Source of the DNA: Bacteroidales bacterium
GTDB taxonomy: Bacteria > Bacteroidota > Bacteroidia > Bacteroidales > UBA932
NCBI GenBank assembly: GCA_017544265.1
Contig: JAFYEM010000014.1
Span: 1-55,837 of the forward strand
Reading direction: 5' to 3'
Length of the DNA stretch: 55,837 nt
The notes below the pieces were generated by a model that was given only the letters and a program-made list of their open reading frames with translations, was not told the DNA's origin and ran no database searches. Position 1 is the first letter of the stretch. Every line of letters starts with the position of its first letter. Of this stretch, positions 1 through 55,837 are shown in pieces. Position numbers and translations under genes: made by a program.

Positions 1-434
1 GTGAAATATGCGGGCACGGTGATAACCGCCTCGCTCACCTTTTCGCCGAGATACGCCTCCGCGTCTGTCTTCAGCTTCTGAAGAATCATTGCGGAAATCT
101 CCTGGGGGGAGTACAGCTTGCCGCTGATATCCACTCGAGGAGTATTGTTTTCGCCCCTGACAACCTTGTAGGGCATGCGGCCTACTTCCGTACCCACGCG
201 GTCGTAAGTCTCACCCATGAACCTCTTTATAGAGAAGACGGTGTTGTGGGGGTTGGTGATGGCCTGACGCTTGGCAGGATTGCCTATCTTACGCTCGCCG
301 CCCTCAGTGAAAGCGACTACGGAAGGAGTGGTACGCTGGCCTTCGTTATTGATTATGACGGTAGGCTGGTTGCCTTCCATCACAGCGACGCAGGAATTGG
401 TGGTTCCAAGGTCGATACCGATGATTTTACCCAT
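1..434 (-). CDS. dnaK: Molecular chaperone DnaK (Hsp70), N-terminal part only
   Basis: This is the first 144 residues of an Hsp70 chaperone; the rest lies beyond the left edge. DnaK binds and releases unfolded polypeptides in an ATP-driven cycle with DnaJ and GrpE in the cytoplasm. The translation begins [20 protein letters not shown], the phosphate-1 signature of the Hsp70 nucleotide-binding domain, and the visible part ends at AVITVPAYF, the second conserved stretch of the same domain. The ATG at 434-432 has an AGGAG ribosome binding site at 448-444. No TAnnTTTG promoter is visible upstream. A short GC-rich inverted repeat (CCGCCG/CGGCGG, 492-505) lies in the leader; its role is unknown. 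Identity is secure. Confidence 0.97.
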
Positions 435-541
435 AATATTATTCTCCTATTTTTAATTATTTTCAGTCATTACGCGGGCGGTTTACATACTCCGCCGCCC
501 GGCGGCACAGGAGAATAATCGAGAATTGTGCCAGTACCGGA

Positions 542-1519
542 TTACTGACAAATTGGCAGGGAATCCATGAATTTCAGCCTCTCATCGACCCCCACCAGTG
601 GCAGGAAACGCGTTGCGAAAAGCAGGCGTCCGACGTTATAGGCATCAAAATCAGCCGCTGCGGGGTCCATGCTGCCGATCTTGACAAGGCCAAGGCTGTG
701 GATGAAACGCCCGCCGCTGATATAGATGGCCACGTGGGAGACACGCCCGGAGTCACGGCGGCCGAAAAACAGCAGATCACCCTTTTGCAGCGGCGAAATG
801 TCTATGGACCCGTCAGACCTGACAATGTCTATGCGCTCGCCGCAAGGGGCCTGCTGCGACGCGTCGCGGGGGATTATGATTCCGTGCATGCAGAGCACAG
901 TGCGGACAAATCCGCTGCAGTCCATACCCTTCGGCGACATGCCTCCCCAGACGTAGGGAAAGCCTTTCATGGACAGGGCTGTGGCAATTATCGCATCGGC
1001 GTCGGTGCGCAGGTTTTTCTTCCACAGGCTTTCCGGCACCGCTTCATTTTTATGCACGTAACCCGCGCGCCCGTCCGGGAAAGAGACTTTCAGCCACGCC
1101 CCCAGGCGTCCTTCCAGACGGAGCCTGTCACCGCCCGCAAGGTCGCTGACGGTGGAGCTGTTCCTCCCCGCCCTTTCCCGCACCAGGCCGGAAAGGGCAG
1201 TAACAACCGCCTTCGGAGCTGCATTCCAGGCCCTGAGCCCTTCCTCATCCATGAGAGTTATCGCGTCCTTATGGACCCAGCCCACATAGCCGTCAGGCGT
1301 GCGGACCTTCGGCCAGTCGTTTTTGGAGGATATTTCCAGCACCTCCACCGGCGTCCCCAGCAGCGCCTGCGACACCATCTCCGCGTCATAGTCGTCCGTG
1401 GCCCTCATGTTCGCAACTGAAATGCTGATTACTCCGAAAGCCTTCTGCGCGCACACCCCGGGCTCAGCCTTGATGAGCGGCGCCGCGAGCAAAGACAGTA
1501 TGGTCAATAACAATTTCAT
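542..1519 (-). CDS. Exported NlpC/P60 cell-wall peptidase with SH3-like domains
   Basis: This is probably a gamma-D-glutamyl-L-diamino acid endopeptidase that cleaves peptidoglycan stem peptides in the periplasm. A signal peptide (about residues 1-18) is followed by two bacterial SH3-like modules (about 25-160), the second marked by GYVHK. The NlpC/P60 domain (about 175-300) carries the nucleophile Cys201 in MDCSGF, His262 in SHVAIY and a third polar residue, His274, in RFIHS. Length and order match the Bacteroides YkfC-like enzymes known to act on muropeptides. It is a single gene with its own promoter (1539-1570), divergent from the recombinase. The exact substrate is an inference; the fold and catalytic residues are clear. 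Confidence 0.9.
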   Translation of the reverse strand: MKLLLTILSLLAAPLIKAEPGVCAQKAFGVISISVANMRATDDYDAEMVSQALLGTPVEVLEISSKNDWPKVRTPDGYVGWVHKDAITLMDEEGLRAWNAAPKAVVTALSGLVRERAGRNSSTVSDLAGGDRLRLEGRLGAWLKVSFPDGRAGYVHKNEAVPESLWKKNLRTDADAIIATALSMKGFPYVWGGMSPKGMDCSGFVRTVLCMHGIIIPRDASQQAPCGERIDIVRSDGSIDISPLQKGDLLFFGRRDSGRVSHVAIYISGGRFIHSLGLVKIGSMDPAAADFDAYNVGRLLFATRFLPLVGVDERLKFMDSLPICQ

Positions 1520-1538
1520 ATTTTTTCCTTTACTTCAG

Positions 1539-1570
1539 CAAAATTAGTCATTTTCGCAGAATTATAGCAA
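1539..1570 (-). promoter_or_regulatory. Bacteroidota-type promoter for the NlpC/P60 gene
   Basis: Read on the minus strand, TTG (1570-1568) is followed after 21 bases by TAATTTTG (1546-1539), matching the -33 and -7 consensus TAnnTTTG. It lies 20 bases upstream of the ATG at 1519. Confidence 0.7.
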
Positions 1571-1600
1571 TTATCATCTTTCAACCTAATCATTCGAACC

Positions 1601-2527
1601 ATGTCACTTTCGTTTTCCCAAGTCGCAGCCCTATGGAAGGCCGACAAACTGCAGTACGTCAAAAAATCCACCTACGCCGTCTATTCCCAACTCTGCAACG
1701 CCTACATCCTGCCTGCCTTCGACAGGCATCCTCTGCTGGACGAGGACAGCATACAGGCCTTTGCCAACAGCCTTCTGAACGACGGATACGCGATAAAAAC
1801 CGTAAAGGACACAATGCTGGTGCTGAAGATGCTCCTGCGCTTCGGGGAAAAAATCGGCGCCTGGACCCACATAGAGTTCACAGTGAGGTATTCTTCCCAG
1901 GCCGTGGGCCCCAGGAATTATCCCACCCTGTCCGACAAGCATCTCCGCCGCCTGCTGAAATATCTGCAGAATGATTTTTCCTTCGAGAACCTCGGAATTC
2001 TCATCTGCCTCCACAGCGGACTCAGGATAGGTGAAGTGTGCGGACTGCAGTGGAAGGACCTGGACACCACCGCCGGAGTCATCCATGTGAACAAGACAGT
2101 TCAGCGGATATATATTTCAGATGATGACTTCCATGAAAATTTCGTTTCCGTCGATACCCCTAAAACGAAGTCTTCCATCCGGGACATACCTCTTTCCAAA
2201 AAGGTCAGGGAGGCCATACGGCCGTTCAAGAGAGTAATGCATCCGGAAGACTATCTGCTCTCCGGAAACAGGACGCCTATGGAGCCGAGGGTTTACAGGC
2301 GATACTTCCAGAAACTGCTCCGCGAACTAAAAATTCCGCCTGTCCGCTTCCACGCCCTCCGCCACAGTTTCGCAACCCGTTGCATCGCAAACCGATGCGA
2401 CTACAAGACAGTTTCCGCAATTCTCGGACATTCATCCATCAGCACCACCCTGGACATGTACGTGCATCCCGGATTCAGGGAGAAGAAACAGGTAATAGAC
2501 AAGATGTCGCGCATTCTTGAGAAATAA
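1601..2527 (+). CDS. Tyrosine recombinase (phage integrase family), solitary
   Basis: This is a site-specific DNA recombinase acting through a 3-prime phosphotyrosine intermediate. The N-terminal SAM-like core-binding domain spans about residues 1-95. The catalytic domain has Arg142 (SGLRIGEVCGL), a Lys around 188-190 (TPKTKSS), His251 and Arg254 (HALRHSF), His277 (LGHSS) and Tyr287 (DMYVHP), so all catalytic residues are present. At 308 residues it has XerC/D-like size, but it lacks the usual neighbours and has no phage, conjugation or cargo genes beside it. It could be a DNA invertase of the type that switches surface genes in Bacteroides, or a relic of a lost element. No invertible repeats were seen within a few hundred bases. 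The stop codon sits beside the DUF389 promoter. Confidence 0.92.
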   Translation: MSLSFSQVAALWKADKLQYVKKSTYAVYSQLCNAYILPAFDRHPLLDEDSIQAFANSLLNDGYAIKTVKDTMLVLKMLLRFGEKIGAWTHIEFTVRYSSQAVGPRNYPTLSDKHLRRLLKYLQNDFSFENLGILICLHSGLRIGEVCGLQWKDLDTTAGVIHVNKTVQRIYISDDDFHENFVSVDTPKTKSSIRDIPLSKKVREAIRPFKRVMHPEDYLLSGNRTPMEPRVYRRYFQKLLRELKIPPVRFHALRHSFATRCIANRCDYKTVSAILGHSSISTTLDMYVHPGFREKKQVIDKMSRILEK

Positions 2528-2546
2528 TGAAGTTTTATTATCTTTG
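2517..2546 (+). promoter_or_regulatory. Bacteroidota-type promoter for the DUF389 gene
   Basis: TTG at 2517-2519, a 19-base spacer and TATCTTTG at 2539-2546 match the -33/-7 consensus. The -33 overlaps the last codons of the recombinase gene. The position supports the downstream ATG at 2568 as the true start. Confidence 0.8.
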
Positions 2547-2567
2547 CGGGCGCAATGTTTTGATTTC

Positions 2568-3704
2568 ATGACATTTTTCGAGAGCATAAAACATTGGTTC
2601 AAGTCGGTGGCCTTTCTCGGAGACGAGATAGACACCGCCGATGCGGCACGGCGTATAAAGGGCGGAATCTGGTTCCGGGGCGCGAATGTATGGATTCTGG
2701 CTTTTTCTATCGTCATCGCTTCCGTGGGCCTGAACGTCAATTCCACCGCGGTAATAATCGGCGCGATGCTGGTTTCTCCGCTGATGGGGCCGATTATCGG
2801 CATGGGCCTGTCCATGGGCACCAACGACACCGAACTGCTGAAAGACTCCGTGCGGAACCTGCTTATCATGGTGGCCATTTCGCTGGTGGCATCGACATTG
2901 TATTTCTTGATGTCTCCGCTCAAGCTGGTGAATCCGACGGAACTGGAAGCCCGCACCTCGCCATCCTTTTTCGACGTTCTGATCGCGCTTTTCGGCGGCC
3001 TTGCCGGAATACTTGAAAACTGCCGCAAAGAAAGGGGCACGGTAATCTCCGGAGTGGCCATTGCGACTGCCCTCATGCCGCCTCTGTGTACGGCAGGATA
3101 TGGCCTGGCGCACTGGAACTTCCACTTCTTCGGCGGAGCGATGTTCCTCTTCCTGATTAACGCAGCCTTCATTTCACTGGCGACCTACCTGGTAGTAATA
3201 CTGCTGCATTTCAAGCCAGTGGCAGTGCCCGACCAGAGCGTTTCCAAAAGGAAAATCTGGATGGGCAGCATAGTCCTCCCGATAATCGGAGTGAGCGTTT
3301 TCACTGCCGCATCCCTTATCCAGGACAACAATTTCCACCGCAGCGTGGACTCCCTGGTGGATGACCACAGGACGCTGTCCGGCAGCTTTATCTATGACTA
3401 TGACATTCTGGACAGCCGCAAGGCTGTGCTTTACCTGTCAGGCGAGAAGGAAGAAGACGTGCTGGAACTGCTCACGGCCGCACCCAGCTACGGCATCAAG
3501 CCCGAACAGCTTGAAATCCGGAACCATGCCTTCCAGAACGAAAACACTATTGATTACGAGGCGCTGATTGAAGAAATCTACAGCCGGGCGATGCAGGAAA
3601 TCTCCGGCAAGGATGCGACCATAAGCAGGCAGGAGGCCGAAATCAGCCGGCTGAGGTCCATGCTACCGGACTCTCTGGAACGGGCCGACTCGCTAAGCGA
3701 ATAG
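2568..3704 (+). CDS. DUF389 family inner-membrane protein
   Basis: This is a 378-residue integral membrane protein of the DUF389 family, whose biochemical role is unknown. The family signature is visible at the first membrane helices (NVNSTAVIIGAML followed by VSPLMGPIIGMG). About six hydrophobic segments lie within residues 25-250, followed by a soluble C-terminal region of about 130 residues that ends in a short charged coiled-coil-like stretch (SRQEAEISRLRSML). The frame is open further upstream from a TTG at 2517, but that TTG is the promoter -33 element, so the ATG at 2568 (MTFFESIKHW) is preferred. The gene is convergent with truB and their 3-prime ends overlap by 12 bases. The family call is secure; function is not known. 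Confidence 0.88.
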   Translation: MTFFESIKHWFKSVAFLGDEIDTADAARRIKGGIWFRGANVWILAFSIVIASVGLNVNSTAVIIGAMLVSPLMGPIIGMGLSMGTNDTELLKDSVRNLLIMVAISLVASTLYFLMSPLKLVNPTELEARTSPSFFDVLIALFGGLAGILENCRKERGTVISGVAIATALMPPLCTAGYGLAHWNFHFFGGAMFLFLINAAFISLATYLVVILLHFKPVAVPDQSVSKRKIWMGSIVLPIIGVSVFTAASLIQDNNFHRSVDSLVDDHRTLSGSFIYDYDILDSRKAVLYLSGEKEEDVLELLTAAPSYGIKPEQLEIRNHAFQNENTIDYEALIEEIYSRAMQEISGKDATISRQEAEISRLRSMLPDSLERADSLSE

Positions 3705-4526
3705 CGCAAGGGCAGCTTCCAGGGACAGGGATTCTTCCAGACTGAATGAGCCGCTGCGGGTCCGCACCAGGCCGCTCAGATGAGCCCCCGAACCGAGCGC
3801 TTCGCCTATGTCGCGGGCAAGGGCCCGGATATAGGTTCCTTTTGAACATACCACGCGTATACGGGCGCGTGGCAGCCCCAGGGCGGAATTGTCGGTGACA
3901 TTGATGCGGGACGACGGCGTACCCGCACTGTCATCCCCCCCGGGCTCCGCTCTGCCATCTCCCCCCGGCGAAGACGCCACAAACTCCAGCAGTTCAATTT
4001 CATGAACAGTAACCATGCTGCGCTGAAGCAGGCTGTCGTCTATAGCTTCACCCCGCCGGTACAGCCTGCGCGCCAGCTCATAGGCACGCACCCCGTCCAC
4101 GGACTTGGCGCTGAAAAGCGGGGCTATCTGCTCCTGCTCCCCGACAAAAGATGGAAGCAGGTCTTTCAGTGCCTCCTCGGAAACTCCGTCAAGCGGATAA
4201 AATGCATCTATAGGCTTCTCCAGGTCATAGGAAGGCGTCGTCGCGCCGAATGAAAGCTCGGCGATGTACTCCTTGTCGCTTTTCTGAAGCGCCTCCGCCC
4301 TTTTTGTCGCCGCGCCTATGCACACGAGCATCACCCCGGTAGCGAGCGGGTCCAGCGTCCCGGCATGGCCGACCTTCAGATTCTTCTTGCCGAAATGCTT
4401 GATTGCCGCATACTTAAGCTTGCGCACCAGATCCGCAGAGGTCCAGCGGTAGGGCTTGTCCACAGGCAGGACTATTCCCTCGGGATAGTCCGAAATATCA
4501 TGGCTCAGAGGCAAATCGAAAGACAT
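3693..4526 (-). CDS. truB: tRNA pseudouridine(55) synthase TruB, with an extra insertion
   Basis: TruB converts U55 of the tRNA T-loop to pseudouridine. The catalytic motif GHAGTLDPLATG is at residues 53-64 with the nucleophile Asp59, and VCSKGTYIRALARDIG (about 226-241) is the second family motif. At 277 residues it is longer than the roughly 235-240 residues I expect for this phylum. The excess is a Gly/Pro/Ser/Asp-rich segment at about 185-218, between two beta strands, encoded by the GC-rich DNA around 3905-3975. Some of that DNA resembles the palindromic element found elsewhere in the window. The gene is 5 bases downstream of rpiB and probably shares its promoter. Confidence 0.95.
   Translation of the reverse strand: MSFDLPLSHDISDYPEGIVLPVDKPYRWTSADLVRKLKYAAIKHFGKKNLKVGHAGTLDPLATGVMLVCIGAATKRAEALQKSDKEYIAELSFGATTPSYDLEKPIDAFYPLDGVSEEALKDLLPSFVGEQEQIAPLFSAKSVDGVRAYELARRLYRRGEAIDDSLLQRSMVTVHEIELLEFVASSPGGDGRAEPGGDDSAGTPSSRINVTDNSALGLPRARIRVVCSKGTYIRALARDIGEALGSGAHLSGLVRTRSGSFSLEESLSLEAALALFA
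3905..3975. repeat. Possible degenerate copy of the palindromic element inside truB
   Basis: The GC-rich segment encoding the TruB insertion contains, on the minus strand, GATGGCAGAGCGGAGCCCGG. This resembles GATGGCAGGGCGCCCGGGG in the uvrA copy. The segment is no longer clearly palindromic, so membership of the family is an inference. Confidence 0.35.
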
Positions 4527-4531
4527 AAAGC

Positions 4532-4960
4532 CTACAGCGGAATCTTGTCTATGCGAGCCTGGTGACGCCCGCCCTCGAAAGTGGTCTCCAGCCAGGCCCG
4601 GACTATAACCGAGGCCTCCCGATAGGAAATGAATCGGGCCGGAAGCACCAGCACGTTGGCGTTGTTATGTGCCTTCACAAGTTCTCCCACGGGCTTTGAC
4701 CAGGCAAGTCCGGCACGGATGCCCTGATGCTTGTTAAGAGTAATCGCCATCCCGTTCCCGGTGCCGCAGAGGGCTATCCCGAGATCCACCTCCCCGGCCT
4801 CAACCGCCCTTGCAAGAGCATGCGCATAGTCCGGATAATCCACGCTCGCCTTTGTGTCGGTACCGAAATTGACCACCTCGATGCCCTTTCCTTCAAGCAT
4901 CTTCACAAGCTTCTTCTTGTAATCCACACCAGCGTGGTCGTTGCAAATTCCTATAGTCAT
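4532..4960 (-). CDS. rpiB: Ribose-5-phosphate isomerase B
   Basis: RpiB interconverts ribose-5-phosphate and ribulose-5-phosphate in the pentose phosphate pathway. The 142-residue product starts MTIGICNDHAG and carries the family motif CGTGNGMAITLNKHQGIRAG with the catalytic Cys. Length matches the family (about 145). The frame stays open for a further 258 bases upstream, but that part translates the promoter and the palindromic repeats into Pro/Arg-rich sequence, so the ATG at 4960-4958 is the real start. A consensus promoter lies 20-50 bases upstream. The gene is followed after 5 bases by truB. Confidence 0.95.
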   Translation of the reverse strand: MTIGICNDHAGVDYKKKLVKMLEGKGIEVVNFGTDTKASVDYPDYAHALARAVEAGEVDLGIALCGTGNGMAITLNKHQGIRAGLAWSKPVGELVKAHNNANVLVLPARFISYREASVIVRAWLETTFEGGRHQARIDKIPL

Positions 4961-4980
4961 ATTCTTGAATTTATCCAGCA

Positions 4981-5011
4981 CAAAATTACAAATTTTTCGC
5001 ATACCCCCAAA
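4981..5011 (-). promoter_or_regulatory. Promoter of the rpiB-truB operon
   Basis: On the minus strand, TTTG (5011-5008), a 19-base spacer and TAATTTTG (4988-4981) give a near-perfect Bacteroidota promoter 20 bases before the rpiB ATG. Confidence 0.8.
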
Positions 5012-5037
5012 GAGGCCCGCGGCAGTGGCGGTGACGT

Positions 5038-5077
5038 TCCGGGGGGCATAGACCCCCTGAACAGCCCCACGGGGCGT
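5038..5077. repeat. Palindromic element, short unit
   Basis: The segment contains GGGCATAGACCCCCTGAACA followed by GCCCC-AC-GGGGC. Its core resembles the centre of the next unit (GGCATAGACACCCTATTAAG). GGGGG/CCCCC and GCCCC/GGGGC form two small hairpins. The long outer arms of the other units are missing here. Confidence 0.5.
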
Positions 5078-5092
5078 TACCGACGCGGAAGA

Positions 5093-5163
5093 CGCCGTCA
5101 TCTGGCAGGGTTCCGGCGGCATAGACACCCTATTAAGCCGCCGGTCCCTGCCAGGTGACGGCG
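5093..5163. repeat. Palindromic element, long unit (stem of about 25 bp)
   Basis: A long imperfect inverted repeat. CGCCGTCA (5093-5100), CTGGCAGGG (5102-5110) and CCGGCGGC (5113-5120) pair with GCCGCCGG (5137-5144), CCCTGCCAG (5146-5154) and TGACGGCG (5156-5163), around a 16-base loop containing ACACCCTATT. The loop and arms recur at 30880-30943, and the GGCAGGG/CCCTGCC arms recur inside uvrA at 41980-42047. Confidence 0.8.
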
Positions 5164-5212
5164 GGTAAGGGCAAACGGGGCCCTGGCAGGCTGCAAATGC
5201 ATGGGGCGGCAT

Positions 5213-5243
5213 TTGCAAGGGTTCGAAAATTATCGTAGTTTTG
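5213..5243 (+). promoter_or_regulatory. Promoter of the lipoprotein gene
   Basis: TTG (5213-5215), a 20-base spacer and TAGTTTTG (5236-5243) match the consensus. The -33 lies in the right arm of the TGCAAATGC inverted repeat. Confidence 0.7.
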
Positions 5244-5310
5244 CAGAGGTGATAAAATGCGGGAAGAAAAAAGGCAGAAACAAAAATGCGGGAAGAAAAG
5301 AAAAAGGATT

Positions 5311-6264
5311 ATGAAAAAAGCATTGTTCATTGCAGCGATCTGCGCCCTGTTTATGGCAACGGGATGCGAGGGGCTGTTCGCGGATAAAAACGAAAACAGC
5401 AGGGAAAACTCGCAGGGAAACAACGGCGGAGGCGGAGAAGCCGGAGGCAAAGAAGGCGAAAACGGACTTCCGGACGACGCCGTAAGCGGATGGAAGATGA
5501 CCTCCTTCAATGGCAATTCGGTGAACTACACCCAGGTATTCACCTTCAAATACGACGACAAGGGGCGTTTCTGCGGATACGACGAAAAGTACACCGGCAA
5601 GAACGGCTCCACCAGCAACTACACTCGCAGCTACAACTGGGTGAGTGACGACAAGGTGAAATTCGGCAACGAAGAATGGACCTTCACCGACGGGAAGGCG
5701 ACGAAATACCACGACTCCGTGCAGAATGACGACAGCCGCCCCGATACCTGGACATTCACCTACGACCCGGACGGGAAGCTGAAATCCGCCGCCGGGGCCT
5801 TCGAAAATTATCTCGACGGCTACGACCTCAGCAGCCATAAAAACTGGAACAAGCAGACCGATTTCAGCTGGAGCGGCGGAAACATCACCATGACTCAGGA
5901 AAAGTGGTCGGACGGCAAAGGCGCATCGCTGAGCCGCAACAAGAAACTATATTCTTACGGCACCCGGGACAATCCCTTCTACGGCCATACAGTAGATCCC
6001 ATCAGCCATCTGCTTTTCGACAGGCTCTGGTGCGGATTCCTGGGGCCAAATCCCAAAAAGATGCTCACGAAAATCAGTTTCGAAGACAGGGATTTCCATG
6101 AAGACGGCGGGGCAATGGAATACAACTACCTGTACGACATAGACGGAAACCTGCGCGAAATCATCGTCAACGTCATGGAAGGCCAATATGTCCTCGTCAA
6201 GTACAACTACCACCTCTATTATGCCGGCATCCCGGATGCCGAGCCGTTCAACGGCATCAACTAA
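5311..6264 (+). CDS. Secreted lipoprotein with YD-type beta repeats, function unknown
   Basis: This is a 317-residue predicted lipoprotein. The signal peptide MKKALFIAAICALFMATGC ends at the lipidated Cys19. A Gly/Glu/Asn-rich linker (about residues 24-52) leads to a beta-rich domain with repeated short motifs such as YDDKGRF, YDPDGKL and YDIDGNL. These resemble the YD/RHS-type repeats of several Bacteroidota surface lipoproteins (a DUF4595-like fold is possible, from memory). The frame extends upstream to 5257, but that part is Lys/Arg-rich and the ATG at 5311 after AAAAAGG gives a standard signal peptide. It is a single gene with its own promoter and an intrinsic terminator. No enzymatic motif is recognised. 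Confidence 0.75.
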   Translation: MKKALFIAAICALFMATGCEGLFADKNENSRENSQGNNGGGGEAGGKEGENGLPDDAVSGWKMTSFNGNSVNYTQVFTFKYDDKGRFCGYDEKYTGKNGSTSNYTRSYNWVSDDKVKFGNEEWTFTDGKATKYHDSVQNDDSRPDTWTFTYDPDGKLKSAAGAFENYLDGYDLSSHKNWNKQTDFSWSGGNITMTQEKWSDGKGASLSRNKKLYSYGTRDNPFYGHTVDPISHLLFDRLWCGFLGPNPKKMLTKISFEDRDFHEDGGAMEYNYLYDIDGNLREIIVNVMEGQYVLVKYNYHLYYAGIPDAEPFNGIN

Positions 6265-6274
6265 TCCTTACAGT

Positions 6275-6300
6275 CCGCTTGCAAAAGCGGATTATTTTTT
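6275..6300 (+). terminator. Intrinsic terminator after the lipoprotein gene
   Basis: CCGCTT (6275-6280), GCAA loop, AAGCGG (6285-6290), then ATTATTTTTT. The left arm overlaps the -33 box of the next promoter. Confidence 0.85.
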
Positions 6301-6309
6301 ATATCTTTG
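6279..6309 (+). promoter_or_regulatory. Promoter of the rimP-nusA-infB-lpx operon
   Basis: TTG (6279-6281), a 20-base spacer and TATCTTTG (6302-6309) form a consensus promoter 55 bases before rimP. The -33 lies inside the upstream terminator hairpin. Confidence 0.8.
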
Positions 6310-6364
6310 CGCCCGTGTACAAGATAGAGGCCTGCCGGTCCCTATCTTTTTTATACCGTAAGTA

Positions 6365-6832
6365 ATGGACAAAAAGGCAATAGAAGCGGCTCTGGGGCCG
6401 ATTATCGAGGAGCAGGGATGCTTCCTGGTGGACCTTTTGATCTCGAAGGCCAACGATATAGAAATTGTCATCGAGAAGGCCGAAGGCTCCGTAACCTGGG
6501 ACGACTGCGAGGCAGTTGACAAAAAATTTCACGAAATTTTCTCCCAGGATGAGGAAGACTATTCCCTGACCGTCTCTTCCGCAGGCCTGGACCGCCCGCT
6601 GAAAGTCCTCCGCCAGTTTGAAAAGGCCAAAGGCAGCCTCGTGGATGCGAAACTGAGGGGCGGCACCCGGATAGTGGCGACGCTAATGGACGCGGATGAA
6701 AAAGGCGTCCGCCTGAGTTACACCAGCCTCGAAAAGGCCGAAGGAGCCAAAAAGAAAGTGAAAGTCACTCATGACGAGCTCTTCCCCTGGGAAGAAGTGA
6801 ACTCGGTGACTCCCTATATAGATTTTAAGTAA
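6365..6832 (+). CDS. rimP: Ribosome maturation factor RimP
   Basis: RimP assists late assembly of the 30S ribosomal subunit. The 155-residue protein has the two-domain layout of the family: an N-terminal alpha/beta domain containing WDDCEAVDKKFHEIF and the central motif VSSAGLDRPL (about residues 75-84), then an Sm-like beta-barrel. It is the first gene of the conserved rimP-nusA-infB cluster, 13 bases before nusA, and transcribed from the promoter at 6279-6309. Confidence 0.95.
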   Translation: MDKKAIEAALGPIIEEQGCFLVDLLISKANDIEIVIEKAEGSVTWDDCEAVDKKFHEIFSQDEEDYSLTVSSAGLDRPLKVLRQFEKAKGSLVDAKLRGGTRIVATLMDADEKGVRLSYTSLEKAEGAKKKVKVTHDELFPWEEVNSVTPYIDFK

Positions 6833-6845
6833 ACGATAATAAAAA

Positions 6846-8117
6846 ATGGCAAGAAACAAAGAAAACGAAATCACTCTCATCAGTGCTTTCAAAGATTTCA
6901 AGGAAGAAAAGAACATAGACCGCCCCGTCATGATGGGCGTGCTGAAGGATGTCTTCCTCACCCAGATCACCAAGACCTACGGCACAGCCGACAACTTCGA
7001 CGTAATTATCAATGTCGATAAGGGTGACTGCGAAATCTACCAGAACTTCGAGGTCGTGGAGACCGTAGAAGACCCCGTAAAGGAAATAACCATAGAGCAA
7101 ATCAAGGAAGAGACCGGTGACGACGACTATGAAATCGGCGACACCTACACCCGCAAGCTCTCTCTCGCATCGTTCGGCCGCCGCGGCATCCTCAACATCC
7201 GCCAGAACCTCCAGGGCCGCATCCTGGACATCGAGAAAGCCGGCGTCTTCAAGAAATACTCCGGCAAGGTGGGCGAAATCTTCACAGGCGAAGTCTATCA
7301 GTCCTGGAAGAACGAGGCCCTCATCCTGGACGAGGACGGAAACGAACTGCACCTTCCAAAGAGCGAGCAGATTCCCGGCGAGCACTTCAAGAAGAGCGAC
7401 ACCCTGCGCGCCATCATCAAGAGCGTGGAGATGCGCAACAACACCACTCCCTACATCACTCTCTCCCGCGTGAGCGACGAGTTCCTTGAGAAACTCTTCG
7501 AAATGGAGGTTCCGGAAATCTACGACGGCCTCATCACCGTGAAGAAGGTGGTCCGCGTCCCCGGCGAAAGGGCCAAGGTCGCCGTCGAATCCTACGACGA
7601 GAGAATAGACCCCATCGGCGCCTGCATCGGCGTCAAGGGCTCCCGCATCATGGGTATCGTACGCGAGCTGCGCAATGAGAACATCGACGTAATCCAGTGG
7701 ACCTCCAACATCCAGCTCCTCATCCAGAGGGCACTGAACCCCGCACATATTTCCTCCTTTGACCTCGGCAACGGCCCTGAAGACAAGATCAAGGTCTATA
7801 TGCAGTCCGAGGAAGTCAAGAAGGGCATCGGCAAGGGCGGCGTGAACATCAAACTCGCCGGCATGCTGGTGGGCCGCGAAATCGAGGTCTGGAGAGAACT
7901 CCCGAAGGACGAAGAAGAGGAAGAAGACGTGCTCCTGAGCGAATTCGCCAACGAAATCGAGCCCTGGATTATCGAAAAACTCGAATCCATCGGCTGCGAC
8001 ACCGCCAAGAGCGTGCTCGCCCTCGCACCAGCGGATATCGCGTCCCGCGCTGACCTCGAGGATGAGACCGTGGAAGAGGTGCTTGCAATTCTTCGCGCCG
8101 AATTCGAGGAGGAGTAA
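6846..8117 (+). CDS. nusA: Transcription termination/antitermination factor NusA
   Basis: NusA binds RNA polymerase and the nascent RNA, modulating pausing, termination and antitermination. The 423-residue protein has the N-terminal polymerase-binding domain, an S1 domain (about 140-210), KH1 (with GACIGVKGSRIMGIVREL) and KH2 (with GKGGVNIKLAGMLVGREIEV). An acidic linker and a short helical C-terminal domain rich in Asp/Glu follow. Size and order are normal for Bacteroidota. It lies between rimP and infB with 13- and 15-base gaps. Confidence 0.97.
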   Translation: MARNKENEITLISAFKDFKEEKNIDRPVMMGVLKDVFLTQITKTYGTADNFDVIINVDKGDCEIYQNFEVVETVEDPVKEITIEQIKEETGDDDYEIGDTYTRKLSLASFGRRGILNIRQNLQGRILDIEKAGVFKKYSGKVGEIFTGEVYQSWKNEALILDEDGNELHLPKSEQIPGEHFKKSDTLRAIIKSVEMRNNTTPYITLSRVSDEFLEKLFEMEVPEIYDGLITVKKVVRVPGERAKVAVESYDERIDPIGACIGVKGSRIMGIVRELRNENIDVIQWTSNIQLLIQRALNPAHISSFDLGNGPEDKIKVYMQSEEVKKGIGKGGVNIKLAGMLVGREIEVWRELPKDEEEEEDVLLSEFANEIEPWIIEKLESIGCDTAKSVLALAPADIASRADLEDETVEEVLAILRAEFEEE

Positions 8118-8132
8118 TATAAACGGCAGACT

Positions 8133-10868
8133 ATGGCAGAAATAAGACTAAATAAAATCATCAAACAGTATAACGTGGGACTCGACACCCTGGTGGAGTT
8201 TCTCGCGTCTATCGGCGTGGAGGTTGAATCCAATCCGAACGTCAAGATTTCCGACGAGTGGATGGGGGCTATCCAGAAGAAATTCGGGAAAGACCTCGAA
8301 CTCAAGGAACAGGCAGAAAAGGTCGATGTGAAGCTTACGGAAATCCTCGACAAGGCATCCCGCGTGAAAAAGAGCGAGGATGAGGAAGAGGATGAAGAGC
8401 CTGCCGGTGAAACCATTCTCATCAAGAGCAACAACCTCACCCGCACTCCGGTCCCGAAGAAAGAGGAGCCGGCAAGGGAAGAGCCCAAGGCAGAAGAACC
8501 TCCTGTGAAAGAAGAGGTTAAGGAAGAGCCCGCGGAAGCTGAGCCGGAAGTGAAAGATGAGCCGGCGAAAGAGGAAGAGCCTGCTGTCGAAGAGATTCCG
8601 GAAGCGGAAGTGAAGGAAGAGCCCGCGAAAGAGGAGGAACCCGCTGCATCGGAGCAGCCGGAAGCCGCACAGGATGAGCCTGCCGGCGGGCAGGAGCCCG
8701 CTGCCGAAGAAGAGCCCGGCGAAAAAGCCAAATCCGAAGGCGCAGGGATCAAGGTCGTCGGCAAAATAGACCTCTCCAAGTTCGAACCCAAGAAAGGCAA
8801 GAAGCGCGAGAGAATCAAAGGTTCCCAGAAGGTCGATGTCAACAAGGTCGAGACCGTCAAGCCCGCCAAGAAGAAAGAGGCCGAAAAAGGTGCCGGCAAG
8901 GGCCGCAAGAAAGGCGAAAAGTTCAAACCCGCGATGACTGCGGAGGAGGAAGACGCGCTGCAGAGGGAAATCCAGAAGCAGGTCAAGGAGACATACGCGA
9001 AGATGAACGAGACGAAGAGCAACTTCGGCGCCAAGTACCGCAAGGAAAAACGCGAAGCCGCCGCCCAGCGCACCCAGGAGGAGATGGAGCAGGCAATGGC
9101 GGAGAACAAGGTGCTGAAAGTCACCGAGTTCGTAACCGTGAACGACCTTGCAACCCTGATGAACAACACCCCCGTGGTGAAGGTCATCGGCGCCTGCATG
9201 TCGCTCGGACTCATGGTTTCCATCAACCAGAGGCTGGACGCCGAAACCCTGGTGCTGGTCGCCGAGGAATTCGGTTACAAGGTGGAATTCGTCACCGCTG
9301 AACTCACCGAGGAAATCAGCCAGGCTGAGGAACCCGACAACGAGGAGGATCTCGTGGAAAGGCCTCCGGTGATTACCGTCATGGGCCATGTTGACCACGG
9401 TAAGACCTCCCTGCTGGACAATATCCGCAACACCAACGTCATCGCCGGCGAGGCTGGCGGCATCACCCAGCATATAGGTGCCTATAACGTCACCCTGAAG
9501 AGCGGCCGCCACATTACCTTCCTGGACACCCCGGGTCACGAGGCTTTCACCGCCATGCGTGCCCGCGGCGCCCAGATGACCGACCTCGCCATCATCATAG
9601 TCGCGGCGGACGACGCCGTGATGCCCCAGACCGTGGAAGCCATCAACCATGCACAGGCCGCCGGCGTTCCCATGGTCTTTGCCATCAACAAAATAGACAA
9701 ACCCGGCGCAAATCCGGACACCATACGCCGCCAGCTCTCCGAGATGAACATTCTCGTGGAAGACTGGGGCGGCAAGTACCAGTGCCAGGAAATCTCCGCC
9801 AAGAAGGGCATCGGAGTGGACAAACTCCTTGAAAAAGTCCTTCTGGAGACCGACCTTCTGGAACTCAAGGCCAATCCCAGGAAGATGGGAAGCGGCGCCG
9901 TCATCGAATCCTCCCTGGACAAGGGCCGCGGCTATCTCGCGACCGTCCTGGTCCAGGACGGCACGGTCCATGTGGGTGACGTTATCATCAGCGGAAGCTA
10001 CTACGGACGTGTAAAGGCCATGTTCAACGAGCGCGGACAGAAGGTCCAGGAGGCCGGTCCGTCCACTCCGGTGAGCATGCTCGGCCTTTCCGGAGCTCCT
10101 TCCGCCGGCGAAAAATTCAATGTGATGGCCGATGAAAAAGAAGCCAAGTCCATTGCCAACCGCCGCGAACAACTCATCCGTATCCAGGGCATCAAGACCC
10201 AGAAGCACCTCACCCTCGAGGAAATCGGCCGCCGCATCGCAATCGGCGGATTCAAGGAACTCAACGTCATCGTCAAGGGCGACGTGGACGGTTCTGTGGA
10301 GGCCCTTTCCGACTCGCTCATCAAACTTTCCACCGAGCAGGTCCGCGTGAATGTAATCCACAAGGCCGTCGGCGCCATCTCCGAGAGCGACGTCCTTCTG
10401 GCCGAAGCCTCCGACGCCGTTATCATCGGCTTCCAGGTCAGGCCTTCCTCCGAAGCACGCCGCAGTGCGGACAAGGAGGGCATAGAAATCCGCCTCTACT
10501 CTGTTATCTACGACGCCATCAACGATGTCAAGGAAGGTCTGGAAGGTCTTCTGGAACCGATTCAGAAGGAAGAAGTCACAGCCACCGTGGAGGTCAAGCA
10601 GACCTTCCGCATATCCAAGGTCGGCACCGTCGCAGGCTGTCTCGTGCGCGAAGGCAAGCTCACCGCCAAGGCCCAGGTCCGTCTCATACGCGACGGCATC
10701 GTGGTCTATACCGGAGCCCTCGCCTCCCTGCAGAGGGGCAAGGACGACGCCAAGGAAGTCCCTTCAGGACTGGAATGCGGCTGCGCACTGGAGAAATACA
10801 ACGACATCCATCCCGGCGACGTGATTGAAGCTTTCAAGATTGTGGAAATCAAACAGACTCTCAAGTAA
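8133..10868 (+). CDS. infB: Translation initiation factor IF-2
   Basis: IF-2 is a GTPase that places initiator fMet-tRNA on the 30S subunit and promotes subunit joining. The 911-residue protein begins with an IF2 N-terminal helical domain ([20 protein letters not shown]). A long Glu/Pro/Ala/Lys-rich linker follows (about residues 85-290, with repeated KEEPA-type blocks). The GTPase domain has G1 GHVDHGKT at 418-425, then DTPGHEAF and [10 protein letters not shown]. Domains II-IV complete the protein. The stop codon overlaps the lpxD start by one base (TAATG), so infB and the lipid A genes are translationally linked. Confidence 0.98.
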
Positions 10869-11857
10869 TGGAACTTTCGGCAAAACAGATAGCACAAATA
10901 CTCAAAGGAACGGTACAGGGAGACGAGGACGCCCGCATAACCAAGTTCGCGAAAATCGAGCACGGAAAGAGCGGCGCCATCAGTTTCTATGCGAACCCGA
11001 AGTACGAGAAGTACGTCTATACCTGCCGCTCTTCTGTTATAATAGTCAATAAAGATTTCGTTCCGGCCAAGCCCGTAAACACGACCCTGGTGCTGGTGGA
11101 CAATGCCTATGCCGGCGTCGCGGAACTTCTCCGCTACGTCTCTCAGCAGAAGCGCCGCAAGGGCTTCCACCGCAGCCTCCGGGCCCGCTATTACTTCACC
11201 ACGAAGTTCGGCAGGAGGGTCTATGTGGGCGCCTTCGCCTGCGTCGGGCACCACACCACCGTCGGTGACGACACCGTGATCTCCGAGCATGTCCATATCG
11301 GCGACAACTGCACCATCGGCTCCGGCTGCCTCTTCTATCCCGGCGTAAGGATTTATCCCGGCACCATCATAGGCAACAACGTGATTATCCATGCCAATGC
11401 GGTCATCGGCGCGGACGGATTCGGAAACATTCCCCAGCCGGACGGCACGTGGAAGAAGATAGAGCATCTGGGAAACGTCGTCATCGGCAATGATGTCGAA
11501 ATCGGCGCGAACACGACCATAGACCGTTCCGAAATTGAATCCACCATCATCGGCAATGGCGTCAAAATAGATAATCTGTGCATGATTGCCCATAACGTCA
11601 TCGTCGGAGACAATACGGTCATGGCCGCGCAGGTGGGTATCGCCGGCTCCGCCAAGATAGGCAAAAACTGCATCCTGGCTGGGCAGGTGGGCATTTCCGG
11701 GCATCTTACCATCGCGGACAACACCACCATCGGCCCCCAGGGCGGCGTAATCGGCAACATCAAGACTCCCGGCGGGACCTGGCTCGGCTCCCCTATCATC
11801 AACGCAAAAACTTATATGAAGGCCTACGCTCTCTTCAAGCGTGCCGCAGAACAATAA
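10868..11857 (+). CDS. lpxD: UDP-3-O-acylglucosamine N-acyltransferase LpxD
   Basis: LpxD adds the N-linked hydroxyacyl chain to UDP-3-O-acylglucosamine, the third step of lipid A synthesis, in the cytoplasm. The N-terminal uridine-binding domain (residues 1-100) is followed by a left-handed beta helix of hexapeptide repeats from about 120 to 300. The catalytic His is expected in [12 protein letters not shown], the counterpart of the E. coli catalytic motif. At 329 residues it is slightly shorter than usual (about 340-346). It is joined to infB and lpxC by TAATG overlaps. Confidence 0.96.
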
Positions 11858-12759
11858 TGAACCAGAGAACACTAGCCAAGGCATTTTCCTTTGAAGGCAA
11901 GGGCCTGCATACCGGCAGGTACTCCCATGTGAGCGTACTCCCCGCGGGTGCTGACAGCGGCATCGTATTCCGCCGCACGGACCTCGGCGGGGCCGAAATC
12001 GCCGCCCTCGCGGAAAATGTTTCTTCAACTGCCCGCTCCACTACGCTTTCATCGGGCGAGGCATCAGTAGCCACGGTCGAACATATCCTCTCCGCCCTCA
12101 CCGGCATGGGGATAGACAACGCCGAGATTGAAATCGACAATATCGAAATGCCGATTCTGGACGGCAGCGCGTCGGTCTATACGGACGCCATCGCGAAAGC
12201 CGGAACCGCGGAGCAGGACGCCCCGAGGCGCTATGTCAGCCTTAGTGAGCCTGTCGAGATTTCAAACCCCGAGACGGGGTCGTTTGTCCGGCTTGAACCC
12301 GCGGAAGATACCTCCTACGGCATCACTGTGGATTTCGGTTCCAAGGTACTGGGCATTCAGGAAGCCTCCTTCTCAAGCGGTGACGATTATGCCGCAGAGA
12401 TCGGGCCCTGCCGCACTTTCTGCTTCTTCCATGAACTGGAGTTCCTGCTCGGGAACAATCTCATCAAGGGCGGAGACGTGGACAACGCCATAGTAATAGT
12501 GGAGCATCCGGTCAGCCGGGAACAGCTCGAAAAGATTTCCACGCTCTTCGGAAAAAGCGGGCTGGAGGTCGTCGGAGAAGGCTATCTGAACAACCTGACG
12601 CTTCACTTCCCGAATGAATGCGGAAGGCATAAACTGCTGGATCTGATCGGCGACATGCGACTTACCGGAGGCTTCCTCCGCGCCCGCGTGACGGCCTTCA
12701 AACCGGGACATTCGATTAACACACAGGCGGCCCTTGCCGTCAGAAAAAATATGCAATAA
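11857..12759 (+). CDS. lpxC: UDP-3-O-acyl-N-acetylglucosamine deacetylase LpxC, without a FabZ domain
   Basis: LpxC is the zinc-dependent deacetylase that commits UDP-sugar to lipid A. The zinc ligands are visible: His76 in VEHILSAL, and His258 and Asp262 in GRHKLLDLIGD. The catalytic His285 is in KPGHSINTQ. The product stops at residue 300, directly after the deacetylase domain. In Bacteroidota that I know, LpxC is normally fused to a C-terminal 3-hydroxyacyl-ACP dehydratase (FabZ), giving about 460 residues; here that half is absent and lpxA starts at the same junction (TAATG). No fabZ is present elsewhere in this window. Confidence 0.95.
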   Translation: MNQRTLAKAFSFEGKGLHTGRYSHVSVLPAGADSGIVFRRTDLGGAEIAALAENVSSTARSTTLSSGEASVATVEHILSALTGMGIDNAEIEIDNIEMPILDGSASVYTDAIAKAGTAEQDAPRRYVSLSEPVEISNPETGSFVRLEPAEDTSYGITVDFGSKVLGIQEASFSSGDDYAAEIGPCRTFCFFHELEFLLGNNLIKGGDVDNAIVIVEHPVSREQLEKISTLFGKSGLEVVGEGYLNNLTLHFPNECGRHKLLDLIGDMRLTGGFLRARVTAFKPGHSINTQAALAVRKNMQ

Positions 12760-13568
12760 TGGTTACTATTCATCCTCTTGCAACCGTAAGCCCCAATGCA
12801 AAGCTTGGGGAAGGCACGGAAGTAGGCCCTTACGCCTATATCGCAGACAATGTCATTCTCGGGGAAAACTGCAAAATCCTTCCCCATGCCAATATCTTCC
12901 CATACGTCAAAATGGGCAACGACTGCACGGTCTATCCCGGCGCAGTGGTCGGAGCAGAGCCTCAGGACCTTAAATTCGACGGAGAAGTCTCATGGGTGGA
13001 AATCGGCGACAGAGTAACCATCCGCGAATGCGCGACCATAAACCGCGGCACCGCAGCCAGCGGCAAGGCGGTCACCAAAGTGGGCAGCGACACCCTGATT
13101 ATGTCCTACGTGCATATCGCGCATGACTGCACCATCGGAAACCACTGCATCCTCGTGAGCTATGTCGGCCTCGCCGGCGAAACTGACGTGGACGACTGGG
13201 CCATCCTCGGCGGCGGCGCCAAGGCCCACCAGTTCTCCCACATCGGTACGCACGCGATGGTCGGAGGCATGGTTACCATCAACAAAGATATCCCTCCGTA
13301 CGCCCTGGTGGGGAAATCTCCCGCAGTGTTCGCCGGAATCAACATCGTAGGCTTGCGCCGCCGCGGATTCTCCACAGATGTTATCCGCAACATCAAGGAT
13401 ATCTACGACACCATCTACTACGAAGGCCTGAACGTGAGCGACGGCATAGCAAAGATACAGTCCGGCTTCCCGAAGTCGGAGGAAAGGGATATCATCATCG
13501 ATTTCATCCGCAATTCCAAGCGCGGCATAATCCGCAGCTTCCGTCCCGGCGAACGCGCCGACGAATAA
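12759..13568 (+). CDS. lpxA: UDP-N-acetylglucosamine acyltransferase LpxA
   Basis: LpxA transfers a hydroxyacyl chain from ACP to the 3-OH of UDP-GlcNAc, the first step of lipid A synthesis. The 269-residue protein has a hexapeptide-repeat beta helix (residues 1-190) and a C-terminal helical domain (NIVGLRRRGFSTDVIRNIKD). The catalytic His122 lies in YVHIAHDCTIGNH. Length matches the family. It is joined to lpxC and to wbqC by one-base TAATG overlaps. Confidence 0.97.
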   Translation: MVTIHPLATVSPNAKLGEGTEVGPYAYIADNVILGENCKILPHANIFPYVKMGNDCTVYPGAVVGAEPQDLKFDGEVSWVEIGDRVTIRECATINRGTAASGKAVTKVGSDTLIMSYVHIAHDCTIGNHCILVSYVGLAGETDVDDWAILGGGAKAHQFSHIGTHAMVGGMVTINKDIPPYALVGKSPAVFAGINIVGLRRRGFSTDVIRNIKDIYDTIYYEGLNVSDGIAKIQSGFPKSEERDIIIDFIRNSKRGIIRSFRPGERADE

Positions 13569-14194
13569 TGCTTCTTTCCACGGCATTCCTGCCGCCTGCG
13601 GAGTGGTTTGCACTCGCAGCACGGGATATTACCCTGTCGGACGGCAGGGTAATTCCGTCTGTAGTGCAGCTGGAAGCCCATGAGAATTTCATAAAGCAAA
13701 GCTGGCGTTCCCGCTGCCTGATAGGCACTTCATCGGGCAGTGAAGCGATACTGGTGCCGGTAGTCCACGGCGAAAGCCTCATAACTTCGGTCAAGATTGA
13801 TTATTCCACTCCCTGGCTTGTCCGGGCGGAGCGCGCAATAGACACGGCCTACCGCAGCGCCCCATTCTACGAGCACTACCGGGATGAGCTGTTCAGCATT
13901 CTGGAAAGCCGCCACGAGACGCTCTGGGAGCTGAATCTGCAGCTTATAAACTATCTTTTCAGGTGCCTGCACCTGCCTGCCGGGCTATGCAATACATCCT
14001 GCTGGACTCCTCCGGGAGAACTTGCTGACGACTACCGCTACGCACTTTCTCCCAAGCTGCCTTCTCCCCTCACCGTGGGTCCATACTATCAGGTATTTGC
14101 CCACAGGCGGGGCTTCATCCCGGGCCTCAGCATAATAGACCTGCTCTTCGGCGAAGGTCCCGAGGCGGCCGCTTTCCTGTACTTACGACAATAA
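13568..14194 (+). CDS. WbqC family protein
   Basis: This is a 208-residue protein of the WbqC-like family, first seen in O-antigen clusters and also common as a core gene of Bacteroidota; its exact reaction is not established. Family features are LLSTAFLPPAEWFALAA at the start, EAHENFIKQSWRSRCLI, and KIDYSTPWLVRAERAIDTAY. It is the last gene of the operon that begins at rimP, overlapping lpxA by one base, which hints at a role around the cell envelope. The 3-prime end faces susE across a strong hairpin. Confidence 0.85.
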   Translation: MLLSTAFLPPAEWFALAARDITLSDGRVIPSVVQLEAHENFIKQSWRSRCLIGTSSGSEAILVPVVHGESLITSVKIDYSTPWLVRAERAIDTAYRSAPFYEHYRDELFSILESRHETLWELNLQLINYLFRCLHLPAGLCNTSCWTPPGELADDYRYALSPKLPSPLTVGPYYQVFAHRRGFIPGLSIIDLLFGEGPEAAAFLYLRQ

Positions 14195-14196
14195 AA

Positions 14197-14228
14197 TGAA
14201 CCCCGGAAATCCAAAGTTCCGGGGTTCA
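14197..14228 (-). terminator. Terminator between wbqC and susE
   Basis: TGAACCCCGGAA (14197-14208) and TTCCGGGGTTCA (14217-14228) form a perfect 12-bp stem with an 8-base loop. On the minus strand it is followed by TTTTATT, so it mainly ends the susCDE transcript; it may also stop transcription from wbqC. Confidence 0.8.
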
Positions 14229-14247
14229 CTGTAAATAGGGTCAGGTA

Positions 14248-15993
14248 TTATTCCGCAGGGATGTAGGTTACGTCGATTCCCTTGAGGAAGCAGGTGCAGA
14301 ATGCAGGGTCCTGCGTCCAGGTAATTACGATTTCACCGGAAGCCTCGCCCTCGAACGTGGCTGAAGGAGCCTCGTTGACATGGGCAACAGGATCGCCAAA
14401 GGCTACACCTCCGACTGTCGCGGCTACAGAATAATACTTTCCGCCGTCGTTTTCACCTTCGTCGAAAGTAACATAGCGCGCGACTATCTTGGTTATAGTC
14501 CCTCCAATATCACTGGTTGACAGGGTGATGCTGGAAGGATCTCCGGCACCACTCCAGCCGTAACCGACTTGAATTGAAGGTGCCATCCAGCCCTCGGTAA
14601 CAAACATGAAGAAACGTCCGTCTTCAGCGACCGAATCAAGAGTCCATTCAATATCGTCAAAGCTGTCTGTGAGAGCCGCTGCAGGATAGCAGGCTGCGGA
14701 TTCCTCTGCAGGAAGGCCGAAGTCACCCAAAACAAAGGTATGGCTGTAGGTCACAGGCTCCGGTTCGGGTTCCGGGTCATTCTTTCCGGCCTGGATTACC
14801 TTGACGATTAGTTTAGCACTCTTCTTGGGAGCGCTGAAAGAGACCGAGGCCTCAAAGGTACGGGTCACGCCTGCGTTATCGTCAGCCCAGAATGCGACGG
14901 CAACTCCACCGGCTACAATCTCGGCCTTTGTGAAAGCGCTCTCACCTGTTCCCTCATTCACAGACGCAATCTTTGCGCCCTTAGGTATATCGAACTCAAC
15001 CACGACAGGGAAAGGCTTGGACTCCGCAGGAACAGTCTTGACGGTCAGTTCATTATCTCCTGTCATTTCACTTTCAAGGGCCTCAGCACCGTTCTCGGTC
15101 CTGAAATAAGCCCTGACAACAGCCGGTATATCCATAGGCTCACCACCGGCATCACCGGCGTTTCTGAGAATCTTGACTTTTTTGTTCGCAGGATCCAAGA
15201 ATATGTCATAGACTCCATCTTCTTCAGTGGTAAAGTTCTTACCACCGGCAGCGGCGTTGTATTCCTCTCCCACAGCAAGCGCGAAGGGCTCAACATCGCC
15301 ATCTGCTCCGAAATTTGAATCCCATTTACTATTCTCGCGGAACTTGAACTGCTCGCCTGCCTTGACGGTCACCTTCTCGCAAAGATGCCATATCCCGTCT
15401 GTATACATAACCAGATCCGGGACCGCCTCATCTTCTCCCTCTTTCTTGTTTCCCCAGTTAAGTTTATGCTCTGACAAATCTCCGGTCAATCCCCAGGTAC
15501 TCACTTCATCGTACTCAGGATAGTTCGTTTTACGCTCTTTCAGCGGGTAAGTGGTAACCCGGATAGTTTTGGAATTGGAAAAAATGTTGTCATAGGTATT
15601 ACCTATAGTCACACCGACTTTAACCTCCAAATCAAAAGCTCTCCCTGGTATAATTTCGGGGAATGCAGTCATCACACCCTTGTTGAATGCGGTGTAAGAA
15701 ACCTTGGCCTCACCCGATGAGGCAAGACTCACAATCGGCAGGGTTTTACCGGAATACACTCCGTACAAAGAATATATGCCGGCAACCTTTTGCTTAAAAT
15801 CAGCAGGAGTGAATAGAAATTCCGCCTCGAGTTTGCCGTTATCTTCCTCGCCGGTAACCTCGATGCTCTCTGGAACTTCATTTAGTACCGGAGCAATAAC
15901 ATCATCCGCTGACGGAATCTGCACTTTCTCCAATTGGTCGCAGGCTGCAAGCACACCGGCTACAGCCAGCAATGATATAAGAACTTTTTTCAT
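14248..15993 (-). CDS. susE: SusE-like outer-membrane glycan-binding lipoprotein
   Basis: This 581-residue lipoprotein is expected to bind oligosaccharide at the cell surface next to SusCD. The signal peptide MKKVLISLLAVAGVLAAC ends at Cys18. A SusE N-terminal domain (about 25-160) contains VPESIEVTG. A SusE/F starch-binding-type module (about 165-275) contains GLTGDLSEHKLNWGN and YDIFLDPANKKVKI. An Ig/BACON-like module follows (about 290-400), then a Pro-Glu linker. The C-terminal module (about 415-581) contains TSDIGGTITKIVARY and ends KGIDVTYIPAE; it also occurs at the end of the large lipoprotein at 49463-53464. It is the last gene of the MFS-susC-susD-susE operon, 12 bases after susD. 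Confidence 0.85.
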   Translation of the reverse strand: MKKVLISLLAVAGVLAACDQLEKVQIPSADDVIAPVLNEVPESIEVTGEEDNGKLEAEFLFTPADFKQKVAGIYSLYGVYSGKTLPIVSLASSGEAKVSYTAFNKGVMTAFPEIIPGRAFDLEVKVGVTIGNTYDNIFSNSKTIRVTTYPLKERKTNYPEYDEVSTWGLTGDLSEHKLNWGNKKEGEDEAVPDLVMYTDGIWHLCEKVTVKAGEQFKFRENSKWDSNFGADGDVEPFALAVGEEYNAAAGGKNFTTEEDGVYDIFLDPANKKVKILRNAGDAGGEPMDIPAVVRAYFRTENGAEALESEMTGDNELTVKTVPAESKPFPVVVEFDIPKGAKIASVNEGTGESAFTKAEIVAGGVAVAFWADDNAGVTRTFEASVSFSAPKKSAKLIVKVIQAGKNDPEPEPEPVTYSHTFVLGDFGLPAEESAACYPAAALTDSFDDIEWTLDSVAEDGRFFMFVTEGWMAPSIQVGYGWSGAGDPSSITLSTSDIGGTITKIVARYVTFDEGENDGGKYYSVAATVGGVAFGDPVAHVNEAPSATFEGEASGEIVITWTQDPAFCTCFLKGIDVTYIPAE

Positions 15994-16005
15994 AACTGTC
16001 TATTA

Positions 16006-17808
16006 TTAATATCCAGGAGTCTGCTCGAGAGTAGGATTAGCCGTCATTTCTCCCGGAGGAAGGGCATACATATACTTGTAGTCCTCAAAGCCCTCACCAG
16101 CCAGAGTACCACCCTTCCAGGGCCACAGGAACGAAGAAGAAGAATAGAGTTTCCAGCGGATAAGGTCTGTACGGCGGTGTCCCTCCCACATGAGTTCCTT
16201 TGCACGTTCGGCTATCAGGTATTCCTGGGTAATCGTTGTAGGAGCATCAACACCGGCGCGGTCGGAGAGTTTCTTCAGATTGGCAAGTGCCGTGGCATTG
16301 CCGGCTTCGCCCAGATTCATGCAGGCCTCGGCATGAATCAGATAGATTTCTCCAAGCCTGATAATCGGGTAGTCGATATCTGAATATGCTTTGCTGCCGG
16401 CAGTCTCTTTAAACTCATCCACGGTCATGTCATGAGGGATATTGTTGTACTTCCAGCACTTCCAGCCATATTCGAAGTTGAAGAGTTCCGTCATTTCTGA
16501 GACCTGCCCGAGAGGAGCCTTGTCCTGAACCTCCTCCTCATATTCTTCCTGGACAACCTTGCCGTCCTTGTCAACTATTATCCTGCCCTCTGCATCAAGT
16601 TTGTCCCTCATGCCTTTTACCTTTTTGGTAGTACCCGGGAAATAGACATTGAACACCTGTCCCCTCTTATCTGCGACAGTGTAATTTCCGTTGATAAACC
16701 GGCCCTTTTCATCGAGATCAAAATCAGTCGGAGCAAAATACTTCTCTATAAACTCGTATGGAATGCGGTTGCCGCCCCAGCCATTGTTGATGCCCGTAGG
16801 ACGTAAGATGGCGTCATTCTCGCTGAGTGCCGAGAAACTGAGGTAAGAGGTGCCGCCGTAACTCTGGGTCTGCTCTGCATTGTAAGAAGCGACGAAAAGC
16901 ATTTCCTTGATGGCATCGGGGTTCTCGCCGTTGTCGCCACGGAAGAGTTCCGCGTGGGTGGGAGCGGTATCATAGCCGAGGGTGAAGATTTTTTCGCAAA
17001 TATTCTTGGCGTCTTCCCAGCGCTCGGTACCACGGTCATTGTAGGAAGTTCCGGTGTAAACGCCGGCATTCAGATACATCCTGGCAAGCAGGCCATAGCA
17101 GGAGCCTTTGTCCGCCCTCGGATAGTTGGAGCGGGCTTCCGGCATGTCGCTGCCGTCCTTCACAAGGTCGAGCAGTTCGCTTTCAATGTACTCGAACATA
17201 GCCTTGCGGGATTCAATCTGCTTGGGAGTAACCGCACCGAATTCAGAATCCTCGGTAACGAAGCAGGGACGGCCGAAAGTGTCCATTGCCACGAAATAAT
17301 AGAATGCACGCAGGAAGCGGGCCTCTGCGCGGAGGGTCTTGACCTTGGCCTTCACCTCGTCGGAGCAGCCTCTCTGGCTGAGTTTGTCGTCAGTGGTCTG
17401 GCGGAGGAACTCGTTGGTGAAAGTAACTCCGTGGATGCTGCGGGCATACACGGCGAGAACGGCGTCGTTCGCCGCGTCAGAGTACTTGTTCGTCTCCACA
17501 TCCCTGACCCAGGCATCGCCGCTCCATGCGCACTTGGCCTCGTCGGTGGAAAGCTCGTTCAGGGACCAGTATGCCCTCAGAAGTTCCGAAGCACCTGCGT
17601 CACCGATGTTAAGGTCGGTAAGGTCGTTGGAAACGAGTTCGTAGTAAATCTTGGAAAGACCCTGGAGATATCCGCCGATTTCATTATTGTAAGCGGTCTC
17701 GGAGGTCACGTCAGTCTTGTTGAGCGGAAGCTGGTCCAGGTCCTTGATGCAGGAAGTTGTTCCAAGGGCGAGAAGGGCCGCTGCAATACCTAAAATATAT
17801 TTTTTCAT
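16006..17808 (-). CDS. susD: SusD/RagB-type surface glycan-binding lipoprotein
   Basis: SusD-like lipoproteins form the lid of the SusC transporter and capture oligosaccharide. The signal peptide MKKYILGIAAALLALGTTSC places the lipidated Cys at residue 20. The TPR-like helical scaffold includes AKVKTLRAEARFLRAFYYF, a hallmark of the family. The C-terminal part has YLIAERAKELMWEGHRRTDL and ends LEQTPGY. I chose the ATG at 17808 over a GTG at 17817 because it gives a normal signal peptide. It lies 13 bases after susC. The ligand cannot be read from the sequence; the nearby malQ suggests an alpha-glucan. Confidence 0.93.
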   Translation of the reverse strand: MKKYILGIAAALLALGTTSCIKDLDQLPLNKTDVTSETAYNNEIGGYLQGLSKIYYELVSNDLTDLNIGDAGASELLRAYWSLNELSTDEAKCAWSGDAWVRDVETNKYSDAANDAVLAVYARSIHGVTFTNEFLRQTTDDKLSQRGCSDEVKAKVKTLRAEARFLRAFYYFVAMDTFGRPCFVTEDSEFGAVTPKQIESRKAMFEYIESELLDLVKDGSDMPEARSNYPRADKGSCYGLLARMYLNAGVYTGTSYNDRGTERWEDAKNICEKIFTLGYDTAPTHAELFRGDNGENPDAIKEMLFVASYNAEQTQSYGGTSYLSFSALSENDAILRPTGINNGWGGNRIPYEFIEKYFAPTDFDLDEKGRFINGNYTVADKRGQVFNVYFPGTTKKVKGMRDKLDAEGRIIVDKDGKVVQEEYEEEVQDKAPLGQVSEMTELFNFEYGWKCWKYNNIPHDMTVDEFKETAGSKAYSDIDYPIIRLGEIYLIHAEACMNLGEAGNATALANLKKLSDRAGVDAPTTITQEYLIAERAKELMWEGHRRTDLIRWKLYSSSSFLWPWKGGTLAGEGFEDYKYMYALPPGEMTANPTLEQTPGY

Positions 17809-17821
17809 ATCGCTCACAGTA

Positions 17822-20800
17822 TTAGAAGTTCAGATTCAGACGGAGGGAATAAGTCCTCGGACGGGGCCAGATGGAGTTGTCTATACCGCCATCCAGTTCA
17901 GGATCGAGGCCCTTGTATCCGGTGATTACGAACACGTTCTGGACGGACAGGGCAAGACGCAGGTTGGCGTTCTTCCATGCACCAAGTTCAGGGAAGGTGT
18001 AGCCCACGTTGATATCGTCAAGACGGAAGAAGGAGGCGTTCTCGAGGAAGAGGTCGGAAGCAAACTGCTGCACGGAATTAGGCTTCACGAAACCGTATTC
18101 CTTGACCGAACGGAGATAGTTGTTGATATTGATGTTGGAGAAGGTCTGGTTCGCGGTGGAGTTTCCAGCGCGGATGTTGTTGAAGACCCAGTTTCCGACA
18201 CTGCCGTGGCCGTTGAGGCCGAAGTCCCACCTCTTGTAGGAGAACTTGAGGTTGAGTCCGTAGAAGAAGTCCGGAGAAGGGCTCTTCTTGGTCATATAGC
18301 GGTCCGCATTGGTGATTACCCCGTCGTTGTCAATATCCAAAAGACCATCCTGGATAGGTTTCCCGGATGCGTCGTAGAGCTGCTTGAAAGCGTAGAAGGT
18401 ATTGGGTGCGTAACCGACCATGTGGCGCTGGATGGTGTTGCCGGTACCGCCGGCGATACCTCCGGTTTCGATGAAGTAGTCCTTGTCGTCACCGGAATTC
18501 AGCTTGGTGAACCAGGTCTTCTGGAAGGTCCCGTTGAAGCCGAGGGAGAGGGACATGTCGCGGGTCTCGATCGGGATTGCGTTGATGGTGAACTCGACAC
18601 CCTGGTTGCGGATGGAACCGATGTTGGTGAGGAGGCTGTTTCCGAAGTTCGCGCCCATCGGGGTTATAACGCTGTTCAGCAGGTCCTTCGTATCGCGGCG
18701 ATAGACATCCACGGTACCGTTGATGCGGTCGCGGATGAAGCCCCAGTCCAGACCGAAGTTCCAGGTCATGGAAGTTTCCCACTTGATGTCAGGATCATAG
18801 GCGCCCGGAGTCACATAGTCCAAATAACCGTCGGTACCCATGTTGTAGCGGCTGTAAGGATTCACGCTGAAGTAATAACGTGAAAGGTAGCCATAATTGG
18901 CACCGATTTCCTGCTGTCCGGTCATACCCCATGAAGCACGCAGTTTGAGGGCGGAAACCGCATCGACTCCCTTGAGGAATTTCTCTTCCTTGATGTTCCA
19001 TGCGAGAGCCGCTGAAGGGAAGAGTCCGTGACGGTTCTTCTTGGAGAAGCGGGAGGACTGGTCGTCACGAAGGGTAACGGTCAGCAGATAGCGGGAAGCG
19101 ATGGAATAGTTGATACGTCCGTAGAAGGAAAGCAGCACGAACTGCTGTTCGTTGGGAAGGTAGCGGCTGTCGACGGTCTCGCCATCTTTGAGTTTGACCT
19201 CGGTCTCGCCGCCCTTGCGGTTGAAGTAGTTGATGCTGCGGTCCTTGGAATAAGTCTTCTCATAGGAGTAACCGAGCATGGCGTCGATATGATGGATGCC
19301 CACTTCCTTGTTATAATTGGCGTATGCCTCGAAGACCATGCTGCGGCGCTCGTTCATCCAGTCGCTGAACTGTCCGTACCAGGGATTCTCTGTATCCTTC
19401 ATGGCGTTCCAGGAACCTGGGTTGGGACCGTTCTTTCCTGCGGCATAGGAATAGTCCATGCCGGCGTTCACGTTCAGGCGGAGATCTTCGAAACCATGAA
19501 TCTTGTAGTCCACCTGGATGTTGCCGATGAAACGTCCGATCTGGCCCTTGTTCACGTTCTCTTCGAGCATGGACACGGGGTTCTCGGGAGCGAGACCGCC
19601 TGCGACGAACTTGGTGCCGCGGCCGTTTCCATAGTTGAACCAGCCGTTGGTGGTGTCATAGTCGATGTCGCCCTCATCGTCATAGAAATAGACCGGCATC
19701 GTAGGGTTGTAGAAGGTTGCAGTGCCCACTGCGCCGCCTTCTGCCCACCTCTGGTAGCTGTACACGCCCTTGGCGTTGAGATTCACCGTGAGGTGTTTCT
19801 GGAGGAAGGAAGGATTCAGGCTCAGGTCCGCGGTGACCTTTCCGAAGTCGGAAGTGCGGAGCGTACCCTGCTGGCCGGTGAAGCCCACGGAGAAGCGGTA
19901 AGGGAGAAAATCTTTCAGGTTGCCATAGACACTCACGTTGTGGTCGTGGGCGAGGGCTACGCGGAAGATCTGCTTGTACCAGTCTGTGTTGTACTCGCCG
20001 AGTTTGGCCGCTGCGGCGTCACCATTGGCCGTTCCGGCAGGGAAGGTCTCGCTGATAAAGTCGCGGAACTCGTCGGCGTTCATCACGGGTATGGTTCCGG
20101 AATTGTGCGAGACGCTGAAGCTGCCGTTGTAGCTTACCTGGGGACGGTTGCCTGAGCCCTTCTTGGTGGTGATGATGATAACACCGTTGGAAGCACGGGA
20201 ACCGTAGATAGCTGCGGAGGAAGCGTCCTTCAGGACGGTGAAGCTTTCGATGTCGTTCGGGTTGATGGAGCCCAGAGGGTTGCTCATACCTTTTGCAGCA
20301 TCGGCTGCAATCGGAACGCCGTCGATGACAATCAGAGGGGCGTTCGAGGCGTTCAGGGAGGCCTGTCCGCGGATTCTCATGGAAGAGCCGCCGCCGGGCT
20401 GGCCGTCGCCGGGAACAACCTGCAGACCGGCCACCTTACCCTTGAGCATGTCCTGGGTGGAAACGATGGCGCCGCGGTTGATTTCCTCGGGTTTGATTGC
20501 GGTGATGGAGCCCGTCATGTCGTTTTTCTTGACGGTACCGTAACCGATGACGACCACGTCATCGAGGAACTCGGTGTCCATCATGAGGACGACGCGCTCG
20601 GGGACATCCGAGGCTTTGAAAACTTGCGTGGCATAGCCGATGCAGCTGAATTCAACTTCAGTTTCGGGGCTTGCCACAGTAAGGATGAAGTCGCCGTCGA
20701 GACCGGTGGCGGTACCGACGGTGGTTCCGGGTACCATCACATTGGCTCCGATAACGGGGCCCTGGTCATCAACTACAACACCCTTCACCGTGTAGCCTTG

Positions 20801-20866
20801 CGCCCACACGGAATGGCCGATTGCTCCTGCGAGCAGAATGGCCACTGCGGTTAAAATCCTTTTCAT
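17822..20866 (-). CDS. susC: SusC/RagA-type TonB-dependent outer-membrane transporter
   Basis: A 1014-residue TonB-dependent transporter that imports oligosaccharides across the outer membrane, powered by TonB-ExbBD. A signal peptide (about 1-22) is followed by a carboxypeptidase-like regulatory domain (GYTVKGVVVDDQGPVIGANV), a short TonB-box region and the plug (MLKGKVAGLQV, PLIVIDGVPIA, SRASNGVIIITTKKG). A beta-barrel extends to the C-terminal RTYSLRLNLNF. Length is normal. It lies 18 bases after the MFS gene and pairs with the downstream susD. A TonB system is encoded in this window at 45885-47834. Confidence 0.96.
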   Translation of the reverse strand: MKRILTAVAILLAGAIGHSVWAQGYTVKGVVVDDQGPVIGANVMVPGTTVGTATGLDGDFILTVASPETEVEFSCIGYATQVFKASDVPERVVLMMDTEFLDDVVVIGYGTVKKNDMTGSITAIKPEEINRGAIVSTQDMLKGKVAGLQVVPGDGQPGGGSSMRIRGQASLNASNAPLIVIDGVPIAADAAKGMSNPLGSINPNDIESFTVLKDASSAAIYGSRASNGVIIITTKKGSGNRPQVSYNGSFSVSHNSGTIPVMNADEFRDFISETFPAGTANGDAAAAKLGEYNTDWYKQIFRVALAHDHNVSVYGNLKDFLPYRFSVGFTGQQGTLRTSDFGKVTADLSLNPSFLQKHLTVNLNAKGVYSYQRWAEGGAVGTATFYNPTMPVYFYDDEGDIDYDTTNGWFNYGNGRGTKFVAGGLAPENPVSMLEENVNKGQIGRFIGNIQVDYKIHGFEDLRLNVNAGMDYSYAAGKNGPNPGSWNAMKDTENPWYGQFSDWMNERRSMVFEAYANYNKEVGIHHIDAMLGYSYEKTYSKDRSINYFNRKGGETEVKLKDGETVDSRYLPNEQQFVLLSFYGRINYSIASRYLLTVTLRDDQSSRFSKKNRHGLFPSAALAWNIKEEKFLKGVDAVSALKLRASWGMTGQQEIGANYGYLSRYYFSVNPYSRYNMGTDGYLDYVTPGAYDPDIKWETSMTWNFGLDWGFIRDRINGTVDVYRRDTKDLLNSVITPMGANFGNSLLTNIGSIRNQGVEFTINAIPIETRDMSLSLGFNGTFQKTWFTKLNSGDDKDYFIETGGIAGGTGNTIQRHMVGYAPNTFYAFKQLYDASGKPIQDGLLDIDNDGVITNADRYMTKKSPSPDFFYGLNLKFSYKRWDFGLNGHGSVGNWVFNNIRAGNSTANQTFSNININNYLRSVKEYGFVKPNSVQQFASDLFLENASFFRLDDINVGYTFPELGAWKNANLRLALSVQNVFVITGYKGLDPELDGGIDNSIWPRPRTYSLRLNLNF

Positions 20867-20884
20867 TTAGTTGTGTAGTTAGTA

Positions 20885-22225
20885 TTAGTTGTTGGTTTGT
20901 TTATTCACTTCTACGAGTGCGACGCTTGCTGCACCGAGAACCAGGTAGATTCCCGCCACGAGCAGCATCAGGGGCTGGCTGCCGCCGACAAGCTTCATCA
21001 CCAGGCCGCCGGTTGCCGCGGCGGCAATCTGGGGAAGGCAGATGGTGCAGTTGAAAAGGCCCAGATAGCTGCCCATGTAGGGGCTGCCCTGAAGGGCGTT
21101 GGTCAGCAGAGTGAAAGGCAGCGCAAGCATCGCGGCCCATGCAAAACCAATCAGGAAGTAGCTCGCAAAGAGCAGATACTGGTTGGTAATGAATGTGACC
21201 GAGGCGAAGCCGGCGGCGCCGATAAGAAGGCTCACCACATAGGCGACGCGGATATTTTTGAAGCGCGGAAGCACCGTAGCCCACAGAATAGAGCCGATTG
21301 CCTGCACCGCGAACAGCACGCCCACCCAGTTGCCCGCGGCCTGATAGGCCTCGGATGCAGTGTCGTGGGTATTCCAGACATTATGGGCGATGGCGCCGTT
21401 GGTATAGGTCCACATATACAGGAAGGCGGCCCAGCAGAAGAACTGCACCAGACCGACGGTCCAGAAAATCTTCGGAGCTTTCACGAGCAGCTGCATAAGC
21501 CCCATATCGGGCTTCTTCTCCTGTTTTGCCGGGTCTATTCCATGGAACTGGGCATATTCCTTCGGCGGCATCTCCTTGACGCGGACGAAAGTATAGAGTA
21601 CGCAGAGAATCAGTATCGCCGCGCCCACATAGAAGCTATAGACGACGCTGTCGGGCACCACGCCGGGCTCCGCGACATTCTTTATGCCTATCCAGGTAAA
21701 GAAGATGGGGAAGATGTAACCCATCAGCGAACCGGCGTTGCAGAGGAAGCTCTGAATGCTGTAGGCAGTGGTTTTCTGTTTTTCATTGACCATATCCCCG
21801 ACCATCATCTTGAAGGGCTGCATGGCGATGTTGATGGACGTGTCGAGGAAAATCAGGGAGAACAGCCCGAACCACATGGCCATGTTAAGGCCGAGGAAAA
21901 CCCTGGCGGAGAAATTCAGCGAACCTGCGTTCGGCAGGAAAATCATCACCAGGACGGCTATTATCGCGCCAACCAGCAGATAAGGCTTGCGCCTTCCCAG
22001 ACGGTTCCATGTGCGGTCGGAGTATTTACCCACAAGGGGCTGGACAATCATTCCCATAAGCGGAGGGAGTATCCAGAAGAAAGACAGGCTGTGGGGATCT
22101 GCGCCAAGGGTCGCGAAAATGCGGCTGATGTTGGCGCTCTGGAGGGCATAGGCAATCTGGACTCCGAAAAAGCCGAAGCTCAAATCGATCATCTGCCTCA
22201 GGGACAAGTCACGTTGTGTGGTCAT
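20885..22225 (-). CDS. MFS sugar transporter (GPH/SLC45-like, probably maltose or maltooligosaccharide)
   Basis: A 446-residue inner-membrane permease with about 12 hydrophobic segments. The start MTTQRDLSLRQMIDLSFGFF and the loop GKYSDRTWNRLGRRKPYL, in the position of the MFS signature between helices 2 and 3, fit the glycoside-cation symporter/SLC45 group. Related proteins in Bacteroidota maltose loci carry maltose into the cytoplasm. It is the first gene of the MFS-susC-susD-susE operon, so it probably handles sugar delivered to the periplasm. The promoter is not clear; TAAATTCG on the minus strand just upstream is a weak -7. The substrate is inferred from the neighbouring malQ. Confidence 0.82.
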   Translation of the reverse strand: MTTQRDLSLRQMIDLSFGFFGVQIAYALQSANISRIFATLGADPHSLSFFWILPPLMGMIVQPLVGKYSDRTWNRLGRRKPYLLVGAIIAVLVMIFLPNAGSLNFSARVFLGLNMAMWFGLFSLIFLDTSINIAMQPFKMMVGDMVNEKQKTTAYSIQSFLCNAGSLMGYIFPIFFTWIGIKNVAEPGVVPDSVVYSFYVGAAILILCVLYTFVRVKEMPPKEYAQFHGIDPAKQEKKPDMGLMQLLVKAPKIFWTVGLVQFFCWAAFLYMWTYTNGAIAHNVWNTHDTASEAYQAAGNWVGVLFAVQAIGSILWATVLPRFKNIRVAYVVSLLIGAAGFASVTFITNQYLLFASYFLIGFAWAAMLALPFTLLTNALQGSPYMGSYLGLFNCTICLPQIAAAATGGLVMKLVGGSQPLMLLVAGIYLVLGAASVALVEVNKQTNN

Positions 22226-22428
22226 AGTTTCAGTGCAATTAGCCTTCGAATTTAATATTTTTCCCCCGAGTCGCGCGCATATATACCCGCATGCGTGTTA
22301 AATCGGGGATGAATTGCAATTTTTTGGCGACGAATGGTTGTTAAAATAATTTAATATTATATATTTGGAAAGTACAAAAAATTTATTTATTTTGCGCCGA
22401 TTTTTAACGCTTTAGCTAATAACGCATT
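22226..22428. promoter_or_regulatory. Divergent regulatory region between the sus operon and lytTR
   Basis: The gap contains an 8-base palindrome CGCATGCG (22289-22296), direct repeats TGTTAAA at 22296-22302 and 22339-22345 (43 bases apart, about four helix turns), and an inverted pair TCGGGG/CCCCGA flanking the palindrome. These are candidates for LytTR binding sites. Direct repeats are typical of that family, but the exact consensus is not matched. Confidence 0.3.
22338..22367 (+). promoter_or_regulatory. Promoter of the lytTR gene
   Basis: TTG (22338-22340), a 19-base spacer and TATATTTG (22360-22367) match the Bacteroidota consensus. One TGTTAAA repeat lies directly after the -33, so the regulator could control itself. 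Confidence 0.75.
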
Positions 22429-22779
22429 ATGGGAAAGAATAAGTTTCTTATCAAACTGAACGACCGTATAGTTCCGGTGCGTATCGCCGATATAACCTAC
22501 TTTTATTCCGAGCAGAAGAATTCCTACATCGTCACTCGCGACAATATAACCTATGTGATAGACGACTCCCTGGACACAGTCGAGCAGATACTGGGCCGCG
22601 AAGGATTCTTCCGCATTTCCCGCAGCGTAATAATCTCAGAAACGGCAATTGAGTCCATTCACAAGCTTCCCGGCGGACGCCTCACAGTCTCCCTCCGCCG
22701 CGGCTTCGAAGCCTACACTGACCTCACAGTCTCCCGCGCCCGCGTGGACGGCTTCCTCCACTGGCTGGAAGAAAGTTAG
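22429..22779 (+). CDS. Stand-alone LytTR DNA-binding regulator
   Basis: This 116-residue protein is a LytTR DNA-binding domain and little else; no receiver, membrane or ligand domain is present. Features typical of the family are IADITYFYSEQKNSYIV (about residues 19-35), LDTVEQILGREGFFRISRS, and the C-terminal GRLTVSLRRGFEAYTDLTVS. It is divergent from the MFS-susCDE operon and convergent with malQ, so it is the best candidate for the regulator of this sugar locus. How it would sense sugar is not apparent; a partner sensor may be encoded elsewhere. The family call is secure; the target is inferred from position. Confidence 0.9.
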   Translation: MGKNKFLIKLNDRIVPVRIADITYFYSEQKNSYIVTRDNITYVIDDSLDTVEQILGREGFFRISRSVIISETAIESIHKLPGGRLTVSLRRGFEAYTDLTVSRARVDGFLHWLEES

Positions 22780-22797
22780 ACTCCGTCCGATATCATG

Positions 22798-22826
22798 CCG
22801 GCGCAGGGACTAAATTCCCCTGCCGG
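22798..22826. repeat. Inverted repeat between lytTR and malQ
   Basis: CCGGCGCAGGG (22798-22808) pairs with CCCTGCCGG (22818-22826) with a 2-base bulge, across the malQ stop codon. No T-run follows. It may act as a weak shared end for the two convergent genes. Confidence 0.35.
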
Positions 22827-25251
22827 AATCTGATACCAGGGCTTTGAGGTGTGCGGAGAAGTCGGTGTTGTAAATCAGGGACTCCAGGGTGCAGTGCATG
22901 CGGTAGCGCCAGTAGTGGCGGGGAATCGCGGGGATGTTGATGCGCTCGTCGGCAGGATTGCCCTGGTAGCGGATCGCACCGTCGATTGCCAGGTAGTCCT
23001 GCAGGGGGAGAATCGCCAGCATGGACGGAGATTTAAGATGCTCCGCAACTACTTTTTCGGCAACCCACGGCTCGCAGAAGTAAGGAGCCGCACCCTCGCA
23101 GTGAAGGGCCTCGTTATAGAACTTCTGGGTGAGTTCGCGGTCTTCCTCCCACCATGCCCTCAGAGGCGAAGTGTCGTGCGTACCTGTGGCGCATACGCTG
23201 AAATACGGATAGCTGGAAGGATTGCCGAAAGTCTCCTTTACGGACTTCGGCATCCTCTGGATTTCCAGGCTCAGGATATTCATCTCGTCCATTACCGAAG
23301 GAACGCAGGCGGGAATCATTCCAAGGTCCTCACCGCAGGAAAGCATGCCGGTGGAACGCAGCAGGGCAGGGAGTTTCCACATTGCGGAATCCCTCCAGAA
23401 ATCGTTGTGGCGGCGGTAGAAGAAGTCCTCGTAGAGCTTGTCGTAACGCTGCTTCAGCCAGTCAGGGAGATCCTGATAGACACGGGTGCTCTGGCCACTG
23501 ATACGTGGATGCCACCAGCCCGGACGGCGCGGATCTTCGACAAATAGCACGTTGGTGTCGTTGTCGTCCTGGGGCGTCCAGGGCTCGAAGCCGGCATTGC
23601 GGAGTTCGTCCAGAGAATATGGCAGCGCCGGGCTGAAATGGCCCATGAGGCCGGTTTTCCAGCGCATGGGAATCTCCCAGATGCGGAAGAAGCCGAGGAT
23701 ATGGTCAATCCGAAAGGCGTCGAAGTATTCGCTCATCTTGCGCATGCGCCCCTTCCACCATGCAAAGCCGTCCTCGGACATCTTTTCCCAGTTGTAGGTC
23801 GGGAAGCCCCAGTTCTGACCATCAACGGAGAAAGCATCCGGCGGAGCTCCGGCCTGGGAATCCAGATGGAACAGTTCCGGATGCTGCCATGCGTCCACGC
23901 TGCGGCGGCTCACTCCGATGGGCAGGTCTCCCTTGAGGGCGACACCGCGTATGTGGGCGTATTTCACCGCATCGGCAAGCTGCTCGTCCAGAAGCATCTG
24001 CTCCCAGATATAGAAGTTCACCTCGTCCTTATGCTCCCCGGCATAGGCCGCGACAGCTTTTCCGGAATAGCTGGCCCACTTGCCCCATTCGGAGAAGTCG
24101 GGAGTGCCCTTTTCGTCCCTCAAGGCGGAGAACACAGCGAATGGAATCAGCCACTCAGCATTGTCGGAGAGGAACTTGCTGAACTTTTCAGAAGCGCAGA
24201 CAGTTTCCTTGTGCGCCCCGAAGTACTTCCTCAGGAGGCGCTCCTTCTCGTTGTTCACCCTTTCATAGTCCACCTGCGGCAGGGCATTCAACTCGTCGCG
24301 GAGTGCTTTGTAAGCCTTGTCCTGACGGATTCCTGCAGCAGGAAGGGATATGAACTGGGGATGCAGGGCAAAGGACGACACGGCATTGTACGGATATGAA
24401 TCCTGCCATGTCCTTGTCATGGTGGTATCGTTGATGGGCAGAAGCTGTATCACGTTCATACCCGTTTCCACAGACCAGTCCACAAGGCGTTTGATATCCG
24501 CGAATTCGCCTATTCCGAAACTGTCCGCAGTGCGGAGCGAGAACACGGGAACGGCGACTCCGGCGCCCCGCCAGGGAAGGGTGGGGAATTGCACATCCAG
24601 GTCAGAAATGACTATTGCAGAGCCCTTGGGAGGCACTTCGGCAAAGAGGTGATTCGCCCCGCACTCCCAGGCAATAATTTCTTTAGACTTCGTGTCTATG
24701 ACGGCGAATTTATACTCAAAGACGCCCTTCGCATCCAAGGTGATGCTCCACCAGGGGAAGTCCCGGTCGCTGAGGATATGGGGCTTCTTCCATGAACCCA
24801 GAGCCTTGCTGCTTGCAAAAAGCGCGACGCTCTGCCCAGCGCGGATCTCAGCCGCAGGAATTACTATGGTAAGGTTTCCGGGCTTTGCGTCTTCTTTTCT
24901 CGGGCGGCGGAACGAAGTGCCGTCAGGACGGCGGAAAATAACGTCTGAGAATGCCGAACTGAAGAAAGCGCTGCCATGCGGCCGGTCGCACCAGCGGTCG
25001 CGGCAAAGGGTCATGTCACTTCCTTTGGGGGCACGCCATACCCGGCCCCGCCACTCCCTGCGGACGAGGATCCCGTCGCGGACAATTTCATAGACACAGA
25101 TATCTCCGTCATGCACTTTCGATGCGGGGATATCTTTCTGCCATAGGCCTCCATAGACATAATTCATGTCATACCTGGTACCGGCGATACGGAGTTTGAG
25201 TTCCTCGCCCCAGGCGGTATCATAGTGGATGGAAAATTTTATTGTGGACAT
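22810..25251 (-). CDS. malQ: 4-alpha-glucanotransferase (amylomaltase) with N-terminal starch-binding domains
   Basis: MalQ transfers alpha-1,4-glucan segments between maltooligosaccharides in the cytoplasm, releasing glucose. The 813-residue protein begins with two CBM20-like starch-binding modules (about residues 1-110 and 115-225), followed by a GH77 catalytic domain. The nucleophile region is AFRIDHILGFFRI (Asp near residue 513), the acid/base region is SCGEDLGMIP, and GTHDTSPLRAWW is also conserved. The ATG at 25251 is preferred over one 30 bases upstream because the upstream codons overlap the promoter. The -33 lies inside the 3-prime end of the neighbouring transporter gene. It is convergent with lytTR. 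Confidence 0.95.
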   Translation of the reverse strand: MSTIKFSIHYDTAWGEELKLRIAGTRYDMNYVYGGLWQKDIPASKVHDGDICVYEIVRDGILVRREWRGRVWRAPKGSDMTLCRDRWCDRPHGSAFFSSAFSDVIFRRPDGTSFRRPRKEDAKPGNLTIVIPAAEIRAGQSVALFASSKALGSWKKPHILSDRDFPWWSITLDAKGVFEYKFAVIDTKSKEIIAWECGANHLFAEVPPKGSAIVISDLDVQFPTLPWRGAGVAVPVFSLRTADSFGIGEFADIKRLVDWSVETGMNVIQLLPINDTTMTRTWQDSYPYNAVSSFALHPQFISLPAAGIRQDKAYKALRDELNALPQVDYERVNNEKERLLRKYFGAHKETVCASEKFSKFLSDNAEWLIPFAVFSALRDEKGTPDFSEWGKWASYSGKAVAAYAGEHKDEVNFYIWEQMLLDEQLADAVKYAHIRGVALKGDLPIGVSRRSVDAWQHPELFHLDSQAGAPPDAFSVDGQNWGFPTYNWEKMSEDGFAWWKGRMRKMSEYFDAFRIDHILGFFRIWEIPMRWKTGLMGHFSPALPYSLDELRNAGFEPWTPQDDNDTNVLFVEDPRRPGWWHPRISGQSTRVYQDLPDWLKQRYDKLYEDFFYRRHNDFWRDSAMWKLPALLRSTGMLSCGEDLGMIPACVPSVMDEMNILSLEIQRMPKSVKETFGNPSSYPYFSVCATGTHDTSPLRAWWEEDRELTQKFYNEALHCEGAAPYFCEPWVAEKVVAEHLKSPSMLAILPLQDYLAIDGAIRYQGNPADERINIPAIPRHYWRYRMHCTLESLIYNTDFSAHLKALVSDSGRGI

Positions 25252-25278
25252 GTTTGCTGTTATTAGTTTTAGCGTCAA

Positions 25279-25309
25279 CAAATATAATTACTTTTTCAGG
25301 AACTTCCAA
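25279..25309 (-). promoter_or_regulatory. Promoter of malQ
   Basis: On the minus strand, TTG (25309-25307), a 20-base spacer and TATATTTG (25286-25279) match the consensus, 28 bases before the ATG. Confidence 0.75.
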
Positions 25310-26649
25310 CCGAATACCGGGAGGATGGAGGCGAGGGCGCAGGAGATGGTCCAGAATATTGCGGCAGAGGTGAAGTCCAGGCCGGCGGCAGCGCCGTCCA
25401 CAGCCGCGGAGGAAGCTGAGGATGCGCCGAGAAGGAAGCCGCTCAGAAGGCTCTGGGCACCGGCGGCGAGATAACTGGAGATTCCGACCAGTCCCATAGC
25501 GGCGCCCACCGCCCTGCGGGGCACGAAATCCAGTGCCATCAGTCCCGCGACTATGCAGAATATTATGCCTATCGCCACACTGAAAATACTGATCCAGAGC
25601 ATATTGAGGAAAGTTCCCCCGCCTGTGAAAAGGAATACCGCCAGGGCGCCGGTGGACAATACCCCGGCGATTATCACCGGAATGCACCTGTCGCCTTTGA
25701 ATAGTTTGTCCGAAAGGAAGCCCGCAGAGACCGTTCCAACCACTCCGAAGAGTTCACTCAGGCCGACTGTCTGGGCTGCCTGCTCCAGAGAAAAGTCCTT
25801 CGCTTTCTGAAGAAATAGAACTCCCCAGTCACTTACGGCATGCTGGGCTATGTAGGTAAACGCACTGGAAAAGGCTATTACCCACAGCCCGGGATGCTTC
25901 AGCACGCCGAGTTGCAGGGACCTGGTGGGTTCCTTCTTTTCAGGCTCCTCCGAGTACCATTCCTGGACGGAAGGCAGGCCCGCGCTCTCCGGGGTATCCT
26001 GAATGAAGCACAGGGCCAGGACAGATGCCAGCAGGCCCACGGCGCCGGCGACCACGAAGCCCCATTGCCATCCGGCCGCACCGACCAGGAAGCCGATTCC
26101 GACCATGGTGAGGAAGCGCCCGACGTAGGGAGTTGAAGAAAAAATACTGTAGGGCACCCCGCGGTCATTTTTCGGGAACCATCTGGTTATGCCTATAACC
26201 CCGGGCGGCGAGCCCATGGACTGCAGCCAGCCGTTGAGCCCCCAAAGCACCGTAAAGGAAAGCGTCAGCAAGACAGAAGCCCCGCCGGAGACGATACCGA
26301 GAAGCCCCAGAATGATATTGACGGCGGCCGACAGACCTATCCCGAGAGCCATGAAACGGCGTATGTTGCAATAGTCCGCGAGGAAGCCGTTGACGAACTT
26401 TCCGAAAGCATAGACAATATAGAACGACATGCCTATGACGCCGATTTCCGTGACTGTGAAAAAGCCTCCGTCTATAAGCGGCTGGCGCACCACCCCGAGG
26501 ACCATCCGGCAGACGTAATAGAGAGCATAGACGGCTGTCACAGCCCAGAATGTGCGCCTGCGGCAGCGAGCGAACGCAGCCGGAGCTTCTTCCGCCGGAA
26601 TTCTCGAGGCCGACGGTTTGCTGATCCTGTATCTCGAATAAAACGACAC
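25288..26649 (-). CDS. OPA-family MFS antiporter (GlpT/UhpT-like organophosphate transporter)
   Basis: An inner-membrane transporter of about 453 residues with 12 hydrophobic segments. YALYYVCRMVLGVVRQPLID near the N-terminus and GKFVNGFLADYCNIRRF are typical of the organophosphate:phosphate antiporter family (glycerol-3-phosphate, hexose-6-phosphate). The substrate cannot be assigned. The frame is open back to 26724, which would overlap the upstream gene by 76 bases. A GTG at 26649-26647 overlapping the upstream stop by one base (TAGTG) leaves a normal-length N-terminal tail and is my preferred start. It sits between the dicarboxylate exchanger gene and malQ on the same strand. Confidence 0.8.
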   Translation of the reverse strand: MSFYSRYRISKPSASRIPAEEAPAAFARCRRRTFWAVTAVYALYYVCRMVLGVVRQPLIDGGFFTVTEIGVIGMSFYIVYAFGKFVNGFLADYCNIRRFMALGIGLSAAVNIILGLLGIVSGGASVLLTLSFTVLWGLNGWLQSMGSPPGVIGITRWFPKNDRGVPYSIFSSTPYVGRFLTMVGIGFLVGAAGWQWGFVVAGAVGLLASVLALCFIQDTPESAGLPSVQEWYSEEPEKKEPTRSLQLGVLKHPGLWVIAFSSAFTYIAQHAVSDWGVLFLQKAKDFSLEQAAQTVGLSELFGVVGTVSAGFLSDKLFKGDRCIPVIIAGVLSTGALAVFLFTGGGTFLNMLWISIFSVAIGIIFCIVAGLMALDFVPRRAVGAAMGLVGISSYLAAGAQSLLSGFLLGASSASSAAVDGAAAGLDFTSAAIFWTISCALASILPVFGWKFLKK

Positions 26650-28019
26650 TACAATGCGCTGAAATACCCGGCGAACAGCACGTTCGTAATGAGATATCCA
26701 ATCAGCGTGGAAACGATGACGCATATCAGCCCGGGCATCATGAAACTGTGATTCAGAAGATATTTGCCTATGACCGTGGTACCGCTGCGGTCGAAGTTGA
26801 CGGTGGCGATGTCGGAAGGATAGTTGGGGATGAAGAAATAGCCATATACACTTGGCAGCACGCCCAGCAGCACCGCGCCGGGGATACCGAGCTCAAAGGC
26901 AAGTGGGAGCATCGCCACGACCACGGCGCCCTGCGAGTTAATCAGCACGGAGACCAGGAAAAACACAAATGCGATGGACCAGGGATAGTTTGTCACCAGC
27001 CCGGTGAGCATTTCTTTCATCTGGTCCATATAATTTCCGAAATAGGTGTCCGCCATCCAGGCGATGCCGTAGATTGCCACGACCGCCACCATTCCGGACT
27101 GCCATACCGCGCCGCCGACCGCCTTTTTGGGACTGGCCTTGCAGAACATTATATTCACGGCTGCCGCAACCAGCATGATTATCTGTATGCAGATGTTCAT
27201 TTTCGGCAGGTTAATGGCCTTTGAAACCGTCTCCCCCGAAGAGGTGTGGATCATCTGGCAGAAAGCGAAACAGACAATCACCAGGAGGGAGAAAAGGAAA
27301 ACATAGACAGAAGCCTTCGCGCTTCGGGAAATCTCCTTGTCGAGGGTGGTCGCGGTATTGCCGTACATGTAGTTGAACATCTCGGGGTCGGATTTTCGGC
27401 GCAGGAACTCGGGGTCCTTGTCCAGGTCTTTTCCCCTGCGGAAAGATGCCAGTGCAGCGCACATCAGGCCGCAGACGCAGGCGGGAATCGTAACCATGAG
27501 CACCTGAGGAATTGTAACCCCGTAGCCGTTGGCATTGGAAATGGTGACGAAGGCGACCACCGCGGCGGCGATAGGCGAGCAGGTGATGCCCACCTGGGAA
27601 GCGATGGAAGCCACTCCGCATGGCCTTTCAGGACGTATATTCTTCTTCAGGGCAATATCGCAGATAATCGGCATTATGGTATAGACGACATGGCCGGTGC
27701 CCACCAGTACGGTCAGGAAAAAGGTCACGAGGGGACCCAGGAAAGTAATCCTGTCCGGATGCTTGCGGAGCATCTTCTCGGCAATCTGAATCATCCAGTC
27801 CATACCTCCGGAAGCCTGCAGCGTGCCGGCGCAGGTCACCGCTGCAATGATGATATAGATGACATCCGTCGGAGGAGTGCCGGGCTTCATTCCGAAACCG
27901 AACACCAGAATCGCCAGACCGATGCCGCTGATTGCACCAAGCGCCAGAGAGCCGTAACGGGAACCCACGTACAGCGCTCCGAGCACAATCAGCAGTTCAA
28001 TTATCATTAAAAACGTCAT
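26649..28019 (-). CDS. dcuB: Anaerobic C4-dicarboxylate transporter (DcuA/DcuB family)
   Basis: This inner-membrane carrier exchanges fumarate, malate or aspartate for succinate, supporting fumarate respiration. The 456-residue protein has about 10-12 hydrophobic segments, with the conserved stretches ITFLGPLVTFFLTVLVGTGH, CGVASIASQVGITCSPI and FIPNYPSDIATVNFDRSGTT. The ATG at 28019 (MTFLMIIELLIVLGALYVGS) fits the family start; an upstream start at 28055 would add a polar stretch not seen in the family. DcuA and DcuB cannot be separated with confidence, so the symbol is approximate. Succinate export is expected of an anaerobic fermenting Bacteroidales. Confidence 0.9.
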   Translation of the reverse strand: MTFLMIIELLIVLGALYVGSRYGSLALGAISGIGLAILVFGFGMKPGTPPTDVIYIIIAAVTCAGTLQASGGMDWMIQIAEKMLRKHPDRITFLGPLVTFFLTVLVGTGHVVYTIMPIICDIALKKNIRPERPCGVASIASQVGITCSPIAAAVVAFVTISNANGYGVTIPQVLMVTIPACVCGLMCAALASFRRGKDLDKDPEFLRRKSDPEMFNYMYGNTATTLDKEISRSAKASVYVFLFSLLVIVCFAFCQMIHTSSGETVSKAINLPKMNICIQIIMLVAAAVNIMFCKASPKKAVGGAVWQSGMVAVVAIYGIAWMADTYFGNYMDQMKEMLTGLVTNYPWSIAFVFFLVSVLINSQGAVVVAMLPLAFELGIPGAVLLGVLPSVYGYFFIPNYPSDIATVNFDRSGTTVIGKYLLNHSFMMPGLICVIVSTLIGYLITNVLFAGYFSAL

Positions 28020-28070
28020 ATCATTTGTCTTTTCTACGGCATAAAGATAAGACATTTTAGGGAATATTCG

Positions 28071-28078
28071 TATATTTG
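28071..28078 (+). promoter_or_regulatory. Probable -7 element for the gene at 28101
   Basis: TATATTTG matches the -7 consensus 22 bases before the ATG; no clear -33 TTG is seen. Confidence 0.5.
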
Positions 28079-28100
28079 TAAGTTACCAAAAATCCAAGTC

Positions 28101-28691
28101 ATGCTTGAAAGTCTGATTAACAAATTAATTTCCAAAGCAGGAGATCTTGTCGGAGGGAAAGTATCGCAGGTCATTTCCAAGACCGTCGGCAATAAGGCCA
28201 GCACCTTCACCTTCCAGGCTCTCCCGAAGACGCTGGAAGAACTCAAAGCCCTGCCCGAAGCGGCCCTGACTGATGTCTATGCCACTGCGGCCCTTTCCGT
28301 TCTCGCCCTCACCCGTTTCCAGGAAGACCGGGAAGAGAGCATAAAGATGCTCAACTTCCTCAAAGGCCCCGACCCCCTGAATCCGGCCGGAATCCAGCAG
28401 ATTGCAGACCGCTTCATGGACGGCAAGTTCTACAAGGTCAATTCCTTCTTCGAAGGAGCAACTCCTGCAAATGGCTATACCCCCGCGAAACCCTACGTCA
28501 TTAAGGTCGAATCAAATCCCTATTCCTTCGAAAATGAAGGCTGGGCCACGCTCTGGCTCACTTCCGGCGGTGCCGACAGTCCCCGCCCGGTGAAGCTCCG
28601 CAAAAAGCCGAGCACAGGACAGTGGTTCCTCGTGGAAATACAGTATCTCGGAGACATCCGCATTCCAACCGCCACAGACAAATGGGCATAA
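28101..28691 (+). CDS. Conserved protein of unknown function (DUF6935-like)
   Basis: This is a 196-residue soluble protein without signal peptide or membrane segments. The N-terminal third is helical (MLESLINKLISKAGDLVGGK). The C-terminal half contains WATLWLTSGGADSPRPVKLR and ends GDIRIPTATDKWA. This ending resembles a family I recall as DUF6935, found in gut Bacteroidota and Firmicutes, but the assignment is from memory. The gene starts a transcript with ispA-like, U32 and possibly rnr genes; its stop overlaps the prenyl synthase start by 10 bases. No function can be proposed. Confidence 0.75.
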   Translation: MLESLINKLISKAGDLVGGKVSQVISKTVGNKASTFTFQALPKTLEELKALPEAALTDVYATAALSVLALTRFQEDREESIKMLNFLKGPDPLNPAGIQQIADRFMDGKFYKVNSFFEGATPANGYTPAKPYVIKVESNPYSFENEGWATLWLTSGGADSPRPVKLRKKPSTGQWFLVEIQYLGDIRIPTATDKWA

Positions 28692-29635
28692 AAGAAATTA
28701 TTTCAGACATTCGCTTCGAGGGCCGGCCCGAAAGCCTGTACGATCCTCTGAGGTACATGATAGATATCGGCGGGAAGCGCATCCGCCCCAGGCTCTGCCT
28801 TTTGGTCTGGAGGATTTTCACGAGCCGTGAAGACTTCCCCGTGGAAGTCGTAGAACCGGCGAGAGGCTTGGAGGTCTTCCATACCTTCACCCTTATCCAC
28901 GACGACATTATGGACCGTTCGCCCCTTAGGCGCGGAGCCGAAACCGTGTGGAAAAAATGGTCCTCCGACGCCGCCATACTGTCCGGGGACGCAATGTGCA
29001 TAGACAGTTACAAGCGTATCTCCAAAGCCCCCGCGGCAGTGCTTCCCAGGGTGCTCGAACTCTTTTCCGACACCGCTGCGAGAGTCTGCGAAGGGCAGCA
29101 GCTGGACATGGAATTCGAAACCCGGAAAGATGTCACAAAGGCGGAATACATAGAGATGATAGGCCTGAAAACCGCCGTTCTGATAGCCTGCAGCGCTGAA
29201 ATGGGCGCGATAATCGCCGGACAGGGCCCCGAATTCTGCAAGCCTGTCTATGACTATGGCTACAACCTCGGCCTGGCTTTCCAGATCATGGACGACTATC
29301 TGGATGCCTATGGCGACGCGGCCGTCTTCGGCAAGCCCATCGGCGGAGACATAGTGAACGGAAAGAACAGCTGGCTGACAGTCTGCGCCCGCGAAGAAGG
29401 CGCGGCCCATCTGGAAGAGGCCCTCGCGATGCCGGCATCGACCCCGGAGGAAAAGGCCGCGAAGATAAAGGCCGTGAAAGCTGTCTATGACGCCGCCGGT
29501 GTGCCCGCAAAGGCCCTTCGCGAAATAGATTATTACACAGTCAAGGCGCTGACCAAACTCGGCGGAGCCGTAAGCGAGGAAGGATTCAACGAACTGAAAG
29601 ATTTCGCCGCATCGCTTGTCGGAAGAGCCAGATGA
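28682..29635 (+). CDS. Polyprenyl (probably short-chain) diphosphate synthase
   Basis: This enzyme condenses isopentenyl diphosphate with allylic diphosphates to make a linear isoprenoid diphosphate. The 317-residue protein has GGKRIRPRLC, the first Asp-rich motif HDDIMDRSPLRRG and the second, FQIMDDYLDAYGD. The aromatic residue five positions before the first Asp-rich motif (FTLIHDD) usually limits chain length, suggesting a C15-C20 product; this is an inference. The ATG at 28682 starts the conserved part (MGIKEIISD); an upstream start at 28622 would run through the previous gene. It overlaps the U32 gene by 4 bases (ATGA). Confidence 0.9.
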   Translation: MGIKEIISDIRFEGRPESLYDPLRYMIDIGGKRIRPRLCLLVWRIFTSREDFPVEVVEPARGLEVFHTFTLIHDDIMDRSPLRRGAETVWKKWSSDAAILSGDAMCIDSYKRISKAPAAVLPRVLELFSDTAARVCEGQQLDMEFETRKDVTKAEYIEMIGLKTAVLIACSAEMGAIIAGQGPEFCKPVYDYGYNLGLAFQIMDDYLDAYGDAAVFGKPIGGDIVNGKNSWLTVCAREEGAAHLEEALAMPASTPEEKAAKIKAVKAVYDAAGVPAKALREIDYYTVKALTKLGGAVSEEGFNELKDFAASLVGRAR

Positions 29636-30885
29636 AACGCAAAGATCTGGAAATAATGGCCCCGGCCGGCAGTTTCGACTGCCTTATGGCCGCCATACAG
29701 GGCGGAGCTGATTCGGTCTATTTCGGAGTCGGCCGGCTGAATATGCGCTCCCGCAGCGCAGCCAACTTTTCTCCGGAGGACCTGGAGGAAATCGTGGGCA
29801 TCTGCCGCGCATCTTCCGTCAGGACATACCTAACGCTGAACATCACCCTCTACGGGGATGACCTGGAGGACGCCAGGGCACTGCTCAGAAGGGCGAAGGA
29901 GGCCGGAGTGGACGCAGTCATCGCCTTCGATATGGCAGTCATTTCCTATTGCCGCGAAATCGGAATGGAGGTTCACATCTCCACCCAGCTGAGCATATCC
30001 AACCTGGAGGCTCTCAGGTTTTATTCCCGCTTCGCGGACGTGGTGGTGCTCGCGAGAGAGCTGACACTCCAGCAGGTAGCCGCAATCAGCGAAGGAATTG
30101 CCCGCGAAAACATCTGCGGCCCCTCCGGAAAGCCCGTCCGTATTGAAATGTTCGCCCACGGAGCGTTCTGCATGGCTGTTTCCGGAAAGTGCTACCTTTC
30201 CCTCGGCACCTGCGGAGAATCCGCCAACAGGGGCGCCTGCCTGCAGATATGCCGACGCAGCTACGAAGTCACCGACATAGAGACCGGCAACAAACTCCGC
30301 CTGGAAAGCCCCTACATAATGTCCCCTAAGGACCTCTGCACCATAGAATTCATGGACAAGTTCATCGAGGCGGGCGTAAAGGTTTTCAAAATCGAGGGGC
30401 GGGCCCGCAGCGCAGAATACGTTAAACGCACTGTGGAGTGCTACCGCCGTGCAGCGGACGCCGTCGCCGACGGAGAATTTTCCCCCGAACTCGGCGCAGA
30501 ACTGAAGCAGAAACTCGCAGAAGTGTTCAACAGAGGCTTCTGGGACGGATATTACCTCGGTGCGCCGCTTCCGCAGTGGAGCACCGTCTATGGCAGTGAA
30601 GCCCGGCGCAGGAAGGTCTATGTGGGGAAGGTGACCAACTGGTTCCACCGCATCGGGGTCGCCGAGATTGAACTTGAGGCGGGGGACCTCAACGTCGGAG
30701 ATGACATTATTTTCATAGGCAGGACTACCGGAGTCATCGAAATGACGGTCGAAGACATGCGGCTCGAACTTAAGCCCGCCGCGACCGCCCCGAAAGGCTC
30801 CCGCTGCTCCGTCGCCGTCCCCTCCGCCACCGAAGACTCCCACCCTCGCCGCAACGACAAAGTTTACCTATGGAATAACAGCTGA
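29632..30885 (+). CDS. Peptidase U32 family protein (TrhP/RlhA-like)
   Basis: U32 proteins of this type take part in hydroxylation of tRNA wobble uridines or of 23S rRNA; some act as collagenases. The 417-residue protein has the family start LEIMAPAGSFDCLMAAIQGG, the central EMFAHGAFCMAVSGKCYLS, and Cys residues in GACLQICRRSYE that probably bind an iron-sulfur cluster. SPKDLCTIEF and KVFKIEGRARSAEYV follow. A C-terminal beta-barrel ends the protein. The length matches the single-module TrhP type, so tRNA modification is my preferred role. The stop codon lies inside the left arm of a palindromic element. Confidence 0.85.
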   Translation: MKRKDLEIMAPAGSFDCLMAAIQGGADSVYFGVGRLNMRSRSAANFSPEDLEEIVGICRASSVRTYLTLNITLYGDDLEDARALLRRAKEAGVDAVIAFDMAVISYCREIGMEVHISTQLSISNLEALRFYSRFADVVVLARELTLQQVAAISEGIARENICGPSGKPVRIEMFAHGAFCMAVSGKCYLSLGTCGESANRGACLQICRRSYEVTDIETGNKLRLESPYIMSPKDLCTIEFMDKFIEAGVKVFKIEGRARSAEYVKRTVECYRRAADAVADGEFSPELGAELKQKLAEVFNRGFWDGYYLGAPLPQWSTVYGSEARRRKVYVGKVTNWFHRIGVAEIELEAGDLNVGDDIIFIGRTTGVIEMTVEDMRLELKPAATAPKGSRCSVAVPSATEDSHPRRNDKVYLWNNS

Positions 30886-30943
30886 AGGCAGGGCCCGGTT
30901 GGCTAAATAGGGTGTCGATGCCCGCCGTGCCCTGCCTCCAGCT
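30880..30943. repeat. Palindromic element after the U32 gene
   Basis: AGCTG and AGGCAGGGC (30880-30894) pair with GCCCTGCCT and CAGCT (30929-30943), each arm with a single-base mismatch. The loop GGCTAAATAGGGTGTCGATG is nearly identical to the complement of the loop at 5113-5139. The element spans the U32 stop codon and the gap before rnr, and could end or stabilise the mRNA. Confidence 0.75.
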
Positions 30944-30984
30944 AATATAATAAATTATGATTTTCAGACTTCAGTAAAACATTG

Positions 30985-33036
30985 ATGTCAAAGAAGAAAC
31001 ATAATAAGAGCAAGCATAAGCAGAACCGGTTCAAGGAATGGGTCGGAGTGTTCTCCATGACTCGCGAGGGTTTCGGATTCGTCAGGATAGAAGGCCAGGA
31101 GGATGATGTCTTCGTGAGGGCGAACAAGACCAGGGGAGCGCTTCACGGAGACACGGTGAGAGTTACGGTGATCCAGGAAAGGACCCAGGTACTCAGGCGC
31201 ACGGGCATCATCACGGAAGTGATACGCCGCAGCGACAAGCCCATGGTGGGCATACTGCACATCGCGGGTCACCATGCCTGGGTGCTCATGCAGTCCAAGT
31301 ACATGCCATACGACATAGAAGTGCCGCTGCCGAAGGACAAGTCCATAAAAGGACAGCTGGTGTCCGTGCTTGTGGACGGCACGGAACCCTGGGTTGACAC
31401 GCCCCAGGGGCACATAGTGGAGGTTCTCGGCACTCCCGGGGAGAATGAAACCGAGATGCACGCCATCCTGACCCGCTACAACCTTCCCTACCGCTTCGAA
31501 AATGCGGTGGAGGATTCTGCGGACAGTATCAGCGATGAGATCACCGACATAGACCTTCAGGGCCGCCGAGATTTCCGCGGAACTCTGACATTTACCATAG
31601 ACCCCGCGGACGCCAAAGATTTCGACGACGCGCTGTCGCTGAGAACTCTTGAGAACGGCAATTCAGAGGTCGGAGTGCATATAGCGGACGTGACCTGGTA
31701 TGTCCGCCCCGGAACGCCCGTGGACATGGAGGCGAGAGAAAGGGGGACTTCGGTCTATCTGGTGGACCGCACCGTGCCCATGCTTCCGGAGAAACTCTCC
31801 AACAAACTCTGCTCGCTGCGCCCCGGGGAAGACAAACTGACCTTCTCTGCCGTATTCGAGATGGACCCGAAAGGGAAAGTGATTTCCAGATGGTTCGGGC
31901 GCACGGTAATCTGCTCGAAACACCGCCTGGACTATGAACAGGCCCAGGCCATGCTGGACGGGAAGACGGAGGGCGACGCGGAACTTACCGCCGCCCTGAA
32001 AACGCTTTCCGGACTTGCCAGAATACTCCGCCGCAAACGCTTTATCGCCGGCGCGGTGAATTTCGAAAGGCCGGAGACAAAGGTGCTGGTCGATGAAAAC
32101 GGAAAGCCCGTGGACGTCGTGCAGAAGGTCGCACTGGAATCGAACAATCTCATAGAGGAGTTCATGCTGCTGGCGAACCGCTGCGTCGCCGAATTCGCGA
32201 CAAAGGAGAAAAAGGCCTTTGTCTATCGTGTCCATGATGTCCCGAATCTGGAAAAATTCCGGGGCGTACAGGCTTTCGCCGCCCATTTCGGTTTCGACTC
32301 GAAAGCAGTCTCCAGCACGAAAGACGTGGCAAAAACCCTCAACGGCATTCTTCGGAGTTCCAAAGGCTCAGCCTCGGCAGAGGCCATTCAGATGCTCTCG
32401 CTCCGCTCCATGGCAAGGGCTGTCTATTCCTCCGAAAACATCGGTCATTACGGCCTTGCGTTCAAGGACTATACCCACTTCACCTCCCCGATACGCCGCT
32501 ATCCTGACATGATGGTGCACCGGCTTCTGGCAGAGTATCTCTCCGGTGGTCCGTCGGAAGACAAAAACGCCCTTGAGGCCGCCTGCAAGCATGCTTCCGA
32601 GAGGGAAACCCTCGCAAGCGAAGCCGAGCGGGAGAGCGTGAAATACAAGGTCGTCGAGTTCATGACTGACAAAGTCGGACAGGAATTCGAGGGTACTGTG
32701 TCCGGAGTCACGGAATGGGGCCTGTACGTGGAGATAGACGGATACAAAATCGAGGGAATGGTTCCGGCCAGGACCATCCGTTCGGATTTCTATATTTTCG
32801 ATGAACAGCTTTACCGGCTGATAGGGCGCCGTACAGGGCATATCTATACCCTTGGAGACCGCGTAAAGGTACGCGTCAGCGGTACAGACCTGGACCAGAG
32901 GCTGCTGGAATACGAACTGCTGGAACCGTTGATAGAAGTGGAGCCGGGCTACCGCGAGCCCAGGCAGTTCCACAGGGCCGTACCCAGGAATAGCCGGGGC
33001 CGCGGAAAGGACAGCAGGAAAAACAGAAGGAAATGA
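30985..33036 (+). CDS. rnr: Ribonuclease R
   Basis: RNase R is a processive 3-prime to 5-prime exoribonuclease that degrades structured RNA and takes part in ribosome quality control. The 683-residue protein has a basic N-terminal tail (KKKHNKSKHKQNRF), a cold-shock-like RNA-binding domain (EGFGFVRIEGQEDDVFV), the RNB catalytic domain with FTIDPADAKDFDDALSLR (the Asp residues bind magnesium), and a C-terminal S1 domain (about 565-650) followed by a basic tail. The ATG at 30985 is taken as the start. It overlaps rsgA by 4 bases (ATGA). Confidence 0.96.
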   Translation: MSKKKHNKSKHKQNRFKEWVGVFSMTREGFGFVRIEGQEDDVFVRANKTRGALHGDTVRVTVIQERTQVLRRTGIITEVIRRSDKPMVGILHIAGHHAWVLMQSKYMPYDIEVPLPKDKSIKGQLVSVLVDGTEPWVDTPQGHIVEVLGTPGENETEMHAILTRYNLPYRFENAVEDSADSISDEITDIDLQGRRDFRGTLTFTIDPADAKDFDDALSLRTLENGNSEVGVHIADVTWYVRPGTPVDMEARERGTSVYLVDRTVPMLPEKLSNKLCSLRPGEDKLTFSAVFEMDPKGKVISRWFGRTVICSKHRLDYEQAQAMLDGKTEGDAELTAALKTLSGLARILRRKRFIAGAVNFERPETKVLVDENGKPVDVVQKVALESNNLIEEFMLLANRCVAEFATKEKKAFVYRVHDVPNLEKFRGVQAFAAHFGFDSKAVSSTKDVAKTLNGILRSSKGSASAEAIQMLSLRSMARAVYSSENIGHYGLAFKDYTHFTSPIRRYPDMMVHRLLAEYLSGGPSEDKNALEAACKHASERETLASEAERESVKYKVVEFMTDKVGQEFEGTVSGVTEWGLYVEIDGYKIEGMVPARTIRSDFYIFDEQLYRLIGRRTGHIYTLGDRVKVRVSGTDLDQRLLEYELLEPLIEVEPGYREPRQFHRAVPRNSRGRGKDSRKNRRK

Positions 33037-33950
33037 AAACCGCGACCGTAGTAAAGAATGCCGGAAGCCACTTCCTGCTGTCGGAACTCCCCCGCTGGGA
33101 GCCATTTCCTGCCGTACTCAGGGGCAAGGTGAGGCTCAAGGGCGGCAGTACCACAAACCCCGTCGCCGTGGGCGACCGGGTGGCGTATGAAATTTCAGAC
33201 AAAGCTGTAATCACTGAAATATTTCCGCGCAGCAACTACATAATCCGGCGCTCGACCAACCTGTCGAGGCAGTCACACGTCATCGCCGCGAACATAGACA
33301 GGGCATTTATTATCGTATCCATGTATTTTCCGGAGATAAAACTGCCTTTCCTGGACAGGATTCTGCTGACCTGCGGGGTCTATGGGATTCCGGCTACTAT
33401 AGTGCTGTCCAAGGTGGACCTGTACCTGGGCAGCGATCCGGAGTCGGTCGCCGCCTTCCACGCGATTTACGAGGGGGCCGGATACGAGGTCATAGACACA
33501 TCCACCGTGACGGGAGAGGGTATAAACCGCATCAGAGAGGCCTGTCGCGGGGGTGTGGTACTGTTTTCCGGCGAATCCGGGGTCGGGAAATCTTCTCTGG
33601 TAAAGGCCGTGGACCCGGCTCTGGAACCGAAAATCGGGGATATTTCCACTGCGCACCTGCAGGGAAAGCACACCACTTCGCTTTATGAAATGTATCCGCT
33701 TGCTTCGGGGGGATTCGTGATTGATTCCCCCGGAATACGCGGCTTCGGACTGGTGGACCTGGAGAAGGAGGAGATTTCCAAGTATTTCCCCGAAATGCTC
33801 CGTTATGCGGATTCCTGCCGCTTTGTGCCATGCACCCATACCCACGAGCCAGGATGTGCCGTGAAGGCGGCCCTCGAGAGGGGCGATATTTCCGCCGAAC
33901 GCTATAATTCCTACCTCGGCATGCTCGAGGAGGACCGCAAGTTCCGATGA
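33033..33950 (+). CDS. rsgA: Ribosome small-subunit GTPase RsgA
   Basis: RsgA is a circularly permuted GTPase that checks the decoding centre during 30S assembly. The 305-residue protein has an OB domain, then G4 (LSKVD, about 125-129), the P-loop GESGVGKSS (about 180-188) and the G3 motif DSPGIRGF. A C-terminal zinc-binding region contains CRFVPCTHTHEPGCAV. The permuted order G4-G1-G3 is diagnostic. It overlaps rnr and the MATE gene by ATGA junctions. Confidence 0.97.
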   Translation: MKTATVVKNAGSHFLLSELPRWEPFPAVLRGKVRLKGGSTTNPVAVGDRVAYEISDKAVITEIFPRSNYIIRRSTNLSRQSHVIAANIDRAFIIVSMYFPEIKLPFLDRILLTCGVYGIPATIVLSKVDLYLGSDPESVAAFHAIYEGAGYEVIDTSTVTGEGINRIREACRGGVVLFSGESGVGKSSLVKAVDPALEPKIGDISTAHLQGKHTTSLYEMYPLASGGFVIDSPGIRGFGLVDLEKEEISKYFPEMLRYADSCRFVPCTHTHEPGCAVKAALERGDISAERYNSYLGMLEEDRKFR

Positions 33951-35311
33951 CAAGCCCGCGCGAAATCGACCGCGAGGTTCTGCGGCTCTCCGTACCCAGC
34001 ATCCTTGCCAATATAACCATCCCGCTTGTGGGAATGGCCGATATCGCCATCGCGTCAAGGCTCGGAGACTCCGCCTCCCTGATTGGGGGCATAGCCATAG
34101 GCACAATGCTCTTCGACCTGCTCTACTGGGTCTTCGGCTTTCTCCGCACCGGCACAGGCGGCCTCACGGCCCAGGCATACGGCCGCAGGGCTGCCGGTTC
34201 GGGCGGCACATTTGAACTGGAGGATATATTGAGCCGGTCTGTCGCGATCGCGATGCTTTCAGGGGCGCTGCTGATTGCTCTCCAGTGGGCGGTGCTGTGG
34301 TTTGCCTTCGGCGTGGTCGAATGCTCCCCGGCGGTCCGTTCCCTCGCCACCGAGTACTTTAAAATCCGAATCTGGGCTGCTCCGGCCTCACTTTCCATCT
34401 TCGCCTTCAAGGGCTGGTTCATAGGCATGCAGGACACTGTCCGGCCTATGATCATGGACCTGATAATTAATCTTGGGAACATTGTCCTGAGCATCGCCTT
34501 CGCCTTCGGAATAGGCCCGCTGCCAGCGCTGGGCTTCGCCGGAGTCGCGGCAGGCACGGTCGCGGCACAGTGGAGCGGCTTTGTCTATGCCGCAATCGCG
34601 CGACGCATACGCTACCCCTTCAGGGGATACAGGGCCATAGACGCGCTGAACGCTGTCCGCAGCACGCCGAAGGAGTTTTTCACCCTCAATTCCGGCCTGA
34701 TAGTGCGTTCGCTCGGACTTATCGCGGTCTATGTGGGCTACACCATAATCTCCGCCCGCTATGGCGACACCCTGCTTGCGGCCTGCACGGTGGTAATGAA
34801 ACTGCTGCTGTTCTTCTCCTATTTCACGGACGGCTTCGCCTTCGCCGGGGAGGCTCTTACGGGGCGCTTCACGGGCATGAAAGACCCTGCAGGAGTGCGG
34901 CTGTCGGTACGGCGGACCTTCCTCTGGAGCAGCGTGGTCGCCTTGTTTTTCATTTCCGTCTATGGCCTGGGCGGCGAACCCATCATAAGGCTGCTGGCCA
35001 AGGATCAGACAGTAGTGGACGCAGCACGGGGATTGATTCCATGGATGGTGCTCATGCCCCTTATCGGGGCTCCGGCCTTCGTCTGGGACGGGGTCTATAC
35101 CGGCGCGACGGCCGTCCGGGAACTTCGCTGGAGCGGGGTTCTCTGCGCCATCGCCTTCTTTGCGGTGTGGATCTCCGGGGTGCTGTTTTCATCGACAGGA
35201 CTCCCCTCCGTCCACGTTCTTATGGGCGCCTACTTCGCGCATCTGCTCATTCGCGCAGTCTATCTGACTGCCCGCTATCCAAAGATTTTTGCTATATTCG
35301 CGTCCAAATAG
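33947..35311 (+). CDS. MATE family efflux transporter (DinF-like)
   Basis: This inner-membrane antiporter of 454 residues has about 12 hydrophobic segments. The start EIDREVLRLSVPSILANITI and the stretch RTGTGGLTAQAYGRR are typical of the MATE/DinF group, which exports cationic compounds using a proton or sodium gradient. The substrate is unknown. It overlaps rsgA by 4 bases and is followed after 9 bases by a TonB_C-like gene. Confidence 0.9.
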   Translation: MTSPREIDREVLRLSVPSILANITIPLVGMADIAIASRLGDSASLIGGIAIGTMLFDLLYWVFGFLRTGTGGLTAQAYGRRAAGSGGTFELEDILSRSVAIAMLSGALLIALQWAVLWFAFGVVECSPAVRSLATEYFKIRIWAAPASLSIFAFKGWFIGMQDTVRPMIMDLIINLGNIVLSIAFAFGIGPLPALGFAGVAAGTVAAQWSGFVYAAIARRIRYPFRGYRAIDALNAVRSTPKEFFTLNSGLIVRSLGLIAVYVGYTIISARYGDTLLAACTVVMKLLLFFSYFTDGFAFAGEALTGRFTGMKDPAGVRLSVRRTFLWSSVVALFFISVYGLGGEPIIRLLAKDQTVVDAARGLIPWMVLMPLIGAPAFVWDGVYTGATAVRELRWSGVLCAIAFFAVWISGVLFSSTGLPSVHVLMGAYFAHLLIRAVYLTARYPKIFAIFASK

Positions 35312-35320
35312 ACTCAAATT

Positions 35321-35722
35321 ATGAAAAAGCTTATTTTTGTTTTCGCCGCAACCGTTTTGATGGCTTTGTCGATGAATTCATCCGCCGCACGCGTCCGCAT
35401 CCCCGTTTCCGGGCCAGAATTCGCACCCGCAGACACCATGGTTGTCGCCGATGGCTATTTTGAAGAAGCAAAAGGCGTCGAATTTGCCAAATGGGTCCGC
35501 GAGCGCATTGATTATAAAGGTGATGCACACGGCCGGGTAGTGGCAAGGTTCTCCGTACGCGAAGACGGCAGCGTTTTCAATGTCAAGATTCAAAAGAGCA
35601 TCGACCCGCAGCTGGACGAAATAGTCAAAAAGGTCATTCTCTCCTCCCCTAAATGGAAACAAAGAGAGTCCGGGCTAATTACCACCTCTTTCGAAACTTA
35701 CTCAATACCTTTAACTTTTTAA
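35321..35722 (+). CDS. Exported protein with a TonB C-terminal-like domain
   Basis: A 133-residue predicted periplasmic protein. The signal peptide (about 1-22, ending SSAA) is followed by an approximately 75-residue domain with FAKWVRERIDYKGDAHGRVV, then FSVREDGSVFNVKIQKSIDP and SSPKWKQ. This matches the TonB_C/energy-transducer C-terminal fold, here without a membrane anchor or Pro-rich spacer. Such short proteins are common in Bacteroidales, but their role is unknown. It follows the MATE gene after 9 bases. TATATTCG just upstream (35292-35299) could be a weak -7. Confidence 0.75.
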   Translation: MKKLIFVFAATVLMALSMNSSAARVRIPVSGPEFAPADTMVVADGYFEEAKGVEFAKWVRERIDYKGDAHGRVVARFSVREDGSVFNVKIQKSIDPQLDEIVKKVILSSPKWKQRESGLITTSFETYSIPLTF

Positions 35723-35739
35723 CTACTCTTTCCGCAATT

Positions 35740-35755
35740 TGGCACGCACTTTGCT
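35740..35755 (+). promoter_or_regulatory. Candidate sigma-54 (RpoN) promoter
   Basis: TGGCACG (35740-35746), 4 bases, TTGCT (35751-35755) matches the sigma-54 consensus TGGCACGnnnnTTGCW exactly, with GG and GC separated by 10 bases. It lies 18 bases after the stop of the TonB_C-like gene and points into a gap with no gene on this strand. An enhancer-binding site is not recognised. Confidence 0.65.
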
Positions 35756-35765
35756 TTTTAGTCTG

Positions 35766-35835
35766 TCAAAGCGGTTAGTTTAGTTAATAATAGGTACTAA
35801 AAAGGCGGAAATCCGGGAGGACAACCGCCTTTTTT
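35766..35835 (+). ncRNA. Putative small RNA of about 70 bases driven by sigma-54
   Basis: Transcription from the sigma-54 motif should start about 12 bases after its GC, near 35766, and stop at the intrinsic terminator 35799-35835. The 70-base region has no credible open reading frame. The hairpin loop shows the purine-rich GGGAGGA. The next plus-strand gene is more than 4 kb away and efp is convergent, so a leader role is unlikely. It is predicted from promoter and terminator placement only. Confidence 0.45.
35799..35835. terminator. Bidirectional intrinsic terminator
   Basis: AAAAAGGCGG (35799-35808) pairs with CCGCCTTTTT (35825-35834) around a 16-base loop. A T-run occurs on both strands, so it can end the plus-strand transcript and the minus-strand efp transcript. 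Confidence 0.85.
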
Positions 35836-35924
35836 CGAATCAGTGTGTCTCGATAATCGAAATCTGGACTGATACTTCCATAAGGAGCATCACAATTCTG
35901 TTAAGTCTCATGCGAAAGAGTCGT

Positions 35925-36491
35925 TTAGACTCTCTGGCCGTAGGAACGGTCGGTGGTGTTGACGGTGATCTTTTCGCCGGTGTTGATGAAAAGCGGAACC
36001 ATGATCTTGGCGCCGGTCTCGAGGGTGACTTCCTTGAGGGCGGAAGTGGAGGCTGTGTTACCTTTCACTGCGGGCTCGCTGTAGGTGACTTCCAGAGTCA
36101 CATAGGTGGGAAGTTCGCAGGTGAGGCAGCGCTCTTCGGGCTCGGTGACGAACATCATCTCCACGTGCTGGCCTTCTTTCATAAGGTCGGAGTTCTCCAC
36201 CACGTCGTGGGGCAGGGTAATCTGCTCGTAGGTCTCCTCGTGCATGAAGTTGAAGGCCTCTCCGTCGTCATAGAGGAACTGATAGGGGCGGCGCTCGACA
36301 GTAATTGTGTCTATCTTGACGCCCGCTGTGAAGGTGTTTTCAAGGATACGGCCGTTTTCAAGATTGCGGAGTTTCGCTTTCACGAAGGCGGGGCCCTTGC
36401 CCGGTTTCACATGCTGGAACCATACCAGCTGGCAGGGTTTCCCGTTGAAATTCAGGTACAAACCGTTTTTAAAATCAGCAGTTGTTGCCAT
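35925..36491 (-). CDS. efp: Translation elongation factor P
   Basis: EF-P relieves ribosome stalling at polyproline stretches. The 188-residue protein has the three beta-barrel domains of the family. The modifiable lysine is Lys32 in KPGKGPAF; a Lys at this place suggests that the residue may be modified, but no modification enzyme (epmA/epmB) is present in this window. RPYQFLYDDGEAFNFM and the C-terminal TGEKITVNTTDRSYGQRV are conserved. It lies 13 bases after the acyl-CoA ligase gene and probably shares its transcript. A small hairpin AGAGTC/GACTCT overlaps the stop codon. Confidence 0.97.
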   Translation of the reverse strand: MATTADFKNGLYLNFNGKPCQLVWFQHVKPGKGPAFVKAKLRNLENGRILENTFTAGVKIDTITVERRPYQFLYDDGEAFNFMHEETYEQITLPHDVVENSDLMKEGQHVEMMFVTEPEERCLTCELPTYVTLEVTYSEPAVKGNTASTSALKEVTLETGAKIMVPLFINTGEKITVNTTDRSYGQRV

Positions 36492-36504
36492 ATTAAAATA
36501 TTTT

Positions 36505-38427
36505 TTAGTTTAGAGCATTAATATTCTTCTCGTTATGAAGTAGTTTGCCCTCCGCGGTGTACGCGTACTCTATGCGGTCCGCATAGTGCTCTTCCACCTT
36601 GCGGCGGACAATCTTCATAGTGGAATTCATCATCTGGTTCGCGATGGAGAAGGCCTCCTCGCAGACAATTACGGCCGCAGGCAGCCACCTGTCGGGGAAT
36701 AGATCGGCGTGCGGCCCGCCCGTCTTGTAGGTGTCTATCTCCGCCTGGATCTTGTCCAGCATTGCAATCTTGCCCTCGCGTGACTCGGGATCCAGTCCCT
36801 GCTTCTTCACAAACTCCTTGAGAGCGTCCTTCTCGGGGACGATCATCACGACGGTGTAAGGGTTCTGATTGTTGTGAAGGACCACCTGGGAAACGTATTT
36901 TGAAACCTCCGGAAGGCTGTCTTCAAAGGCCTCGGGAGAGTATTTTTCGCCGTCAGAGGATATCAGCAGGCTCTTGAAGCGGCCTACGACATAAAGGAAG
37001 TCCGTGTCGAAGGGACAGATATAGCCCATATCTCCGGTATGAAGCCAGCCGTCCACCACCGTTTCAGCGGTAGCCTTGGGATTCTTCCAGTAGCCGGCCA
37101 TTACATTTTCGCCGCGAATCACGATTTCGCCTTTCTCCCCGATGGGAACTTCCTTACCGTCCGCATCGCAGATTTTGCAGTCCATAGGCTTCACTAAACG
37201 GCCTGAGGAGCCGAAGATGGCGTGGCCGGCGGAGTTGGCGCAGATGATTGGAGTGGCTTCAGTGAGGCCGTAACCCTGGAACATAGGCATGCCGACGGCG
37301 CAGAAGAACCTCTGAAGTTCGATGTCCAGCAGGGCACCGCCCCCTACGAAGAAGCGCATCCTGCCACCGAAACCTTCACGCACATTCTTGAAAATAAGCT
37401 TGTCGAAAAGCCACATAAGCGGTTTTCTCCACCAGTTGAGGATGCCTCCGCGGTTGTAGTATTCCTTGTTGTAGGCGATGGCATTCTTAACCGCGAAATT
37501 GAAGAGTTTCTCCACGGTGGGGCCTTTCGCCTTTATTCCGTTCTCTATGTTCTTCTTGAAGTTCCTGGCGAGCGCAGGCACCGAAAGCATGACATGCGGG
37601 CGAGTCTCCTTGATGGCAAGCGGCACGTTGCGAAGGGTGGCAAGGGCGTTTTTGCCGATGGGGACAAATGCGATGGAGCCGCCGTAATACATCATGGTGT
37701 ACATACCGGCGACATGGGCGAAGCAGTGGTCCAGAGGGAGGATTATGAGCATGACCTCGCCTTCCCCTACGGAAATGACGGAATTGCCCTGGGCCACGTT
37801 GGCGGTATAGTTGCGGTGCGTAAGGAGGATGCCCTTGGGGTCGGCGGTAGTGCCGGAAGTGTAGCTGATATTGGCGTAGTCGTCCGGACCTACGCTCTTG
37901 TAGCGCTCCACGAAGTCCCCGGGGCGGGCTTTGAGGAATTCATCGCCCATAGCCTGGACCTCGGACATGCGGATTTCATCAGCTTCGAGCCTGTCGTAAT
38001 CAAAAGCAGTATCGTCGAATACAATCACCCTCTTCAGCTGGGGGCAGGATGATTTGATGGCCCTTATCTTGGGGAGGTTGTTCCCTGAAACCAGGACCCA
38101 CTTGGATTCTGAATGGTTGATTCTGAAGATAAGGTCGGCACCTTCGGCAAGGTTAACGGAAAGCGGAACATCGGTCGCGCCGGCATACATGGCTCCGAGT
38201 TCGGCCAGAATCCACATGGCGCGGCTTTCGGAGAGCAGCGCGATCTTGTCGCCCTTCTCCAGGCCGAGGGACATCAGTCCGGCGCCGATTCTGTAAGCTT
38301 CTGTACGGGTCTGTTCCTGAGTATAAATCTTCCACTCGCCTCCGACTTTTTCTCTCAGGTAAGGATGGTCGGCGAACTTATGTGTGTAGAGTTCGACGAA
38401 ATCAATGATAGTTGGTCTTTCTGCCAT
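36505..38427 (-). CDS. Long-chain fatty acid-CoA ligase (AMP-forming)
   Basis: This enzyme activates long-chain fatty acids to acyl-CoA through an acyl-adenylate. The 640-residue protein shows the AMP-binding P-loop motif YTSGTTADPKGILLTH, then GYGLTEATPII, and GWLHTGDMGYICPFDTDFLY with the adenylate-binding Asp. Size and order resemble the FadD15 type common in Bacteroidales. It is followed by efp on the same strand. No promoter is obvious in the 51 bases upstream. Confidence 0.93.
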   Translation of the reverse strand: MAERPTIIDFVELYTHKFADHPYLREKVGGEWKIYTQEQTRTEAYRIGAGLMSLGLEKGDKIALLSESRAMWILAELGAMYAGATDVPLSVNLAEGADLIFRINHSESKWVLVSGNNLPKIRAIKSSCPQLKRVIVFDDTAFDYDRLEADEIRMSEVQAMGDEFLKARPGDFVERYKSVGPDDYANISYTSGTTADPKGILLTHRNYTANVAQGNSVISVGEGEVMLIILPLDHCFAHVAGMYTMMYYGGSIAFVPIGKNALATLRNVPLAIKETRPHVMLSVPALARNFKKNIENGIKAKGPTVEKLFNFAVKNAIAYNKEYYNRGGILNWWRKPLMWLFDKLIFKNVREGFGGRMRFFVGGGALLDIELQRFFCAVGMPMFQGYGLTEATPIICANSAGHAIFGSSGRLVKPMDCKICDADGKEVPIGEKGEIVIRGENVMAGYWKNPKATAETVVDGWLHTGDMGYICPFDTDFLYVVGRFKSLLISSDGEKYSPEAFEDSLPEVSKYVSQVVLHNNQNPYTVVMIVPEKDALKEFVKKQGLDPESREGKIAMLDKIQAEIDTYKTGGPHADLFPDRWLPAAVIVCEEAFSIANQMMNSTMKIVRRKVEEHYADRIEYAYTAEGKLLHNEKNINALN

Positions 38428-38478
38428 AATACAATAATTGGTTAATTCTCAGGCAGTTCAGGTTTTAGTGAAGCTGTT

Positions 38479-39099
38479 TTACTCTGTCGGGAAAAGGCCG
38501 AACAGTTCAGCGTCTATCTTGTCAGTGATGTACTGGAAATCTTCGGGGCGGTTCTCAAACTTGATATTGTCCACATCCACAATCAGCAGTTTGGACTTGT
38601 ATCCGGCCACCCAGTCCTCATAGCGCTGGTTAAGGCCGGTTATATAGTCGATCCTGATGGAGCGCTCGTACTCACGGCCGCGCTTCTGTATCTGGGCGAT
38701 GAGGTTGGGAATGCTGGAACGCAGATAAATCATCAGGTCCGGGGGATTCACCAGGGACATCATCAGATCGAACAGGTCTGAATAGTTCTCGAAGTCTCGG
38801 GTGGACATCAGGCCCATAGCGTGGAGGTTGGGGGCGAAGATGCGGGCGTCTTCATAGATGGTGCGGTCCTGGATTATGACATCTTTCTGCTGGGCAATCT
38901 CCACAACGTCCTTGAAACGCTTGTTCAGGAAGTATATCTGTAGGTTGAAGGACCAGCGCTCCATGTCCTCGTAGAAGTCTGCGAGGTAGGGATTGAAGTC
39001 CACGGATTCAAACCTCGGGGTCCATCCGTAGTGGGCGGCGAGCATCTTCGTAAGGGTGGTCTTGCCGCTCCCGATATTTCCTGCTACTGCTATGTGCAT
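38479..39099 (-). CDS. Deoxynucleoside kinase (dAK/dGK type), copy 1
   Basis: This 206-residue enzyme phosphorylates deoxynucleosides in the salvage of DNA precursors. It has the P-loop GNIGSGKTTLTKML, the substrate-site motif DRTIYEDARIF and the lid RGREYERSIRIDYITGL. It is a clear paralog of the next gene upstream. Paired kinases of this type form heterodimers in lactobacilli, so the two products may work together; this is an inference. It has its own promoter (39158-39189) and a near-perfect palindrome at the predicted transcript start. Confidence 0.9.
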   Translation of the reverse strand: MHIAVAGNIGSGKTTLTKMLAAHYGWTPRFESVDFNPYLADFYEDMERWSFNLQIYFLNKRFKDVVEIAQQKDVIIQDRTIYEDARIFAPNLHAMGLMSTRDFENYSDLFDLMMSLVNPPDLMIYLRSSIPNLIAQIQKRGREYERSIRIDYITGLNQRYEDWVAGYKSKLLIVDVDNIKFENRPEDFQYITDKIDAELFGLFPTE

Positions 39100-39134
39100 A
39101 TCATTAAGTTTTGATTATAATTTTTTAATTTTTT

Positions 39135-39156
39135 GGTCTTGTTTTAAAACAATACC
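39135..39156. promoter_or_regulatory. 22-base palindrome, probable operator
   Basis: The 14-base perfect palindrome TTGTTTTAAAACAA (39139-39152) is extended by GGT (39135-39137) and ACC (39154-39156), with one mismatched pair between. It lies just downstream of the -7 box of the kinase promoter, where a repressor would block initiation. Confidence 0.55.
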
Positions 39157-39157
39157 C

Positions 39158-39189
39158 CAAAATTATCATACCTACATTTACTTAAACAA
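39158..39189 (-). promoter_or_regulatory. Promoter of deoxynucleoside kinase copy 1
   Basis: On the minus strand, TTG (39189-39187), a 21-base spacer and TAATTTTG (39165-39158). The -33 lies in the last codons of the second kinase gene. Confidence 0.7.
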
Positions 39190-39792
39190 ACCATATATTT
39201 CGGCGTCGATGCGGTCGGTGATGGAAGCGAAGTCCTCGGGGCGGTGCTGGAAGTCCAGGTTGTCCGCATCGACCACCAGAAGGCGGCCAGGATAGTCCGC
39301 AATCCACTTGTCATAGCGCTCGTTGAGGCCGGAGAGGTATTCTATGCTGATTCCCTGCTCGAAATCGCGGCCCCTCTTCTGGATTTTATAGACAAGGGTC
39401 GGGATGGAGCATTTGAGGTAAATCATCAGGTCCGGAAGTTTCACGAAGGACATCATCAGGCTGAAAAGGTCCATGTAGGTCTCATAGTCGCGGTCGGTCA
39501 GGTTGCCCATTGCGTAATTGTTCGCGACGAAGATATAGACCCCTTCGAAGATAGTGCGGTCCTGGATTATCACGTCACTGGATTTGCCTATCTCGAGAAC
39601 GTCTTTGAAGCGCTCCTTAAGGAAGTATGTCTCGAGGTTGAAGGACCAGCGGGGGATGTCGCTGTAATAGTCTGCAAGGTAGGGATTGTAGGACACGGCT
39701 TCAAATCTGGGCGTCCAGCCGTAGTGCTCCGCGAGCATCGTCGTGAGGGTGGTTTTCCCGCTACCCATATTTCCGGCAATCCCGATGTGCAT
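39178..39792 (-). CDS. Deoxynucleoside kinase (dAK/dGK type), copy 2
   Basis: This 204-residue paralog of the downstream kinase has P-loop GNMGSGKTTLTTML, substrate motif DRTIFEGVYIF and lid RGRDFEQGISIEYLSGL. The substrate-motif residues differ from copy 1 (FEGVY against YEDAR), so the two copies may prefer different bases. It starts one base after the stop of the small exported protein gene at 39794, with which it is probably cotranscribed. Confidence 0.9.
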   Translation of the reverse strand: MHIGIAGNMGSGKTTLTTMLAEHYGWTPRFEAVSYNPYLADYYSDIPRWSFNLETYFLKERFKDVLEIGKSSDVIIQDRTIFEGVYIFVANNYAMGNLTDRDYETYMDLFSLMMSFVKLPDLMIYLKCSIPTLVYKIQKRGRDFEQGISIEYLSGLNERYDKWIADYPGRLLVVDADNLDFQHRPEDFASITDRIDAEIYGLFK

Positions 39793-39793
39793 A

Positions 39794-40132
39794 CTATTTC
39801 TTGATTATATGGTACTTGGACAAATCTTCATCATCCAGGGGCTTGCCTTCGTAGGAGCACTGCGCTCCGCCCTTTTCCGGGAGAGCTATTACAGTCATCT
39901 CCCCGTACTTTATACCCGGTCGTTCCATTTTGGTGCCGGTCACCGGGTCTTCGAGGACCTTGCCTGTTCGATAGACAATGAAAACATTGCCCTGCTCGAT
40001 GCCGTCGGCCACACCCGCCGATATGGTATAGACCCCGTCGGAGACGCTCTCGATACTGGCCCGGTCATTGCCGTCGCGGCCGGCGGAAAGCAGCGCTGCA
40101 AGTGAAACAATTATGGAAAGTATGAGTTTCAT
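39794..40132 (-). CDS. Small exported protein of unknown function
   Basis: A 112-residue protein with a signal peptide (about 1-17, MKLILSIIVSLAALLSAG) and a beta-rich domain: VYTISAGVADGIEQGNVFIV, then YRTGKVLEDPVTGTKMERPG. The pattern of a turn-rich GI..GNVFIVYR segment followed by a DPVTG loop resembles the C-terminal region of FlgT/CsgG-like proteins, but this is a weak resemblance. A -7 element lies at 40155-40162. It is transcribed ahead of the two deoxynucleoside kinases, a link that may be accidental. Confidence 0.65.
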   Translation of the reverse strand: MKLILSIIVSLAALLSAGRDGNDRASIESVSDGVYTISAGVADGIEQGNVFIVYRTGKVLEDPVTGTKMERPGIKYGEMTVIALPEKGGAQCSYEGKPLDDEDLSKYHIIKK

Positions 40133-40154
40133 TCCGATATTTTATCCAATCATA

Positions 40155-40187
40155 CAAATATAGGGAAAAACTTTATTATTTTTGCAA
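40155..40187 (-). promoter_or_regulatory. Probable promoter of the small exported protein and kinase copy 2
   Basis: On the minus strand, TATATTTG (40162-40155) with TTG at 40187-40185, a spacer of 22 bases. The spacer is slightly long. Confidence 0.5.
40177..40184 (+). promoter_or_regulatory. Probable -7 element for the MBL hydrolase gene
   Basis: TATTTTTG lies 8 bases before the ATG at 40193, so the transcript would have almost no leader. No clear -33 is seen. Confidence 0.45.
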
Positions 40188-40192
40188 TAATT

Positions 40193-40867
40193 ATGCTTAA
40201 CATCAAACTATTTCATTTCGGGGCCCTGCAGGCATGCTGCGCTGTGGTTTGGAAAGACGGTGCGAAAGGATGCGCGGTCATAGACCCGGGCATGTTCTAT
40301 CCAGAGGAACGTCCGCAGCTGACGGATTATATCGACGCGCAGGGGCTTTCTGTGGATGCCATCTTGCTGACCCACGGGCATTTCGACCATTTCTACGGCG
40401 CCGGATACCTCCAGAAGAGGACCGGAGCAAAGGTCTATATACATCCGCGCGACGTCGTAGTCGCCTCTCACCAGATGGATTCGGTGGCCAGGCTGGCGCT
40501 TAAGAATCACCCCTACGAACCATTCGAGCCGACGGATGTCGCCGAAGGGGACAGCATCTCCGCCGGTGGGATCAGCTGGAAAGTGCTCGAAACCCCCGGC
40601 CATTCCCCCGGCGGAGTGGCATATATCGATGACGAAGACGCCCTCGTGTTTCCGGGCGACACTCTCTTCGCCGGCAGTATCGGCCGCACAGACCTCGAAG
40701 ACGGGGACTATGATATCCTGATGGACAGCCTCCTGCATAAGATCCTTACACTGCCGGACGAATACGAAGTCATCCCCGGCCACGGCCCATCCACCACCAT
40801 CGGCGCCGAAGCCCTTACCAACCCGTTTCTACAACCTTTCAACGAACCTCTCGCCCAGGAAGACTGA
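40193..40867 (+). CDS. MBL-fold metal-dependent hydrolase (glyoxalase II-like)
   Basis: This 224-residue protein has the metallo-beta-lactamase fold. The metal ligands are His61, His63, Asp65 and His66 (THGHFDH), then His in PGHSPGGVAYI, Asp in FPGDTLFAGSIGR, and His in IPGHGPSTTIG near the C-terminus. GHSPGG and FAGSIGRTD place it with the YcbL/glyoxalase II-like group that hydrolyses thioesters such as acylglutathione. This organism may use another thiol, so the substrate is open. It is a single gene, convergent with uvrA. Confidence 0.88.
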   Translation: MLNIKLFHFGALQACCAVVWKDGAKGCAVIDPGMFYPEERPQLTDYIDAQGLSVDAILLTHGHFDHFYGAGYLQKRTGAKVYIHPRDVVVASHQMDSVARLALKNHPYEPFEPTDVAEGDSISAGGISWKVLETPGHSPGGVAYIDDEDALVFPGDTLFAGSIGRTDLEDGDYDILMDSLLHKILTLPDEYEVIPGHGPSTTIGAEALTNPFLQPFNEPLAQED

Positions 40868-40910
40868 GGCGCGGCAACTACGGTCAGGACGACAAAGGGG
40901 ATGCGAATGG

Positions 40911-43730
40911 TCAGAGGACGTCGCTGAGATACGGGCCGGTGACGGAATCGGGATTCTGAGAGAGTTCTTCGGGAGTGCCTTCGGCGACAATGCGGCCGCC
41001 GGCGCGACCGCCGGCAGGGCCCATGTCGAAGATGTAGTCCACAGACTTGAGGACATCCAGATTGTGCTCGATAATCAGCACGGTGTTGCCCTGGTCCACA
41101 AGGCGGCAGAGCACCTTCAGCAGAACCTTGATATCCTCGAAGTGGAGCCCGGTGGTGGGTTCGTCAAGAAAATAGACAGTGTTCCCGGTGGAAGGACGTG
41201 AAAGCTCGGCGGCGAGCTTCATCCGCTGGGATTCCCCTCCTGAAAGAGTAACCGCACTCTGCCCGAGGCGCACATAACCCAGGCCCACATCGACCATGGT
41301 CCCGAGTTTTGAAGCAATCTTAGGAATGGATGAGAAGAACTCGTATGCCTCGGAAATAGGCATTTCAAGGACGTCGTTGATGTTTTTCCCTTTGTATCGC
41401 ACCGCAAGAGTGTCCTCCCGGTAGCGCTTTCCGCCGCAGACCTCGCAGGGAACATGGACCGAAGGGAGGAAATTCATTTCAATTACCTTGATGCCCGCGC
41501 CCTTGCACGCCTCGCAGCGGCCGCCCGGAACATTGAATGAGAAACGTCCGGCCTTGAAGCCGCGGACCTTGGCGTCGCGAGTTTCCTCGAAAAGAGTCCG
41601 GATATCGCTGAAAACGCCGGTATAAGTCGCAGGATTGCTTCGCGGAGTGCGCCCTATCGGCGACTGGTCCACCTCCACTATCTTGTCAATATTCTCTATC
41701 CCGGAAACACTGCGGTACGGCAGCGGACGGTCTGAGGCATGGAAAAAGTGTCTCTTAAGGACCGGCACCAGAGTCTCGTTTACAAGAGAAGACTTGCCGC
41801 TTCCTGAAAGTCCGCTGACCCCTATCATGCATCCGAGAGGAATGCGCAAAGTCACATCTTTCAGGTTATTTCCCGTAGCCCCTTCTAGTGTCAGGAACTT
41901 TCCGTTTCCTTTGCGGCGCATCGAAGGAACTTCAATGGAGCGCAAGCCCCGGAGATAGTCCAGCGTTATGCTGTGTGGAGCAGCGGATGGCAGGGTGACA
42001 GGGGGATTGTCCCCCTGTTCAGCCCCGGGCGCCCTGCCATCCGTTGCGGCTCCGCCAAGAAGCTCCTCCAGAGTCCCTGCGGCGCAGACAAGTCCACCCT
42101 CGGAGCCGGCTCCCGGGCCGATGTCTATCAGATAGTCCGCATTAAGCATGGTCTCCGCGTCATGCTCCACGACCATCACCGAATTCCCCTCGTCGCGGAG
42201 CTTCTTAAGCGAAGAAATCAGCTTCCGGTTATCCTTCTGGTGCAGGCCGATAGACGGTTCGTCAAGAATATACAGCACGTTCACGAGCTTGGAGCCAATC
42301 TGGGTGGCAAGCCGGATACGCTGGGATTCTCCGCCTGAAAGGGACGCCGTGGCGCGGTCCAGCGAAAGATAGTCCAGACCCACGTCCAGCATGAACTGCA
42401 CCCTCTCGCGAAGTTCCTTGAGTATATCCCGCGACACCGCCTTTTCCCGATCGTTAAAGCCCGCAGGAATCTCATCCAGCCACTCACGCAGACGCGTCAT
42501 TTCCATCGCAGACACCTCGGAAATAGTCTTGGAGTCTATGCGGAAACACATCGCTTCGCTGTTGAGCCGGGTCCCGCCGCAGACCGGGCAAACAACTTTA
42601 TCCTGGATATCTTCCACAACCCCCGGGAAAGGTTCCATCTCCGTAGCCGGGCCTTCCCCGACACGGAAGAGTTCGTCACTGCCATAGACCAGCAGCGAGA
42701 CTATCTCGTCGGGGAGCGCCGCAATCGGGTCGTAAAGGCTGAAGCCGTATTTGCGGGAAATGGAGCGGACAATATCGAACTTGCGGCCGTCGCGGATTTT
42801 TCCCAGCGGAAGTATCCCGCCATCGGCCACGGAGACGCTGCGGTCAGGAATAATCGTGTCTATATTGACGTCCACGATGGTTCCGAGTCCCTTGCAGTGC
42901 GGGCAGTAGCCCTGCGGAGAATTGAAAGAGAAGGAGTGCGGCTGAGGTTCCTGAAGGGATATGCCGCTTTCCGGATCCACCAGATGCTTGGAGTAGTGAC
43001 TGATCTCGCCGCTCTCTGCATCCAGCACTGCCAGGGAACCCTTCCCTGCATTCAGCGCGGCGACTACCGACTCCCGGATCCGCTTGTCATCCCCCTGTTC
43101 CGGCCGCAGACGGTCCACGACAAGTTCAATGAAATGCACCTTGTAACGGTCAAGCGCATCGATATCCTGCAGCTGGAAAATTTCCCCGTCTATGCGGACG
43201 TCCGTATAGCCCCGCCTGCGCAGCGAATCGAAAAGCTCGCGGTAATGACCTTTGCGGCCCCTGACGAGAGGCGCGAGCAGATAGCACCTGCGCCCGGCAT
43301 AGACCTTCATTATAAGGTCCACGATCTGCGCGTCGGTATATCGCACCATTTCGCGGCCGGACTCGGGGGAATAGGCCCTGGAGCCCTTTGCGTAGAGAAG
43401 TCGGAGAAAGTCATAGATTTCAGTGATGGTGCCGACGGTGGAACGCGGAGACGAGCCGGTGGTCTTCTGCTCTATGGCGATAATCGGGCTGAGGCCGGTG
43501 ATTTCATCGACCTCCGGCTTCTCCAGTATGCCCATGAAATGCTTTGCGTAAGGCGACAGCGTATCCATGTAACGGCGCTGTCCCTCGGCATAGAGAGTAT
43601 CGAAGGCAAGCGAGGACTTCCCGCTTCCGGAAAGCCCTGTCACCACGACGAACTTGCCCCTGGAAATATCCAGGGAGATATTCCTGAGGTTGTTCGCCCT
43701 TGCGCCCTCGATGTGGATTTCAGAACTCAT
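40911..43730 (-). CDS. uvrA: Excinuclease ABC subunit UvrA, with a palindromic element in frame
   Basis: UvrA recognises bulky DNA lesions and loads UvrB in nucleotide excision repair. The 939-residue protein has two ABC ATPase halves: Walker A GLSGSGKSSLAF with signature LSGGESQRIRLA, and Walker A GLSGSGKSSLVN with signature LSGGESQRMKLA. The second zinc module is intact (GGRCEACKGAG and CEVCGG). In the first, only the second CxxC (YCPHCKGLG) remains; the first pair is replaced by DPES. Residues about 561-585 (rich in Gly, Pro, Ala) are encoded by a palindromic repeat between the two halves. It overlaps era by 11 bases. Confidence 0.96.
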   Translation of the reverse strand: MSSEIHIEGARANNLRNISLDISRGKFVVVTGLSGSGKSSLAFDTLYAEGQRRYMDTLSPYAKHFMGILEKPEVDEITGLSPIIAIEQKTTGSSPRSTVGTITEIYDFLRLLYAKGSRAYSPESGREMVRYTDAQIVDLIMKVYAGRRCYLLAPLVRGRKGHYRELFDSLRRRGYTDVRIDGEIFQLQDIDALDRYKVHFIELVVDRLRPEQGDDKRIRESVVAALNAGKGSLAVLDAESGEISHYSKHLVDPESGISLQEPQPHSFSFNSPQGYCPHCKGLGTIVDVNIDTIIPDRSVSVADGGILPLGKIRDGRKFDIVRSISRKYGFSLYDPIAALPDEIVSLLVYGSDELFRVGEGPATEMEPFPGVVEDIQDKVVCPVCGGTRLNSEAMCFRIDSKTISEVSAMEMTRLREWLDEIPAGFNDREKAVSRDILKELRERVQFMLDVGLDYLSLDRATASLSGGESQRIRLATQIGSKLVNVLYILDEPSIGLHQKDNRKLISSLKKLRDEGNSVMVVEHDAETMLNADYLIDIGPGAGSEGGLVCAAGTLEELLGGAATDGRAPGAEQGDNPPVTLPSAAPHSITLDYLRGLRSIEVPSMRRKGNGKFLTLEGATGNNLKDVTLRIPLGCMIGVSGLSGSGKSSLVNETLVPVLKRHFFHASDRPLPYRSVSGIENIDKIVEVDQSPIGRTPRSNPATYTGVFSDIRTLFEETRDAKVRGFKAGRFSFNVPGGRCEACKGAGIKVIEMNFLPSVHVPCEVCGGKRYREDTLAVRYKGKNINDVLEMPISEAYEFFSSIPKIASKLGTMVDVGLGYVRLGQSAVTLSGGESQRMKLAAELSRPSTGNTVYFLDEPTTGLHFEDIKVLLKVLCRLVDQGNTVLIIEHNLDVLKSVDYIFDMGPAGGRAGGRIVAEGTPEELSQNPDSVTGPYLSDVL
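41980..42047. repeat. Palindromic element inserted in frame in uvrA
   Basis: Outer arms CGGATGGCAGGG (41984-41995) and CCCTGCCATCCG (42032-42043) are perfect and extend to 16 bases with one mismatch. An inner stem ACAGGGGGA (41998-42006) pairs with TCCCCCTGT (42010-42018) around TTG. The GGCAGGG/CCCTGCC arms and the CCCTGTTCAGCC core resemble the elements at 5093-5163 and 30880-30943. The reading frame stays open through it. Confidence 0.75.
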
Positions 43731-44604
43731 AACCGAAACGGCGGAGTTCGCGGCGGGAGGACCTCCAGTCCGGGTCCACCTTCACATAAGTTGAAAGAAA
43801 GACCTTCTTCTGGAAAAAATCCTCCATCTCAAGACGGGCCTCGGTACCCACTTTCTTGAGCGCTGCACCCTTCTTGCCTATGATGATTCCCTTCTGGGAG
43901 TCCCGCATCACATAGATGACAGCGCTTATGTCATAACGCTCCTCGCCCTCCTTGAAAGATTCAATTTCCACCTCGCAGCAGTAGGGAATCTCGTCGCTGT
44001 AGTTCAGCAGAATCTTTTCGCGGATAATCTCGGAGGCAAAAAAACGCAGGTTGCGGTCCGTGAACTGGTCCTTGTCGAACCAGGCCGGCGATTCGGGGAG
44101 ATTCGAAAGGATGGTCTCGAAAATATTCTCCAGATTGAACTGCTCCAGGGCCGATACGGGAAAGACCGTGGCGCGGGGCAGTTTTTCCGCCCACCAGGCC
44201 ATCAGCTGACGCACGCGGGCCTCGTCGGAAATGTCTATCTTGTTGATTGCGACTATGACAGGACACTCCACGCGGGAGAGTTTGTCTATATATTCAGCAT
44301 TCTTGTCGGGAGTCTCCACCGTGTCGGTGACATAGAGAATAATGTCCGCGTCACCTATGGTTTCATCCACGAAACCGAGCATGTTCTGCTGGAGGCGGTA
44401 GTTGGGCTTGAGAATGCCGGGGGTGTCCGAATAGACAATCTGATAGTCCTCGCCGGAGACGATCCCCATTATGCGGTGGCGGGTAGTCTGTGCCTTGGCG
44501 GTGACTATAGAGAGTTTTTCGCCCACAAGGGCGTTCATCAGAGTGGACTTTCCGACGTTCGGGTTTCCGACTATCCCGACGAAACCAGCTTTGTGCTTAG
44601 ACAT
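43720..44604 (-). CDS. era: GTPase Era
   Basis: Era is an essential GTPase that binds 16S rRNA during 30S assembly. The 294-residue protein has the P-loop GNPNVGKST (13-21), the G3 motif DTPG, the G4 motif NKID and a C-terminal KH domain with IGKKGAALKKVGTEAR. Length and order are normal. It lies between rluB (8-base overlap) and uvrA (11-base overlap) in a minus-strand operon. Confidence 0.97.
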   Translation of the reverse strand: MSKHKAGFVGIVGNPNVGKSTLMNALVGEKLSIVTAKAQTTRHRIMGIVSGEDYQIVYSDTPGILKPNYRLQQNMLGFVDETIGDADIILYVTDTVETPDKNAEYIDKLSRVECPVIVAINKIDISDEARVRQLMAWWAEKLPRATVFPVSALEQFNLENIFETILSNLPESPAWFDKDQFTDRNLRFFASEIIREKILLNYSDEIPYCCEVEIESFKEGEERYDISAVIYVMRDSQKGIIIGKKGAALKKVGTEARLEMEDFFQKKVFLSTYVKVDPDWRSSRRELRRFGYEF

Positions 44605-45850
44605 AAGCTCCCATCTTTAGGATGTTCACCTCGCCCTCGGTGAGATAGCGCCAGTCACCTTTCTTCAGGCCTTTCTTGGTGAGGCCGGCGAAATAGACGC
44701 GGTCAAGGGCACGGACATCATAGTCCAGAGACTCGAAAATCCGCCTTACGACGCGGTTCTTGCCGGAATGAATCTCTATGCCGAGTTGGCGGTGATCCCT
44801 CTCGTCGAGGTATTCGAGTTCATCGGCCGCAATCACTCCGTCAGGGAGTTCCACACCTTCGAGGATTTTCCGGAAATCTTCGTCGCTGATGGGATGGTCC
44901 AGCACGACCTGATAGATTTTTTTCTTGTTGTATGAAGGATGTGTCAGGCGCTCGGCAATCTCGCCGTCATTTGTGAGCATCAGCACTCCGGTGGTGTTCT
45001 TGTCCAGACGGCCGACCGGGAAAACCCTGGTCGGGCAGCCTGCAAGGAGGTCCATGACGGTGCGCTCCGCGTGGGGGTCGCTGGCGGTCGTAACGTAACC
45101 GGCGGGCTTGTTCATGACTATATAGACCTTCGCCTCGCCCTTCAGGCGTTCTCCGTTGAAGCGGACGTCGTCGGTCAGGACATTGACTTTCGTGCCGAGT
45201 TCGGTGACCACTTCACCGTTGACGGTCACCACGCCGCTCTGGATCAGCATGTCAGCTTCCCTGCGGGAGCATACGCCGGAGTTGGCGATATATTTGTTCA
45301 GGCGGATGACTTCCTTGATGGGGGTCTTCACGGTGTCGTCGTCGGAGAAGGCGACATTGGAGACCTGGGGTTTGCGGTCCACCATGGCACGGATGCCGCG
45401 GCGGGACTCTATGCTGCGCTCGTCAAATTTCCTGCGGGGTGCACCGGGCTTGCCGCCGCGGGGCGCGCTGCTGCGACCGCCACGGGGAGCTTCGCCGCGA
45501 CCTTCTTCAGAGCGGCCGCCGTAACTCTTGCGGGGACCGTCAGGACGGGGGCCGGAGCTTTTGCGCGGGCCGTCGGGGCGGCTGCCGTAGGGTTTGTGCG
45601 GACCATCGGAATGACCGCCTTCGCTGCGGCTGCCGTAGGGTTTGCGCGGGCCGTCGGGGCGGCTTCCGTAGGGACGGGGACCCTCCGGACGGCCAGAGAA
45701 ACTCTTGCGAGGGCCGTAGGAACGGCCTTCGCCTGCGGGCTCGTCGGAGAAACTGCGGGATGTGGAATAATCGGTGTCGGCTTTTACGACACGCCTTGTG
45801 AAATGCTTTCTGCCTGTGCGGCTCACGCCGCCTTTTTTAAACTGTTCCAT
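44597..45850 (-). CDS. 23S rRNA pseudouridine synthase (RluB/RsuA type) with a long repetitive basic N-terminus
   Basis: This enzyme makes pseudouridine in rRNA (23S position 2605 for RluB). The catalytic part has an S4 RNA-binding domain (IRLNKYIANSGVCSRREADM) and the active-site motif GRLDKNTTGVLMLTNDGE with the catalytic Asp near residue 281. About 150 extra residues precede it: a low-complexity Arg/Gly/Pro/Ser tail of YGSRPDGPRK-type repeats, encoded by tandem DNA repeats (45430-45745). Such tails are common in Bacteroidota RluB and probably bind RNA non-specifically. It is located between tonB and era, overlapping era by 8 bases. Confidence 0.9.
   Translation of the reverse strand: MEQFKKGGVSRTGRKHFTRRVVKADTDYSTSRSFSDEPAGEGRSYGPRKSFSGRPEGPRPYGSRPDGPRKPYGSRSEGGHSDGPHKPYGSRPDGPRKSSGPRPDGPRKSYGGRSEEGRGEAPRGGRSSAPRGGKPGAPRRKFDERSIESRRGIRAMVDRKPQVSNVAFSDDDTVKTPIKEVIRLNKYIANSGVCSRREADMLIQSGVVTVNGEVVTELGTKVNVLTDDVRFNGERLKGEAKVYIVMNKPAGYVTTASDPHAERTVMDLLAGCPTRVFPVGRLDKNTTGVLMLTNDGEIAERLTHPSYNKKKIYQVVLDHPISDEDFRKILEGVELPDGVIAADELEYLDERDHRQLGIEIHSGKNRVVRRIFESLDYDVRALDRVYFAGLTKKGLKKGDWRYLTEGEVNILKMGAYV
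45430..45745. repeat. Coding tandem repeats in the RluB-like gene
   Basis: Degenerate repeats of about 30 bases encode units such as YGSRPDGPRK, YGSRSEGGHS and SGPRPDGPRK. The number of units is likely to vary between strains through slippage. Confidence 0.7.
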
Positions 45851-45884
45851 TACTACTAACTGTTATCAGACCATCACGGCCTTA

Positions 45885-46673
45885 TTATTTTAGTTTAAAT
45901 TTATATGTTATAGTACCAATCTGGACCGGCGGGGCGTCTGCGGAAGGATTGAAGTGGGCTTTCAGGGCGGCTCCGCGGGCGGCGTTCCACAGGGACTTGT
46001 CCGTCACCGTGGTACCCTCCACGCCGGGAATCGCCTCCGTCACCGTGCCGTAGGAATCCACCTTTATCTGCACCACAACTATGCCCTCTGTCTGGGCGTT
46101 GTACGCCGGTTTTGGAAGAGTGCCCATTACGCTGCGGCCCTGCAGGTGGGCGTTGGCGGCACCTTCCGTCCTGCCTTCCTTAGTGTTCCCTGTCGCCTGC
46201 CCGGCCTTGAATGTATCTGAACCTTCTTTTGCCGAATGAGGCGAGGTCAGAGTAGTATCTTTCTTTGACATACCGGGGAATGTGGCCCGGGGGTCGAGTT
46301 TCGGCTCCTCGACAGGAGGCGTCGGGACATCCACGTCGCCATGGGCGTCAGGTTTTGTTGCGGGAGTGAGGTTCGGCTTCTCGCTCAGATAGGGCGATTC
46401 GCTCCGCTGAACCAGTTCCACTTCCCTGGTGCGGTCCACCTCGTCCGCCTGCGGCTGCCGGCCGCTGCGGCTCTCGACAATACGCTCGGGCTCCTCGGTC
46501 TGATCAGTGAAATCCACGACGAAAGACGTTTCAGGAGGTGGCGGGTCGAGGTATTTCAGCCCGGTCATCACGCAAAGAAGCGCCGCGGCGGCATGGACCC
46601 CGACAGTCAGCAGGAGTCCGGTCACCTCAGCCTTGCGGCCGTCGGAGCGTCTTGTGCGAAGATATGGTTTCAT
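45885..46673 (-). CDS. tonB: TonB-like energy transducer
   Basis: TonB passes proton-motive energy from ExbBD to outer-membrane transporters such as SusC. The 262-residue protein has one N-terminal membrane segment (LLLTVGVHAAAALLCVMTGL), a long polar/Pro-containing spacer (about 45-185) and a C-terminal domain with EGIVVVQIKVDSYGTVTEAI and a terminal YKFKLK strand. It overlaps exbD by 4 bases (ATGA). The order exbB-exbD-tonB makes a complete set. The spacer carries several VDVPTPPVEEP-like stretches typical of TonB. Confidence 0.87.
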   Translation of the reverse strand: MKPYLRTRRSDGRKAEVTGLLLTVGVHAAAALLCVMTGLKYLDPPPPETSFVVDFTDQTEEPERIVESRSGRQPQADEVDRTREVELVQRSESPYLSEKPNLTPATKPDAHGDVDVPTPPVEEPKLDPRATFPGMSKKDTTLTSPHSAKEGSDTFKAGQATGNTKEGRTEGAANAHLQGRSVMGTLPKPAYNAQTEGIVVVQIKVDSYGTVTEAIPGVEGTTVTDKSLWNAARGAALKAHFNPSADAPPVQIGTITYKFKLK

Positions 46674-47080
46674 TCAGGCTGGGTTGCAAGAATTACTTTG
46701 TAGTGGTTCCGCTTGGCTATGTTCATCATGGCCACGACCTCTTTCACCGGCACACTTTCGTCCGAATAAATGGAGAAAGTGGGGTCTTCCTCGCCCTGGA
46801 GAAGGTCCACGAGCTGCGCCTCGGCCTCTTCATAGCTGACAGGGACCTCGCTGCCGTTGATGTGGTAGGTGTAGCTGTCGTTGTGCCAGTCCTTGATGCT
46901 GACGCTCACCGTGGCCTTGGCGCTGACCTGGCCGGTGCTTCTCGGGAGCAGCAGCTTGAGGGCGTTGGGGTTGATGAGAGTCGATGTCACCAGGAAGAAA
47001 ATCAGGAGCAGGAACACGATGTCGGTCATGCTCGAGAGCGCAAACGACGAATCCACCCGGGTTGTTCTCTTGAGTGCCAT
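46670..47080 (-). CDS. exbD: Biopolymer transport protein ExbD/TolR
   Basis: ExbD forms the proton-driven motor with ExbB. The 136-residue protein has one N-terminal membrane helix (SMTDIVFLLLIFFLVTSTLI) with the functionally important Asp just inside it, and a periplasmic domain ending MMNIAKRNHYKVILATQPE. It lies 4 bases after exbB and overlaps tonB by 4 bases. Confidence 0.95.
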   Translation of the reverse strand: MALKRTTRVDSSFALSSMTDIVFLLLIFFLVTSTLINPNALKLLLPRSTGQVSAKATVSVSIKDWHNDSYTYHINGSEVPVSYEEAEAQLVDLLQGEEDPTFSIYSDESVPVKEVVAMMNIAKRNHYKVILATQPE

Positions 47081-47084
47081 AGGT

Positions 47085-47834
47085 CTATTCTTCCTCGGAG
47101 GGTTCGTTAAGGACTATGTCGATGAACTCCATAGTGGAGGACTCCATCTTATACACAAGGTCGGAAACCTTGGATGTGAGCCAGTTGTAGCCGAAGTAAG
47201 CGATGATGCCGACGATAAGACCGCCCACGGTGGTGAGCATCGCGGTGTAGATACCGCCGGAAAGCAGGGTTATGTCTATGTTGTTGCCGGCCTTGGACAT
47301 ATTGAAGAAGGCCTGGACCATACCCATGACTGTGCCGAGGAATCCGATCATCGGGGCGCCGCCGGCGATGGTCGCAAGCAGCGGAAGACCCTTCTCCAGA
47401 CGGGCGACCTCGACATTGCCGATATTCTCTATCGCGGACTGCATGTCGCCCATGGGACGGCCGATGCGATGGATGCCGGTTTCGATCATGCGGGCGACAG
47501 GATTGTCATACTTGCGGCAGAGGGTGACGGCGGATTTGAACTTGCCCTCACCGACATAGTCGCGTATATCATCCATGAAGTTGGGGTCTATCTTCGAGGC
47601 CTTGCGAAGCACCCACCACTTCATGCCGATGATGTAGATGGCGAGAATCGAAAGGGCCAGTAGTACCCACATCAGCGGACCGCCCATTTTGAAAAGGTCG
47701 AAAAGACTCTCGGACATTTCAGCCGGGACTATCGCCGCCGGTGCCGCCTGCTCTGCTGCAGAGGAAGCCGCTTCCTGCAGCGCGGCTCCCAGAGTATCAG
47801 CTTGTAAAAGATTGAAAATCATATTTATTAACAT
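47085..47834 (-). CDS. exbB: Biopolymer transport protein ExbB/TolQ
   Basis: ExbB is the proton-channel subunit of the TonB motor. The 249-residue protein has three membrane segments (about 50-75, 150-175 and 190-215), including TIAGGAPMIGFLGTVMGMV and YTAMLTTVGGLIVGIIAYFG. The start may be the ATG at 47834 or another at 47822. An Ala-rich segment (about 14-40) precedes the first helix. It begins 20 bases after the stop of the nuclease gene on the same strand, so it might be cotranscribed with that gene. Confidence 0.94.
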   Translation of the reverse strand: MLINMIFNLLQADTLGAALQEAASSAAEQAAPAAIVPAEMSESLFDLFKMGGPLMWVLLALSILAIYIIGMKWWVLRKASKIDPNFMDDIRDYVGEGKFKSAVTLCRKYDNPVARMIETGIHRIGRPMGDMQSAIENIGNVEVARLEKGLPLLATIAGGAPMIGFLGTVMGMVQAFFNMSKAGNNIDITLLSGGIYTAMLTTVGGLIVGIIAYFGYNWLTSKVSDLVYKMESSTMEFIDIVLNEPSEEE

Positions 47835-47854
47835 TATAATTTGCTAAGTATCGA

Positions 47855-49387
47855 TTAAGGATTCCATAGCTTTGTCCCCCAGTCGGTGCCGCCCACAGGC
47901 GAAATGCTGCTGTAAGAGGAGGATCCCGTAGTGAACCAGGAGGGATTGGTGTTCGACTCGGCCTGCTCCTGGAGAGTGGATGGAACTCTCGGGAAGAAGT
48001 CGAATCCGGCTCTGGTCTCGACTGAGTCTATCGACCTCACATAGCCGGAATCATCATAACTGTCATAATGAGGCTCGTTCGTATAGACAAAAGCTATTCC
48101 CTTCGCATCGGTAACGGCGCCCGAAGTGTTGAATGAGCACTTCATTATGCACTTGTAGAAGTGGCTCGGAATCGGCACGTCCAGGCTTCCGCTCTTCTTC
48201 GTGGTTATTTCTCCCTCGTAAAGGACGCCAGTGACGACATAGAGAGTGTCCCTGGAGCCGACTTCGGGCGCCAAAGCGGCCACCCTCTGCTCAAGGCTGC
48301 TCCAGACCCCGCTGTTGAATTTATCCTGCCACTGGGGTGCCTGGTTACTGTAGTAAAATGTCTGACTATTCTGCTCCGAGGTAGTCTGACGATAATTGGA
48401 AGCAACCAGATGTCCGCGGCTGTATCCTACCGTGGATGCGTTGTTAAGGCCGCTCTGCTGCGTAAGGGAAATCCCCGGATCTGAAGCCCAGGCGCTGTTG
48501 TCGCTGCGCCCGACATTATTGTCCGGCCACATACCCTTGTGCATTGCATGGGCAGTCCAGACAGGCGCATACCTGGTTTCATCGTAAAGGACGGTAAAAT
48601 TGCGCGTCTGTTTCCCGGCAGGAGATGAGTTCTTATAGGTGTGGGTCACAAGCTGCCGGCTGGAATTATTGGTATAATACCTGTACCAGAAATCGTCGCG
48701 GTCGTCGCGGCTGTCCGCCCTTACAGCTTCCCCGCTGAGGGAGGATATGATGTCCGGGACCTCATAGCACTCCAGGTAGCCATAGGTGGACACCGGACTC
48801 GCCTTTGAGGTGGTGAAGGTCTTTACGTTTCCATAACGGAATTCATAGTCCCCGCTCTCCTCGTTATACTCTCCCACGTATGCCTGATAATAATACGTGG
48901 TATTTTCGCTGAGGCCTGTAAGGGTTGCCGAGAACGGAGATGCGGTGCTGTCGCCCATGGCGTCGCCGTTCATGCTGCTCTGCGAAAGTCCCCATACGAA
49001 ACCAGTGTAATCCACTCTTCCGGAGGCTCCGGTGTAAAAGCCGCCGAGGGTGGCAGTCGCCTGACCCACCAAAGTGGCGGCGCCCGTGGTCACGGACGCC
49101 GTAGCGACCTTCCTTGTAGTGAAGGAGCACACGGCACCGTAAATGGTACTGCTCTCGGAGGAATGATCCCCGCTGCCGCTGACAGTAACGAAGGCCTGAT
49201 AGTAATAGGTGGTACCCGCGCTGAGCCCGAATATGGCGGCGGCAAGGCTTCCGCCGGTGCTGTTTGCTGCCGCGGAAACTGTCCGGGAAAGGTTTTCCTG
49301 GGAAGTCCCCCATCTGAATCCCGCCGCCGACGGCACAGACGTCGCCCCCGCGAAGGAGCCCGACAGGGTCGCCCCTGTCGAACTCAC
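47855..49387 (-). CDS. DNA/RNA non-specific endonuclease domain protein, open frame back to an upstream UGA
   Basis: The product has two Ig/FN3-like modules (about residues 1-90 and 95-195; GLSAGTTYYYQAFVTV, GLSENTTYYYQAYVGE) and a NUC1-type nuclease domain (about 210-500). The catalytic His is in YSRGHLVAS (about residue 326). YYSNQAPQWQDKFNSGVW contains the metal-binding Asn region. It would be a secreted nuclease, but it has no signal peptide. The frame continues upstream without a stop through a Gly/Ser linker to the UGA that ends the 1333-residue lipoprotein gene, in the same frame. The first possible start in this frame is GTG at 49387-49385. It may therefore be the C-terminal half of one long protein. 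Confidence 0.8.
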   Translation of the reverse strand: MSSTGATLSGSFAGATSVPSAAGFRWGTSQENLSRTVSAAANSTGGSLAAAIFGLSAGTTYYYQAFVTVSGSGDHSSESSTIYGAVCSFTTRKVATASVTTGAATLVGQATATLGGFYTGASGRVDYTGFVWGLSQSSMNGDAMGDSTASPFSATLTGLSENTTYYYQAYVGEYNEESGDYEFRYGNVKTFTTSKASPVSTYGYLECYEVPDIISSLSGEAVRADSRDDRDDFWYRYYTNNSSRQLVTHTYKNSSPAGKQTRNFTVLYDETRYAPVWTAHAMHKGMWPDNNVGRSDNSAWASDPGISLTQQSGLNNASTVGYSRGHLVASNYRQTTSEQNSQTFYYSNQAPQWQDKFNSGVWSSLEQRVAALAPEVGSRDTLYVVTGVLYEGEITTKKSGSLDVPIPSHFYKCIMKCSFNTSGAVTDAKGIAFVYTNEPHYDSYDDSGYVRSIDSVETRAGFDFFPRVPSTLQEQAESNTNPSWFTTGSSSYSSISPVGGTDWGTKLWNP

Positions 49388-49436
49388 CTCGCCCGGAGTC
49401 GAGTCAGTAGTTACCGTAGCTGCGGGCTCCTGCCCC

Positions 49437-49455
49437 CCGGAGGTTCCGCCTCCGG
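49437..49455 (-). promoter_or_regulatory. Stem-loop directly after the UGA, possible readthrough signal
   Basis: CCGGAGG and CCTCCGG form a perfect 7-bp stem around a CGGAA loop on the mRNA strand, beginning 7 bases after the UGA (49465-49463). The location resembles stimulators of UGA readthrough, but a Gly/Ser codon run can make such a stem by chance. No T-run follows, so it is not a terminator. Confidence 0.35.
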
Positions 49456-49462
49456 ATCCGCT

Positions 49463-52400
49463 TCAATCGGTGTAAGTAACAACTATACTCTTGACGTAAA
49501 TAGCTTTGGCTGCTTTTGACGGTTTTGTAACAGTAACAATTATTTCACCTGCCGCAGAACCCGCAAAAGTATACTTCGCAGCAGATGAGCTCAGGGATTG
49601 GGCATTGCCGCCAAAGGCAGCTCCTCCTACGGTTACATCAGCAGACGCAGTTACTCCGGAGGCCGTAGATGCATTCACGACAACCTTGGTTATGGTCCCC
49701 GGAATATCACTTGTTGCCAACTTGATGTACTGGACTTGGGCGCTACTGGTTCCATAATGGATACCTTTGGTGCTATCATAAGAGGATTCTGTTCCGTCTG
49801 AAGTAACAGTCCATACGGCACCATCGTCAGCAGTCCCGCTTCCGTTACATTTATCAGTAAAGATAAGAGAACTCGTTTTAGTTGTTCCTCCACCTGCGAC
49901 AGAGAAAGTCTTGGAAGCAACACCTGTCACGAAACCATCCTTCTCGGCTATAGCCTTGACTGTGGTAGTTGCCGTGATGTTCAATGCAGCAGAATACACA
50001 CTTGAAGATGTTGTGGGAGCCAATCCGTCAAGCGTATAATAGATCGTTGCACCACTTGCCGCCGAGATAGTCACTGACGTAGAGGTTGAGAAGTTTTCTT
50101 CCCCTGATATTACAGGTTTTGCCAAAAGGCTCTGAATAGCGCAATTCGAATCGAATTCAGGAATATTGTTGTTATGGTTCTTTATCTTGCCTTTTACAAG
50201 GACCGCATCACCAGCCGCAACAGAACTAGAGTAGCTTGATTTTTCACGATAAGCCATAAACTGAGCGGCAGTGGACGAGCCATCCTCTGAGATATTGAAT
50301 GACACGTTTCCGTATTGTGAATTATAGGCAGTAGTTATTGCGCTCACGATACCTTTTACATAATACTCAGTGGTCGAAGCTGTTGTACCCTGAGCCTGAG
50401 CGGCCGCAATGGCTTCAGAAACAGTAAAAGGTTTTTCGAGAGAACCGTCATTGGCTCCGGAATTGATGGTATAAACGGTAGTCGCCACGCCGGAGGACAC
50501 GCCCGCCTTGACGGCTATCGCCCTGACGGTTGTTGTCGCCGAAATCGAAAGAGGAGAACTGTAAACCAGGGAATTGCCTGTTGGAACGCTGCCGTCCAGA
50601 GTGTAGTAAATAGTTGCACCGATTTCTGCGGAAAGAGTAACATTCTGCGCTTCGGTGTATATGCCTCCTGCAGGAGAGAACCTGGGCGCGCGGAACACTG
50701 AAACAACCTCGTTGTTCTCCTTGAATTCAGCCTGATTGCCATTGTAATACATAAGTGTACCGGTAGCCACGACAAGGTCACCTACGTTGAGATTGGTTTT
50801 ATCCGTGAAATCTGCGCCGCCGATATACTTGCCTTTGTACATCTCAAACTTACTGTCGGTGGAACCGTCGTCCGAGACATAGTAATTAACCTGACCGCTG
50901 GTGTTGATCGATCCGCTCTGGCAGACAATGCCTTTCACATACGCATTTTCAAACTCGGAAGCCGGATTCGCCTGCGCGATTGCGATTGCTGCAGATGCAG
51001 AAATAGGATTGTCTGCAGTTCCGACATTCACGACAACATTTTCTTTCACCACGACTGTATAGCTTGCAGATGCAGGCTTGTAGTTGACAAGGTCGGTAAC
51101 CTCAACTTTAACGGTAATAGTACCGGCGCCGGTGATTGAGAGTTCGCCTTCGTCATTGATGGTGGCGATTCCGGAAGGGACTGTCTCGACTGAGAACCCG
51201 AAAGGAGCGTCAGGATTGACTATGAGATCGGGGCCTTCGAAGCTGTCGCCGAGAGTAATTTCGAACGGGCCAGCCGGGTCAAATGACATCTCCACCTCGG
51301 TACGGGTGTCCACGACAGGGGCCCCACCGTCAAGTTTATAGAGGGCTATTGCCTTCTGAGAAGCGTATGAGGCAGATTTATAATATCTGAACCGCAACTG
51401 GTTAGAAGCCGAATTATACCTCAGATAAGCGCCGCCAGAGACTATATCAGCATTTCCGTCCGTATCAAGACTGACAGTGTTGGCTATGGGGCTGTCACTG
51501 CTTGCGAGACCATTGGCATCGGAATTCTGACCGATATACTTGCCGATGGCGGAAAGAATACTGTAACCTCCCTCCGGAAGTGCCGCGATTGTGAACTGCG
51601 CCGCAGGGACGTTCGAGCCGGGAGTGCAGGCGATCTTGCCGCCGCTGATGGTAACAGGAATGCTGTTCCCGACTGCGTCGAGAGGATCCAGGCTGCCGTC
51701 AAATGCCACGGCGCCATCCTCATAGACAATCAGGTACTGGCCGCTCCAGTCGGAAGGTTCGGAAGTGACCTTGGTGTAGAATGTGTCACCTCCGCCCTGG
51801 GTCTGGACAGTGACGCTGGTCACTGCAGCCGCGGACTCCTTGTAGTCGTCGTTCTCAGAAGGAACAGCCGTCACGCTGATTTCGTAGGTGCCGTCGGGAA
51901 GGGCTTCGAATTTCGCGGACTGGACGCCGGCGGCGATAGTCTGGGGATTATAACCTTCACAGGCCACCCTGTAGGTCACGGTAACTCCCTGAGGAGCGGC
52001 AATATCTGTCCAGGATACCAGGACATCAGAGCCCTCGGCTTCCGCCTTGACATTTGTCGGGGCGGCGAGAGGAGTCTTGACCACGGCCGAGCCGGCCTTC
52101 ATGTAGAGGGCAACGCCAACGCCCGTGGTTGCCGTGGATGCGTAGCAACTGAAGATAGGAGGATTGTTAGTATGGTTGCAGCGCATCATGTTGCGGGTAT
52201 TGCTGCCCTGCGCAATTAAAGTCGCTTCTCCGGTAGTGCCGTTTATTTCAATCGACCAGGAACTGTTGTCGGAGAGATCCGTTTCTGTCCTCAACCAGTT
52301 TGAACCGGAACTGGCCGCGTACAGATAACCATCTCCAGTATTGAACGCAAAAGTGTTGGCTTTATTGCCAGCTTCAAGAGTCAGAATCTGCACCGCGGCA

Positions 52401-53464
52401 CCGGGACTGGAAATAATCTCACCGTCGGAAGACTTGAGCTGCTCGACAGCTGCGCGGTTATTAGCGTTCTGTGTTGTGCCGAGCGCATAGTTCTGCCCAA
52501 AACCGGCAATGATAATTTCACTGCCTATGGCAAGATCCGCCGCATCCTTGACCAGCACATAATCGACCGCGGCATCGGCGGTGACGCCGTCCATGGGAAT
52601 GGAGAACGCGGCGACTTTACCGGAAGCGAACACCTTGCCTGCAGGAATGGTGATAGTCTTGCTGTAAGTAGTTCCCTTGTCTGTGGTGACGACGGCCTTG
52701 ATGTTCTTTCCGCCCAGATCGACGGGGGCGCAGGCGAACCAGATATCAGACGAACTGGTAGTGACAAGAGTAATGGTCTTGCCGGCGGAGTTGGCTACAA
52801 TATCACCTTTCGCATTGGCCTCGGTGGTCTCCAGATAGTAATAATAACGGCCGGCCCAGTTCTCGTCGGCGGTAAGGGAGATGGACTCAATCGCCTCGCC
52901 GTCCGCAAGGGAAAGATTGGAAAAACTTACTTTACCATAAGCGGTAATGTGCGCGAAATCAGCGAGACTGACACTCTCGGGGAAAGTGCTCAGTTCAGCG
53001 CTTTCGCTTACCAAAATCTGAGCTTTTTCATCCACGGAATTGCCAAGCGGCGTCTGGGAAGCGGGAATATCCACCTGGACAGACTTGTAACTGTTGCTGA
53101 CACTTATCACGGAAGCGTAGGGACTTACCGCATAGAATTTGAAAGAACTCGCTTCTCCGGCTTCAAGTTCGACATCAAAACGAGCCGTGGTGCCGTCGGA
53201 AGAGGGCTCCGGAGCAGATGACTGCTTGACCGTCGCGAAATTCAGGGAAATACCGACTGCCTGATTGCCCGTCCAGAGTGTCGGATACTTATTCCCTTCC
53301 TTGTCGCCGAAGACGGTCTTGGATTCGATGGATTCAGCGATAAAGCTGACAGTACGGGTCTGAGCGGAGGGACGCTCAATGGAGGAATCAAGTTCTTTTG
53401 CGCAAGACGCAAAGGCGAGGGCTGCTACTGAGAGCGCGAAAATGCTTTTTACCAAATTTTTCAT
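49463..53464 (-). CDS. Large multidomain surface lipoprotein with OB-fold and chitobiase-type C-terminal modules
   Basis: A 1333-residue predicted lipoprotein (MKNLVKSIFALSVAALAFASC, Cys21). The modules in order are: a fimbrillin-like N-terminal domain (about 35-290); a beta module containing YLYAASSGSNWLRTETDLSD (about 300-460); FN3 (about 470-560, APTNVKAEAEG); a second beta module (565-720, WSGQYLIVYEDG); an Ig-like domain (730-815); an OB-fold-like DUF5689-type domain (820-930, YVKGIVCQSG); a chitobiase C-terminal-like module (YYTLDGSVPTG); a second OB (1010-1120, YVKGIVSAI); a second chitobiase-like module (YYTLDGLAPTT); and a C-terminal module (1197-1333) shared with SusE. Such OB folds accompany secreted nucleases, and a nuclease follows in the same frame after the UGA. 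No catalytic domain is recognised within it. Confidence 0.82.
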   Translation of the reverse strand: MKNLVKSIFALSVAALAFASCAKELDSSIERPSAQTRTVSFIAESIESKTVFGDKEGNKYPTLWTGNQAVGISLNFATVKQSSAPEPSSDGTTARFDVELEAGEASSFKFYAVSPYASVISVSNSYKSVQVDIPASQTPLGNSVDEKAQILVSESAELSTFPESVSLADFAHITAYGKVSFSNLSLADGEAIESISLTADENWAGRYYYYLETTEANAKGDIVANSAGKTITLVTTSSSDIWFACAPVDLGGKNIKAVVTTDKGTTYSKTITIPAGKVFASGKVAAFSIPMDGVTADAAVDYVLVKDAADLAIGSEIIIAGFGQNYALGTTQNANNRAAVEQLKSSDGEIISSPGAAVQILTLEAGNKANTFAFNTGDGYLYAASSGSNWLRTETDLSDNSSWSIEINGTTGEATLIAQGSNTRNMMRCNHTNNPPIFSCYASTATTGVGVALYMKAGSAVVKTPLAAPTNVKAEAEGSDVLVSWTDIAAPQGVTVTYRVACEGYNPQTIAAGVQSAKFEALPDGTYEISVTAVPSENDDYKESAAAVTSVTVQTQGGGDTFYTKVTSEPSDWSGQYLIVYEDGAVAFDGSLDPLDAVGNSIPVTISGGKIACTPGSNVPAAQFTIAALPEGGYSILSAIGKYIGQNSDANGLASSDSPIANTVSLDTDGNADIVSGGAYLRYNSASNQLRFRYYKSASYASQKAIALYKLDGGAPVVDTRTEVEMSFDPAGPFEITLGDSFEGPDLIVNPDAPFGFSVETVPSGIATINDEGELSITGAGTITVKVEVTDLVNYKPASASYTVVVKENVVVNVGTADNPISASAAIAIAQANPASEFENAYVKGIVCQSGSINTSGQVNYYVSDDGSTDSKFEMYKGKYIGGADFTDKTNLNVGDLVVATGTLMYYNGNQAEFKENNEVVSVFRAPRFSPAGGIYTEAQNVTLSAEIGATIYYTLDGSVPTGNSLVYSSPLSISATTTVRAIAVKAGVSSGVATTVYTINSGANDGSLEKPFTVSEAIAAAQAQGTTASTTEYYVKGIVSAITTAYNSQYGNVSFNISEDGSSTAAQFMAYREKSSYSSSVAAGDAVLVKGKIKNHNNNIPEFDSNCAIQSLLAKPVISGEENFSTSTSVTISAASGATIYYTLDGLAPTTSSSVYSAALNITATTTVKAIAEKDGFVTGVASKTFSVAGGGTTKTSSLIFTDKCNGSGTADDGAVWTVTSDGTESSYDSTKGIHYGTSSAQVQYIKLATSDIPGTITKVVVNASTASGVTASADVTVGGAAFGGNAQSLSSSAAKYTFAGSAAGEIIVTVTKPSKAAKAIYVKSIVVTYTD

Positions 53465-53469
53465 AGCTC

Positions 53470-53607
53470 TTAGTCGTCAAGTGTTCCCCAGTCTTCTTCC
53501 TCGGCAGGCTGGATACCGGTTCCTTTGATGGAAGTCAAAAAGTTCTTCTCATAGCCCAGGTCGCGAAGCCTCAGAGAAGGTTGCAAGTAAGTTTTTTTAT
53601 TATCCAT
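53470..53607 (-). CDS. 45-residue mini-protein upstream of the large lipoprotein
   Basis: This short frame begins with ATG at 53607-53605 and ends with TAA, 5 bases before the lipoprotein ATG. The product starts MDNKKTYLQPSLRLRDLGYE and ends IQPAEEEDWGTLDD. There is no signal peptide. The middle (NFLTSIKGTG) is mildly hydrophobic and the end is acidic. Similar short proteins with a YxxP start and an acidic, Trp-containing tail occur in Bacteroidales beside surface-protein genes, from memory. A -7 promoter (53643-53650) lies just upstream, so it heads the operon. The function is unknown; it may couple translation or act as a peptide itself. Confidence 0.6.
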   Translation of the reverse strand: MDNKKTYLQPSLRLRDLGYEKNFLTSIKGTGIQPAEEEDWGTLDD

Positions 53608-53642
53608 ACTTTATTTAAATAATTGTGTTTTTCACCAATCGA

Positions 53643-53650
53643 CAAAGATA
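53643..53650 (-). promoter_or_regulatory. -7 element for the mini-gene and lipoprotein operon
   Basis: TATCTTTG on the minus strand (53650-53643), 36 bases before the ATG. The nearest TTG is 24 bases further upstream, longer than usual. Confidence 0.6.
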
Positions 53651-53754
53651 GGCATTTTCTGCGAGTATTCCTCACAAAAAACGCCTAAAATTTACAGTTT
53701 TTCAGAGCACTTGAAAAAATGCTCCGGACAGCGGTAAAACAGGGATGAACGGTG

Positions 53755-54267
53755 TCAGAAAGAAGGCTCCGCTTCGCCGTCGGAAGACTTGAAATCAAAG
53801 GTAGAGCCGTGCCAGGTCCATGTGCACAGCGCGCCTGAAGAGGGCTTCTTAATGGACACCGCCTGACGGAAAATACGTATTTCAGATGCTGAAGGAACGG
53901 CCATGCGGCCAACCTGGCGCCATGCGGAACCGGACCATGAAAACACGTCGGCCCGCACGCCCTCGGCGCTTCTGGACGCGACCATTATCTCACACTCGCG
54001 GTTGCCGGTGAAATCGTGGGTGCCTACCAGGATTTCGCCGCCATCGGCAGCGCAGAGCCGTTTTCCGCCCACATAGACCCCTTCGGCATCCACATTGACG
54101 GTCACCGTCGATGAACCCAGGTCGAACTCCAGATTGCCCGGAGAGCCGTAGATATAACTGTCCAGTCCGATGACATAGGCCTTCGTCTCTATGTCCGACA
54201 GGGTGCGCGTCTGCGCTGCGGCAAGCAGCGGCAGCAGGGCCAGAAATAATGTCGATAATCTCTTCAT
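53755..54267 (-). CDS. Exported protein of unknown function
   Basis: This 170-residue protein has a signal peptide (MKRLSTLFLALLPLLAAAQ) and a beta-rich remainder: LDSYIYGSPGNLEFDLGSST, then GTHDFTGNRECEIMVASRS, then WSGSAWRQVGRMAV. The order of short strands and the phrase on restoring values (TGNRECEIMVAS, VFSWSGSAW) resemble FG-GAP/beta-propeller blades, but only one or two blades would fit. The ATG at 54267 overlaps the queH stop by ATGA, so the two are translationally coupled. No function is proposed. Confidence 0.7.
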   Translation of the reverse strand: MKRLSTLFLALLPLLAAAQTRTLSDIETKAYVIGLDSYIYGSPGNLEFDLGSSTVTVNVDAEGVYVGGKRLCAADGGEILVGTHDFTGNRECEIMVASRSAEGVRADVFSWSGSAWRQVGRMAVPSASEIRIFRQAVSIKKPSSGALCTWTWHGSTFDFKSSDGEAEPSF

Positions 54268-54848
54268 CGACTGCAAATATAACCATTTTTTGAAAACTCG
54301 CAGCCGCAGTACGTCTGATTGTAAAACTGCTGCTCCCGGATAATCTCCCCGCGGCGCTGCTGGAGGCCGCCTTTGCGCCAGTTCATGCTCCACCAGACAA
54401 CTCCGCTTCCCTCGCAGGCGGCGCGGCCGGCTTCATCGACCTGCTCAAGACTCTTCCAGCGCGAAGAGGCAAGGGTGGTCGTGAGCACATTGAAGCCGTT
54501 TGCCCCTGCCCAGGCGACGGCCCTATCCAGACGGAAGCGGAAGCATTTGAGACATCTCGGGCCTCGTTCCGGGTCGTTTTCATGGCCCCTGACGCACTCC
54601 GCCCAGGCCGCATGGTCATAGACATCGTCTATAATCTCAAGGCCCATTTTTTCGGCGTAGCGGCGGATTTCACGAAGGCGCAAATTGTATTCTTCGCGGG
54701 GGTAAATGTTTGAATTCGAGAAGAATACGGCGGGACGGAAGCCATTCTCCACGAGGCATTCCAGTATTGCGCCGGAACATGGCGCGCAACAGGAATGGAC
54801 CAGGATCCGGGCGTCCTCCAGGGGCGGTATGACTTTCAAAATAGACAC
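54264..54848 (-). CDS. queH: Epoxyqueuosine reductase QueH
   Basis: QueH performs the last step of queuosine synthesis in tRNA, reducing epoxyqueuosine, and is unrelated to QueG. The 194-residue protein has the paired Cys motif HSCCAPCSG (Cys20, Cys21, Cys24), RGPRCLKCFRFRLD and YCGCEFS, which bind an iron-sulfur cluster and metal. The start is GTG at 54848; no upstream ATG is available in frame. It overlaps the following exported-protein gene by 4 bases. Confidence 0.93.
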   Translation of the reverse strand: MSILKVIPPLEDARILVHSCCAPCSGAILECLVENGFRPAVFFSNSNIYPREEYNLRLREIRRYAEKMGLEIIDDVYDHAAWAECVRGHENDPERGPRCLKCFRFRLDRAVAWAGANGFNVLTTTLASSRWKSLEQVDEAGRAACEGSGVVWWSMNWRKGGLQQRRGEIIREQQFYNQTYCGCEFSKNGYICSR

Positions 54849-54894
54849 GTGCTGAGCTTTGCGTTACGATGACGCGAAGTTATGGAAAAATTGT

Positions 54895-54902
54895 TAATTT
54901 TG
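54895..54902 (+). promoter_or_regulatory. Probable -7 element for ispF
   Basis: TAATTTTG lies 4 bases before the ATG at 54907, implying an almost leaderless message. A -33 at the proper distance is not seen. Confidence 0.4.
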
Positions 54903-54906
54903 CGCT

Positions 54907-55383
54907 ATGGAATTCAGAATTGGAAACGGTTATGACGTGCACGCGCTTGCGCCGGGACTGCCGATGTGGCTCGGTGGCGTGCAGATAGACTCCCCGACTG
55001 GCTTTGTCGCCCATTCGGACGGGGACGTCGCGATTCACGCGCTCTGCGACGCTCTGCTCGGTGCGCTCGCCCTCGGCGACATCGGCCACCTTTTTCCCGA
55101 TTCGTCCGCCGAGTGGAAGGGAATCGACAGCAAAATCCTGCTTTCAAAGGTCGTCGCACTGGTCCATGAAAAGGGCTGGCGGGTCGGCAACGCGGACATC
55201 ACCATCGCGCTCCAGAAGCCGAAACTCGCACCATATATCGGGTCTATGCGCACCTGCCTCTCGGAAATCCTCGGCATCGGGACCGATGCGGTCAGCGTAA
55301 AAGCCACGACCACCGAGCGCCTTGGTTTCGTCGGTCGCGAAGAAGGGGCGGAAGTTTGGGCAAGCGTGCTAATTTTGAAATAA
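54907..55383 (+). CDS. ispF: 2-C-methyl-D-erythritol 2,4-cyclodiphosphate synthase
   Basis: IspF forms the cyclic diphosphate intermediate of the MEP isoprenoid pathway. The 158-residue protein has the metal-binding GYDVHAL (Asp10, His12), HSDGDVAIHALCDALLGA (with His44) and ATTTERLGFVGREEG. Length fits the trimeric family. It is divergent from queH and followed by the tRNA genes, which have their own promoter. It supplies the same pathway as the prenyl synthase at 28682. Confidence 0.97.
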   Translation: MEFRIGNGYDVHALAPGLPMWLGGVQIDSPTGFVAHSDGDVAIHALCDALLGALALGDIGHLFPDSSAEWKGIDSKILLSKVVALVHEKGWRVGNADITIALQKPKLAPYIGSMRTCLSEILGIGTDAVSVKATTTERLGFVGREEGAEVWASVLILK

Positions 55384-55387
55384 TTTC

Positions 55388-55417
55388 TTGCAAAGAAAAA
55401 AAATTATTGTACCTTTG
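55388..55417 (+). promoter_or_regulatory. Promoter of the tRNA-Gln/tRNA-Met region
   Basis: TTG (55388-55390), a 19-base spacer and TACCTTTG (55410-55417) match the consensus. A leader hairpin CCCAATT/AATTGGG (55422-55428, 55444-55450) follows. Confidence 0.8.
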
Positions 55418-55463
55418 CAGTCCCAATTCGGCGCACCCGCGTAAATTGGGTGTTTCAAGTCAT

Positions 55464-55534
55464 TGAGATATGGTGTAATGGTAGCACTACAGATTCTGGC
55501 TCTGTCAGTGAGGGTTCGAGTCCTTCTATCTCAA
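55464..55534 (+). tRNA. tRNA-Gln (anticodon CTG)
   Basis: A complete cloverleaf can be folded: acceptor TGAGATA/TATCTCA, D-arm GTGTAATGGTAGCAC, anticodon stem ACAGA/TCTGT with loop TTCTGGC (anticodon CTG at 55496-55498), and T-arm GAGGG TTCGAGT CCTTC. The discriminator is A. CCA is not encoded. The U at position 1 and the CTG anticodon fit bacterial tRNA-Gln. Confidence 0.93.
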
Positions 55535-55535
55535 C

Positions 55536-55565
55536 AAAATCAGCCTTCGTCGAGCTGATTTTTTT
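55536..55565 (+). terminator. Intrinsic terminator after tRNA-Gln
   Basis: AAAATCAGC (55536-55544) pairs with GCTGATTTT (55554-55562) around a 9-base loop, followed by TTT. It lies between the two tRNA genes, so tRNA-Met may rely on readthrough or a separate start. Confidence 0.8.
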
Positions 55566-55576
55566 ATGAAAATGAC

Positions 55577-55650
55577 GGCGGGGTAGCTCAGCTGGTTAGA
55601 GCGTCGGATTCATAATCCGGAGGTCGTGGGATCGTGACCCACTCCCGCTA
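55577..55650 (+). tRNA. tRNA-Met (anticodon CAT)
   Basis: Acceptor GGCGGGG/TCCCGCT (with G-U pairs at both ends), D-arm GCTCAGCTGGTTAGAGC, anticodon stem-loop TCGGA-TTCATAA-TCCGG with anticodon CAT, and T-arm GTGGG ATCGTGA CCCAC. The discriminator is A. The D-arm and paired acceptor end suggest elongator Met rather than initiator. An Ile (lysidine) reading of CAT is less likely but cannot be excluded. CCA is not encoded. Confidence 0.92.
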
Positions 55651-55750
55651 CAAAAAAGCAAACATACGCAAGGTGGTGAGTACGAAATCACCCGCGAACA
55701 ACAACCTTCTCTATATATCCGAAACTACCCTGCGAGGTGGTTTTTTTGTT
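55651..55750. other. Gap between tRNA-Met and the right-edge gene
   Basis: It holds a short GGTGA/TCACC hairpin (55676-55693 region) and the terminator at 55722-55747. No gene is seen. Confidence 0.5.
55722..55747 (+). terminator. Intrinsic terminator after tRNA-Met
   Basis: AAACTACC (55722-55729) pairs with GGTGGTTT (55736-55743) with one G-T pair, followed by a T-run to 55747. It also ends the region before the minus-strand frame at 55751. Confidence 0.7.
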
Positions 55751-55837
55751 TTATATCAAGTAGTTAGAATCGATCTCCCACCTCTGTGACAAGGGTAATC
55801 TATCCAAAAGATCCAGAAGTTGTGACCAGTCGTCCAC
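55751..55837 (-). CDS. C-terminal tail of an unidentified protein, cut by the right edge
   Basis: The minus strand is open for 28 codons from the right edge to TAA at 55753-55751, ending SQRWEIDSNYLI. The visible residues start VDDWSQLLDLLDRLPLS, an amphipathic leucine-rich stretch that reads like protein. Codon use is more AT-rich than that of neighbouring genes. The location beside a tRNA gene would fit an integrated element, but 28 residues are too few to identify a family. Confidence 0.4.
   Translation of the reverse strand: MDDWSQLLDLLDRLPLSQRWEIDSNYLI

Follow-up and report, generated by a model that had tools for sequence, protein, structure and literature searches.

Most known cases of structure-driven stop-codon readthrough come from viruses and animals, and alphaviruses and plant viruses carry elements in which readthrough is stimulated by RNA structure. 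In bacteriophage Q-beta, readthrough of a leaky UGA behind the coat sequence yields the A1 protein, in which a C-terminal domain is added to a surface protein. Bacterial selenoproteins are recoded at a UGA followed by a stem-loop, by means of SelB and the bSECIS. Among the titles and abstracts listed in our literature search, no conserved non-selenocysteine readthrough in bacterial chromosomal genes was found. For MuLV gag-pol, PMC5009743 describes an in-frame stop between two domains and a pseudoknot a few nt downstream, from which a short and a long product are expected.

Here, we analysed a window of 55,837 nt, meaning the whole stretch of DNA under study, from a Bacteroidales bacterium (GTDB UBA932; GCA_017544265.1, contig JAFYEM010000014.1, forward-strand positions 1 to 55,837). 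As in MuLV, an in-frame stop separates two domains, RNA structure lies a few nt downstream, and a short and a long product would be expected. Unlike in the RNA viruses, the genes are bacterial and chromosomal, the partner lipoproteins change, the readthrough is putative, and the structure consists of hairpins with a GNRA loop. The locus shares with Q-beta A1 a putatively leaky UGA that would extend a surface protein C-terminally in a bacterial host, whereas A1 belongs to a phage and the present RNA element had matches, weak ones included, in 95 genomes out of 400 sampled from one bacterial genus.

We propose, with a probability of roughly 0.8 judged from sequence comparison, that, through RNA-structure-stimulated, programmed UGA readthrough, some copies of the surface lipoproteins acquire a nuclease. 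The course that we infer, including the occurrence and rate of readthrough, the inserted residue and the competition with release factor 2 (RF2), is as follows. At the UGA, translation would usually end, yielding a complete surface lipoprotein. Hairpins a few nt downstream would disfavour RF2 termination, so that some of the time the UGA would be decoded by a near-cognate tRNA (probably tRNA-Trp). Translation would proceed across a Gly/Ser linker and the Ig-like modules and reach the NucA/EndoG-type nuclease, and the nuclease-tipped form would be exported and anchored via the lipoprotein's signal. If this is true, the element would be a bacterial chromosomal case of the kind missing from the listed literature, and mutant design could draw on its covariation and on about a hundred natural variants.

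Table 1 Features of the locus in the window.
Feature	Position	Strand	Basis
Surface lipoprotein ORF, 1333 aa (putative short product)	49466..53464	minus	ORF and profile matches
Last ~140 aa ahead of the UGA	49466..49885	minus	boundary chosen by analyst
UGA, putatively recoded; codon before GAT, base after A	49463..49465	minus	sequence
Nuclease frame behind the UGA, 535 codons (49462-47858, beginning SGSGGGTSGGQEP) and TAA (47857-47855)	47855..49462	minus	ORF reading
P1, CCGGAGG-CGGAA-CCTCCGG, begins 7 nt past the UGA	49437..49455	minus	sequence, folding, covariation
P2, GGGC-AGGA-GCCC, weakest helix of the family	49424..49435	minus	sequence, folding, covariation
P3, GAGTTCGACAGGG-GCGA-CCCTGTCGGGCTC, 13 bp, GNRA loop	49356..49385	minus	sequence, folding, covariation
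Two Ig/Fn3-like modules, approximate boundaries	48788..49426	minus	weak Pur_ac_phosph_N / PhoD_N matches
DNA/RNA non-specific endonuclease domain, frame residues 280-495	47978..48625	minus	profile match

Conservation of the UGA and of the nuclease frame

The original prediction described a lipoprotein of 1333 residues ending at the UGA and the same frame staying open for 535 codons beyond it into a nuclease, and both readings were confirmed (Table 1). The lipoprotein ORF contains CHB_HEX_C and Fn3_assoc modules and a weak OB-fold match. Behind the UGA, the predicted NUC1-type nuclease was recovered as Endonuclease_NS (PF01223; E 2.3e-37, 129.2 bits against a curated cut-off of 23), with sequence matches to 2o3b and 1zm8 (E about 3e-12), while the two Ig-like modules named with it correspond to weak Ig/Fn3-type matches, all under cut-off. 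In all 36 aligned carrier frames PF01223 was matched at E 0.001 and the columns H351, N383 and E391 were invariant. The likeness to NucA/EndoG/EXOG/Serratia-type nucleases consists of a sequence match in which the active-site-type columns H, N and E are kept, and nuclease activity is predicted from it; the window has SRGH in place of the family motif DRGH, and the domain would here form a C-terminal extension added conditionally to a lipoprotein. The frame was said to have neither a signal peptide nor a credible start, and indeed its first ATG, GTG or TTG is a GTG at 49387, behind which no signal sequence was seen.

The UGA-nuclease arrangement is not due to chance, because it recurs in many genomes. 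In a scan that accepted any stop codon and an upstream frame of at least 150 codons (at least 15 where open at a contig edge), all 94 nuclease frames that lacked a signal of their own, counted after deduplication, were in frame with the preceding ORF across a single stop, always TGA. The 94 remained after removal of a spurious row (L056) from 95 scan rows; start-codon, folding and loop-type counts (n=95) still contain it. By comparison, TGA accounted for 132 of 567 stops among other ORFs from the fetched loci, which were picked mechanically (ATG to stop, at least 250 codons, longest first) and are not curated genes. The upstream frame was complete and at least 250 codons long in 83 of the 94 rows, and 76 of these 83 ORFs have a lipobox-like N-terminus by a simple pattern, as befits lipoproteins, whose surface location is putative. 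A tree of 153 classified nuclease domains, ten rows open at a contig edge being left out, gave a similar picture: 101 domains lacked their own signal and each lay directly behind a TGA (101/101), including seven rows first labelled noM and counted as UGA by hand, all preceded by TGA. The other 52 were labelled own-signal; 46 have a strict lipobox, inspection by eye suggests a signal or membrane anchor in five more, and L021 is ambiguous.

Two further searches started from the RNA. A P3 pattern that left the stop codon outside listed 47 places, of which 42 were parsed (five 2-mismatch places in G017, G230, G193, G116 and G410 were left out); 36 of the 42 lay within frames of more than 200 codons and six did not. 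A TGA was located 60-93 nt ahead of each of the 36 hairpins, and a sense codon or another stop took its place in none. The list of 36 carriers was filtered on TGA, and the unfiltered parse had no long frame with a different stop; upstream frames of L102, L108, L113 and L128 are cut by the contig end and that of L130 has just 85 codons. The RNA-element profile R1 gave 113 matches in the sampled genus, of which 36 were parsed via the P3 set, 47 were parsed separately (TGA in 46, with L115 decayed) and 30 weaker ones are in neither set. Since R1 was built from TGA rows, TGA in its matches is partly built in; the P3 and any-stop scans are free of that.

The frame behind the UGA is under purifying selection, with dN/dS of 0.06-0.31 in 33 of the 40 listed pairs and saturated dS in the other seven. 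These observations bear on the view that a nonsense mutation, an assembly error or a fusion scar left a pseudogene. A single stop does divide the frames, and some element copies elsewhere are broken or decayed. On the other hand, the same UGA and hairpins occur in many genomes, dN/dS is well below 1 and the active-site-type columns are invariant, so that this view is refuted as a general explanation and retains a negligible probability. The recent nonsense mutation offered in the original prediction is excluded by the TGA at all 36 long P3-bearing frames, and its fusion scar is unlikely, given that 40 of 44 loci taken as fused, own-signal or remote nucleases did not match the element. The four that did are L015, a UGA locus included by mistake, L031 and L236 on one contig, a probable decayed junction, and L020.

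Could translation of the nuclease instead start afresh beyond the UGA, by re-initiation or at an internal site? An in-frame GTG or TTG occurs within the first 60 codons of 73/95 frames, but an in-frame ATG is found there in just 14/95, at scattered positions; a protein of exported type would be made without a signal peptide, and neither the shared frame nor a UGA-only stop would be required. We regard this as very unlikely.

Still less credible are a selenocysteine at the UGA and a reassignment of this codon to an amino acid within the lineage. The stem-loop right behind the UGA does superficially resemble a bacterial SECIS, and tRNA-Sec scores reach 46 bits, narrowly short of the cut-off of 47. 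However, neither SelB nor tRNA-Sec exceeded its cut-off in any of 34 carriers, whereas tRNA-Sec did in 5 and SelB in 2 of 14 controls; the eight top-scoring tRNA-Sec-like loci turned out to be tRNA-Leu or tRNA-Ser, and the UGA precedes a linker. The long SelB matches cover positions 1 to about 270 in frames of ~400 residues and resemble EF-Tu. As for reassignment, no UCA tRNA was found among the tRNAs read in two genomes (35 matches in G000 and 51 in G172, from incomplete lists in which overlapping flanks led to some tRNAs being counted twice), tRNA-Trp has a CCA anticodon, RF2 is present in 8/8, and TGA ends many control ORFs as given above.

The immediate context of the UGA differs from that of controls. 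U at +4 follows 2 of 94 junction UGAs and 44 of 132 TGA-ended control ORFs; the abstract of PMC5289835 reports that +4U strengthens termination and lowers readthrough chiefly at UAA, and the argument is weakened accordingly. The last sense codon has A at its second position in 92/94 junctions against 49/132 controls, a preference that may originate in the protein module. The first five nt behind the UGA vary among carriers.

Hairpins behind the UGA

A perfect 7-bp stem seven bases after the UGA had been predicted, and it was found at 49455-49437. It proved to be the first of three covarying hairpins, the second and third of which had been missed. The 121 nt from the UGA in the window fold with a z of -3.3 (0 of 200 shuffles equally stable), and the 39 codons after the UGA gave a mean z of -3.1 against synonymous shuffles over 95 rows, compared with -0.42, -0.37 and -0.31 in control windows. 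No Rfam match in 48800-49800 exceeded its gathering score (best E 0.085, 23.4 against 65.6 bits).

The RNA structure behind the UGA is conserved beyond coding need, with covariation. In the type A alignment 95.6% of cells were paired, against 34-51% when slid, and in type B 99%, against 35-60%; the covariation scores of both were reached by 0 of 500 shuffles. Two of five covariation measures were weak, namely further pair types (shuffles as high in 55/500 for type A and 278/500 for type B) and pairs in which both partners changed (18/500 and 2/500, respectively). P2 was paired in just 80% of cells. A stem of at least 5 bp starting 3-12 nt past the UGA was present in 93 of 94 rows, the remaining row having no P1-like stem; a P1-like stem with at least six Watson-Crick pairs occurred in 78/94, against 6-20 of 94 in controls. 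The P3 loop was GNRA in 73 of 95 rows and in 0-2 of 95 in control windows. The GNRA loop is not absolute: four loops are GCCA, eight more are of other single types, and ten rows, L038 and L294 among these, lack a P3-like hairpin.

Programmed readthrough, one of three explanations originally left open, is supported by the recurrence of UGA, frame and hairpins and by the selection on the downstream frame. The original interpretation stands in part; the larger RNA element and the upstream exchange among relatives had escaped notice.

Exchange of lipoprotein ends and distribution

The part before the UGA was suggested to be a natural C-terminal module, and its homologues do end at TAA in L134 and L217, in the listed part of a 322-row comparison. 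Orthologues of the last 400 lipoprotein residues were found in 13 of 151 genomes, mostly partial, and three of the longer matches (G073, G174 and G024) are lipoproteins of UGA loci. The stretch 49466..49885 of the window has an equivalent that differs among close relatives; the exchange was seen in relatives, not for the window itself. No repeats of at least 24 bp were found within 49345-53476.

The main rival to programmed readthrough sees in the hairpins a structured junction for DNA recombination, with swapped ends carrying their own stop, a nuclease that is silent or depends on rearrangement, and no readthrough. In its favour, L129 and L133 share about 97% identity between -4352 and -461 and again from +7 onward, while the stretches just ahead of the UGA (461/488 nt) do not match, and in 35 of the 38 pairs whose nucleases are more than 70% identical the last 150 upstream residues are below 35% identical. 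Yet natural ends swapped in should bring TAA and TAG, and all 94 stops are UGA with the next five nt variable; the downstream frame is under selection; and GNRA loops and sense-strand G-U pairs point to RNA, although two C-A cells occur in type B. We consider this rival unlikely.

The element coincides with the boundary where the upstream part changes, and part of its conservation could serve recombination; the readthrough and recombination-junction roles may coexist. With somewhat less than even confidence, we put forward a dedicated, Sec-independent UGA recoding signal of RNA hairpins in a bacterial genus, in which the same bases would act as switch and as boundary for swapping lipoprotein ends. 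If so, a newly captured module would automatically gain a regulated nuclease extension. The element thereby raises a testable link between recoding and surface-protein domain shuffling. Furthermore, annotation that ends at the UGA leaves a start-less nuclease, and similar cases may therefore be hidden elsewhere.

Among uncultured gut and rumen bacteria, the UGA junction occurs in about a hundred genes. Records labelled Alistipes, Tidjanibacter or Rikenellaceae (L273, L275, L278, L290, L294 and L296) carry the junction, so that it may not be confined to one genus. Among 247 genomes of the order, R1 gave matches in the genome of the window itself and a single marginal one in G519, at a place that is not a nuclease junction. 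Viral contigs carry 24 distant nuclease loci (25-35% identity).

The lipoprotein-UGA-nuclease junction and its recurrence

The original prediction had placed a lipoprotein, an in-frame UGA and an open nuclease frame in succession in the window, and this arrangement was borne out; the 7-bp stem does begin 7 nt behind the UGA, as claimed. The 121-nt stretch that begins at the UGA folds at -64.3 kcal/mol (z -3.3) into three hairpins, P1, P2 and P3. Genes for ExbB and ExbD and one TonB-like gene, the last scoring below cut-off, lie at 45885-47834 (minus strand), downstream of the nuclease frame, with ExbB starting 20 nt past the nuclease stop.

Features of the junction in the window
Feature	Position	Strand	Remark
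Lipoprotein ORF, 1333 aa	53464-49466	minus	ends at UGA 49465-49463
Open nuclease frame, 535 codons	49462-47858	minus	same frame as lipoprotein; Endonuclease_NS domain
P1 hairpin	49455-49437	minus	folding of 121 nt from UGA onward
P2 hairpin	49435-49424	minus	folding of 121 nt from UGA onward
P3 hairpin	49385-49356	minus	folding of 121 nt from UGA onward

We searched 61 genomes for the nuclease frame and inspected the better loci, and found the order lipoprotein-UGA-nuclease at five places: one is the window, a second is a paralogue from its own genome (G000:C8), and the remaining three belong to other species (G006, G034 and G008). Exact matches to the P3 search pattern occurred at four places in the same genomes, every one among these five junctions. 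With up to two mismatches, the pattern matched at 47 places in 43 of 400 genomes of the sampled genus, which we guess to be Cryptobacteroides. Of the 42 places parsed, 36 lay inside a frame longer than 200 codons, and the nearest upstream stop was TGA in all 36, 60-93 nt before the hairpin. This result is not built in, because the pattern excludes the stop; the comparison with relatives suggested by the original prediction found the UGA conserved ahead of the hairpin. R1, a covariance model built for the element, gave 113 matches in 95 of the 400 genomes. TGA stood at the modelled position in 46 of 47 further matches parsed, a count that is partly built in because R1 was made from TGA rows; these matches included a single decayed copy (L115), and some copies were broken or at a contig edge. 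Furthermore, a nuclease search of named records, mostly rumen and gut Bacteroidales MAGs and in several cases the same contigs as our numbered genus genomes, yielded strict-rule UGA junctions at 50 of 79 loci, and two more (L230 and L270) with short upstream frames.

Several copies of element and nuclease look decayed, additional stops or frameshifts interrupting the sequence after the UGA (L199, L201, the second match of L207, the R1 match of L119, and L031:7713-7811). In some genomes a second UGA junction lies no more than a few kb from the first, either on the opposite strand or as a tandem copy (L206, L207, L196 and G232:C76). At loci L031, L032, L035 and L038, a lipoprotein of ~560-585 aa recurs next to the nuclease gene (on the other side in L038), as does a secreted protein of ~600 aa (AVPA..G..TQPDGS). 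Two record titles look wrong: L261, titled Spirochaetales, has the same element, and L292, titled Bacteroides, matches G178:C3 of the genus.

Stop identity and selection on the nuclease frame

A stop census covered all loci fetched by then, with nuclease frames deduplicated by their first 120 residues. Where a signal-less nuclease frame followed an in-frame ORF, the separating stop was TGA in 94 of 94 cases (95 minus L056, shown to be spurious), for which a multiplied probability is not a true significance because the loci are related. Seven nuclease frames with their own signal were preceded by TAG (5), TAA (1) or TGA (1), and 567 other ORFs of the loci, taken as controls, ended in TAA (264), TAG (171) or TGA (132). 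Classification of 153 nuclease domains gave 101 without their own signal, all with TGA directly ahead, and 52 labelled as own-signal, of which 46 show a strict lipobox. In the tree of the nucleases, the own-signal and UGA states required 17 changes compared with 43.5 in shuffles; the UGA arrangement therefore persists in clades and was gained or lost several times. Among the 44 loci considered to hold fused, own-signal or remote nucleases, 40 gave no element match and four did.

Base +4 at the 94 junctions was A in 58, C in 18, G in 16 and U in 2, and +4 U was found in 44 of 132 TGA-ended control ORFs. According to the abstract of PMC5289835, +4U reduces readthrough in E. coli, but benefits mainly UAA termination. 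The last sense codon had A in second place at 92 of 94 junctions versus 49 of 132 TGA-ended control ORFs, a bias that may reflect the protein modules.

The downstream frame is under purifying selection: dN/dS was 0.06-0.31 in 33 of 40 listed pairs (of 57 considered; identity 74-92%), with the other seven saturated in dS. As expected for an overlapping function, synonymous difference up to codon 42 (uncorrected) was usually far below the corrected dS of the remainder, although the two measures are not identical. The columns of H351, N383 and E391, which we take to be catalytic, were invariant (36/36), and the nearest solved structures were NucA, EndoG and EXOG.

RNA structure behind the UGA and sequence exchange before it

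The 39 codons behind the UGA had a mean z of -3.1 against synonymous shuffles (95 rows), and in 52 rows none of 100 shuffles was as stable; control windows placed further along these frames, at codons 60, 120 and 160, gave z of -0.42, -0.37 and -0.31. Two architectures were recognized. Type A comprises P1, P2 and P3, with 69 cells in which both sides of a pair changed, and type B has one longer hairpin in place of P1 and P2, with covariation of its own. Paired cells amounted to 95.6% in type A (34-51% when slid) and 99% in type B (35-60%), figures that are favoured since the structures were derived from the sequences scored. P2 was the weakest helix, with 80% of its cells paired. Further pair types were weakly above shuffles in type A (55 of 500 as high) and not above them in type B (278 of 500). 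At 93 of 94 junctions a stem 5 bp or longer began 3-12 nt behind the UGA, and at least six Watson-Crick pairs were present in 78 of 94, versus 6-20 of 94 in controls. The P3 region held a four-base-loop hairpin in 85 of 95 rows and a GNRA loop in 73, versus 8-17 and 0-2 in windows of the same frames.

Eight locus pairs were compared across the junction, and L103/L126 was the single continuous one. Four pairs keep the earlier lipoprotein part and differ just before the UGA (L129/L133, L181/L190, L208/L214 and L126/L283); for example, L129/L133 are ~97% identical up to -461 and from +7 onward. No match at all was found within the lipoprotein for L116/L117, L206/L219 and L192/L196. Homology restarts between -12 and +7 in all seven discontinuous pairs. 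Further, in 35 of the 38 pairs whose nucleases share more than 70% identity, the last 150 upstream residues were less than 35% identical. Such exchange would be accounted for by a structured recombination junction, which nevertheless leaves the stop identity and the frame unexplained, and we consider it improbable as the sole reading. The five nucleotides directly behind the UGA are variable and the UGA is invariant, which speaks for conservation of the stop codon itself and against its being carried along within a block of homology. Among the matches listed, homologous last modules either terminate at TAA, beyond which the sequence is unrelated (L134 and L217), or lie inside larger proteins, in keeping with the natural C-terminal module proposed originally. 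From sequence, the UGA-terminated product therefore looks complete in itself, with the nuclease resembling an optional extra.

Programmed UGA readthrough with stimulation by the 3' RNA structure would explain at once why the stop is always UGA, why the nuclease continues in frame, why its frame is under selection, why the RNA is structured and why starts are missing, and we infer it with a probability of roughly 0.8. Readthrough and a recombination junction may both be true of one element. Readthrough would perhaps serve to equip a minor fraction of the surface lipoproteins with a nuclease; its rate and the inserted residue are likewise presumptions. Among the titles and abstracts listed in our literature searches, none described a conserved case of readthrough independent of selenocysteine in chromosomal genes of bacteria.

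Possible decoding of the UGA

Selenocysteine was rejected, as neither SelB nor tRNA-Sec was above cut-off in any of 34 carriers (best tRNA-Sec 46 bits, cut-off 47), with some controls passing in both searches. An altered code was also rejected, given RF2 in eight of eight carriers and no UCA tRNA among those read. The tRNA-Trp anticodon was CCA in four copies (L147, L149 and L150; L368 from sequence), and in these four carriers a G-U pair tops the anticodon stem (27-43 by our own numbering). A passage of PMC13092985 states that with this top pair disrupted, tRNA-Trp of E. coli reads through UGA more often. ARAGORN labels L368, the tRNA-Trp gene of genome G172 (G172:C35:292732-292805, minus strand), as tRNA-Pro; the gene has an apparent 17-nt tandem duplication in the D-arm region, either real or an assembly error.
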